A DNA stretch of 34,050 nt, from assembly GCA_030747035.1 (NCBI GenBank), contig JASLLM010000016.1:1-34050 (forward strand). Direction: 5' to 3'. Origin of the DNA: Alphaproteobacteria bacterium (lineage in GTDB: Bacteria; Pseudomonadota; Alphaproteobacteria; GCA-2731375). The translations under genes were made by a program, and so were the position numbers. The notes beneath the pieces were generated by a model that had not been told where the DNA came from, made no database searches, and worked only from the letters and a program-made list of their open reading frames with translations. Positions within the stretch are counted from its first letter, which is position 1; the number at the start of each line of letters is the position of its first letter. Positions 1-34,050 of the stretch are shown piece after piece.

Positions 1-17
1 ACGCGCGCTTCACTCAT
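1..17 (-). CDS. 5' end of a minus-strand gene, product unknown (partial)
   Basis: Read on the minus strand, an ATG at 17-15 opens a frame that begins Met-Ser-Glu-Ala-Arg and runs off the window edge. A GGAGG ribosome-binding site (complement of 27-31) lies 9 nt before the ATG, which is what supports a real start. Only five codons are visible, so no function can be given. The gene is divergent from the thiolase, so bases 18-171 should hold promoters for both. Confidence 0.5.
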
Positions 18-171
18 CACCGTATTCCTCCAAAAATCGTCTTCTTATTTGACTTCAATTTCGATAGCCGCTGCCCAAACGAGGCAATTTGGGCTAGGGT
101 GGCGGCTAGCGACCGGCCTGTCAATCGTGGCCGGGGAGCGCGCTGAACCGCCAATATTGAAAGCTCTCGCC

Positions 172-1386
172 ATGCCCCCACTGCCCGATACCGCGGAAAT
201 CCCCTATGGCGCCTACTGGTCCACGCCCTTTGCCCGTTGGCAGGGCAGTTTGTCCCATCTTCACAGTCTCGAATTCGCCGCCCATGTGGCAAAGGATGAA
301 CTGGCCCGGCGGGAGATTTCCCTGGCCGATATCGACCATGGAATTCTGGGCATGACCGTGCCCCAGCAACAGTCATTTTACGGTTTGCCGTGGGTCACAG
401 GCATGATGGGGGCGGAGCAGGTCGCGGGCCCCACCATCAGTCAGGCTTGCGCCACCGGCGCCCGCACCCTGGCAGCGGCCTGCCATGAAGTCCGCGCCGG
501 CCTTGCCGATACGGCTCTGATCCTGACCACGGACCGTACTTCGAACGGACCGCATGTCTATTACCCCGCCCCCACGGGACCGGGCGGCACCGGCGGCCAT
601 GAAGACGTCGTCATGGACAATTTCAATCATGACCCCCATGCCAGGAATGCGATGATCGATACGGCGGAAAATGTCGCCGCCAAATATCAGATCAGCAGCG
701 ATGAGCAGCACGATGTGGTGTTGCGCCGCCATGAGCAATACCAGGATGCCCTGGCCGACGGCCATGCCTTCCAGAAACGCTATATGACCCTGCCCTTCGA
801 AGTACCCGACAGCCGTTTCCGCAAAACCGCGGGGACACTTGCCGGCGACGAAGGCATCGTTGAAACAAGCGCGGAGGGTCTGGCGCGGCTGAAACCGGTA
901 AAACCGGGTGGTACGATCACCTTTGGCGGTCAAACCCACCCCGCCGATGGCAGCGTCGGCCTGTTGGTCACTAACGAGGCAGGGGCCCGCGAACATGCCT
1001 CTGATCCGTCGGTCCGCGTCCGCGTGCTCGGCTTCGGCCAGTCGCGTACCGAGAAAGGCTATATGCCCCAGGCTCCGGTCGAGGCGGCGCAGCGGGCCCT
1101 GGACGATGCAGACCTGCAGATCAGTGATATCGACACCGTGAAATCGCACAATCCTTTTGCCGTCAACGATAGTGTCTTCAGCCGCGAAACCGGCTTCGAC
1201 CTCCAGGCCATGAACAACTATGGCTGTTCCCTGATCTGGGGCCATCCGCAGGGCCCCACCGGCCTGCGAACAATTATCGAGTTGATTGAAGAACTCGCCA
1301 TAAGAGGCGGTGGACGCGGCCTATTTCAAGGTTGCGCGGCCGGCGACAGCGCCATGTCCGTGGTCTTGGATGTTAGCGAACGCTAA
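172..1386 (+). CDS. Thiolase-family protein (acetyl-CoA acetyltransferase-like)
   Basis: A 404-residue thiolase-fold protein, which would condense or cleave acyl-CoA thioesters in the cytoplasm. The nucleophile region QACATGA puts the reactive cysteine at about C93. The catalytic histidine lies in GHPQGPTG (H358), and the second cysteine in CAAGDSA (C388). The usual NEAFA block is replaced by HNPFAVND, and the usual C-terminal CxGGGxG is CAAGDS, so this is a divergent branch and not a standard biosynthetic thiolase. The frame extends back to a TTG at 49, but those 41 residues do not look like a thiolase N-terminus and have no ribosome-binding site. I prefer the ATG at 172, although its own site is weak. 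The substrate is unknown. The gene stands alone between the divergent gene and the kinase. Confidence 0.85.
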   Translation: MPPLPDTAEIPYGAYWSTPFARWQGSLSHLHSLEFAAHVAKDELARREISLADIDHGILGMTVPQQQSFYGLPWVTGMMGAEQVAGPTISQACATGARTLAAACHEVRAGLADTALILTTDRTSNGPHVYYPAPTGPGGTGGHEDVVMDNFNHDPHARNAMIDTAENVAAKYQISSDEQHDVVLRRHEQYQDALADGHAFQKRYMTLPFEVPDSRFRKTAGTLAGDEGIVETSAEGLARLKPVKPGGTITFGGQTHPADGSVGLLVTNEAGAREHASDPSVRVRVLGFGQSRTEKGYMPQAPVEAAQRALDDADLQISDIDTVKSHNPFAVNDSVFSRETGFDLQAMNNYGCSLIWGHPQGPTGLRTIIELIEELAIRGGGRGLFQGCAAGDSAMSVVLDVSER

Positions 1387-1412
1387 TTTGAAGGCGGTGT
1401 CCGGATACTGTT

Positions 1413-1437
1413 AGATTCGTGACAAATCATCGAATCT
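1413..1437. promoter_or_regulatory. Inverted repeat in the thiolase-kinase gap
   Basis: AGATTCG and CGAATCT form a perfect 7-bp inverted repeat around an 11-nt centre, 27 nt after the thiolase stop and 41 nt before the kinase start. No T-run follows it, so it is not a clear intrinsic terminator. It could be an operator for the kinase gene or a weak processing hairpin. Confidence 0.35.
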
Positions 1438-1478
1438 TCGACACGACTGAAATTCGAGAGTGACAGGGATAGGAAGTT

Positions 1479-4400
1479 ATGTCCAAGCGGTCTCGCTCGC
1501 CATCGCGGCACGCCCGAAAAACCAAGGCCCAGTTGATCGAGGAGCTAAGCAGCCTCGAGGATGCGGTGGATTCCATACCCGAAGCGCTTGTCGCCTTCGA
1601 TGCCGAGGACCACGTTGCATATTACAATTCCGCCTATGAAGAGCTTTTTCCTTCCATCGCGCCGGTCCTGCGTCCGGGCTTAGCCTATCGCGATCTGTTG
1701 CGTGCCCAACTTGGCGTGGTTCCCTTCGAGGATGCCGCGGGCCGGGAAGATGAATGGATCGAAGAACGGATAGCACGCCGCAGAAATCCAGGTGCCGTCA
1801 GCGAACAGCGCTTTAGCGATGGACGCATCATGCAATTGGCGCAATACAAAACTGCCAAAGGCGGCACCGTAGATGTGCGCAGGAACATCAGCGAATTGCG
1901 CCAATCCCAATCGGTCGAGATCCTGCAGCAGAACCGGCTGGAAGCGTTGATGAACGCGGTGCCCATTCCAATGTTCTTCAAAGATAGCGAGGGCAGATAT
2001 CTAAGCTGTAATTCGGCCTATGAGCGGCTTGTCGGCCTGTCGGAATCGGAAGTTATCGGCAGGCGCATCGGTGAATTCATCAGTCCGGAACGGGCCGCCG
2101 CGCATGAAGTAGCCGACGCGGCGTTGTTTACCAGTCATGGCTCGGATGTCTATGAGCACACCGTCATGGCAGCCAGTGGCATCCCGCGCAGGATCATCTT
2201 TTACAAGACGGTTTTCGGCGGAGAAGGCGAAAATTCCTCGCCAACCATGGTCGGCGTTCTGGTCGACATCACTGAAATTCGTGTGGCGGAACGGGCCCTC
2301 CGCCAATCGGAAGAACGCTGGTCGACGGTATTTCAGAAAAGCCCCATCGCCATGGCCTTAACCGATCCCGAAAACAGAAAGATTCTCGAGGTAAATGATG
2401 CCTGGTGTGCCGCATGGGGGCACAAACGGGAAGACGCAATTGGTAAGACAACATCTGATCTGGCGCTCCTGAAAACTGACGAGCCGCGCGGAAAATTCTT
2501 TGATTCCATGGCCAAGCACGGTCATGTCGATAAGTTCGAACTGACATTTATCACCAAGGATGGCAGGGAAAGAATCGTACAGATTACGGCGCAAACCGTG
2601 ATGCTTGACGGTATCGAACGCATTCTCAGTTTTGTCGATGACGTCACCGAGCAGAAGGCGGCGCAACTGGCCCTTGGCAGAAGTGAAGCGCAGTTCCGTA
2701 ACCTGATCGAACGTTCCATCCAGGGAATTATCGTCCATGTCGATTATCAATTGGTCTTTGCCAATGAAGCAGCGGCGAAAATGTTTGGCTATGACAATGT
2801 GGCCGAATTGCTCGCCCAAGGTTCCTATGACAACCTGATCGCCGAAGTGGACCGGCAGCGCCTGCACGAATTCAAGGAACAGCGTCTAAAAGGGGGCAGC
2901 CCTCCTGATACCTATGAGTTTCAGGGCTTGCGCAAGGACGGCGCACCAATTTGGATTGAAAACCAGGCCACGGTCGTGGATTGGCAGGGCCAGCAGGCCG
3001 TGCAGTCCTTGACCGTCGATATCACCAACCGAAAACAGGCCGAACAAGCCTTGGCGGAGAGTGAACGGCTATTCCGTAACCTGATCGAGGGCTCAGCCCA
3101 GGGGATAACCATTCACGTAGATGGCCGGATCGTGTTCAGCAATGAACAGGCGGCGCGGATCTACGGCTACGGGGATGTGGATGAATTTCTGGCCAAGGAC
3201 GATTTCGGCGAACTCATCGCCCTTGAAGACAGGGCGCGGCTTTTGGGTTACGCCGCTTCGCGCCGCGCCGGCGAGAGCCCGCCGAACATTTACGATTTCA
3301 GAGGTCTGCGCAAGGATGGCACCAAGGTATGGCTGGAAAACCGTATCACCGGAATATCCTGGCAGGGCCGGCAGGCCTTCCTGGTTTTCACGGTTGATAT
3401 CAGCGAGCGAAAAACCGCCGCCGCCGCGGTCGAGCGTTTCATCGACGCCCTTGAATTCGTGCCGCAGGGCTTCGCGCTTTGGAATGCCGAAAGCCGGCTG
3501 ATTTACAGCAACGGGCAGTTCCGCGACTTTCTCGGCCCTGTCGGAGCGACCCTCGCGCCCGGCGCCAAACATGCCGATGTTGTGAAAGAGTTTGTTGCCC
3601 AAGGCGCCATCGACGACGCTGTTGGGCACGAGGACGACTGGTTGTCAAATCGCTTTCAAGAGTTGGAGCAGCCCAGCAGCATGAAGCGCTTTCGCCACCT
3701 CGGGCGCTGGCACCAGGGCAGCACCCAACGTTTGCCCGATGGCAGCATGATCGTGCAGACAGCCGATATTCATGACCTGACGACAGCCGAGGAACAGTTG
3801 CGGCAATCGCAAAAGATGGAAGCCGTTGGCCAGTTAACCGGCGGCATCGCCCATGATTTCAACAATCTGTTGGCCGTGACCCTTGGTCATCTGGAACTGG
3901 CCGCGGACGGTTTATCGGAAAACGACAGCACCCTGCCGTTGCTGGAAAAGGCCATAGCCGCCACCAACCGCGGCGCCGATCTGGTCCACCGGCTACTCGC
4001 CTTTTCATCAAAACAGACGTTGTCGCCGGAAATATTCGATTTGAACGAACATTTGCATGTGGCGGCCGAGATGCTGCACCGGGTGCTTGACGAATCCATC
4101 GAGATCAAGATCTCCGCGGCCGTGGAACCGCTATTTTGCAAGGCGGACATCGGTCAGATGGAGACCGCCCTGCTAAACCTTGCCATCAATGCCCGTGATG
4201 CAATGGTATCCGGGGGCACTCTAACGATTGCGGTCGGTGCCGCCGATTTCGATGAAGCAGAGGGAGATATCGACGCGGGTGACTATGTTACGCTGACGAT
4301 CTCCGACACCGGCGACGGCATGAGTGAGACCATCCTGTCACGCGTCTTCGAGCCCTTTTTCACCACCAAGGAACAGGGCAAGGGAACCGGCCTGGGGCTG

Positions 4401-4928
4401 TCCATGGTCTATGGTTTCGTGAAACAGTCGGCGGGACATATCACGGTTCAAAGTGAACCCGAAGCCGGCACGACCTTCACGATATACCTGCCGCGCCACA
4501 AGGGATTGGATAGGGCGGGCGACGGGCCGGTCCCATCGCAATCGGTCACGGAGGCGAGCGAAAGCATCCTGCTGGTGGAGGATGATCCGGATCTTTTGGA
4601 ACTGGCCTCGCAAATATTGCAATCACTGGGCTATCAGGTCTACGAGGCCTGCGACGGGCCGGCGGCCTTTGAATTCCTGGCATCCAGGCCGCGTATTGAT
4701 CTGCTGTTGACCGACGTCGTATTGCCGAAAGGCCACAGCGGGCCCGACATCGCGGCCCGGGCCCGGGCTACCTGGCCCGATATCAGGGTGCTCTATATGT
4801 CCGGCTACAACGATCACCCGGCCCTGGATGGGCATGATAGCGACGAAAACCTGGCATTAATCGCCAAACCATTCCGCAAGGCGCAGTTGGCAGCCAAGGT
4901 CAGGGCCGTTCTGGGGCATGGGGAATAA
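1479..4928 (+). CDS. Soluble hybrid histidine kinase with six PAS domains and a receiver
   Basis: A 1149-residue hybrid sensor kinase. By eye it has six PAS-type domains (about 24-140, 150-272, 275-397, 400-520, 527-647 and 650-770), then a HisKA domain with the phosphorylated histidine in [11 protein letters not shown] (H792). A HATPase domain follows, with N-box [11 protein letters not shown]1 DTGDGMS and G2 [11 protein letters not shown]-terminal receiver has acidic residues in LLVEDDPD, phospho-acceptor D1079 in LLTDVVLP and K1130. I see no membrane segment or signal peptide, so sensing is probably intracellular (redox, ligand or haem/flavin in PAS). The fourth and fifth PAS domains are close copies. 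The first and sixth share a different PAS type with a conserved E-D-(E/D)-W stretch. No response-regulator gene is adjacent, so the output partner is elsewhere. ATG 1479 has AGGAAG just upstream. The gene ends 4 bp from the convergent CoA-transferase. Confidence 0.95.
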
Positions 4929-4932
4929 CGCG

Positions 4933-6141
4933 CTAGATCGACCCCTGGTCCTTTAATGCCGCGATCTTGTCCGCGGGGAAGCCGAGCAGATCCGCCAGGA
5001 TATCCTCGGTGTGCTCGCCCAAGATAGGCGGCGGCGCGGGGGCGGCAAAGGGCGTGCCGGTCAGCTCGATGGGATTGGCGATATTGCTGACCTCACCGGC
5101 GGTCGGATGCTGCATCTTCCAGATCATGCCGCGCTGTTTCAGGGTCTCGCTTTCACAGGCCTCTCCCACCGTCTGGATCGCGCCGCAAGGAATGCCGACA
5201 CCGCTCAAAAGAGAAATCCATTCATCCCTGGTTTTTGTCTGCAGGAACTCACCGACAATGGGGATCAACTGATCACGGTTGCTGACACGATCGGGCGCCT
5301 TGGCATAGAGCTCATGCTCCAACAGATCCAGCCGGTCGACGGCCTTGCAGAAGGTTTCCCACTGGGCATCGTTGCCCACGGCGATGTTCAGCCAGCCGTC
5401 GGAGGCTTGAAAGGTTTCGTACGGCACAATCGAAGGGTGGGCATTGCCCCGGCGCTCGGATGACACACCGGTCGCGAAGTAATTGCCCGCATGATAGGTC
5501 AACAGCGACGACAGGGCTTCAAGCATGGAGACCTTGACGTGCTGGCCCTTGCCGGTATCGCGGCGGGCGTAGAGAGCAACCAAAATGCCCTGCACCAGGG
5601 TCATGCCCGAAACCAGATCCGCGATCGACGTACCCATCTTGAAAGGCGGCGTATCGGTATCGCCGGTGATATTCATCATCCCGCTTTCGCCCTGGATGAT
5701 CAGATCATAACCGGGCCGCGTGGCGTCGGGGCCGGTATCGCCAAAGCCGGAGATCGAGGCGTAGATCATTTCTGGCCGGCGGGCGGCCACTTCCTCGTAG
5801 CCAAAGCCCAGGCGTTTGGCGGCACCGGGCCGAAAATTCTCCACAATGACATCCGCCGTATCGATCAATTGCCACAGCACCTCCTTGGCGTCTTCGTTCT
5901 TCAGGTTCAAGGTGACACTTTTCTTATTGCGGTTCACGGAAAGGAAATAGGCCGACTGATCGCCTTGGTATGGCGGCGCAAAGGCGCGGGTATCGTCCCC
6001 GCCCGTGGGATTCTCGATCTTGATCACTTCCGCGCCCATGTCGCCCAGGGTCATGGTGCAATGCGGGCCCGCCAGGACACGCGTCAGATCAATAACCCGC
6101 AGTCCCGCCAGGGGACCGGCATTGGCGTCAGCAGAGGACAT
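4933..6141 (-). CDS. CaiB/BaiF family III CoA-transferase
   Basis: A 402-residue family III CoA-transferase, which moves CoA between carboxylic acids through enzyme-bound anhydride and thioester intermediates. The N-terminus shows the family block LRVIDLTRVLAGP and GAEVIKIENP. The nucleophilic aspartate is present as D146 in RPGYDLIIQ. The C-terminus has the usual LGEHTEDIL ending. The frame reaches a TTG at 6147, but the ATG at 6141 has AAGGAG 7 nt upstream and is preferred. It is the last gene of the seven-gene minus-strand operon. Its start overlaps the HAD gene's end by 14 nt, which suggests translational coupling. Substrates cannot be read from sequence; a dicarboxylate or hydroxy acid fits the neighbours. 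Confidence 0.92.
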   Translation of the reverse strand: MSSADANAGPLAGLRVIDLTRVLAGPHCTMTLGDMGAEVIKIENPTGGDDTRAFAPPYQGDQSAYFLSVNRNKKSVTLNLKNEDAKEVLWQLIDTADVIVENFRPGAAKRLGFGYEEVAARRPEMIYASISGFGDTGPDATRPGYDLIIQGESGMMNITGDTDTPPFKMGTSIADLVSGMTLVQGILVALYARRDTGKGQHVKVSMLEALSSLLTYHAGNYFATGVSSERRGNAHPSIVPYETFQASDGWLNIAVGNDAQWETFCKAVDRLDLLEHELYAKAPDRVSNRDQLIPIVGEFLQTKTRDEWISLLSGVGIPCGAIQTVGEACESETLKQRGMIWKMQHPTAGEVSNIANPIELTGTPFAAPAPPPILGEHTEDILADLLGFPADKIAALKDQGSI

Positions 6142-6832
6142 CGGCAAGCTCCTTGAAATCTTTTACAATCAAATCCGGTTGGTGCGGCGTATGGCCGAAG
6201 TGGCGCTTGCGCCGGTCGATGAAGGCCGTACGTATGCCACAGGACTTCGCCCCGATGCAATCAAAGGCGTGGTTGGCGACGAACAGAATATTCTCCGGCG
6301 CCAGATCGAGTATCTCGACGGCCTTTTTGTAGGTCGCCTTGTGAGGTTTGAAGTAGCCGGCGGCCTGGACCGAAATCACATGGTCAAAGGGGAAGCCAAT
6401 GTGCGGCTTGGCTGCCTCCAGCATATCCACATCGCCGTTGGACAGGATGGCTAAGACATGGCTGTCTTTCAGACGGTGCAGTGCCGCGATGACATCGGGA
6501 AAGGGTTTCAGACGCTCGATCTCGCTGACCAGCCAGCGCACTTCTTCGCTGGTATAGCTGAAGCCGCAGCGGTCCATGACATAGGCAACAGCCTGCTGGC
6601 CGATCTCGCGATAGGGTGTGTGGGGGCCTTCGCTCAAGGCATCGATCATGGAATTCTCGAAATGGGTCCGCCGCCACCAGGTGACGAAACGGTGCGCCTC
6701 CCCGTCCCAGCCCTTGCCCTCGAGAAAATCACCAACCGCCGCCGTCAGACCACCCTGCATGTCGACGATGGTGCCGTACTGGTCGAACACCAGCGCCTTG
6801 ATTTCCGATTTCAACATACCGCCATCAATCAT
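6128..6832 (-). CDS. HAD-superfamily hydrolase, type II haloacid dehalogenase-like
   Basis: A 234-residue HAD hydrolase of the (S)-2-haloacid dehalogenase type. Motif I is FDQYGTIVD, with the nucleophile at about D17. Motif II is LSNGD. The motif III lysine is in YFKPHKATY, and motif IV is VANHAFDCIGAK, like the dehalogenase form with Asn and Asp. The length is typical. Such enzymes hydrolyse 2-haloacids to 2-hydroxyacids, but many relatives act on phosphate esters, so the substrate is open. ATG 6832 lies 4 nt after the tartrate dehydratase stop. A second ATG at 6817 is possible, because the first six residues are not conserved-looking. The gene overlaps the CoA-transferase downstream. Confidence 0.88.
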   Translation of the reverse strand: MIDGGMLKSEIKALVFDQYGTIVDMQGGLTAAVGDFLEGKGWDGEAHRFVTWWRRTHFENSMIDALSEGPHTPYREIGQQAVAYVMDRCGFSYTSEEVRWLVSEIERLKPFPDVIAALHRLKDSHVLAILSNGDVDMLEAAKPHIGFPFDHVISVQAAGYFKPHKATYKKAVEILDLAPENILFVANHAFDCIGAKSCGIRTAFIDRRKRHFGHTPHQPDLIVKDFKELADVLC

Positions 6833-6836
6833 GGTC

Positions 6837-8006
6837 CTACGCACCCACCAGCCGTTGAATCGCCTTGAACATCTCGGCCTTGGCTTCCATGCCGATGCCC
6901 ATATGTTCGCCGGGCTCGGCCAAGCCGCCCTCAATTACCGTGTCATCGGCAAAACCGCCAAAGGGTTGGAAGACGCCAGGGTAGGATTCCGAGCCGCCCA
7001 GTTGCAGCCCCGCCGCCATGGCCAGGGCCAATTGATGCCCGCCATGAGGAATATGCCGCCGCCGAGGCCAACCCATGGCCTCCAGCGCCTCAAGAATATC
7101 GAGATATTCAGTCAGCCCATAGCAAAGCGCGGGATCGAACTGCATCCAATCGATATCGGGGCGCATGCCGCCATGACGGGCCAGGTTCCGGGCATCCTGC
7201 AGCGAGAACAAATTCTCACCCGTGGCCAAGGCGCCGGGATAGGCCGCGGCCAGTTCCGCATTCAGGCTGTAATCAAGAGGATCGCCGGGTTCTTCAAACC
7301 AGAACAGGCCGTAGTCCCGCATGGCATCGCCGTAGGTCAGGGCGGTTTCCAGATCAAACCGGCCGTTGGCATCCACCGCCAAGTCACCGCCGCTGCCGAC
7401 TTCTTCGATCACGGCCTCGATCCGGCTCAGATCCTCGGCCAGAGGCGCGGCGCCGATTTTCATCTTAACTGCCTTGTAGCCCTGATCGTGATAGCCGCGC
7501 ATTTCCGCGCGCAGGCGATCCAGCCCCTTGCCCGGGTAATAATAACCACCGCCGGGGTAGACCAGCACCTGTCCGTCGTGGTTGCCGCCGTTGTAGCGTT
7601 CCGAGAGGACCCGCCACAGAGGTTTCTCCTCCAGCTTCGCAACCAGGTCCCAAACCGCCATATCCAGCGCGCTCGCCGCCACCGCGCGGTCGCCATGTCC
7701 GCCGGGTTTTTCGTTGCTCAGCATGATCCTGCGAATTTTGCGCGGATCAAAATTCCGGCCGCTATCATCCAGCAGATCCGCCGCTTCCACCGCCTGGATA
7801 CGGGGGATCAGGCGTTCGCGCAGAATACCGCCCTGGGCATAACGGCCATTGGAACAAAAACCATAACCGGTGACCGGTCTGCCGTTCCGAATGCTGTCGC
7901 TTTCCACGGCAACAACGGAAATTGTCATTTGCGAGAAATCAACGTAGGCATTGCTCATTGCTGAGCCAATGGAGGCCGTGGCCTCACGGATATCGCCAAT
8001 GCGCAT
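6837..8006 (-). CDS. tarD: D(-)-tartrate dehydratase (enolase superfamily)
   Basis: A 389-residue mandelate-racemase-type enolase-superfamily enzyme. The sequence closely follows what I remember of Bradyrhizobium japonicum D-tartrate dehydratase: GYGFxSNGRYxQGG, NEKPGGHG, YYYPGKG, MKIG, DANGRF and HIPHGGHQ. The KxK pair is K181/K183. Metal ligands lie in VDANGRF, WFEEPGD and ATGENLF, and the catalytic histidine is H321. These numbers sit one below the Lys184 and His322 I recall for the characterised enzyme. The reaction would be D-tartrate to oxaloacetate and water. ATG 8006 begins 8 nt after the gamma-glutamyltransferase stop. The open frame continues 111 codons further upstream, but that part is antisense-like noise overlapping the previous gene. 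It is the best functional anchor for the operon. Confidence 0.9.
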   Translation of the reverse strand: MRIGDIREATASIGSAMSNAYVDFSQMTISVVAVESDSIRNGRPVTGYGFCSNGRYAQGGILRERLIPRIQAVEAADLLDDSGRNFDPRKIRRIMLSNEKPGGHGDRAVAASALDMAVWDLVAKLEEKPLWRVLSERYNGGNHDGQVLVYPGGGYYYPGKGLDRLRAEMRGYHDQGYKAVKMKIGAAPLAEDLSRIEAVIEEVGSGGDLAVDANGRFDLETALTYGDAMRDYGLFWFEEPGDPLDYSLNAELAAAYPGALATGENLFSLQDARNLARHGGMRPDIDWMQFDPALCYGLTEYLDILEALEAMGWPRRRHIPHGGHQLALAMAAGLQLGGSESYPGVFQPFGGFADDTVIEGGLAEPGEHMGIGMEAKAEMFKAIQRLVGA

Positions 8007-8014
8007 AAGTTCAG

Positions 8015-9727
8015 CTACCAGCCCAATGCGTAACCGGCCCGGCGCGGGTCGGCACCTGATTCCAGCAAGCCGGTTTTCAGATTGTGGCGGATGGTGCACA
8101 TGGAACCGGCCAGCCAGGACCATTCCCCCCACCACTCCACCTTGTGGCCCATCTCCGACAGTTCCGCCCCCACATCCTCGCCGATCCGCGCCTCCATTTT
8201 CAGCAGGCCCGGATGATAGGCATGCGGGGCAAAGGATTGCGGGAACGAGTAGGAGGCAAACCGGGGCGCCTCCACCGCCAGCTGCGGATTCATCTCGAAG
8301 GCATCGATGTTCAGCAGGGTCTGTGCCATGGCCTGGCACTGCACATCAGCCCCCGGTGTGCCCAATGGCAGGGACCATTCGCCGGGCCGGATGGCAATTG
8401 CAGGGTTTGGCGTCAGGCGGGGCCGCTTGCCGGGCTCGATCGACGATGGGTGCTGCGGGTTGGGCCGTGATTGCGATCCCCGGGAGGAGGGCACAAAACC
8501 CAAACCGGGAATAACCGGCCCATCGGAGGAAGTATCGGACGGCGTGGCCGAGAACACATTGCCCTGGGCATCGACGGCACAGGTGTAGGAGGTATCCAGC
8601 GCCGTCAACGGCGTCGGCGAGGCCGCGGGCCGGGGTGCCGTGGGATCGCCCGACGGCGGCATCTCGGGCCACGCCTTGTCCGGGTCGATCATGTCCCGGC
8701 GCTGTGCCGCATGGGCGTCAGAGAGCAGCATATCCATGGGCACATCCACGAAACGCGGATCGCCGTACCAGCGTTCCCTGTCCGCCACGGCCAGCTTCAC
8801 CGCCTCTGTCACGTGATGGATATAGCGCGCTGAATTGTGCCCCATGGCGCTCATGTTCTGGCCCTGCAGCAATTGCATGATCTGCAGCAGCATGGGCCCC
8901 TGACACCAGGGTCCGCAGCTATAGACCTTGGTTCCAGCCACATCGATGGAGAGAGCGCTTTCAACTTCGACCTGGAAGTTGGCCATGTCCTCCATCCGGA
9001 TCAGACCGCCGTTATCCTCGTGATAGGCGCTGATCTTGCGGGCGATATCGCCCTTGTAGAAGGCATCGTGGGCCGCCCGCAGGCCATTGACCCGGTCACC
9101 GCCCGCCGCCGCTTCACAATCCGCCATGTATTGCAAGGTCTTGCCGAGATCTTCCTGACGAAAATTTTCGCCCACCTTTGGTGTGCGTCCGCCAGGCAGA
9201 TAAATTTCGGCATTAGCCTCCCAGCGGGCGTATTTCTCCGCCTTCTCCTCCAGCAACTCCGCCATCAGGGCATACATGGCGAAGCCCTCGCGAGCGAGCT
9301 TGATGGAGGCCGCGGCGACCTCGCCAAATGTCATGCTGCCATAGCGTTCCAGCGCCATGATCCAGGCCGCGGGCGCGCCCGGTACGATACAGCGCAAGAT
9401 GCCCTCGGGCACGCTGTCGGGATATTCCCGGGCAAAGAATTCAGGGTCCGTCGCGGCGGGCCAGGTACCCAGGCCGGATATGGAGACGACGCGATCCTCC
9501 TCTGCCGAATAGATGATGATCGGCGCCACGCCACCAACACCGACCAACTCGCTCTGCACCACGCCCAGGGCCATGCCAGCGGCGACCCCGCCGTCGATGG
9601 CGTTGCCGCCCGCCTCCATCACCTGAAAGCTGGCCTGCGCCGCCAGATAATGGCCGGCGGAGGTCATATGGCGCCGGCCGCGCAAAGACGGTCGGTAGGC
9701 ATCCATGAATGTGGCGGGCGGTTGCAT
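8015..9727 (-). CDS. Gamma-glutamyltransferase-like Ntn hydrolase, no signal peptide
   Basis: A 570-residue member of the gamma-glutamyltranspeptidase family. The N-terminal half has the family block AGGNAIDGGVAAG and a GVGG stretch. The autoprocessing threonine is probably T379 in LDTSYTCAVD, where classical enzymes have a TTHxS-type site. Ntn enzymes of this family cleave into large and small subunits at this Thr. A classical periplasmic enzyme would carry a signal peptide; this one starts MQPPATFMDAYRP and has none, so it is likely cytoplasmic. ATG 9727 has AGGAG 7 nt upstream, and the gene follows the crotonase by 10 nt. Glutathione hydrolysis is not assured. Amide hydrolysis of another substrate is possible in this catabolic operon. 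Confidence 0.85.
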   Translation of the reverse strand: MQPPATFMDAYRPSLRGRRHMTSAGHYLAAQASFQVMEAGGNAIDGGVAAGMALGVVQSELVGVGGVAPIIIYSAEEDRVVSISGLGTWPAATDPEFFAREYPDSVPEGILRCIVPGAPAAWIMALERYGSMTFGEVAAASIKLAREGFAMYALMAELLEEKAEKYARWEANAEIYLPGGRTPKVGENFRQEDLGKTLQYMADCEAAAGGDRVNGLRAAHDAFYKGDIARKISAYHEDNGGLIRMEDMANFQVEVESALSIDVAGTKVYSCGPWCQGPMLLQIMQLLQGQNMSAMGHNSARYIHHVTEAVKLAVADRERWYGDPRFVDVPMDMLLSDAHAAQRRDMIDPDKAWPEMPPSGDPTAPRPAASPTPLTALDTSYTCAVDAQGNVFSATPSDTSSDGPVIPGLGFVPSSRGSQSRPNPQHPSSIEPGKRPRLTPNPAIAIRPGEWSLPLGTPGADVQCQAMAQTLLNIDAFEMNPQLAVEAPRFASYSFPQSFAPHAYHPGLLKMEARIGEDVGAELSEMGHKVEWWGEWSWLAGSMCTIRHNLKTGLLESGADPRRAGYALGW

Positions 9728-9737
9728 GATAGATCTC

Positions 9738-10511
9738 CTACCGGCCCTTGAAGTTGGGCGCGCGCTTTTCCGAGAAGGCCAGCATGGCCTCCTTCGAATC
9801 CTCATAGAACGATAGATCGTAGGTCATATTCTGCTCGAACCTGTAACCGTCCCGCAGGCTCATCTCCTCGATGGTATTGAGAGCATGCTTGGCGATGCGG
9901 GAGGCGACCGGACTTTTCGCCGCGATGTTTCGGGCCAGCTCCATGGCCGCATCCATCAACTCCTCCGCCGGCACGCAGGCCTCGACAATGCCCCGGCGAT
10001 AGAGTTCCTCGCCCGGCACGCGGTAGCCGGTCAGCATCACCCGGCGGATCAGAGAATGGCCGAACAGGCGCATGGCATGACGGCCCCCGCCCATCAGGCC
10101 CACATCGATTTCTGGCAGGCCCAGGCTGGCTTTCTCGGATGCGACCAGGATATCGCAGCTGGCCGCCACCGCCAGGCCCGCGCCCAGGGCGGCGCCGTTG
10201 AGGGCACCGATCACCGGCTTGCGGCATTCCATGATGGAATGGAAGCATTCCCGCGCCCGGCGGTTATGCTGCCAGGCATCGCCCGGCCCCCTCTCCTCCC
10301 CGGCCTTGTTCTTAATGTTGGCACCGGCGGAGAAAACCTTGCCCGCGCCCGTCAGCACCGCGACGCGGACATCGTCCATGTCCGATATGGTGTCGAAAAC
10401 CAGCATCATTTCTTCATGGAAACGCTGGTCCTGGGCATTCACGGGCGGATTGTCCATGGTCACAACGGCAATATGATCGGCGATCTCGCAGCGGATGATC
10501 TCGGTCTTCAT
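9738..10511 (-). CDS. Enoyl-CoA hydratase/isomerase (crotonase) family protein
   Basis: A 257-residue crotonase-fold enzyme acting on acyl-CoA esters. The oxyanion-hole segments are visible as FSAGANIK and ALNGAALGAGLAVA. One catalytic-type glutamate is retained in LPEIDVGL. By hand alignment the second glutamate of classical hydratases is an arginine here (SLIRRVMLTG), so the enzyme may be an isomerase, decarboxylase or an unusual hydratase. It ends in FSEKRAPNFKGR, the typical crotonase tail. ATG 10511 has a strong AGGAGG site 8 nt upstream. It is the third gene of the minus operon. A second crotonase of equal length lies in the divergent operon. Confidence 0.9.
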   Translation of the reverse strand: MKTEIIRCEIADHIAVVTMDNPPVNAQDQRFHEEMMLVFDTISDMDDVRVAVLTGAGKVFSAGANIKNKAGEERGPGDAWQHNRRARECFHSIMECRKPVIGALNGAALGAGLAVAASCDILVASEKASLGLPEIDVGLMGGGRHAMRLFGHSLIRRVMLTGYRVPGEELYRRGIVEACVPAEELMDAAMELARNIAAKSPVASRIAKHALNTIEEMSLRDGYRFEQNMTYDLSFYEDSKEAMLAFSEKRAPNFKGR

Positions 10512-10538
10512 ACTCTCTTCCTCCTACAGATAATATTC

Positions 10539-11381
10539 TTACACCGCATGCCCGGCCGGCCGGCCACTGGGCAGATCGGTAATCAGCATGGACCCCGGCG
10601 TGTGGGTAATGCAAAGCGGCGGCTTGGCCGCGCGTACGGCGGCTTGCGGCGTCACACCGCAGGCCCAGAAAACCGGCACTTCGCCGGCCCGAATTACCGG
10701 CACATCGCCCCAATCGGGCTGCATGATGTCATCGATGCCAATGGCAGCCGGTTCGGCGATATGTATCGGCGTGCCGTGCATCATGGGATAGCGGGACGTA
10801 ACCTCGACGGCGCGGATCGCCTCCGCCATCGGCATGGGGCGCATGGAGACCACGATCGGTCCCGAAAAGGGCCCGGCCGGCGTGGTGGCGATATTGGTCC
10901 GATACATGGGCACCAGATAGCCCTCTTCCAGATGACGCAGCGGCACCCCGTCAGCCAGCAACGGCTCCTCGAAGGAGAACGAACAGCCCAGGACAAAGGT
11001 CACCAGATCGTCGCGCCACAGATCGGTGATGTCCGTGACCGTATCCGCCAGTTCCCCGTCCCGATAGATGTTATAGGAGGAAACATCGCTGCGGATATCG
11101 ATATCCTCTCCCAGGGTGGGCAGCATGGGATCACCGGTTTCCGAGACCCCGACCAGGGGACAGGGTTTCGGATTGCGCTGGCAATAGCGGGCGAAGTCCA
11201 GCGCCAGATCGGCCGGCAGGATCGCCAGGTTGCCCTGCATCCGTCCCAAGGCCATACCACCGGTATGTCCGGTTATTTCGCCCGCGCGGATCAAACCGCG
11301 CACATGCGCCGCGCTGGCCCGCGCCAGCTCGCCGGCAAAGTCCTCGGGCCGGATCTGCTCGTCCACATCACGCAATGCCAT
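10539..11381 (-). CDS. DUF1445 family protein (putative hydro-lyase / D-glutamate cyclase-like)
   Basis: A 280-residue member of the DUF1445 (YcsI/UPF0317) family. Recognisable blocks are [48 protein letters not shown] and the C-terminal [11 protein letters not shown]. Family members are annotated as putative hydro-lyases, and a mammalian homologue acts as a D-glutamate cyclase. The bacterial substrate is generally not known. ATG 11381 has GAGGAG upstream and follows the ThDP enzyme by 11 nt. In an operon with tartrate dehydratase and CoA enzymes, a hydro-lyase or lactone/lactam role on a hydroxy acid is plausible but unproven. Confidence 0.88.
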
Positions 11382-11392
11382 GTCTTATCTCC

Positions 11393-13087
11393 TCAAATTG
11401 CTTCCACCAGGTTGCCCAGGCGCTGGGTCAGCTTCATGTTCTCGCCATAGTCCACCGGCACCGCGATCAGGGCCGGACCGGATTGTTCGAAAGCCTCCTC
11501 CAGGGCGCCACGCAACTGCCCCGGCCCATCCAGAAGCCGGCCCCACATGCCGAACGATTTCGCCAACAACTCGAAATCGGGGTTCGTGAAGGCCAGATCG
11601 GAGTGCCTGCCATCGAATTGGTTCTGCTGTTTCCACTTTATCAGACCATATTCGCCGTCGACCAGAATAACACAAACAAAATTGATACTTCGGCGCACGG
11701 CGGTTTCCAGATCCTGCACATTCATCAGAAAACCGGCATCACCGCAAATGAACCCGACCTTGCGTTCCGGATGGGCGATCTTGGCGCCAATGGCGCCGGG
11801 CAGGGCGAACCCCATGGAACAAAATCCATTGGAGATCAGACAGGTGTTGGGTTCGTAGCATTGGTAATAGCGGGAAACCCACATCTTATGGGCGCCAACG
11901 TCGGACAGCATGATGTCCTGTTTTCCTAAAACCGCACGCACATCGTTGACCACGGTCTGCGGCTTCATGGGAAAGGCCGGATCGTCGGCCTCCGCCGTCA
12001 GATCGGCGGCGATGGTGCCGCGCAACGGCGCCCGATTCGCGATATCAAACAGCGGCAATTGACTTTCGAAACGCTCGTTCATGGCTTCGTTGATCTGCCA
12101 CAGGGCATCGGCAATATCGCCAACCACATCCACGGCCACGGGGAAATCCGTGTCGATCTCCGCCGGTTCAAAGTCGATATGCACGATGGTCTTATCGCCC
12201 TTGGCGTTCCAGAAACCAGGCCCGTATTCCACCAGGTCATAGCCAATGGCGACCACCAGGTCCGCATCCTCAAACGCGGCGGTGATATGGTCCCGGCCCT
12301 GCAGACCGATGGTGAACAGGCAATGGGGATCATCCAGGGACACCGCCCCCTTGCCCATGAAGGTGTTGACCACGCCGATGCCGCTCTTGTGCGCCAGGCG
12401 GCGCAGTTGTTGCGAGGCGCGTTTGCGCACCGCGCCATTGCCGGCCAGGATCAATGGGCGTTTTGCCGCCGCTATCAGATCAACGGCGCGGGCCACCGCC
12501 TTGTGATCGGCGGCGGGGCGCCGCGTCACATCGACGGGCATGGGCGCCGCGGACAATTGCACCTTGGCCAGATCCTCGGGCAGCTCGATTACCGTGGCGC
12601 CGGGCTTTTCCGTCGTTGCCACCTTGAATGCCTTGCGCACCACTTCCGGAATGGTTCCGGCATTGCCAATGGAATGCGCCCATTTGCTGATGGGCCGGAA
12701 CATGGCGATGGCATCCATGTTCTGATGGCTTTCCTTGTGCAGACGAGCAGTCGAGGCCTGGCCGACAATGGCGATCAAGGGCGCCCGGTCCATGTTGGCA
12801 TCGGCCACGCCGGTGACCAGATTGGTCGCGCCGGGCCCCAGGGTCGCCAGACAAACGCCGGGCCGCCCCGTCAAGCGGCCGTAAGTATCGGCCATGAAAG
12901 CGGCGGCCTGTTCGTGACGGCACAGCACGAAGTCAATGGAACTATCCATCAGCGACATCATGACATCGGCGTTCTCTTCCCCCGGCACACCGAAGATATG
13001 GCTGACGCCTTCGGCTTCCAGACAACGGACAAAAAGATCGGATGCCTTCATCAACGCGTTACTGTCCTGGTTCCCCTGCCTGGTCAT
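11393..13087 (-). CDS. Thiamine-diphosphate enzyme, acetolactate synthase-like
   Basis: A 564-residue ThDP-dependent enzyme with the three-domain acetolactate-synthase/pyruvate-oxidase plan. The N-terminal Pyr domain holds FGVPGEEN and the cofactor-activating glutamate in CRHEQAAAF. A central domain contains LILAGNGAVRK. The PP domain has the GDAGFLMN metal/ThDP motif. It probably decarboxylates a 2-oxoacid and transfers or releases the aldehyde unit. Acetolactate synthase, an oxo-acid decarboxylase or a carboligase are all possible. No small regulatory subunit gene follows, which argues for a catabolic rather than IlvB role. The frame reaches a TTG at 13093; ATG 13087 with AAGGGG upstream is preferred. 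It is the first gene of the minus operon, so the promoter should lie in 13088-13211. Confidence 0.87.
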   Translation of the reverse strand: MTRQGNQDSNALMKASDLFVRCLEAEGVSHIFGVPGEENADVMMSLMDSSIDFVLCRHEQAAAFMADTYGRLTGRPGVCLATLGPGATNLVTGVADANMDRAPLIAIVGQASTARLHKESHQNMDAIAMFRPISKWAHSIGNAGTIPEVVRKAFKVATTEKPGATVIELPEDLAKVQLSAAPMPVDVTRRPAADHKAVARAVDLIAAAKRPLILAGNGAVRKRASQQLRRLAHKSGIGVVNTFMGKGAVSLDDPHCLFTIGLQGRDHITAAFEDADLVVAIGYDLVEYGPGFWNAKGDKTIVHIDFEPAEIDTDFPVAVDVVGDIADALWQINEAMNERFESQLPLFDIANRAPLRGTIAADLTAEADDPAFPMKPQTVVNDVRAVLGKQDIMLSDVGAHKMWVSRYYQCYEPNTCLISNGFCSMGFALPGAIGAKIAHPERKVGFICGDAGFLMNVQDLETAVRRSINFVCVILVDGEYGLIKWKQQNQFDGRHSDLAFTNPDFELLAKSFGMWGRLLDGPGQLRGALEEAFEQSGPALIAVPVDYGENMKLTQRLGNLVEAI

Positions 13088-13211
13088 AACCAAACCCCTT
13101 GCCAGTTTGTTCGCGCCCAGCCCACTCCCTGGCTGGTCATGGCGGCCATTTTAGGGAAGGATGGGAGGGGAGTGTGGAAAATCGCAAAAATATTTGAAGG
13201 AAACGAAGATA
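13088..13211. promoter_or_regulatory. Divergent promoter region between two catabolic operons
   Basis: This 124-bp gap separates the first gene of the minus operon from the first gene of the plus operon, so both promoters must lie here or overlap the gene starts. The plus-strand side is AT-rich near 13178-13210 (runs such as GCAAAAATATTTG). I could not identify a convincing operator palindrome or a clean -35/-10 pair. No regulator gene adjoins this region. Confidence 0.45.
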
Positions 13212-13985
13212 ATGCCTGAATTCTGCAAGGCTGAACGGGACGGTCATATTCTCACCGTGACCATGAACAGGCCCGAGCGGATGAATGCCCTGCATTCGCC
13301 GTCTCATTTCGAAATGGATGAGATTTTCAATGACTTCGAGGCGGACCCCGAGCTTTGGGTGGCGATCGTCACCGGCGCCGGCGACAAGGCATTTTCCGCC
13401 GGCAACGATTTGAAATGGCAGGCGGAAGGCAAAAAGACCGACCCACCCGCCTCCGGCTTCGCCGGCTTGGTGAACCGCTTCAACATGAGCAAGCCGGTCA
13501 TCGGCGCCGTCAATGGCCTGGCCATGGGCGGCGGTTTCGAGGTTGCCCTGGCCTGCGACATCATTATCGCGGCGGAAAACGCCTTCTTCGCCCTGCCCGA
13601 ACCCCGTGTCGGCCTGGCCGCCCTGGCCGGCGGCCTGCACCGCCTGTCGCGGCAAATCCCGATGAAACAGGCCATGGGTATGATCCTGACCGGGCGCCGG
13701 GTGATGGCCAAGGAAGGCTATGAGTTGGGCTTCGTCACCGAAGTGGTGCCCGAGGGCGGCGCGCTGGAAGGTGCCAGGCGCTGGGCCGAATTGATCCAGG
13801 AATGCTCGCCGGTCTCTATCCGTACTTCCAAGGACGTGGTCATGCGCGGCCAGGATTATCCCTCCGTTGGTGAAGCCATGCTGGCGGATTATCAATCGGT
13901 CGAGGACATGCGCAACAGCCTGGACTTTATCGAAGGGCCCTTGGCGTTCTCCGAAAAACGGCCGCCGGACTGGAAGGGCCGCTAG
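13212..13985 (+). CDS. Enoyl-CoA hydratase/isomerase (crotonase) family protein
   Basis: A 257-residue crotonase-fold enzyme and the first gene of the plus-strand operon. Oxyanion-hole segments are FSAGNDLK and AVNGLAMGGGFEVAL. One catalytic-type glutamate is kept in LPEPRVGL. By hand alignment the second position is glycine (QAMGMILTG), so a simple hydratase assignment is uncertain. It ends FSEKRPPDWKGR. The frame opens earlier at 13161, but the ATG at 13212 begins the conserved sequence and has AAGGAA/GAAG purines upstream. With the following CoA-transferase and CitE-like lyase it forms a plausible activate, hydrate, cleave route for an unsaturated acid. Confidence 0.9.
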   Translation: MPEFCKAERDGHILTVTMNRPERMNALHSPSHFEMDEIFNDFEADPELWVAIVTGAGDKAFSAGNDLKWQAEGKKTDPPASGFAGLVNRFNMSKPVIGAVNGLAMGGGFEVALACDIIIAAENAFFALPEPRVGLAALAGGLHRLSRQIPMKQAMGMILTGRRVMAKEGYELGFVTEVVPEGGALEGARRWAELIQECSPVSIRTSKDVVMRGQDYPSVGEAMLADYQSVEDMRNSLDFIEGPLAFSEKRPPDWKGR

Positions 13986-14002
13986 GCGGGACGACAGAGG
14001 TT

Positions 14003-15223
14003 TTGGAGCAACTGCATCAACGGGACTATCGACCCGATGCGCCCGCGCCCCTGGATGGGGTTCGGGTGCTGGACCTATCGCGCCTGGTGGCCGGCAATGC
14101 GCTGACCCATGTTTTGGCTGACTATGGCGCCGAAGTGATCAAGATCGAACGTCCGGGCAAGGGCGATGATTTGCGGAACTGGCGCGTGGACGGCATTTCC
14201 ATTCATTGGAAGGTCTATGCCCGCAACAAGAAAAGCATCACCCTGAACCCGCGTAGCGCAAAGGGCCGGGAAATTCTGCTGCGTCTGGTCGAAGGGGCGC
14301 AGGTTCTGGTGGAGAATTTTCTGCCCGGAACCTTGGAGAAGTGGGATTTGGGCCCGGACGTTCTGCTCGGCCGCAACCCGAAACTCGTGGTGGTGCGTGT
14401 TTCGGGCTGGGGACAAAGCGGGCCGAACCGGGACCAGCCGGGCTTTGGCAGTTTGGTTGAGGCCCGCAGCGGCTTCGCGGCCATGAACGGCTTCGCCGAC
14501 CGGCCGCCGGTACTGCCGCCCCTGGCCCTGGCCGATATGGTCGCGGGCATGTATGGCGGCATGGCCACGCTGACGGCCCTGCGAGAGGTGGAAGTCAGTG
14601 GCGGCAGGGGCCAGGTGATCGATCTGCCCCTGTTCGATCCCCTGCTCTCCATCCTTGGTCCGCAGGCGGCGCAATATCAATTGACCGGCCAGGGCGGCAG
14701 CCGCACCGGCAGCCGCTCCACCACCACGGCGCCGCGCAATACCTACCGCTGCAAGGACGGCAAGTACGTGGCGCTGTCCGCGTCCATGCAATCCATGGCG
14801 GAGCGGTTGTTCAAGACCATGGGGCGGGCGGATCTGATCGAAGATCCGCGCTTTAGAACGAATGCTGACCGGGTCCGCAACAACGATATCCTGGATCCCA
14901 TCGTGGGCGAATTCATGGCCGCGCATGATCAGGCGGAGTTGCTGGAGATCTTTCAGGCCGCCGGCGTCACGGTCGGTCCGGTGCATGACACGGCCGGAAT
15001 GCTGGAGGACGAGATGGTGCGGGAGCGGGAGATCATGTTGCGCTTTCCCGATGCGGAAATGGGTGAACTGCCCATGCATAATGTGGCGGCGCATCTATCG
15101 GAGACCCCTGGCCAGATCCGCCACCCGGCACCGGATCTGGGCCAGCACAATGGCGAAATATTCAGCGCCCTGGGCTTCGGCCCTGAAGAGATCGCCGCGT
15201 TGGAAAAAGAGGACGTGATTTGA
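14003..15223 (+). CDS. CaiB/BaiF family III CoA-transferase, catalytic Asp not conserved
   Basis: A 406-residue family III CoA-transferase. Family blocks are VRVLDLSRLVAGN, GAEVIKIERPGKGDD, LVENFLPGTLEKW and the C-terminal LGQHNGEIFSALGF. Where the other CoA-transferase in this window has RPGYD (D146), this one reads QPGFGSLVEARSG, putting glycine at position 149. A nearby glutamate (E153) may serve instead, or the protein belongs to the GFG subgroup whose chemistry I cannot state. The start is unsure. TTG 14003 is the earliest sensible codon, with GAGG only 2 nt before it, and no ATG lies near the conserved N-terminus. Its TGA overlaps the next gene's ATG by one base, which indicates translational coupling. 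Confidence 0.88.
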   Translation: MEQLHQRDYRPDAPAPLDGVRVLDLSRLVAGNALTHVLADYGAEVIKIERPGKGDDLRNWRVDGISIHWKVYARNKKSITLNPRSAKGREILLRLVEGAQVLVENFLPGTLEKWDLGPDVLLGRNPKLVVVRVSGWGQSGPNRDQPGFGSLVEARSGFAAMNGFADRPPVLPPLALADMVAGMYGGMATLTALREVEVSGGRGQVIDLPLFDPLLSILGPQAAQYQLTGQGGSRTGSRSTTTAPRNTYRCKDGKYVALSASMQSMAERLFKTMGRADLIEDPRFRTNADRVRNNDILDPIVGEFMAAHDQAELLEIFQAAGVTVGPVHDTAGMLEDEMVREREIMLRFPDAEMGELPMHNVAAHLSETPGQIRHPAPDLGQHNGEIFSALGFGPEEIAALEKEDVI

Positions 15224-16122
15224 TGACCGCCAGCCAAAGCAAGGCCCTGCCCCTGTGGCGTTCCATGCTGTTCGTTCCCACCAATGTGGAGAAATTCGTC
15301 GCCAGCGCGCCCAGCCGGGGCGCCGATGCCTATATCCTGGATCTGGAAGACAGCATCCCGGCGGCGCAAAAGGCGGAAGCCAGGGAAATGGTCCGCGCGG
15401 CGGCGGCCAAGGTGGGTGCCGGCGGCGCCGATGTCCTGGTCCGCATCAACCGGCCCTGGCGCCTGGCGGTACCCGATATCGAAGCCTCGGTCGATGCCAA
15501 TGTCCGGGCCATGATGTTGCCGAAGATCGCAGATGCCGGGCATGTCCGCGCCATTGCCGAAATTCTTGATGAGGTCGAGGCGGAACAGGGCTTGGAAATC
15601 GGCCATACGCTGCTGTTTCCCATGATCGAAACCACGGAAGCCTACTTTCATGCCGCAGAGATCGCGGTGGCCCACACCAGGGTCGTGGCGATGAATTTGG
15701 GTTCGGAGGATTTCGCCCTTTCCGCCGGCATGCTGCCGGAGGAAGAAGGCCTGTTCCAGCCCACCCTGCACGTGATGATGGCGGCCCGGGCCGCCGGTAT
15801 TCTGCCCCAGGGTTTCATCGGTACCGTCGCCGAATACCGCGACCGGGAGATCTTCCGCGCCCGCATCCAGCAAGCCGCGCGCCTTGGCTTTCTGGGTTCG
15901 GCCTGTATCCATCCCCTGCAGGTCGATATTCTGAATGAGGAATTCACCCCCACGGCGGAGGCCGTGGAACATGCAAAAGGCGTCATCGCGGCCTATGACG
16001 CGGCCAAGGCGGAGGGGCGCGGTTCCGTGGAATATGATGGCAAGATGATCGACGAACCGATCATCCAACGGGCCGAGCAAACCTTGGAAAGGGCCAGCAT
16101 GATAGCGTCGCGAAACGGCTAG
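15223..16122 (+). CDS. HpcH/HpaI-CitE family CoA-ester lyase
   Basis: A 299-residue protein of the CitE/malyl-CoA lyase family, which performs Claisen-type C-C cleavage or synthesis of CoA esters such as malyl-, citramalyl- or related 3-hydroxyacyl-CoAs. Visible family features are RSMLFVPTN at the start, the LDLEDS metal/substrate segment, VRINRP, the MIETTEAY glutamate, GSEDFAL, and SACIHPLQV near the C-terminus. ATG 15223 shares its A with the TGA of the CoA-transferase. The frame also reads back one codon to a TTG, but the overlapping ATG is the natural coupled start. The most likely role is the last step of the pathway encoded by the three plus-strand genes. Confidence 0.9.
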   Translation: MTASQSKALPLWRSMLFVPTNVEKFVASAPSRGADAYILDLEDSIPAAQKAEAREMVRAAAAKVGAGGADVLVRINRPWRLAVPDIEASVDANVRAMMLPKIADAGHVRAIAEILDEVEAEQGLEIGHTLLFPMIETTEAYFHAAEIAVAHTRVVAMNLGSEDFALSAGMLPEEEGLFQPTLHVMMAARAAGILPQGFIGTVAEYRDREIFRARIQQAARLGFLGSACIHPLQVDILNEEFTPTAEAVEHAKGVIAAYDAAKAEGRGSVEYDGKMIDEPIIQRAEQTLERASMIASRNG

Positions 16123-16133
16123 GCAGAGTTGGA

Positions 16134-16170
16134 GACATTAATGGATTGGAAACCATAAACCCATAATGTC
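16134..16170 (+). promoter_or_regulatory. Bulged hairpin and mini-ORF in the leader of the radical SAM gene
   Basis: GACATTA(A)TGG can pair with CCATAATGTC, giving 10 bp with one bulged A and a 16-nt loop. A five-codon frame (Met-Asp-Trp-Lys-Pro-stop, 16141-16158) starts inside the left arm and is preceded by GGAG at 16131-16134. This could be a leader-peptide/attenuator-like element or chance. There is no T-run after the stem. Confidence 0.4.
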
Positions 16171-16173
16171 CGG

Positions 16174-16196
16174 ACCAAATAACTCTGTAATTTGGT
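16174..16196 (+). promoter_or_regulatory. Inverted repeat covering the radical SAM ribosome-binding region
   Basis: ACCAAAT and ATTTGGT form a perfect 7-bp inverted repeat with a 9-nt loop. The right arm ends 6 nt before ATG 16203, where a ribosome-binding site should sit. If folded in RNA it would hide the initiation region. In DNA it could be an operator. It directly follows the other hairpin in the same 80-nt leader. Confidence 0.4.
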
Positions 16197-16202
16197 TCAG
16201 TT

Positions 16203-17270
16203 ATGCAAAACGCTATCTATTCCTCGCTAAAGGCGATGCACTTTCACGGCTCTTTGGATGCCATGCAGGCGAATGAATTGCCGCCGCCCGTGCATATTCG
16301 CATCAAGCCGACCAATGTCTGCAATCACGCCTGCTATTTCTGTGCCTACCGCACGGACGATGTCTCTTTGGGCGAGGACATGGTGGTGCGCGACCGCATC
16401 CCCAGGGACAAGATGATCGAGATTGTCGATGATCTTGTTGAGATGGGCGTCAAAGCGGTAACCTTCTCGGGCGGCGGCGAGCCGCTGATCTATCCCTATT
16501 TCGCCGAGACCGTGGACCGTCTGGCCGCGGGCGGCATCAAGATCGCGTCGCTCTCCAACGGCTCCCGTCTGAAAGGCAAGGTTGCCGATGCCCTGGCGGC
16601 CCATGGCACCTGGCTGCGGGTCTCGATCGACGGTTGGGACGGTCCTTCATACGCCAAGTACCGCTCCGTCGGCGAGGAAGCGTTCGAAGAAGTCATGGAT
16701 AATCTGACGGCATTTTCCGCCCGCGGCTCCGACTGCGTGCTGGGTGGCTCGATCATCGTGGATGAGCGCAATGCGCCGCATATCCTGGAACTGTGCCGCC
16801 GTTTGAAGGATGCGGGCGTGGCCCATGCCAAGATTTCACCCTGTATCATCGCCAATACGGGCGAGGAAAATAATCTCTACCACGACGGCTTCAAGGACAC
16901 GGTGCGGGCGCAGATCGAGCAGGCGAAATCACTGGATGACGCCAATTTCCATGTGGTGGATCACTACCACAGCATGGAAATCGATTTCTCCAAACCCTAC
17001 GACAGTTGCCCCTTTGCCCAGATGCTGACGGTGATCGGGGCCGACTGCAAGGTCTATACCTGTCAGGACAAGGCCTATACGGAAAGCGGCACCCTGGGGG
17101 ATATCTCGGCGCAAAGCTTTCGTGATTTCTGGTATTCGGCGGAAGCCAAGCGGAACCTCGCCGCCATAAACCCGAACCGCACATGCCAGCATCATTGCGT
17201 CGCCGACGCCAAGAACCGTCTGTTGACGGACTACCTCTCCCTGGCGCCCGATCATCTGCCATTTATCTAG
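16203..17270 (+). CDS. Radical SAM protein with SPASM-like C-terminal cysteines
   Basis: A 355-residue radical SAM enzyme. The SAM-cleaving [4Fe-4S] motif CNHACYFC has cysteines 40, 44 and 47. A GGGEPL segment and a VSIDGWD strand follow in the usual order. The C-terminal third has further cysteines (CPFAQ, CKVYTCQDKAY, NRTCQHHC) with the spacing of a SPASM/Twitch domain, which binds one or two auxiliary clusters. Such enzymes modify peptides or small molecules by radical chemistry. No short precursor-peptide gene or obvious partner lies next to it, so the substrate is unknown. It is 80 nt downstream of the CitE-like gene and could be co-transcribed, but the structured leader suggests separate control. 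The ribosome-binding site at ATG 16203 is weak. Confidence 0.9.
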   Translation: MQNAIYSSLKAMHFHGSLDAMQANELPPPVHIRIKPTNVCNHACYFCAYRTDDVSLGEDMVVRDRIPRDKMIEIVDDLVEMGVKAVTFSGGGEPLIYPYFAETVDRLAAGGIKIASLSNGSRLKGKVADALAAHGTWLRVSIDGWDGPSYAKYRSVGEEAFEEVMDNLTAFSARGSDCVLGGSIIVDERNAPHILELCRRLKDAGVAHAKISPCIIANTGEENNLYHDGFKDTVRAQIEQAKSLDDANFHVVDHYHSMEIDFSKPYDSCPFAQMLTVIGADCKVYTCQDKAYTESGTLGDISAQSFRDFWYSAEAKRNLAAINPNRTCQHHCVADAKNRLLTDYLSLAPDHLPFI

Positions 17271-17286
17271 CGGCTTATCTAGCGGC
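17263..17286 (+). repeat. Tandem 12-bp duplication over a stop codon
   Basis: TTATCTAGCGGC occurs twice in immediate tandem. The first copy contains the TAG stop of the radical SAM gene, and the second repeats that TAG out of use. It looks like a recent slippage duplication in the 23-bp gap before the convergent decahaem cytochrome gene. Confidence 0.85.
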
Positions 17287-17293
17287 GTGTGGC

Positions 17294-19738
17294 CTACGGT
17301 TTTTGCCCGGACTTCAATGACTTGCCCTTGAAACGGGCCATGACCGGCTGAAATACGCCGAAGTGATAGTTGTGGCAGATCAGACAATTGTCCCCGGCCT
17401 TCGCCGCCGTGTGGCATTCGGCACAGACGGCCCGTGGTAGCGGCTTGAAATTGGGGGTGAACACGGCGGGGTCCCGCTGCTTGAACGGCCCGGCAAAATC
17501 AGCCTTGGCATCGCGCTGGTGACAGGTAGTACAGCCTTTTTCGTCCAGCAGCCTGAAATGGGACGCATGAGAAAAACGCACGGACTTTTTCAAACCGTCG
17601 GCCGGCCCATAGCCGCGCCAGTTGACCGCCAAGCCCTGGTCCCCCTGCTGATCGACGGAATGACATTTGCCGCATAGACCCGGTGCCTTGCCCTCGATCA
17701 GGCTTTCGAAGACCTGCGCGCTTTCATCCAGCCGGTTCGCCGTCCGCCCTGTCAGATCGAGCCAGGATCGGATGAACCGATCGCCGTGCCCCGTCGGCCG
17801 GTAGCGCAAGGTATATTCGTCACGGTACCACCCCCCCGCGATGTTCCATTCTTCGCCATCGATCGCTTCCATAACCGTTATGCCAGCCCGGCCATTGCCA
17901 TTGTCCCCGGCCACGACCTTGTCACTATCCTCATCGTCTTCATCATCGTCCTTGCCGGTATCGATCTCCTCATCGTCGTCATCGTCATCCTTACCGGTCT
18001 TAATCTCATCGTCTTCGTCGTCGTCGTCATCATCCTTGCCGGTATCAATCTCCTCATCGTCGTCGTCATCGTCGTCCTTGCCAGTCTTGATCTCATCGTC
18101 GTCGTCTTCGTCGTCGTCATCCTTGCCGGTATCGATCTCCTCGTCATCGTCCCTACCAGTCTTGATCTCATCATCATCCGCATCATCGTCCTTGTCCGGA
18201 TCGTCGGCAGTGCCCTCACCGCGGCTTTCCGGCTCGGCCTCCGCCGCCGGCATCTCGACACTCTCGCCGTTCCGCCAGCGGGGCATTTCCGAGCCCAGCG
18301 CGGGGAACCACTCCCGTTGTGCCGCCACAACGGAATCAAGAGGCAACAATGCGGTGAGCGAGGTCTGCTCCGCCATCGTCAAGGGACGGCGCAGAATAAC
18401 TTGCAGGCGCGCGTGCAAGGTCGCCGCGCCTTCGCCACGAATATCAAAGAAAAGCGATTTCACCGCCCACGCCAAGGTCTCCACCGCGGCCAATTGGCTG
18501 TCGCTGGCCTCGGAAAGATCCATGGGGTCATCAATTTCCGCCAGTACGCCTTGCACCGCCCGGTATTTCGGATTTGCTGACAACAACAGGTGCATGAAGG
18601 GCGGGACGGCGTCTTCGGCGAATTCCGGCCATTCCCCGATCGCCGCGCCGCGATCGCGCAGGCTTTCCACGTCCAGTCCCGGAACCGAGAAAACGGCCAT
18701 GCCCTTGGCGGTGGCGCGGCCGGCGCCGGCAATTTGATCGCCGTGACAGCCGCCGCAGGTAACCTCGAAAGGCTTTAGCCTCATCAGACGGCTGTTGGCG
18801 TCTGTTTTGTGGCAACCGCGGCAGTCGCCGGGCGCCAGTTGCGCCATCTTTTCATCACGGAAATGTTTGTCGATATGACTGGTATGGTCGAACTGCAGCA
18901 GCGTCCGCCGTTCATAGGGATACTGGGCAAAATCGGGATGGCCCGATGCCAGACTGTGGAACTGCGCCTGATGGCAGGCGGTGCAGCGATCGTTGGACAT
19001 GCGCGTCCAATCCGCCTCCGCACCCTGGTGTTCGCCATGGCAGGTCATGCAGGGCAAGGGATCGATATTGGCCCGGGTTTTGCCATAGGCCAGGTTCGCC
19101 AGCTGCACGCCAAGCGTGCGCCCGCCGGCCGTCGCCGGGGCGGCGTTCTTGCGCAATACCGCCATCTCCGCCGCCGGCAGACTGTGTGGCAGCAGGCCAC
19201 GGCTGCCCATCTTATGGCAGTTGATACATGGCGCGGAGGCAGCCTCGGCGCTGTCTTCCGACCATGCGGCACGCCACCAACCGGCAATGCCTTCGTGGAA
19301 GGCGGCATGGCAGCCGCCGCAGTCGGTCAGTTCAGCATGTTGAAACGACAATTCGCCCGGACTGACAAAGGCAGCCCGGTCGGCGCCGGCCATGACGAAA
19401 ACCAGAATACCGGCAAGCAGCGCAATTAGCCATGACACGACAACGCCGCGCCGGGCCCGCCAACTGCGCACCGGGCGGCACAGGGCGACTTGCCGGCAAC
19501 AGGTACCATCCGCCAGCGGCCCGTCTGAACATGGGCCGCCATTGTATTGCGAACGGGTGCAATGCCAGCGATCGCCAACCCGCAGCGGCTCGCATTCATG
19601 GCCGCCGCGGCAACGGCCGCTGCCGTCGGGGCCGGTCAGGCACGGGCAGCCATCCGCGGTATGGCCGCAAATCCATTTCTGCCCCGGCCGGATATAAGGG
19701 CTGTCGCGGTAGCCAAAGGATTGCAGGGGTTCGGACAT
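17294..19738 (-). CDS. Membrane-anchored decahaem c-type cytochrome with Cys-rich N-terminus and Asp-rich repeat
   Basis: An 814-residue protein with ten CxxCH haem c sites. Six lie between residues 140 and 332 (CGGCH, CINCH, CMTCH, CTACH, CRGCH, CGGCH). Four lie after residue 688 (CGKCH, CTTCH, CAECH, CLICH). A single membrane segment (about 98-118) is preceded by Arg-rich sequence, so by the positive-inside rule the first 97 residues are cytoplasmic and the haems periplasmic. The N-terminal part has ten cysteines arranged as two copies of a W-x-C ... P-C-x-x-G-P-x(3)-G-x-C unit. Residues about 511-607 are an Asp-rich repeat. ATG 19738 overlaps the TGA of the b-type cytochrome gene by one base. 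It is the last gene of the redox operon. I do not recognise the overall architecture; a periplasmic electron-storage or relay role is inferred. Confidence 0.92.
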   Translation of the reverse strand: MSEPLQSFGYRDSPYIRPGQKWICGHTADGCPCLTGPDGSGRCRGGHECEPLRVGDRWHCTRSQYNGGPCSDGPLADGTCCRQVALCRPVRSWRARRGVVVSWLIALLAGILVFVMAGADRAAFVSPGELSFQHAELTDCGGCHAAFHEGIAGWWRAAWSEDSAEAASAPCINCHKMGSRGLLPHSLPAAEMAVLRKNAAPATAGGRTLGVQLANLAYGKTRANIDPLPCMTCHGEHQGAEADWTRMSNDRCTACHQAQFHSLASGHPDFAQYPYERRTLLQFDHTSHIDKHFRDEKMAQLAPGDCRGCHKTDANSRLMRLKPFEVTCGGCHGDQIAGAGRATAKGMAVFSVPGLDVESLRDRGAAIGEWPEFAEDAVPPFMHLLLSANPKYRAVQGVLAEIDDPMDLSEASDSQLAAVETLAWAVKSLFFDIRGEGAATLHARLQVILRRPLTMAEQTSLTALLPLDSVVAAQREWFPALGSEMPRWRNGESVEMPAAEAEPESRGEGTADDPDKDDDADDDEIKTGRDDDEEIDTGKDDDDEDDDDEIKTGKDDDDDDDEEIDTGKDDDDDDEDDEIKTGKDDDDDDEEIDTGKDDDEDDEDSDKVVAGDNGNGRAGITVMEAIDGEEWNIAGGWYRDEYTLRYRPTGHGDRFIRSWLDLTGRTANRLDESAQVFESLIEGKAPGLCGKCHSVDQQGDQGLAVNWRGYGPADGLKKSVRFSHASHFRLLDEKGCTTCHQRDAKADFAGPFKQRDPAVFTPNFKPLPRAVCAECHTAAKAGDNCLICHNYHFGVFQPVMARFKGKSLKSGQKP
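17919..18207 (-). repeat. Asp-rich imperfect tandem repeat inside the decahaem cytochrome
   Basis: The coding strand repeats a unit of 3-9 acidic residues followed by Glu-Ile-(Lys or Asp)-Thr-Gly-Lys/Arg. Six units are visible and strictly alternate EIKTG and EIDTG, followed by a final degenerate acidic stretch. On the DNA the plus strand is a GTC/ATC-rich low-complexity tract. It separates the six-haem and four-haem halves and may be a flexible, calcium-binding or partner-docking linker. Confidence 0.9.
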
Positions 19739-20571
19739 CAAAGCGCGCCGCCAAACGAATAGACCAGCAGCAGATGCAGCAGCGCCAGCAGGATCAGCCC
19801 ATAGGTCGCGGGAATATGAACAAACAACCAGGCCTTCAGGACACTCTGCAGGGCATAGGCGTAATCCAACTGGTTCTTTTGCTCCACCAAGGCCTGCAAA
19901 TTCTCGGCATAGCTCAATTCCCGCTCGTTCAGATAACGGGTCATGCTTGTCATCTCGGTGGTCAGGGCAAAGGATGCCCGGCGGGAACCCTGAATGTGTT
20001 GCAGCATATTTCGCGGCCCAGCAAAGAAGGCGGCAAGCCTGCCGCCGTAAAAATCGGCAATCGTTGATGATCCGGTTTCCGCCGCCGATTCAAGCACGAT
20101 GGCCTCGGCCTGCCGCCGCAGCCCGGCCATGATTTGCGGAATTCTTTCCAATACGACCTCTTCGGTGCGCCGGGTCAACATGCGTGCGTAGCGCCGGGAG
20201 ACATAAATTCCAAACAGGCCGCTGCCGGCGGCGGCAAGAAAAAAAACCGCCAGAATACGTTCCAATATTCCGTTGGGTATTCGCCAGTCGATGTGCAGGG
20301 CAAATATCAGAACCGTCAGCAGTCCAAGATAGATATGCACCTGCAACCAAGCCGCCGCCGTGCCCAGGGGCAGCATCGATAATTTCTTGCGGCCATTGTA
20401 AAATGCCAGGACAAGGACCGCCGTCAACAGCAGCCAGCCGGTCAGGATTGCCGGCTGATAAAGCGAAACATCATGGGCAATATGCCAGGCCAGCAAGGCG
20501 GCGGCGGCAAGCAGGGTAATGAAGCCGTTTAGCCAACGGCGTTTGGCAAAAGTGATCACCGGTTCAGCCAC
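19738..20571 (-). CDS. Dihaem b-type membrane cytochrome subunit
   Basis: A 277-residue integral membrane protein with about five hydrophobic segments (roughly 16-33, 41-58, 70-93, 102-122 and 248-272). Two of them carry a His-x13-His pair: H79/H93 in the third and H252/H266 in the last. This is the spacing of bis-histidine dihaem b cytochromes, so two b haems stacked across the membrane are likely. A soluble helical region of about 120 residues separates the fourth and fifth segments. The sequence is not a standard cytochrome b, NarI or b561 that I recognise. It overlaps the iron-sulfur gene upstream by 16 nt and the decahaem gene downstream by 1 nt. It is the natural link between the cytoplasmic FeS protein and the periplasmic haems. 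Confidence 0.8.
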   Translation of the reverse strand: MAEPVITFAKRRWLNGFITLLAAAALLAWHIAHDVSLYQPAILTGWLLLTAVLVLAFYNGRKKLSMLPLGTAAAWLQVHIYLGLLTVLIFALHIDWRIPNGILERILAVFFLAAAGSGLFGIYVSRRYARMLTRRTEEVVLERIPQIMAGLRRQAEAIVLESAAETGSSTIADFYGGRLAAFFAGPRNMLQHIQGSRRASFALTTEMTSMTRYLNERELSYAENLQALVEQKNQLDYAYALQSVLKAWLFVHIPATYGLILLALLHLLLVYSFGGAL

Positions 20572-22337
20572 CTTCCAAGGTCGGTCAAATCCTGCATATC
20601 AACCCGTTTCAGGGCGTCATGGGGACAGGCGCGCGCGCACGCCGGGCCGCCGAGTTGATCAAGGCAAAGGTCACACTTGGTCGCCTTCGCGATTGGAAGT
20701 TTGGTCACGGTATCGCGAATGAAGGCACCATCGCCGTCGCGCACCTCCACCATGCGAATGTTGTCATAGGGGCATGAGTTGGCGCAGGTGGCACAGCCGA
20801 TACAGGTCAAGTCATTGATCGTCACCTGCCCGCCCGACGAGGAGCGGTGGATGGCGCCGGTCGGGCAGCCGATCATGCAGACAGGGTCCATGCAATGCAT
20901 GCAGGCGTTGGCGACCATATAGTTGCCATGACGGCGGCCATGGCGATTGAAGCGCGGATTGTTGTCATGGGCGCGGGCACATGCCAGCACGCATTCGTCG
21001 CAGCGCACGCAACGGCCCAGGTCCATCAGCATGGTTGCCGTACCGTTGATGTAGCGGTGCTCCACCAGGAACTCCAACATCCCCGGGTCGATCACCGGAT
21101 TGTCCCATGCATCGTCGTCACGGCTCTTGCCAGTGCTCACCCTGTCGCGGTCCAGTCGACCATAGAGCGCCAATTCCGCGGTCGATAAGGTTGGCAGGAC
21201 CAATTCCTCGATCACCGCGGTGGGAACCCGCAGAATATCTACATAGCCCAGCGCCCGCAGGGTGGACTGCAATGTGGTTGTCTGCGCGCCGCCGTCATCA
21301 TCTACGCCATCGGCCACTACGCCGCCACCGTCATCGTGGCGCCAGTTATGGATGATTTCGGCCATGCCGAAGACCGCACCCCTGCCAATGTAGCGGATGG
21401 TCCGGTGGCCATTGTTGACCGCCCGGCTGACCCGGCCAAAACCGGCTCGAACCAGAAGCAGGCCATCGGGATAATCGCCCTCAGCCACGATTATTGGCTC
21501 CTCCGCCAGCCGGCGGCTAAAGCTTTCGTCTCTTTGGCGCTGGTACTGTGTATGCCAGTCAAAATCGCCATAGGTCTCAAATACGGTTTCATCGGCGATG
21601 CGGTTGATTGCCTCCGCATCCAGTCGCTGAAACATGGGCATGGCCTGCAAATGTGACGTCAGGCTGCGTTCACGATAGAGCCGGTCCACGTGTCGGCGGA
21701 AGTCATCAACGCGGCGCCTGATATCGCGCAAGCCCTGCCAGCGGATTTCAAGCAGTTCCGAGGGACCATCGGAAATCACCGTCGCCGTGCGCTGGGTCCG
21801 CCCCAACGCCGCGATTTCACCAAACATATCAGCCGGCCCAAGGGCCGCCGTGCGGTGCTGGTCAAACACCGCCCTGATATCCTGAATAAAGATGCGGGCC
21901 TGCTGCTGAGCATCGTCGCGGCTTGCGGTGCCCCCGTCCGGTGCGCCGAAAAATACGCTCCGAACCTCCGGATAAGCCGGATTGCGCCACAATTGCGCTA
22001 TTGCCTGGAAAAGACTTTTCTTGGCACTTGGGCCCCGACCCAACATGGCTTCGGGCAGGCCCGGCGGCAAGACAACGCGAACCTGCCCAGTAATGACCAG
22101 GAAGGCTGAATTACCGTAGTCCCCTTCCCGCATGACGATGTCGCCATCCTGAAAGTGAACGACCCTGGTATCGTTGGCGATGATGCCGTCGAGGGACAGG
22201 GTTTCGGGAAACCGCCCTCGGTCCATGCCCCGGAACGGTTCCAGCCCCAGAATACGGTTGACCTCCACTTCGTCCATGGCATCGGAAAACGGCGTATCCC
22301 AACGCCTGGGCCGCTGTATCGTGACCGCTTCAACCAT
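20556..22337 (-). CDS. Cyclic-nucleotide-domain / poly-[4Fe-4S] ferredoxin fusion protein
   Basis: A 593-residue cytoplasmic-looking protein. Residues about 45-205 form a cNMP-binding domain. GDIVMREGDYGNSAFLV is followed by an insert of about 70 residues, then MFGEIAALGRTQRTATV, which keeps the Glu and Arg of a phosphate-binding cassette. A second cNMP-like domain (about 225-375) is degenerate (FGMAEI, no matching Arg). From about 438 to 580 there are four cysteine clusters (CVRCDECVLAC, CMHCMDPVCMIGCP, CIGCATCANSCP, CDLC...CARACP) like the HycB/NrfC/DmsB electron-transfer subunits, enough for four [4Fe-4S] clusters. No Tat signal is present. It probably passes electrons to the b-type cytochrome whose gene it overlaps, perhaps under cyclic-nucleotide or redox control. 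The ribosome-binding site before ATG 22337 is weak. Confidence 0.9.
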   Translation of the reverse strand: MVEAVTIQRPRRWDTPFSDAMDEVEVNRILGLEPFRGMDRGRFPETLSLDGIIANDTRVVHFQDGDIVMREGDYGNSAFLVITGQVRVVLPPGLPEAMLGRGPSAKKSLFQAIAQLWRNPAYPEVRSVFFGAPDGGTASRDDAQQQARIFIQDIRAVFDQHRTAALGPADMFGEIAALGRTQRTATVISDGPSELLEIRWQGLRDIRRRVDDFRRHVDRLYRERSLTSHLQAMPMFQRLDAEAINRIADETVFETYGDFDWHTQYQRQRDESFSRRLAEEPIIVAEGDYPDGLLLVRAGFGRVSRAVNNGHRTIRYIGRGAVFGMAEIIHNWRHDDGGGVVADGVDDDGGAQTTTLQSTLRALGYVDILRVPTAVIEELVLPTLSTAELALYGRLDRDRVSTGKSRDDDAWDNPVIDPGMLEFLVEHRYINGTATMLMDLGRCVRCDECVLACARAHDNNPRFNRHGRRHGNYMVANACMHCMDPVCMIGCPTGAIHRSSSGGQVTINDLTCIGCATCANSCPYDNIRMVEVRDGDGAFIRDTVTKLPIAKATKCDLCLDQLGGPACARACPHDALKRVDMQDLTDLGRWLNR

Positions 22338-22397
22338 GGCAGACCGCCATTATTTCGTCTCCGCCCAGCGCCGTCGCCAAAATCCTTCGCCGACCGC

Positions 22398-23402
22398 CTA
22401 TTTTTTGCGCTTGTATTTCTTCGGCTTGGGCAAAACCGGGTCCAACCCGGCGAAAGTGCTGCCGTCATATTTGTCGGCCATGGCCTGGGCATGGCGCGCC
22501 ACGGTGTCGGCGGCGGCGGTCAACTTGGCTTCATTATTCAATTTCAGTTTCGCCGCCTTGGCCGCCTTATACATGGCCATCAGCTCCGGCGCCTCAATCA
22601 GCTTCGCAATCGCCTTGATCCGCTTGCGCGCCTTCTTGGCCCGCTTTGCCATCTTGACGGCATAGTCGGCCTTTTTCGTCGCCTTGGCGACGCCACGCAG
22701 GGCGTATTCCAGATCCAACGCGCGGCCAACCAGATACATCATGCGCAGCCGGGCGATGGGGGAAACCTGGTTTTTCTTGGAGTACCAGACATTGTGCCGC
22801 ACTTCGCCCTGGCTCCAGGCGACAAGCTCAAACTTGCTGCCCGCCGCATGACCGCCCTTATTGACCAGTTTTTCGTTCGGCACGGTGTGGCAGCTATAAC
22901 AATTCTGCGCCACCTTGTAGAGTTTGCTTGGCCGGATCATTCCGGCCGCCTCGGACTTGGCATAACGCTCGGCCTTGTGGGCAGCGGTTTCGTTTTCCGC
23001 TTTCACATCCTTGCCGCCGAAATCGCTATGTACCTTGATCCAGTCGCGGCCCGCACCGTGGCAGGATTCACAAGTGATACCGGCGATTGGCTTGACCTTC
23101 CCCTTAACCATGGCCGAGGTAAAATGGCAGGACAGGCAGTCACTGCCCGCCTTGATCCGTTTCAAACCCATCTTGTCGGCAATACTTCGGGCTTCCTTCT
23201 TGCGGGGCAAAGCCTTGAAGGTCGAGAAATGATGACTGCCCTTCCAGAATTCTATGGACGACTTGTGGCATTCACCGCAGGCATCCGGCCCCATGACCTT
23301 GGCCGGATCAAGATGCAGTTGCTGGGCCCGGCCTTGGTCGGAGCCCATTATCAAGGCGCCGAACAACGCCAACCCGGTCAATAACAGGCGCGCATTCATC
23401 AT
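22398..23402 (-). CDS. Secreted tetrahaem c-type cytochrome, c554-like
   Basis: A 334-residue periplasmic cytochrome. An N-terminal signal peptide (MNARLLLTGLALFGALIMG, probable cleavage after GRA) is followed by four CxxCH sites: C42-H46 (CGECH), C89-H93 (CLSCH), C111-H115 (CESCH) and C168-H172 (CYSCH). The count and the GPDACGECH opening resemble the cytochrome c554/c' family of multihaem electron carriers. The last 130 residues lack haem sites and are helical and rich in Lys and Ala, ending in a basic tail that could bind a partner or membrane. The ATG at 23402 follows a G-rich site by 9 nt. It sits second in the redox operon, 92 bp after the reductase. Confidence 0.92.
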   Translation of the reverse strand: MMNARLLLTGLALFGALIMGSDQGRAQQLHLDPAKVMGPDACGECHKSSIEFWKGSHHFSTFKALPRKKEARSIADKMGLKRIKAGSDCLSCHFTSAMVKGKVKPIAGITCESCHGAGRDWIKVHSDFGGKDVKAENETAAHKAERYAKSEAAGMIRPSKLYKVAQNCYSCHTVPNEKLVNKGGHAAGSKFELVAWSQGEVRHNVWYSKKNQVSPIARLRMMYLVGRALDLEYALRGVAKATKKADYAVKMAKRAKKARKRIKAIAKLIEAPELMAMYKAAKAAKLKLNNEAKLTAAADTVARHAQAMADKYDGSTFAGLDPVLPKPKKYKRKK

Positions 23403-23494
23403 CACAAGTTTCCCCCCAATCTATCTACCAGTCATTCATTCCCTGGTTGAACTAGTCTTTATCAAGCCGGTTGCCAATATTTGGCCATAGAGCG

Positions 23495-24769
23495 TCAGGC
23501 ATCCAAGGCCAAATCCGTCTTCGGTACGGAAATACAAGCGAGACAGGAACCGGATTCGGGCCGCGAACCGGGTTCTTCCACATAATCGACATCCCCCGTT
23601 TTCACCGCGGTGATGCAGGTGCCGCAACTTCCCGCCCTGCAGCCGGAATCCAATTCAATGCCGTTTGCTTCCGCCAGTTCCAGGATGGAGCCCTGAGTGC
23701 CATCCCAGGTGATTTTCTTGTTCGAACGGGCGAAGGTCACGATCTGCCCGGTTGCCGCGGCCACCTCCGTTCCCGGCGCGGCGGCGGTTTTCTTCACACT
23801 GGCCGGCCCGAACGCCTCGAAATGTATATCGTCATCCGGCACACCCCATTGGCGCAGATCCGCCGTCAGGGATTCCATCATCGGCGGCGGCCCGCAAACG
23901 TAGAATTCATAGTTGTTCGAGGGCAGGACCTGCTTGAACAAATCAACGCTGACCCGGCGCGCATGGTCAAAGCCATGGCCTACGACCTCGTCACCCTTGG
24001 GATCGCTATAGCAAATCCGCACATGAACATTCTCATGTTCTGCCTCCAAGGCCTCGAAATGCTCCCGCATGATGTGTTCATCGCCGTTGCGAATGCCATA
24101 AAAAAACCATGTCTCCCGTTGTGATCCCGATTCACAAATGGCGTTCAGCATGGAAACCATGGGAGTCAGGCCGACGCCGCCGCCAATCAAAACCACGGGA
24201 CTGTGTTTCGAGAGATCGAGGAAGAAGTTTCCTGACGGCGCCTTCACATCGACTATGTCGCCGGGGTGCAGATCGGCATGGAAATAGTTCGACGCCCGCC
24301 CGGGCGGTGCATCCGGTTCCCGGGGCGGCGGTCCCTGACGCTTAATGCTGACCCGGTAATGGTCCGTCTGAAAAGGGCTATCGGACAATGAATAACACCG
24401 CACCAAGGGCTTATCCCGGTCCGGCAGGCGCAGATTAAACGTCAGATACTGGCCCGGCGAGAACGGCGGCACCGCCTTGCCATCATGCGGCACCAAATAG
24501 AAGGAGCAGATATCGCCGCCTTCCATGATCTTGTCACGAATTCGAAATTTGCGGACACCCGACCAGGTCGCAACGGTCTTTTTACGTTCGATATCGCCGC
24601 TCAGGGTCTCGGCCGCGACCCGTCGTTGCAACAGCTCATTCGCCAAACCCTGTTGCACCCTGGCCAGCGCCGCGCCCCGCCAGGTGCCGTATAACAGAAC
24701 GGCCAATTGTGTGAAGGCGGCGAGAATTATCAATGCACCGATGATTTGAATCGTCCACGTCGCAATCAT
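23495..24769 (-). CDS. Membrane-anchored NAD(P)H:[2Fe-2S] flavoprotein reductase
   Basis: A 424-residue oxidoreductase of the ferredoxin-NAD(P)H reductase type. An N-terminal membrane anchor covers about residues 4-30. The FAD-binding motif RCYSLS is at 124-129. The nucleotide-binding GGGVGLTPM lies near 196, and YVCGPPPMM follows. The C-terminus is a plant-type [2Fe-2S] ferredoxin domain with C377, C382 and C385 (CRAGSCGTC) and the fourth ligand at C409 or C412. It would exchange electrons between NAD(P)H and a one-electron carrier at the inner face of the membrane. ATG 24769 is preferred to the TTG at 24778; GGGA lies about 5 nt upstream. It is the first gene of the redox operon, so the promoter should lie in 24770-25016. 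Confidence 0.92.
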   Translation of the reverse strand: MIATWTIQIIGALIILAAFTQLAVLLYGTWRGAALARVQQGLANELLQRRVAAETLSGDIERKKTVATWSGVRKFRIRDKIMEGGDICSFYLVPHDGKAVPPFSPGQYLTFNLRLPDRDKPLVRCYSLSDSPFQTDHYRVSIKRQGPPPREPDAPPGRASNYFHADLHPGDIVDVKAPSGNFFLDLSKHSPVVLIGGGVGLTPMVSMLNAICESGSQRETWFFYGIRNGDEHIMREHFEALEAEHENVHVRICYSDPKGDEVVGHGFDHARRVSVDLFKQVLPSNNYEFYVCGPPPMMESLTADLRQWGVPDDDIHFEAFGPASVKKTAAAPGTEVAAATGQIVTFARSNKKITWDGTQGSILELAEANGIELDSGCRAGSCGTCITAVKTGDVDYVEEPGSRPESGSCLACISVPKTDLALDA

Positions 24770-24813
24770 CGTTCCCAATGTCCCCAGTCTCTTTTTATTA
24801 GCCCTGTACTAAT

Positions 24814-24912
24814 GTAGCGAAAAACACTTAAGAAATGCCACGGCAAATTTTTTACGACTTTTAGCGCCTGTCTGACCCGTAGCGATCGCCCTTCCCTTCC
24901 TATCTGTAGCGA
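24814..24912. repeat. Three GTAGCGA copies upstream of the redox operon
   Basis: GTAGCGA occurs at 24814-24820, 24879-24885 and 24906-24912, in the non-coding 247-bp gap between the reductase start and the cobS end. The last two extend to GTAGCGAT and are 27 bp apart. They lie 45-143 bp upstream of the reductase ATG and could be regulator-binding sites. The rest of the gap holds AT-rich runs but no gene that I can support. Confidence 0.35.
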
Positions 24913-25016
24913 TATGAGATGAGGGCAAACTTATACCGGCACGAATCCGCCTCCCTTAAGCGGCAGCATGCACCAAGCACCGGCCCGGGTCAAAGCTGCC
25001 CAAGCCGCAAATTCCG

Positions 25017-25808
25017 TCAATTATTCAAACTAAGCAGCAACAGACAGCTAAGTTCCGCCACTATCTGGACCGCGCCCAGAACGTCTCCCGTCTGCCCGCC
25101 CAAACGCCTTCGCGCGACCATGGCCACAGCACCCGCGCCTACGGCGGCCCCGGCAAGGCTGTACAAACCATTCAGGAAACCTACATTGACAAGAGCAATC
25201 ACCGCAGCAACACCAATCGCGGCCAGGGTAATGTCCCCGCCGGGCCGCCCGGCGTCCGCGCCCAGGCCATCCTCCCGCGCCGACGGCAAAAAATACATGA
25301 CGACAACCATGGCCGTGCGCGATACCACCGCCGCCGTTACCAGCGCGGCAATGACAGCGCCGGGCGCGGCGATAGCGGCGAGTGCCCCGATCCGAGCCGC
25401 GAACAGCAACAAGAGCGCGACCAGGGCAAAATTGCCCGCCTGGCTGTCCCGCATGATCGCCAGCCGGCGCTCCCGGCTGGTACCACCCATGCCGTCGGCG
25501 AAATCGCCCAGGCCATCTTCATGCATGGCCCCGCACAGCAGCACCAATACCGTTACGCACAGCGTTGCGGCCAGCCATGGGTTGAAACCAAGCCATGCCG
25601 CCAAGGCGTACGCCAGCCCAGCCAGACCGCCAACGATCAAACCGATAACGGGGAAGCACCAAGAGGCGGCGGCCAGATCCCCCCGCGTCAGGTCGGCCCG
25701 GTCATCAATGCGCGGTCCGACGGGCAGGATCGTCAAGAACGCGCCGACCGTGCGCAGGTCCGACAGCCAACGCGCCAAATTTCCGTGCGATTTCAGGTAG
25801 GGGTTCAA
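25017..25808 (-). CDS. cobS: Adenosylcobinamide-GDP ribazoletransferase (cobalamin-5'-phosphate synthase)
   Basis: A 263-residue integral membrane enzyme of late cobalamin synthesis. It joins adenosylcobinamide-GDP with alpha-ribazole (or its phosphate) to complete the lower loop of B12. Family signatures are AMHEDGLGDFADGMGG, RERRLAIMRDS and the C-terminal GGQTGDVLGA. Several hydrophobic segments span the rest. The start is a TTG at 25808 that overlaps the TGA of the preceding dehydrogenase by 4 nt, so expression is probably coupled. No ATG lies near the N-terminus. No other cob gene and no B12 riboswitch is visible next to it; the usual partner cobT/cobU must lie elsewhere. Confidence 0.95.
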   Translation of the reverse strand: MNPYLKSHGNLARWLSDLRTVGAFLTILPVGPRIDDRADLTRGDLAAASWCFPVIGLIVGGLAGLAYALAAWLGFNPWLAATLCVTVLVLLCGAMHEDGLGDFADGMGGTSRERRLAIMRDSQAGNFALVALLLLFAARIGALAAIAAPGAVIAALVTAAVVSRTAMVVVMYFLPSAREDGLGADAGRPGGDITLAAIGVAAVIALVNVGFLNGLYSLAGAAVGAGAVAMVARRRLGGQTGDVLGAVQIVAELSCLLLLSLNN

Positions 25809-26875
25809 TTGCCAACGATGCGCATGGCTTCGCCCCGGTCCAGGCCGACCGCTTCGCCAGCGGCCAGCAAATCCTCGAATGTCGTATCGTCGATGGGAAT
25901 TCCGTTGGCCAGGCGCTCGACTTTGGATTTGCGTTCGGGATCGCCCGGCAGCATGACTTCCTCCACCCCAGGCGCGGGCGGCGAGGCCTTGACCCAGGCC
26001 GTGAACTCCTCCACTTCCGCATCAAATGCCGCTCGCTGACCAAAGGCGTCCGGATCAATCAGTATGGCCAGCATGTTATTGACGATGCGGCCCTGCGGCA
26101 CGCCCTCGCTGCCGAAGACACCGCCGCCGGTAAAAGCGCCGGCGAGCGCCTCGCAAATCACCGCCAGGCCATAGCCCTTGTGCAGTCCCATGGAGCGCAG
26201 GGCGCCTTTCGGTTCCGCGAACATGACACTCGGGTCATCGGTTGGATTGCCGGCATTATCGATTAGCGCATCGGGCATCATCTTCTCGCCCTTATTGTGG
26301 GCCACCCGGACCTTGCCCATGGCAACCCGGCTGGTGGCCATGTCCAAAACGATGGGATCGGCGCCCCTACCCGCCGGCAGGGCGGTGCAATAGGGATTGG
26401 TGGAAAATCGCGAATCTGAACCTCCATACGGCGCCACTACAGAATTCAAGGACAGCACATTTACGTAATGGATTGAGATAAATCCCGCCGCCGCACCCAT
26501 TTCGGCCCAGGCACCGACCCGGCCAATATGGTAGGAGTTCTTCAACCCCAACACCACAACACCTAATTCCTTGGCCCGTTCAATGGCCAGTTCCATGGCT
26601 GCCTTGGCAATGACCTGACCGAAATCGGCATTGCCATTCACCAGCAGAAACGAACCCCGGTCATGCTCCACGGAAAGCCCGCCGCCCGGCTTCAGTTCCT
26701 TCTGCTCAATGCCCAATACATAGGCCGGCACCATGCCGACACCATGGCTGTCATGACCGAACAGGTTGGCCTCGATCAATTTCTCGGCGACCTGGGCCGC
26801 GGCCGCGTCTTCGGCGCCGGCACGTTGAAATATGGTCTGGGCCAGATTGGTTAGCCGCTCGGCCGGTATCTGCAT
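25805..26875 (-). CDS. Malate/L-lactate dehydrogenase-type NAD(P)-dependent oxidoreductase
   Basis: A 356-residue member of the Ldh2/MDH2 family, which includes malate, L-lactate, sulfolactate and ureidoglycolate dehydrogenases. These oxidise a 2-hydroxyacid or reduce a 2-oxoacid with NAD(P). Family features are EANLFGHDSHGVGM near the N-terminus, the NSYHIGRVGAWAE histidine region, STNPYCTALPA, LDMATSRVAMGKV and HKGYGLAVICEALAG. ATG 26875 has AGGAG 8 nt upstream. The open frame extends 90 codons further, but without family sequence. The substrate cannot be fixed by eye. It is first in a two-gene unit with cobS and divergent from the TetR-like gene, with 142 bp between their starts. Confidence 0.92.
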   Translation of the reverse strand: MQIPAERLTNLAQTIFQRAGAEDAAAAQVAEKLIEANLFGHDSHGVGMVPAYVLGIEQKELKPGGGLSVEHDRGSFLLVNGNADFGQVIAKAAMELAIERAKELGVVVLGLKNSYHIGRVGAWAEMGAAAGFISIHYVNVLSLNSVVAPYGGSDSRFSTNPYCTALPAGRGADPIVLDMATSRVAMGKVRVAHNKGEKMMPDALIDNAGNPTDDPSVMFAEPKGALRSMGLHKGYGLAVICEALAGAFTGGGVFGSEGVPQGRIVNNMLAILIDPDAFGQRAAFDAEVEEFTAWVKASPPAPGVEEVMLPGDPERKSKVERLANGIPIDDTTFEDLLAAGEAVGLDRGEAMRIVGN

Positions 26876-27017
26876 GCTGGGGACTCCTAATTCTACCATT
26901 CTTGATTTAGCGGCGGCAGCATAGTCCCACCGGGCCCTGACGGCGATAGCCAATTCACTCCAGCTTGCGGTGAGGCGGACAAGACCGGTAAAATGGCCCC
27001 AGCGAAAGGGGAACATC

Positions 27018-27689
27018 ATGGCGGCGAAGAAATCGACGAAAAAGGCCAAATCGGCCGGTGCGGACCCGGCGGAAGCCGCCAGACGCAAGGTCGTGACGGC
27101 GGCCATGAAGCTGGCCGCGGTGCAAGGCTGGCAGGATACCACCATGGCCGATATTACCGATGAAGCCGGCCTGGGTCTGGCGGATTTGCGCCGTCAGTTC
27201 GCTTCCAAGACAGCTATTTTGGCCGGCTTGATCCGCCTTGCCGACGATGCCGTCCTGCAGGGCAGCGGTCCCGACATGGCGGCCGAGCCGGTACGCGACC
27301 GCCTGTTCGATGTGATCATGCGCCGCCTGGACGCCCTGGCGCCCTATCGTGACGGTATTGCTGCCGTGGCGCGCGATTTGCCCCGCGACCCGCCTGCCAT
27401 GGCGTGCCTGGCCGCCGGCCCGATGCGCCGGTCCCTGCAATGGATGCTGGAGGCGGCCCGTATTCAGCCCTGGGGCCTGCTGGCACCATTGCAATTGAAA
27501 GGCCTGGGCCTGGTGTATCTGAGCGTGCTGCGGGTTTGGCTGCGTGATGAGGGCGAGGATTTGGCCCATACCATGGCCACGCTGGACAAGGCATTGGGCC
27601 GGGTCGACAGTATCCTGGATTCGCTTAGGCGCGGGCCGCGCCGCTTCCGGCGTGATGACGAGGAAGAAGCGGGCACCGAGGAAACATGA
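27018..27689 (+). CDS. TetR-family transcriptional regulator
   Basis: A 223-residue TetR-like protein. A basic Lys/Ala-rich leader (1-20) is followed by a helix-turn-helix region (about 22-70) with RRKVVTAAMKLAAVQGW and TTMADITDEAGLGLADLRRQF. The C-terminal domain is helical and ends in a charged, acidic tail. It also resembles COQ9-type TetR-fold proteins, so a non-DNA-binding role is not excluded. ATG 27018 has AAAGGGG upstream. The frame opens earlier at 26970, but without a site. Its stop overlaps the csaA start by 4 nt (ATGA). Possible targets are itself and the divergent dehydrogenase-cobS pair, though I see no clear operator palindrome between them. Confidence 0.85.
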   Translation: MAAKKSTKKAKSAGADPAEAARRKVVTAAMKLAAVQGWQDTTMADITDEAGLGLADLRRQFASKTAILAGLIRLADDAVLQGSGPDMAAEPVRDRLFDVIMRRLDALAPYRDGIAAVARDLPRDPPAMACLAAGPMRRSLQWMLEAARIQPWGLLAPLQLKGLGLVYLSVLRVWLRDEGEDLAHTMATLDKALGRVDSILDSLRRGPRRFRRDDEEEAGTEET

Positions 27690-28024
27690 GCGAGATCAGT
27701 TTTGACGACTTCCTGAAGGTGGATATCCGCGTCGGCACCATTGTTCGGGCCGAACCCTACCCGGAGGCCCGCAACCCGTCTTTCAAGCTGTACGTGGATT
27801 TCGGGCCGGAGATCGGCCAGCGCAAGACCTCCGCCCAGGTTACCGTGCATTACACATTGGAAGAACTGGTGGGCAAACAGGTCGCCGCCGTGATCAACTT
27901 TCCCGCCAAGCAAATCGGCAAGTTCATGTCGGAAATCCTGGTCCTGGGTTTTCCCGACGACGACGGCGGCGTTGTGCTGATCGAGCCCAATCGAAAAGTT
28001 TCCAACGGCGGCCGCCTGTTCTAG
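27686..28024 (+). CDS. csaA: CsaA-like tRNA-binding/chaperone protein
   Basis: A 112-residue single-domain EMAP/OB-fold protein. The sequence follows CsaA closely: FLKVDIRVGTIVRAE, PSFKLYVDFG, AVINFPAKQIG, FMSEILVLGF and the VSNGGRLF end. The length matches the family. CsaA homologues bind tRNA and were described as secretion-related chaperones, while the physiological role in proteobacteria is unclear. The ATG overlaps the TetR-like gene's stop, so the two are translated as a coupled pair. The TAG stop lies in a CTAG shared with the convergent lipocalin-like gene. Confidence 0.95.
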   Translation: MSEISFDDFLKVDIRVGTIVRAEPYPEARNPSFKLYVDFGPEIGQRKTSAQVTVHYTLEELVGKQVAAVINFPAKQIGKFMSEILVLGFPDDDGGVVLIEPNRKVSNGGRLF

Positions 28025-28464
28025 TCAGCTCGCCGCCAATCGACCCAGACGCTGACATCTTCACCATTGGGCCAGGTGCGGGTAACCACCAGGCGCAGGG
28101 TGCCGTCGTCCAGCATTTCAACATCTCGCACCTGTTCGCCGCCGACCCAGCTTGGGTTCAGGGCGAATGCCACCTTGGTGATCAGGCGCCCTTCTTCGAT
28201 CCGCCAGTGGCCGGCGTAAGAAACGTAGCTGTCAAATGCGGCCAGCCGGTCGGCGTCCGGGGCGTCCGCATGCCATTCCGGATCGCCTGGCAGTCGTTCC
28301 CGGTCGCCGCGGCCAAGAGCGGCGCACATCCAGCCATCGGCGGAAAGAATGACCACGCCCTCCGACTGTGTGCCGTAGCGCTCCTCCAGTTTGGCTTTTT
28401 GACTTTCGCTGGCACCACGACCCACCAACATCCAGGTCCCAACAATATCTTCCGCCCCGAGCAT
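28021..28464 (-). CDS. Lipocalin-like domain protein
   Basis: A 147-residue protein resembling the small lipocalin-like domain family. It opens with AEDIVGTWMLV, the typical GxW of a lipocalin first strand, then shows alternating strand-like segments (GVVILSADGWMCAAL, GHWRIEEGRLITKV, TLRLVVTRTW). No signal peptide is seen, so it is probably cytoplasmic. The ligand is unknown. ATG 28464 has an excellent AAGGAGG 7 nt upstream; longer starts up to 28515 are not needed. It converges on csaA with a 4-nt overlap at the stops. Confidence 0.8.
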   Translation of the reverse strand: MLGAEDIVGTWMLVGRGASESQKAKLEERYGTQSEGVVILSADGWMCAALGRGDRERLPGDPEWHADAPDADRLAAFDSYVSYAGHWRIEEGRLITKVAFALNPSWVGGEQVRDVEMLDDGTLRLVVTRTWPNGEDVSVWVDWRRAD

Positions 28465-28597
28465 GACCGCCCCTCCTTCAATTCCAGCAATTGGATTGGC
28501 CCGCATGATAGCCATGTCAATCTATCTTATCTGTTTTAAATCGACCGTGTTTTAGACTAAAAATGCATAAGCAGCGTGACAACGCTATTCATCCGTC

Positions 28598-28628
28598 ACC
28601 TGCTCCGGAGAGATCCGCCGGAGCAGGT
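28598..28628. promoter_or_regulatory. Perfect 11-bp inverted repeat upstream of the Liv importer
   Basis: ACCTGCTCCGG and CCGGAGCAGGT flank a 9-nt centre in the gap between the lipocalin-like gene and the binding-protein gene. No T-run follows on either strand in the correct place, so a simple terminator is unlikely. A TATACT hexamer at 28666-28671, 38 bp downstream, could be a -10 element for the importer. An operator or upstream regulatory stem is the better guess. Confidence 0.5.
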
Positions 28629-28702
28629 CGCGGATTGTAAAAAAAATCAACCGAACGGAAGACCCTATACTTCCAGACAAAACCCAAACGGGGAGAGAGA
28701 AA

Positions 28703-29884
28703 ATGAAAAAGCTACTTGTCGCGACGGCGATGGCTGCGCTTGTCAGCACAGCCGTTAATGCCGAAGAGATTAAGTTGGGCGTGATTTTGGGCTATACGGG
28801 ACCGATTGAATCCCTGACCCCGGACATGGCCGCTGGTGCCGAACTGGCGATCAAGGAAGTCAGCAACAGTGGCGCCCTGTTGGGCGGCAGCAAGGTGACG
28901 CCAGTACGTGGTGATACCACTTGTACTGATTCCGCGGCCGCGACGGCGGCGACCGAACGCCTGGTCACCTCCGACAAGATCAACGCCATCGTCGGCGGTG
29001 ATTGTTCCGGCGTGACCACGGCCATGCTGCAGAATGTGGCGCTGGCCAACGGTATCGTCATGGTTTCGCCATCGGCGACATCGCCTGCCCTGTCAACGAT
29101 CAAGGACAACGGCCTGTTCTTCCGCACCGCACCGTCCGATGCCCGCCAGGGCCAGGTGCTGACCGCGATCCTGAAAGACAAGGGTGTCAAGTCGGCTGCC
29201 TTGACCTACACCAACAATGACTATGGCAAAGGTCTGGCCAACAGCATCAAGACCAACTTTGAAAAGGCCGGTGGCAAGATTACCATTTCCGCCGCCCATG
29301 AAGATGGCAAGGCCGACTACACGGCGGAAGTCGGCGCGCTGGCAGCCGCCGGTGGTGACGTGCTAATCGTAGCCGGTTATCTGGACCAGGGCGGCAAGGG
29401 CATTATCCAGGCCGCGCTTGATACCGGCGCGTTCGAGACCTTTGTCCTGCCCGACGGCATGATCGGCGACAGCCTGCCGCTCGCCATCGGCGCCGACCTT
29501 AACGGCTCCTACGGCACGGTGCCGGGCACGGATAGCCCGGGCGCCGCCAAGTTCGGCGAAATGGCCAAGGCCGCCGGTTTCAAGGCCGGACCGTTTTCTT
29601 CCGAGTCCTATGACGCCGCCGCTCTGATATTGCTGGCCATGCAGGCCGCCAAATCTTCCCAGAGCAAGATGTTCAAGGACAAGATCCTTGGCGTCGCCAA
29701 TGCACCGGGCACCAAGATCTATCCCGGTGAACTGGCAAAGGGCTTAAAAATCATCGCCGGTGGCGGTGATGTTGATTATGTCGGTGCCTCGGCGGTCGAA
29801 TTGATCGGCCCCGGCGAGAGTGCCGGCAACTACCGCGAGATCCTGGTCTCCGGTGGCAAGAACACCACCGCGCGGTTCCGCTAA
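28703..29884 (+). CDS. Periplasmic substrate-binding protein, branched-chain amino acid type
   Basis: A 393-residue type I periplasmic binding protein for an ABC importer. A signal peptide of about 20 residues (MKKLLVATAMAALVSTAVNA) precedes EEIKLGVILGYTGPIE, the usual opening of LivJ/LivK-like proteins. Family segments include VRGDTTCTDSAAATAATERL, VSPSATSPALS and YTNNDYGKGLANS. The ligand may be an amino acid, amide, betaine or aromatic acid; the sequence alone does not say. ATG 28703 has GGGGAGAGAG upstream. It is the first gene of the importer operon, and a strong hairpin follows its stop. Confidence 0.93.
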   Translation: MKKLLVATAMAALVSTAVNAEEIKLGVILGYTGPIESLTPDMAAGAELAIKEVSNSGALLGGSKVTPVRGDTTCTDSAAATAATERLVTSDKINAIVGGDCSGVTTAMLQNVALANGIVMVSPSATSPALSTIKDNGLFFRTAPSDARQGQVLTAILKDKGVKSAALTYTNNDYGKGLANSIKTNFEKAGGKITISAAHEDGKADYTAEVGALAAAGGDVLIVAGYLDQGGKGIIQAALDTGAFETFVLPDGMIGDSLPLAIGADLNGSYGTVPGTDSPGAAKFGEMAKAAGFKAGPFSSESYDAAALILLAMQAAKSSQSKMFKDKILGVANAPGTKIYPGELAKGLKIIAGGGDVDYVGASAVELIGPGESAGNYREILVSGGKNTTARFR

Positions 29885-29905
29885 ACCGTCGGTCGTGAAT
29901 TGATT

Positions 29906-29947
29906 GGTGGGAAACGGTTAAGGTGTTTGCCTCAGCCGTTTCCCGCC
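29906..29947 (+). terminator. Stem-loop between binding-protein and ATPase genes
   Basis: GGTGGGAAACGG pairs with CCGTTTCCCGCC (12 bp, one G-T pair) around an 18-nt centre that can pair further. It lies 21 nt after the binding-protein stop and 13 nt before the LivG-like ATG. Only a weak ATTTT follows. Such stems usually protect the abundant binding-protein message or cause partial termination so that the ATPases are made at lower level. Confidence 0.7.
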
Positions 29948-29960
29948 ATTTTCAAAATTT

Positions 29961-30743
29961 ATGATCGAAGTTGAAAATCTTCATATGCATTTCGGCGGCA
30001 TTCATGCCGTCGACGGGGTTTCCTTATCGATAGCTGGCGGCCGAATTACCGGCCTGATCGGCCCCAACGGAGCCGGCAAAACAACCCTCTTTAATGTCAT
30101 TGCCGGCCTGCACAAACCCACTTCGGGCAAGGTCTATCTGGACGGCGCGGATATCACCGGTCTCGAGCCCCACGAACTTTTCGCCAAGGGCATGCTGCGG
30201 ACCTTTCAGATTGCCCAGGAATTCAGCACCCTTACGGTACGGGAAAACCTGATGATGGTGCCGTCCGGTCAAATGGGCGAGCGCCTCCTCGATACCTGGT
30301 TGCGGCCCGCGCAGGTGCGCCTGGAAGAGGAGAAAGTGCGCGCCAAGGCGAACGAGGTCATCGAATTTCTCGAAATTACCCAGGTCGCCGACGAATTCGC
30401 CGGTAACCTGTCGGGCGGCCAGAAAAAGCTCCTTGAGCTTGGCCGCACCATGATGGTGGATGCCAAGATTGTCTTCCTCGACGAGGTCGGTGCCGGCGTC
30501 AACCGCACGCTGCTCAATACCCTCGGTGATGCCATCCTGCGCCTGCAAAAGGAACGCGGTTACACCTTCTGCATGATCGAGCACGACATGGATTTTATCT
30601 CCCGGCTGTGTGATCCGGTTATCGTCATGGCCGAAGGCCTGGTCCTGACCGAAGGCAGTATCGAAGAAGTGAAGGCCAACGAGCATGTAATCGAGGCCTA
30701 CCTGGGCACTGGCCTGAAAAACAAACCGGAACCGGTGGCGTGA
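29961..30743 (+). CDS. livG: Branched-chain amino acid-type ABC importer ATPase, LivG-like
   Basis: A 260-residue ABC ATPase. Walker A is GPNGAGKTT, the signature is LSGGQKKLLELGR, Walker B reads KIVFLDEVGAGV, and the switch histidine is in CMIEHDMDF. The Walker B region has EVGAGV where most LivG proteins have EPxAGL, a mild oddity. It would pair with the LivF-like protein to energise the LivH/LivM pore at the inner membrane. ATG 29961 lacks a clear ribosome-binding site and sits just after the stem-loop. Its TGA overlaps the next start (GTGA). Confidence 0.95.
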   Translation: MIEVENLHMHFGGIHAVDGVSLSIAGGRITGLIGPNGAGKTTLFNVIAGLHKPTSGKVYLDGADITGLEPHELFAKGMLRTFQIAQEFSTLTVRENLMMVPSGQMGERLLDTWLRPAQVRLEEEKVRAKANEVIEFLEITQVADEFAGNLSGGQKKLLELGRTMMVDAKIVFLDEVGAGVNRTLLNTLGDAILRLQKERGYTFCMIEHDMDFISRLCDPVIVMAEGLVLTEGSIEEVKANEHVIEAYLGTGLKNKPEPVA

Positions 30744-31444
30744 GTTATTTGAGCGGCGACCACATGACCGGCGGCTATGGCGGCGCCGATATTCTGCATG
30801 ACTGCACCATTGGCGTTGAACAGGGCGAGATCGCCGTCATCGTCGGCCCTAATGGCGCCGGCAAGTCCACGGCCATGAAGGCGGTCTTTGGCATGCTGAA
30901 CATGCACGAAGGATCGGTGCATCTGGATGGCGAGGATATTACCGCGCTGTCGCCCCAGGCCCGTGTCGCCAAGGGCATGGGCTTCGTGCCGCAAAATCAA
31001 AACGTCTTCACCTCCATGTCGGTGGAAGAAAATCTCGAGATGGGCGCGTTCATCCGCCGGGATGATTTTTCCGGTACCCTGGAACAGGTGTTCGACCTGT
31101 TTCCCATTCTGAAGGAAAAACGCAGCCAGCCGGCCGGCGAACTGTCCGGCGGCCAGCGGCAGCAGGTCGCCGTGGGCCGGGCCCTGATGACCCAGCCCAA
31201 GGTCCTGATGCTGGACGAGCCGACGGCCGGCGTCTCGCCCATCGTCATGGACGAGCTGTTCGACCGCATCATCGAGGTGGCGAAAAGCGGCATCGCCATC
31301 CTGATGGTGGAACAGAACGCCCGCCAAGCCCTGAATATCGCCGACAAGGGCTATGTTCTGGTCCAGGGGCGCAACCGCTACACCGACACCGGGGCCGCCC
31401 TAATGGCCAATCCGGAAGTCCGTAAAGCGTTCCTAGGTGGTTGA
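30740..31444 (+). CDS. livF: Branched-chain amino acid-type ABC importer ATPase, LivF-like
   Basis: A 234-residue ABC ATPase with Walker A GPNGAGKST, signature LSGGQRQQVAVGRAL, Walker B VLMLDEPTAGVSP and switch histidine replaced by glutamine (MVEQNAR), as is normal for LivF. The start is a GTG at 30740 that overlaps the LivG stop by 4 nt. An internal ATG 8 codons on (MTGGYGG) is an alternative. It works with the LivG-like subunit in the same importer. Confidence 0.94.
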   Translation: MSYLSGDHMTGGYGGADILHDCTIGVEQGEIAVIVGPNGAGKSTAMKAVFGMLNMHEGSVHLDGEDITALSPQARVAKGMGFVPQNQNVFTSMSVEENLEMGAFIRRDDFSGTLEQVFDLFPILKEKRSQPAGELSGGQRQQVAVGRALMTQPKVLMLDEPTAGVSPIVMDELFDRIIEVAKSGIAILMVEQNARQALNIADKGYVLVQGRNRYTDTGAALMANPEVRKAFLGG

Positions 31445-31448
31445 GGGC

Positions 31449-32462
31449 ATGGACGGCATCCTGAATGCGCTGATCCTGCTGTCCAATTTCGTCATTGTCC
31501 CCGGCATGGCCTATGGCAGCCAATTGGCCATTGGCGCCCTGGGCGTCACGCTGGTCTTCGGTATCCTGCGGTTTTCCAATTTCGCCCACGGCGACACCAT
31601 GGCCTTCGGCACCATGATCACGGTGCTGGTGACCTGGGCCCTGCAGGCCTGGGGCGTGTCCATCAAGCCCTTGCCAACGGCGTTGCTGGCGTTGCCTTTT
31701 GGCATTCTGGGCACCGTCGTCCTGCTGCTGCTGACGGACCGCTGGGTCTACCGCTTTTACCGGCGGCAAAAGGTGGCGCCGGTGGTCTTTCTGATCGCCT
31801 CGGTCGGGGTGATGTTCGTCATGAACGGTCTGGTGCGCTTTATCATCGGGCCGGACGATCAACGCTTTGCCGACGGCGACCGCTTCATGATGAAGGCGCG
31901 CGAATTCAAGCGCATGACCGGGCTGAGCGAGGGCATCGCCTTCAAGACCTCCCAGGGCCTGACGGTATTGACGGCGGTCATCGTGGTGGCAGCGCTGTTC
32001 TGGTTCCTCAACCGCACCCGCGCAGGCAAGTCCATGCGTGCCTATTCCGACAACGAGGACCTGGCGCTGCTATCGGGCATCAATCCTGAGCGCGTGGTGC
32101 TGATCACCTGGACCATAACAGCGGCCCTGGCAACCATCGCCGGCGTGCTGTACGGCCTGGACAAGAGCTTCAAGCCGTTCACCTATTTCCAACTGTTGCT
32201 GCCCATCTTCGCCTCCGCCATCGTCGGCGGCCTGGGTAACCCCCTGGGCGCCATCGCGGGCGGCTTTATCATCGCCTTCTCGGAAGTCACCGTCACCTAC
32301 GCCTACAAGAAGTTTCTCTACTACACCCTGCCCACCGACTGGGCGCCCGAAGGCCTGACGCAGCTATTGTCCACGGACTACAAATTCGCCGTCTCCTTCG
32401 TTATTCTGGTGTTGGTCCTGCTGTTGCGGCCGACAGGCATTTTCGGGGGTAAGGCCACATGA
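31449..32462 (+). CDS. livH: Branched-chain amino acid-type ABC importer permease, LivH-like
   Basis: A 337-residue polytopic membrane permease. The block GVTLVFGILRFSNFAHGD is the LivH hallmark, and SAIVGGLGNPLGAIAGG near the C-terminus is the cytoplasmic coupling region. An internal charged segment of about 40 residues (FMMKAREFKRM and on) is less usual. ATG 31449 follows the LivF stop by 4 nt, with AGGTGG 8 nt upstream. A GTG at 31437 is possible but less likely. The stop overlaps the LivM-like start (ATGA). Confidence 0.94.
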   Translation: MDGILNALILLSNFVIVPGMAYGSQLAIGALGVTLVFGILRFSNFAHGDTMAFGTMITVLVTWALQAWGVSIKPLPTALLALPFGILGTVVLLLLTDRWVYRFYRRQKVAPVVFLIASVGVMFVMNGLVRFIIGPDDQRFADGDRFMMKAREFKRMTGLSEGIAFKTSQGLTVLTAVIVVAALFWFLNRTRAGKSMRAYSDNEDLALLSGINPERVVLITWTITAALATIAGVLYGLDKSFKPFTYFQLLLPIFASAIVGGLGNPLGAIAGGFIIAFSEVTVTYAYKKFLYYTLPTDWAPEGLTQLLSTDYKFAVSFVILVLVLLLRPTGIFGGKAT

Positions 32463-33784
32463 ACGGTGGGAATGGAAATGGCTATGGAAACCTCCGCCCC
32501 ATCCTGATGTTCCTGGCCATGTTCGCGGCATTGGCTGCCGTGGGTTTGATGCAGAGCTGGTCCCTGGCCCTGGCCATTCTGAACCTGTGCCTGATCTCCG
32601 CCGTAATGTCCCTGGGCGTCAATATACAGTGGGGTTATGCGGGCCTGTTCAACGTGGGCATCATGGGCTTCGCCGCCCTGGGCGGGGTTGCCGGCGTCCT
32701 GATGTCGGTACCTCCGGTCGCGGCGGCCTGGCAGGTAGGCGGTGGCGGTATCGCGATCTCCCTGGTCACATCCGTAGGGACAATTCTGGCGGCGGTGTTC
32801 GCCGCCAAACGCATCACCGCGCGCGGCCCCCGGCGGCTGGTCCTGGCGGTGATTATTGTTGCCGGTTATTTCCTGACGCGGGCCTTCTTCGATCCGGCCG
32901 TCGAGGCCATCGAAGCGGTGGAGCCGGCCAAGACCGGATTTTTGGGTGGTCTGGGCCTGCCGATCCTGGCCTCCTGGCTGGTCGGCGGCATACTGGCCGC
33001 CGGAGCCGCCTGGATCATCGGTAAGATCGCCCTGGGTCTGCGCTCCGATTACCTGGCCATCGCCACCCTGGGCATCTCGGAAATTATCGTCGCCATGCTG
33101 AAGAACGAGGATTGGCTGACCCGCGGCGTCAAGAATGTCTCCGGCCTGCCCCGCCCGGTGCCCTACGAAGTAGACCTGCAACAGGCCATCTGGTTTCAGG
33201 AATGGGCGGATCGTCTGGGCGCCACGCCGGTGGAGTTCTCCTCGATCTTCGTCAAACTCTGTTATGGCGCGCTGTTCGCCGCCGTACTGTTGGTGGTGCT
33301 GTGGCTGTCGCAGCGGGCGCTGAACTCGCCCTGGGGCCGGATGATGCGGGCGATCCGGGACAACGAAGTCTCCGCCGCCGCCATGGGCAAAAACATCAAG
33401 GGCCGGCATTTGCAGGTCTTTGTCCTCGGCTCCGCCGTGGTCGGGATCGCCGGCGCCATGCTGACAACTTTGGACGGCCAGTTCACGCCGGCCTCGTACC
33501 AGCCGCTACGCTTCACCTTCATCATCTGGGTCATGGTTATCGTTGGCGGTTCCGGCAACAACTGGGGCTCGGTCCTGGGCGGCTTCGTGATCTGGTTCTT
33601 CTGGATCGAGGCGGAACCCATGGGCCTGTGGCTGATGGATCTGCTTACCGCCGGCCTGGACGAAGGCAGCGGCTTGCGCAAGCATCTGCTCGACAGTGCG
33701 GCCCATATGCGTCTGATGACCATGGGTCTGATATTGTTGCTTGTGCTACGCTTCAGTCCGCGAGGATTGATCCCGGAAAAATAG
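32459..33784 (+). CDS. livM: Branched-chain amino acid-type ABC importer permease, LivM-like
   Basis: A 441-residue permease that pairs with the LivH-like subunit. Family blocks are WGYAGLFNVGIMGFAALGG, LRSDYLAIATLGISEI, GRMMRAIRDNEVSAAAMG and VIVGGSGNNWGSVLGG. A stretch of about 60-70 residues (roughly 95-175) with extra hydrophobic segments lies between the first two blocks, making it longer than minimal LivM proteins. The N-terminus is Gly/Asn-rich. ATG 32459 overlaps the LivH stop by 4 nt. The next gene begins 40 nt downstream and may be co-transcribed. Confidence 0.94.
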   Translation: MNGGNGNGYGNLRPILMFLAMFAALAAVGLMQSWSLALAILNLCLISAVMSLGVNIQWGYAGLFNVGIMGFAALGGVAGVLMSVPPVAAAWQVGGGGIAISLVTSVGTILAAVFAAKRITARGPRRLVLAVIIVAGYFLTRAFFDPAVEAIEAVEPAKTGFLGGLGLPILASWLVGGILAAGAAWIIGKIALGLRSDYLAIATLGISEIIVAMLKNEDWLTRGVKNVSGLPRPVPYEVDLQQAIWFQEWADRLGATPVEFSSIFVKLCYGALFAAVLLVVLWLSQRALNSPWGRMMRAIRDNEVSAAAMGKNIKGRHLQVFVLGSAVVGIAGAMLTTLDGQFTPASYQPLRFTFIIWVMVIVGGSGNNWGSVLGGFVIWFFWIEAEPMGLWLMDLLTAGLDEGSGLRKHLLDSAAHMRLMTMGLILLLVLRFSPRGLIPEK

Positions 33785-33824
33785 CCCGTCTAGTCCGCCC
33801 GGCGCAAACCGATAGGATCTTGTG

Positions 33825-34050
33825 ATGACAAATGCCACGGCAACCGCCGGCCGCTACGATGTCCTGTTCGAGCCGGTAACGATCGGCCCGGTGACGGCGC
33901 GCAACCGCTTTTATCAGGTGCCCCATTGCAACGGCATGGGGCGCAACCACCCGACCGCCATGGCCGTGATGCGCGGCATCAAGGCGGAGGGCGGCTGGGC
34001 GGTGGTCTGCACCGAGCAATGCGATATCCATCCGACCAGCGAAACCACGC
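33825..34050 (+). CDS. Trimethylamine/dimethylamine dehydrogenase-like FMN oxidoreductase (partial, 5' end)
   Basis: The first 75 codons of an Old-Yellow-Enzyme-type flavoprotein that runs off the window. Visible blocks are RYDVLFEPVTIGPVTARNRF, YQVPHCNGMG, GIKAEGGWAVV and CTEQCDIHPTS. These match the opening of trimethylamine/dimethylamine dehydrogenases and related N-demethylases more than simple enoate reductases. Full enzymes also carry a [4Fe-4S] cluster and a second nucleotide-binding half, which would lie beyond 34050. ATG 33825 has AGGA 7 nt upstream. Its place behind a complete Liv-type importer suggests the importer may bring in a methylated amine or betaine. Confidence 0.88.
   Translation, partial: MTNATATAGRYDVLFEPVTIGPVTARNRFYQVPHCNGMGRNHPTAMAVMRGIKAEGGWAVVCTEQCDIHPTSETT

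Follow-up and report, generated by a model that had tools for sequence, protein, structure and literature searches.

Five clustered redox genes of an alphaproteobacterium match the inner part of the putative porin-cytochrome cluster PCC4 subgroup II

Five adjacent redox genes in the window, the whole 34,050-nucleotide stretch of alphaproteobacterial DNA analysed here, match by sequence the inner-membrane and periplasmic part of subgroup II of PCC4, a putative porin-cytochrome cluster proposed from genomes (He et al. 2017, main text of PMC5566968). Each feature tested fits. The assignment was made by described features, as the authors' gene identifiers are those of IMG, and a Mariprofundus-titled metagenome-assembled genome (L071) stands in for their Zetaproteobacteria. 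Thus the set, which the original prediction did not recognise as Nar, Nrf, Nap, Alternative Complex III, Rnf or Mtr, has a name; no experiment on PCC4, however, was found in a literature search, and PMC13264449 mentions PCC4 once. The published name and two outer-membrane partner genes elsewhere in the genome were missing from that prediction. Added to PCC4 here are a cNMP signature, a ten-cysteine domain, a group of relatives keeping the core mostly without a strong pentahaem match, and a wider spread among bacteria.

All five genes lie on the minus strand and contain no internal stops. Their 5' to 3' order is NAD(P)H reductase (24769-23495, from the first ATG), tetrahaem cytochrome (23405-22398, GTG start), cNMP-domain/Fe-S protein (22337-20556), b-type membrane protein (20571-19738) and decahaem cytochrome (19738-17294, from the first ATG). 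The reading frames bear out this arrangement as originally described, and also the overlap of the last three genes by 1-16 nt: the Fe-S and b genes share 16 nt, the b and decahaem genes 1 nt (TGATG). The gaps are 89 nt between the reductase and tetrahaem genes and 60 nt between the tetrahaem and Fe-S genes. The predicted 14 c-haem sites are indeed present, four CxxCH motifs in the tetrahaem and ten in the decahaem protein; shuffled sequences contain on average 0.0045 and 0.04 such motifs, respectively, and never more than one motif in any of 2000 shuffles each. No terminal enzyme was recognised among the five genes in Pfam, NCBIfam and PDB sequence searches of them.

The reductase has a candidate N-terminal membrane helix (residues 1-33 form a hydrophobic stretch), FAD and NAD(P) domains and a C-terminal plant-type [2Fe-2S] domain (PF00175 9.8e-21, PF00111 2.5e-11, PF00970 2e-6). 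It scores 258 bits with the model of NO-inducible flavohaemoprotein (cut-off 432). Subunit F of Na+-NQR was rejected, the nqrF model giving 124 bits with a cut-off of 295. The tetrahaem cytochrome is of the c554 type (PF13435 2.7e-15; PDB 1bvb, cytochrome c554, 4.1e-8) and starts with a signal-like hydrophobic stretch.

The Fe-S protein (PF00027 3.2e-23, PF13247 5.1e-11) has no hydrophobic segment and is predicted to be cytoplasmic. Its 16 cysteines all lie within the last 151 residues, and the region of the four candidate [4Fe-4S] clusters spans residues 443-571 (20625..21011, minus strand); among 83 relatives, 77 have exactly 16 cysteines within their last 220 residues. The first cNMP domain contains a phosphate-binding cassette at residues 173-183 (21789..21821, minus strand) with the pattern E-x8-R formed by Glu174 and Arg183. 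This Glu/Arg signature was observed in all 84 relatives examined, and both residues are invariant across seven aligned rows. Of the cyclic-nucleotide-sensing FeS relay proposed originally, the signature and the poly-[4Fe-4S] character are thus seen in the sequence, and gating of the protein by a cyclic nucleotide is what they may imply.

The b protein has five predicted helices, two WX3HX13H motifs (His79/His93 and His252/His266) and one SGXXG, and probably carries two b haems. At least one WX3HX13H motif arose in 14 of 5000 shuffles. The four histidines and both motifs are present in 60 of 60 aligned rows, SGXXG in 55. In NADPH oxidases and ferric reductases, electrons are transferred outward from NAD(P)H and FAD via two b haems held by HX13H pairs (see also He et al. 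2017). However, the b protein does not match the ferric-reductase family PF01794 in Pfam, and its predicted structure (pLDDT 93) had no Foldseek match in PDB (best E 0.57); therefore the likeness is in histidine spacing alone, and membership in that family was rejected. The window set further differs in having an Fe-S relay and c haems.

In the decahaem cytochrome (PF14522 1.8e-12, PF22113 2.2e-9), six plus four haem sites are separated by a linker of Asp-rich repeats between sites 6 and 7 (17897..18208, minus strand). Hydropathy predicts one membrane helix at residues 96-127 counted from a TTG (19361..19456, minus strand). It is preceded by a ten-cysteine domain, predicted to be cytoplasmic (19454..19678, minus strand), with no Pfam match to E 0.5; the pattern of ten cysteines before the helix is present in 67 of 68 relatives. 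The helix and the domain are further features missing from the original prediction.

According to the main text of PMC5566968, PCC4 subgroup II comprises a porin, three multihaem proteins carrying 4, 5 and 10 haems, a PF13247 Fe-S gene upstream of the gene for the membrane protein and a redox gene upstream of the tetrahaem gene, and the PCC4 membrane protein has five helices, two WX3HX13H motifs and SGXXG. The genome analysed here contains the same haem numbers, 4 and 10 in the window and 5 on another contig (C329); the PF13247 gene directly upstream of, and overlapping, the b gene; a redox gene, the reductase, upstream of the tetrahaem gene; and the motif-bearing five-helix protein. The difference is that the porin and pentahaem genes are split off, so that the porin is found on C329 and not in the window. 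In the main text of the same paper, 'cyclic nucleotide' does not occur and 'NADH' occurs once, on Cyc2, although drawings in its supplement may note domains.

The split genes co-occur with the core. Among 61 related genomes, strong pentahaem matches (E < 1e-70) were found in 12 of 13 genomes with the Fe-S gene (E < 1e-130) and in one of 48 without (Fisher p 1e-10, uncorrected for kinship, ten of the 13 being of one genus). The count leaves out weaker pentahaem matches in G008, G015, G036 and G054 and weaker Fe-S matches in 21 further genomes. The core is present in G008, where the weak pentahaem match lies at a contig edge, and in G091 and G092, with weak matches of 1e-11 and 5e-10. Because the five genes are accompanied by a pentahaem protein and a predicted outer-membrane barrel, both also encoded in this genome, the chain probably does not end at the tetrahaem or decahaem protein, which the original prediction offered as possible acceptor or donor sites.

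A model of a porin homologue forms a predicted barrel of about 18 strands, most similar to MOMP, AlgE and OprD. No Pfam family was found for two barrels tested, and a PDB sequence search with one of them gave nothing better than E 0.84; the best 50 of 196 fold matches (E <= 0.001) are barrels other than the MtrB type. MtrCAB and MtoAB share the idea of a porin and multihaem conduit, but with no MtrB-type porin found in these searches, membership in MtrAB/MtoAB is not supported; a further difference is the membrane helix of the decahaem protein.

The gene neighbourhood is conserved at large distances. In 80 best relatives, collected with the Fe-S gene as bait and hence containing it by construction, 73 loci share a single order and strand of the Fe-S, b and decahaem genes. 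The b gene was observed in 77 loci, the porin gene in 31, and the reductase gene in 72, with room for it in two of the remaining eight. All seven genes occur at one locus in 25 relatives, in 12 of them on one strand in the single order pentahaem-porin-reductase-tetrahaem-FeS-b-decahaem. By record title the loci include Alpha-, Gamma- and Zetaproteobacteria, Verrucomicrobia, Planctomycetes, Poribacteria, Nitrospinota, Bdellovibrionota and SAR324. The Mariprofundus-titled genome has six of the seven genes, and its contig stops where the pentahaem gene would lie. Relatives bearing the set include two with records of cultured strains, Hwanghaeella grinnelliae (L046) and Ferruginivarius sediminum (L102).

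One group of relatives, mostly Verrucomicrobia, keeps the core, with 19 of 20 genomes searched having no strong pentahaem match; thus the outer part is not obligatory. These 20 whole genomes cover 21 of the group's 25 loci, with L064, L067, L084 and L091 left out. The exception is G084, with a strong match at 7e-243; four more, at 9e-14 to 4e-4, were not counted. The 25 loci, hand-listed from weak decahaem scores and in some cases on contigs lacking a decahaem gene, form one branch in a quick tree (SH-aLRT 100, midpoint root for drawing only). They contain no match to the porin or pentahaem genes, although only seven of them had room on both sides. A hidden porin-bearing system was rejected for this group on the basis of these loci and the 20 genomes. 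Nothing consistent was found among other multihaem genes near 12 loci inspected. In six of the 25 loci an HbpS-like protein stands in place of the pentahaem protein; the domain is confirmed by Pfam in two proteins (L026 and L085) and assigned to the others by BLAST similarity to these.

Several other systems resemble the set in part. The main text of PMC5566968 describes for PCC3 the same membrane-protein motifs, a porin and multihaem proteins, but with medians of 34 and 21 haems, and its authors report no significant overall sequence homology between the PCC3 and PCC4 membrane proteins. Hmc and Qrc were rejected (NCBIfam bits against cut-offs: HmcA 28/400, QrcA 23/180, HmcB 41/420), as were Nrf and Nar (NrfC 39/378, NarH 31/524). 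In a second family (G013, G021, G039, G043) a cNMP-domain protein with four Fe-S clusters has a b protein beside it, and three aligned b proteins have the same four histidines. The decahaem protein of its member L026 also has a membrane helix. However, the Fe-S protein of L026 is fused to its flavin part, a pyridine-nucleotide-disulphide reductase, and its decahaem protein begins with an FHA-like stretch (PF00498 only at E 0.24).

It seems on balance probable that the five genes encode the inner half of a subgroup II porin-cytochrome system carrying electrons from NAD(P)H to the outside under a cyclic nucleotide switch. Electrons would pass from NAD(P)H via FAD to the [2Fe-2S] cluster of the reductase at the membrane and enter the Fe-S protein in the cytoplasm with its four [4Fe-4S] clusters. 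They would then cross by the two b haems of the five-helix protein, which may form a complex with its neighbours, to the periplasmic decahaem protein. From there the tetrahaem carrier would deliver them to the pentahaem protein at the outer-membrane barrel, and the final acceptor would lie within that membrane or outside it. A cyclic nucleotide bound by the Fe-S protein would act as the switch. The parts of the transmembrane conduit envisaged originally (reductase, Fe-S protein, probable dihaem b protein and multihaem cytochromes) are thus present by sequence, and textbook energetics suggest its direction. Electrons leaving NAD(P)H at about -0.32 V run downhill to c haems, and a membrane that is negative inside also drives them outward, whereas electrons taken inward from Fe(II)-like donors would have to climb on both counts to reach NAD(P)+, and no pump is visible; we therefore favour outward flow. 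More tentatively, the whole could be a two-membrane NAD(P)H-driven exporter of at least seven lineages, a core with varied outer partners, in which the Fe-S relay is switched by cyclic nucleotides and the ten-cysteine domain is a metal centre or contact domain; this fuller picture is possible but doubtful.

He et al. propose the opposite direction: an extracellular donor such as Fe(II) or Mn(II) would feed the porin and pentahaem protein, the tetrahaem and decahaem proteins, the b protein and finally quinone, the reductase and Fe-S protein being a side branch. Mariprofundus is a genus of iron oxidisers, and the genome so titled has six of the seven genes. The main text of PMC5566968, where extracellular electron transfer by PCC4 is itself a hypothesis, adds the habitats of the hosts and the resemblance of the two WX3HX13H motifs to quinone-reactive cytochromes b. 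PCC4 subgroup I as described there has no Fe-S gene, which agrees with inward flow and means that the Fe-S relay is not universal in PCC4. On the other hand, the reductase, kept in nine tenths of the loci, is superfluous for a path ending at quinone, and reverse transfer to NAD(P)+ meets the uphill step noted above. Furthermore, RuBisCO is absent from the 12 genomes searched of the 13 window-related ones bearing the set, which gives no support there to CBB autotrophy on Fe(II). We regard inward flow as unlikely.

Another reading, rather improbable, has no wire across the outer membrane: the core would feed NAD(P)H electrons to the pentahaem protein as a periplasmic or cell-surface reductase, whose small-molecule substrate enters via the barrel. 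The barrel model resembles substrate channels, and the pentahaem profile fits cytochrome c552 (5ze8, 2.5e-16) and, only weakly, the enzymes MccSep (0.0014) and MccA (0.027). The group running the core mostly without a pentahaem protein, with the HbpS-like protein in some loci, is also consistent with this. However, besides those of its five CxxCH motifs the pentahaem protein has six histidines that are invariant in all 14 aligned rows, which by count, if not by structure, would suffice to give each haem bis-His ligation. Finally, a chance neighbourhood of unrelated redox genes is refuted by the conserved order and strand of the Fe-S, b and decahaem genes over many lineages, and its probability is negligible.

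The conserved Glu/Arg pair offers a direct way to test the proposed switch, and natural comparisons are at hand in this genus, where the outer genes are split off, and in the one group that has lost them. If electrons indeed flow outward, PCC4 would be reread, from a candidate for iron oxidation to a reductase, and bacteria common in seas and lakes might be able to pass the reducing power of NAD(P)H to acceptors outside the cell under the control of a second messenger.

The five genes at 17294-24769 are all minus-strand genes and run reductase-tetrahaem-cNMP/Fe-S-b-decahaem, and their reading frames agree with the original prediction. The predicted overlaps were confirmed (16 nt between the Fe-S and b genes, 1 nt between the b and decahaem genes); the two remaining gaps are 60 and 89 nt. 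The decahaem and tetrahaem products contain ten and four CxxCH motifs, compared to means of 0.04 and 0.0045 in shuffled sequences. The window is an entire contig (C77, 34,050 bases) of a 4.3 Mb genome (351 contigs, 85% complete); records of its close relatives carry the titles Rhodospirillaceae or Alphaproteobacteria. A radical SAM-like gene (identified by eye; 16203-17270, plus strand) is convergent with the cluster, and three loci of relatives (L031, L032, L034) have a 355-aa gene with a similar start in the same position. One genome (G005) has two cluster copies (L029, L030), and another (G003) a second, divergent Fe-S/b/decahaem copy (L033).

The reductase is N-anchored and of the FAD/NAD(P)/[2Fe-2S] type; its top NCBIfam model, flavohaemoprotein, scores under the cut-off. 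The tetrahaem protein belongs to the cytochrome c554 family. The Fe-S protein combines cNMP domains with an AegA/HydN/DmsB-type region that contains 16 Cys. The decahaem protein consists of a ten-Cys domain, a membrane helix, six haem sites, an Asp-rich linker and four haem sites. The b protein matches no Pfam family above the cut-off. Its AlphaFold model has pLDDT 93, and no solved relative was found by Foldseek (best E 0.57) or by a 60-row sequence profile search (best E 0.34).

The set had been considered unrecognised, and this did not hold. The description of the putative porin-cytochrome cluster PCC4 by He et al. 2017 (PMC5566968) lists a porin, three periplasmic proteins with 4, 5 and 10 haems, and a five-helix membrane protein with SGXXG in helix 4 and WX3HX13H in helices 3 and 5; subgroup II also has an Fe-S gene (PF13247) upstream of the membrane protein gene. 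The hosts named there are Zeta-, Gamma- and Alphaproteobacteria and Planctomycetes. The b protein of the window contains both WX3HX13H motifs (W75-H79-H93 and W248-H252-H266) and SGLFG at 117-121, conserved in 60/60 (both histidine motifs) and 55/60 (SGXXG) aligned rows, and the Fe-S protein matches PF13247. By every feature tested, the set is a putative PCC4 of subgroup II. No experiments on PCC4 were found in the literature searched. The system is real, widely conserved and already named, and its function is so far putative.

A scan with the Fe-S protein, one genome per species, yielded at least 484 stretches that encode a relative of some kind at E 1e-3 or better; plain ferredoxin-type proteins may be among them. 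The 80 top-scoring stretches were retained (L035-L114); the Fe-S gene, as the bait, is present there by construction. Co-occurrence was observed: in 73 of the 80 loci, a single strand carries the Fe-S, b and decahaem genes in this order. In profile searches of these loci the five genes were joined by two more, for a pentahaem cytochrome and a putative outer-membrane barrel. All seven genes occur in 25 loci, and the order pentahaem-porin-reductase-tetrahaem-FeS-b-decahaem is common to 12. The five genes are found in 60 loci, of which 40 are main-type loci and 20 belong to a porin-less group; in the latter, the "tetrahaem" gene matches weakly and in most cases has three haem sites. Among the 55 main-type loci, the pentahaem gene is present in 30 and absent despite room in eight, and in the other 17 the contig ends before one is seen. 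Whole-genome searches of 14 main-type genomes without it in the locus gave a strong match elsewhere in 12 and weak ones only in two (G091, G092). Four of these 14 records (L035, L037, L039, L041) belong to the window's genus and overlap the 61 related genomes considered below.

In the window's genome, the pentahaem and porin genes are found together on another contig (C329), 126 bases from its end, with 65% and 47% identity to their counterparts in the related genome G007. The other five genes are not beside this pair in the 12.6 kb fetched, and the same is true of the pairs in three relatives (G010, G002, G001; 14-18 kb fetched). A pentahaem match below 1e-70 occurs in 12 of the 13 genomes with an Fe-S match below 1e-130 vs one of the 48 without (n=61; Fisher p 1e-10, uncorrected for kinship, ten of the 13 being one genus). 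The exception among the 48, G021, has pentahaem, porin, reductase and tetrahaem genes on a 4.4-kb contig; in the one uncounted genome among the 13, G008, the pentahaem match is weak and located at the end of a contig. At E 0.001, any match is found in 17/61 genomes for the pentahaem and 34/61 for the Fe-S protein.

The barrel may hold the pentahaem cytochrome; one live alternative is that it is a channel paired with a pentahaem reductase. The model of the G007 barrel (pLDDT 80; 17 strands at least nine residues long, hence roughly 18) is closest to the MOMP, AlgE and OprD channels among the 50 best of 196 matches. On the other hand, the pentahaem protein has six invariant histidines outside the CxxCH motifs (14 rows), which lean towards electron transfer.

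According to record titles and the tree, the loci come from Pseudomonadota, Verrucomicrobiota, Planctomycetota, Poribacteria, Nitrospinota, Bdellovibrionota and SAR324. Among 385 genomes drawn from the window's class, 66 match the b profile (25 at E < 1e-60, counted from the table), as do 17 of 194 in the phylum of the genome carrying L085 (ten < 1e-60). The porin-less loci form one branch in a quick tree (25 rows, 21 titled Verrucomicrobiota; SH-aLRT 100). Their decahaem proteins score lower and mostly have about 560-640 residues stop to stop, and a divergently placed c554-type gene occurs in 22/25, i.e. wherever seen. No strong pentahaem match was found in 19 of 20 genomes searched from this branch. 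Four loci titled Akkermansia muciniphila or Klebsiella pneumoniae (L072, L073, L074, L085) group with lake and groundwater Verrucomicrobia bins in the Fe-S tree, and these titles may misname the DNA.

More distant systems (family B) are exemplified by L026:2981-7961, where a single 800-aa protein joins a pyridine-nucleotide-disulphide reductase to cNMP domains and [4Fe-4S] motifs. It is followed by a distantly related b protein and by a decahaem protein whose start is FHA-like; L025, L027 and L028 also have a distant Fe-S and b pair. A long HbpS-like (PF03928) protein is encoded near the core in three of the four family B loci (L025, L026, L027) and in 6/25 porin-less loci (L059, L075, L085, L104, L108, L111), as confirmed by Pfam for L026 and L085; the others were assigned by BLAST similarity to these two. 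This protein could act as a different outer partner of the core.

In 84/84 relatives the first cNMP domain retains the Glu and Arg that make the phosphate contacts in known cNMP sites, spaced as in protein kinase A. The window protein has this Glu/Arg pattern a single time, so its second cNMP domain lacks it; in the family B protein of L026 a similar pattern is seen by eye in both domains. The duplicated, Cys-rich ten-Cys domain of the decahaem protein (19454-19678, minus strand) has no Pfam match in the window copy, and its pattern is conserved in 67 of 68 relatives with nine or more haem sites. Judging from the membrane helix and the Arg-rich stretch before it, this domain probably faces the cytoplasm, and it may hold a Zn or Fe-S site turned towards the Fe-S protein.

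The reductase gene is present in 72 of the 80 loci, which suggests that NAD(P)H is the partner inside the cell; subgroup I, which He et al. say lacks the Fe-S gene, counts against this. On general energetic grounds, outward transfer from NAD(P)H to the c haems would be downhill and aided by the membrane potential. Transfer from Fe(II)-like donors to NAD(P)+ would be uphill on both counts, and there is no ion pump among the cluster genes. We consider outward flow more likely than the inward flow from an outside donor to quinone drawn by He et al. (PMC5566968). RuBisCO, the sole carbon fixation route covered, was absent from each of the 12 genomes searched out of the 13 window-related ones with the set (all but G008) and present in 2/19 genomes searched overall. 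Bin names of close relatives point, as we read the titles, to Saanich Inlet, the Black Sea and the Caspian at 150 m, which suggest oxygen-poor water with available Fe and Mn oxides. The cNMP Glu/Arg signature, the ten-Cys pattern, the wider spread and the porin-less branch are added here, and PCC4 gains a sharper, testable proposed mechanism: an NAD(P)H side, a cyclic-nucleotide site and a modular outer part.
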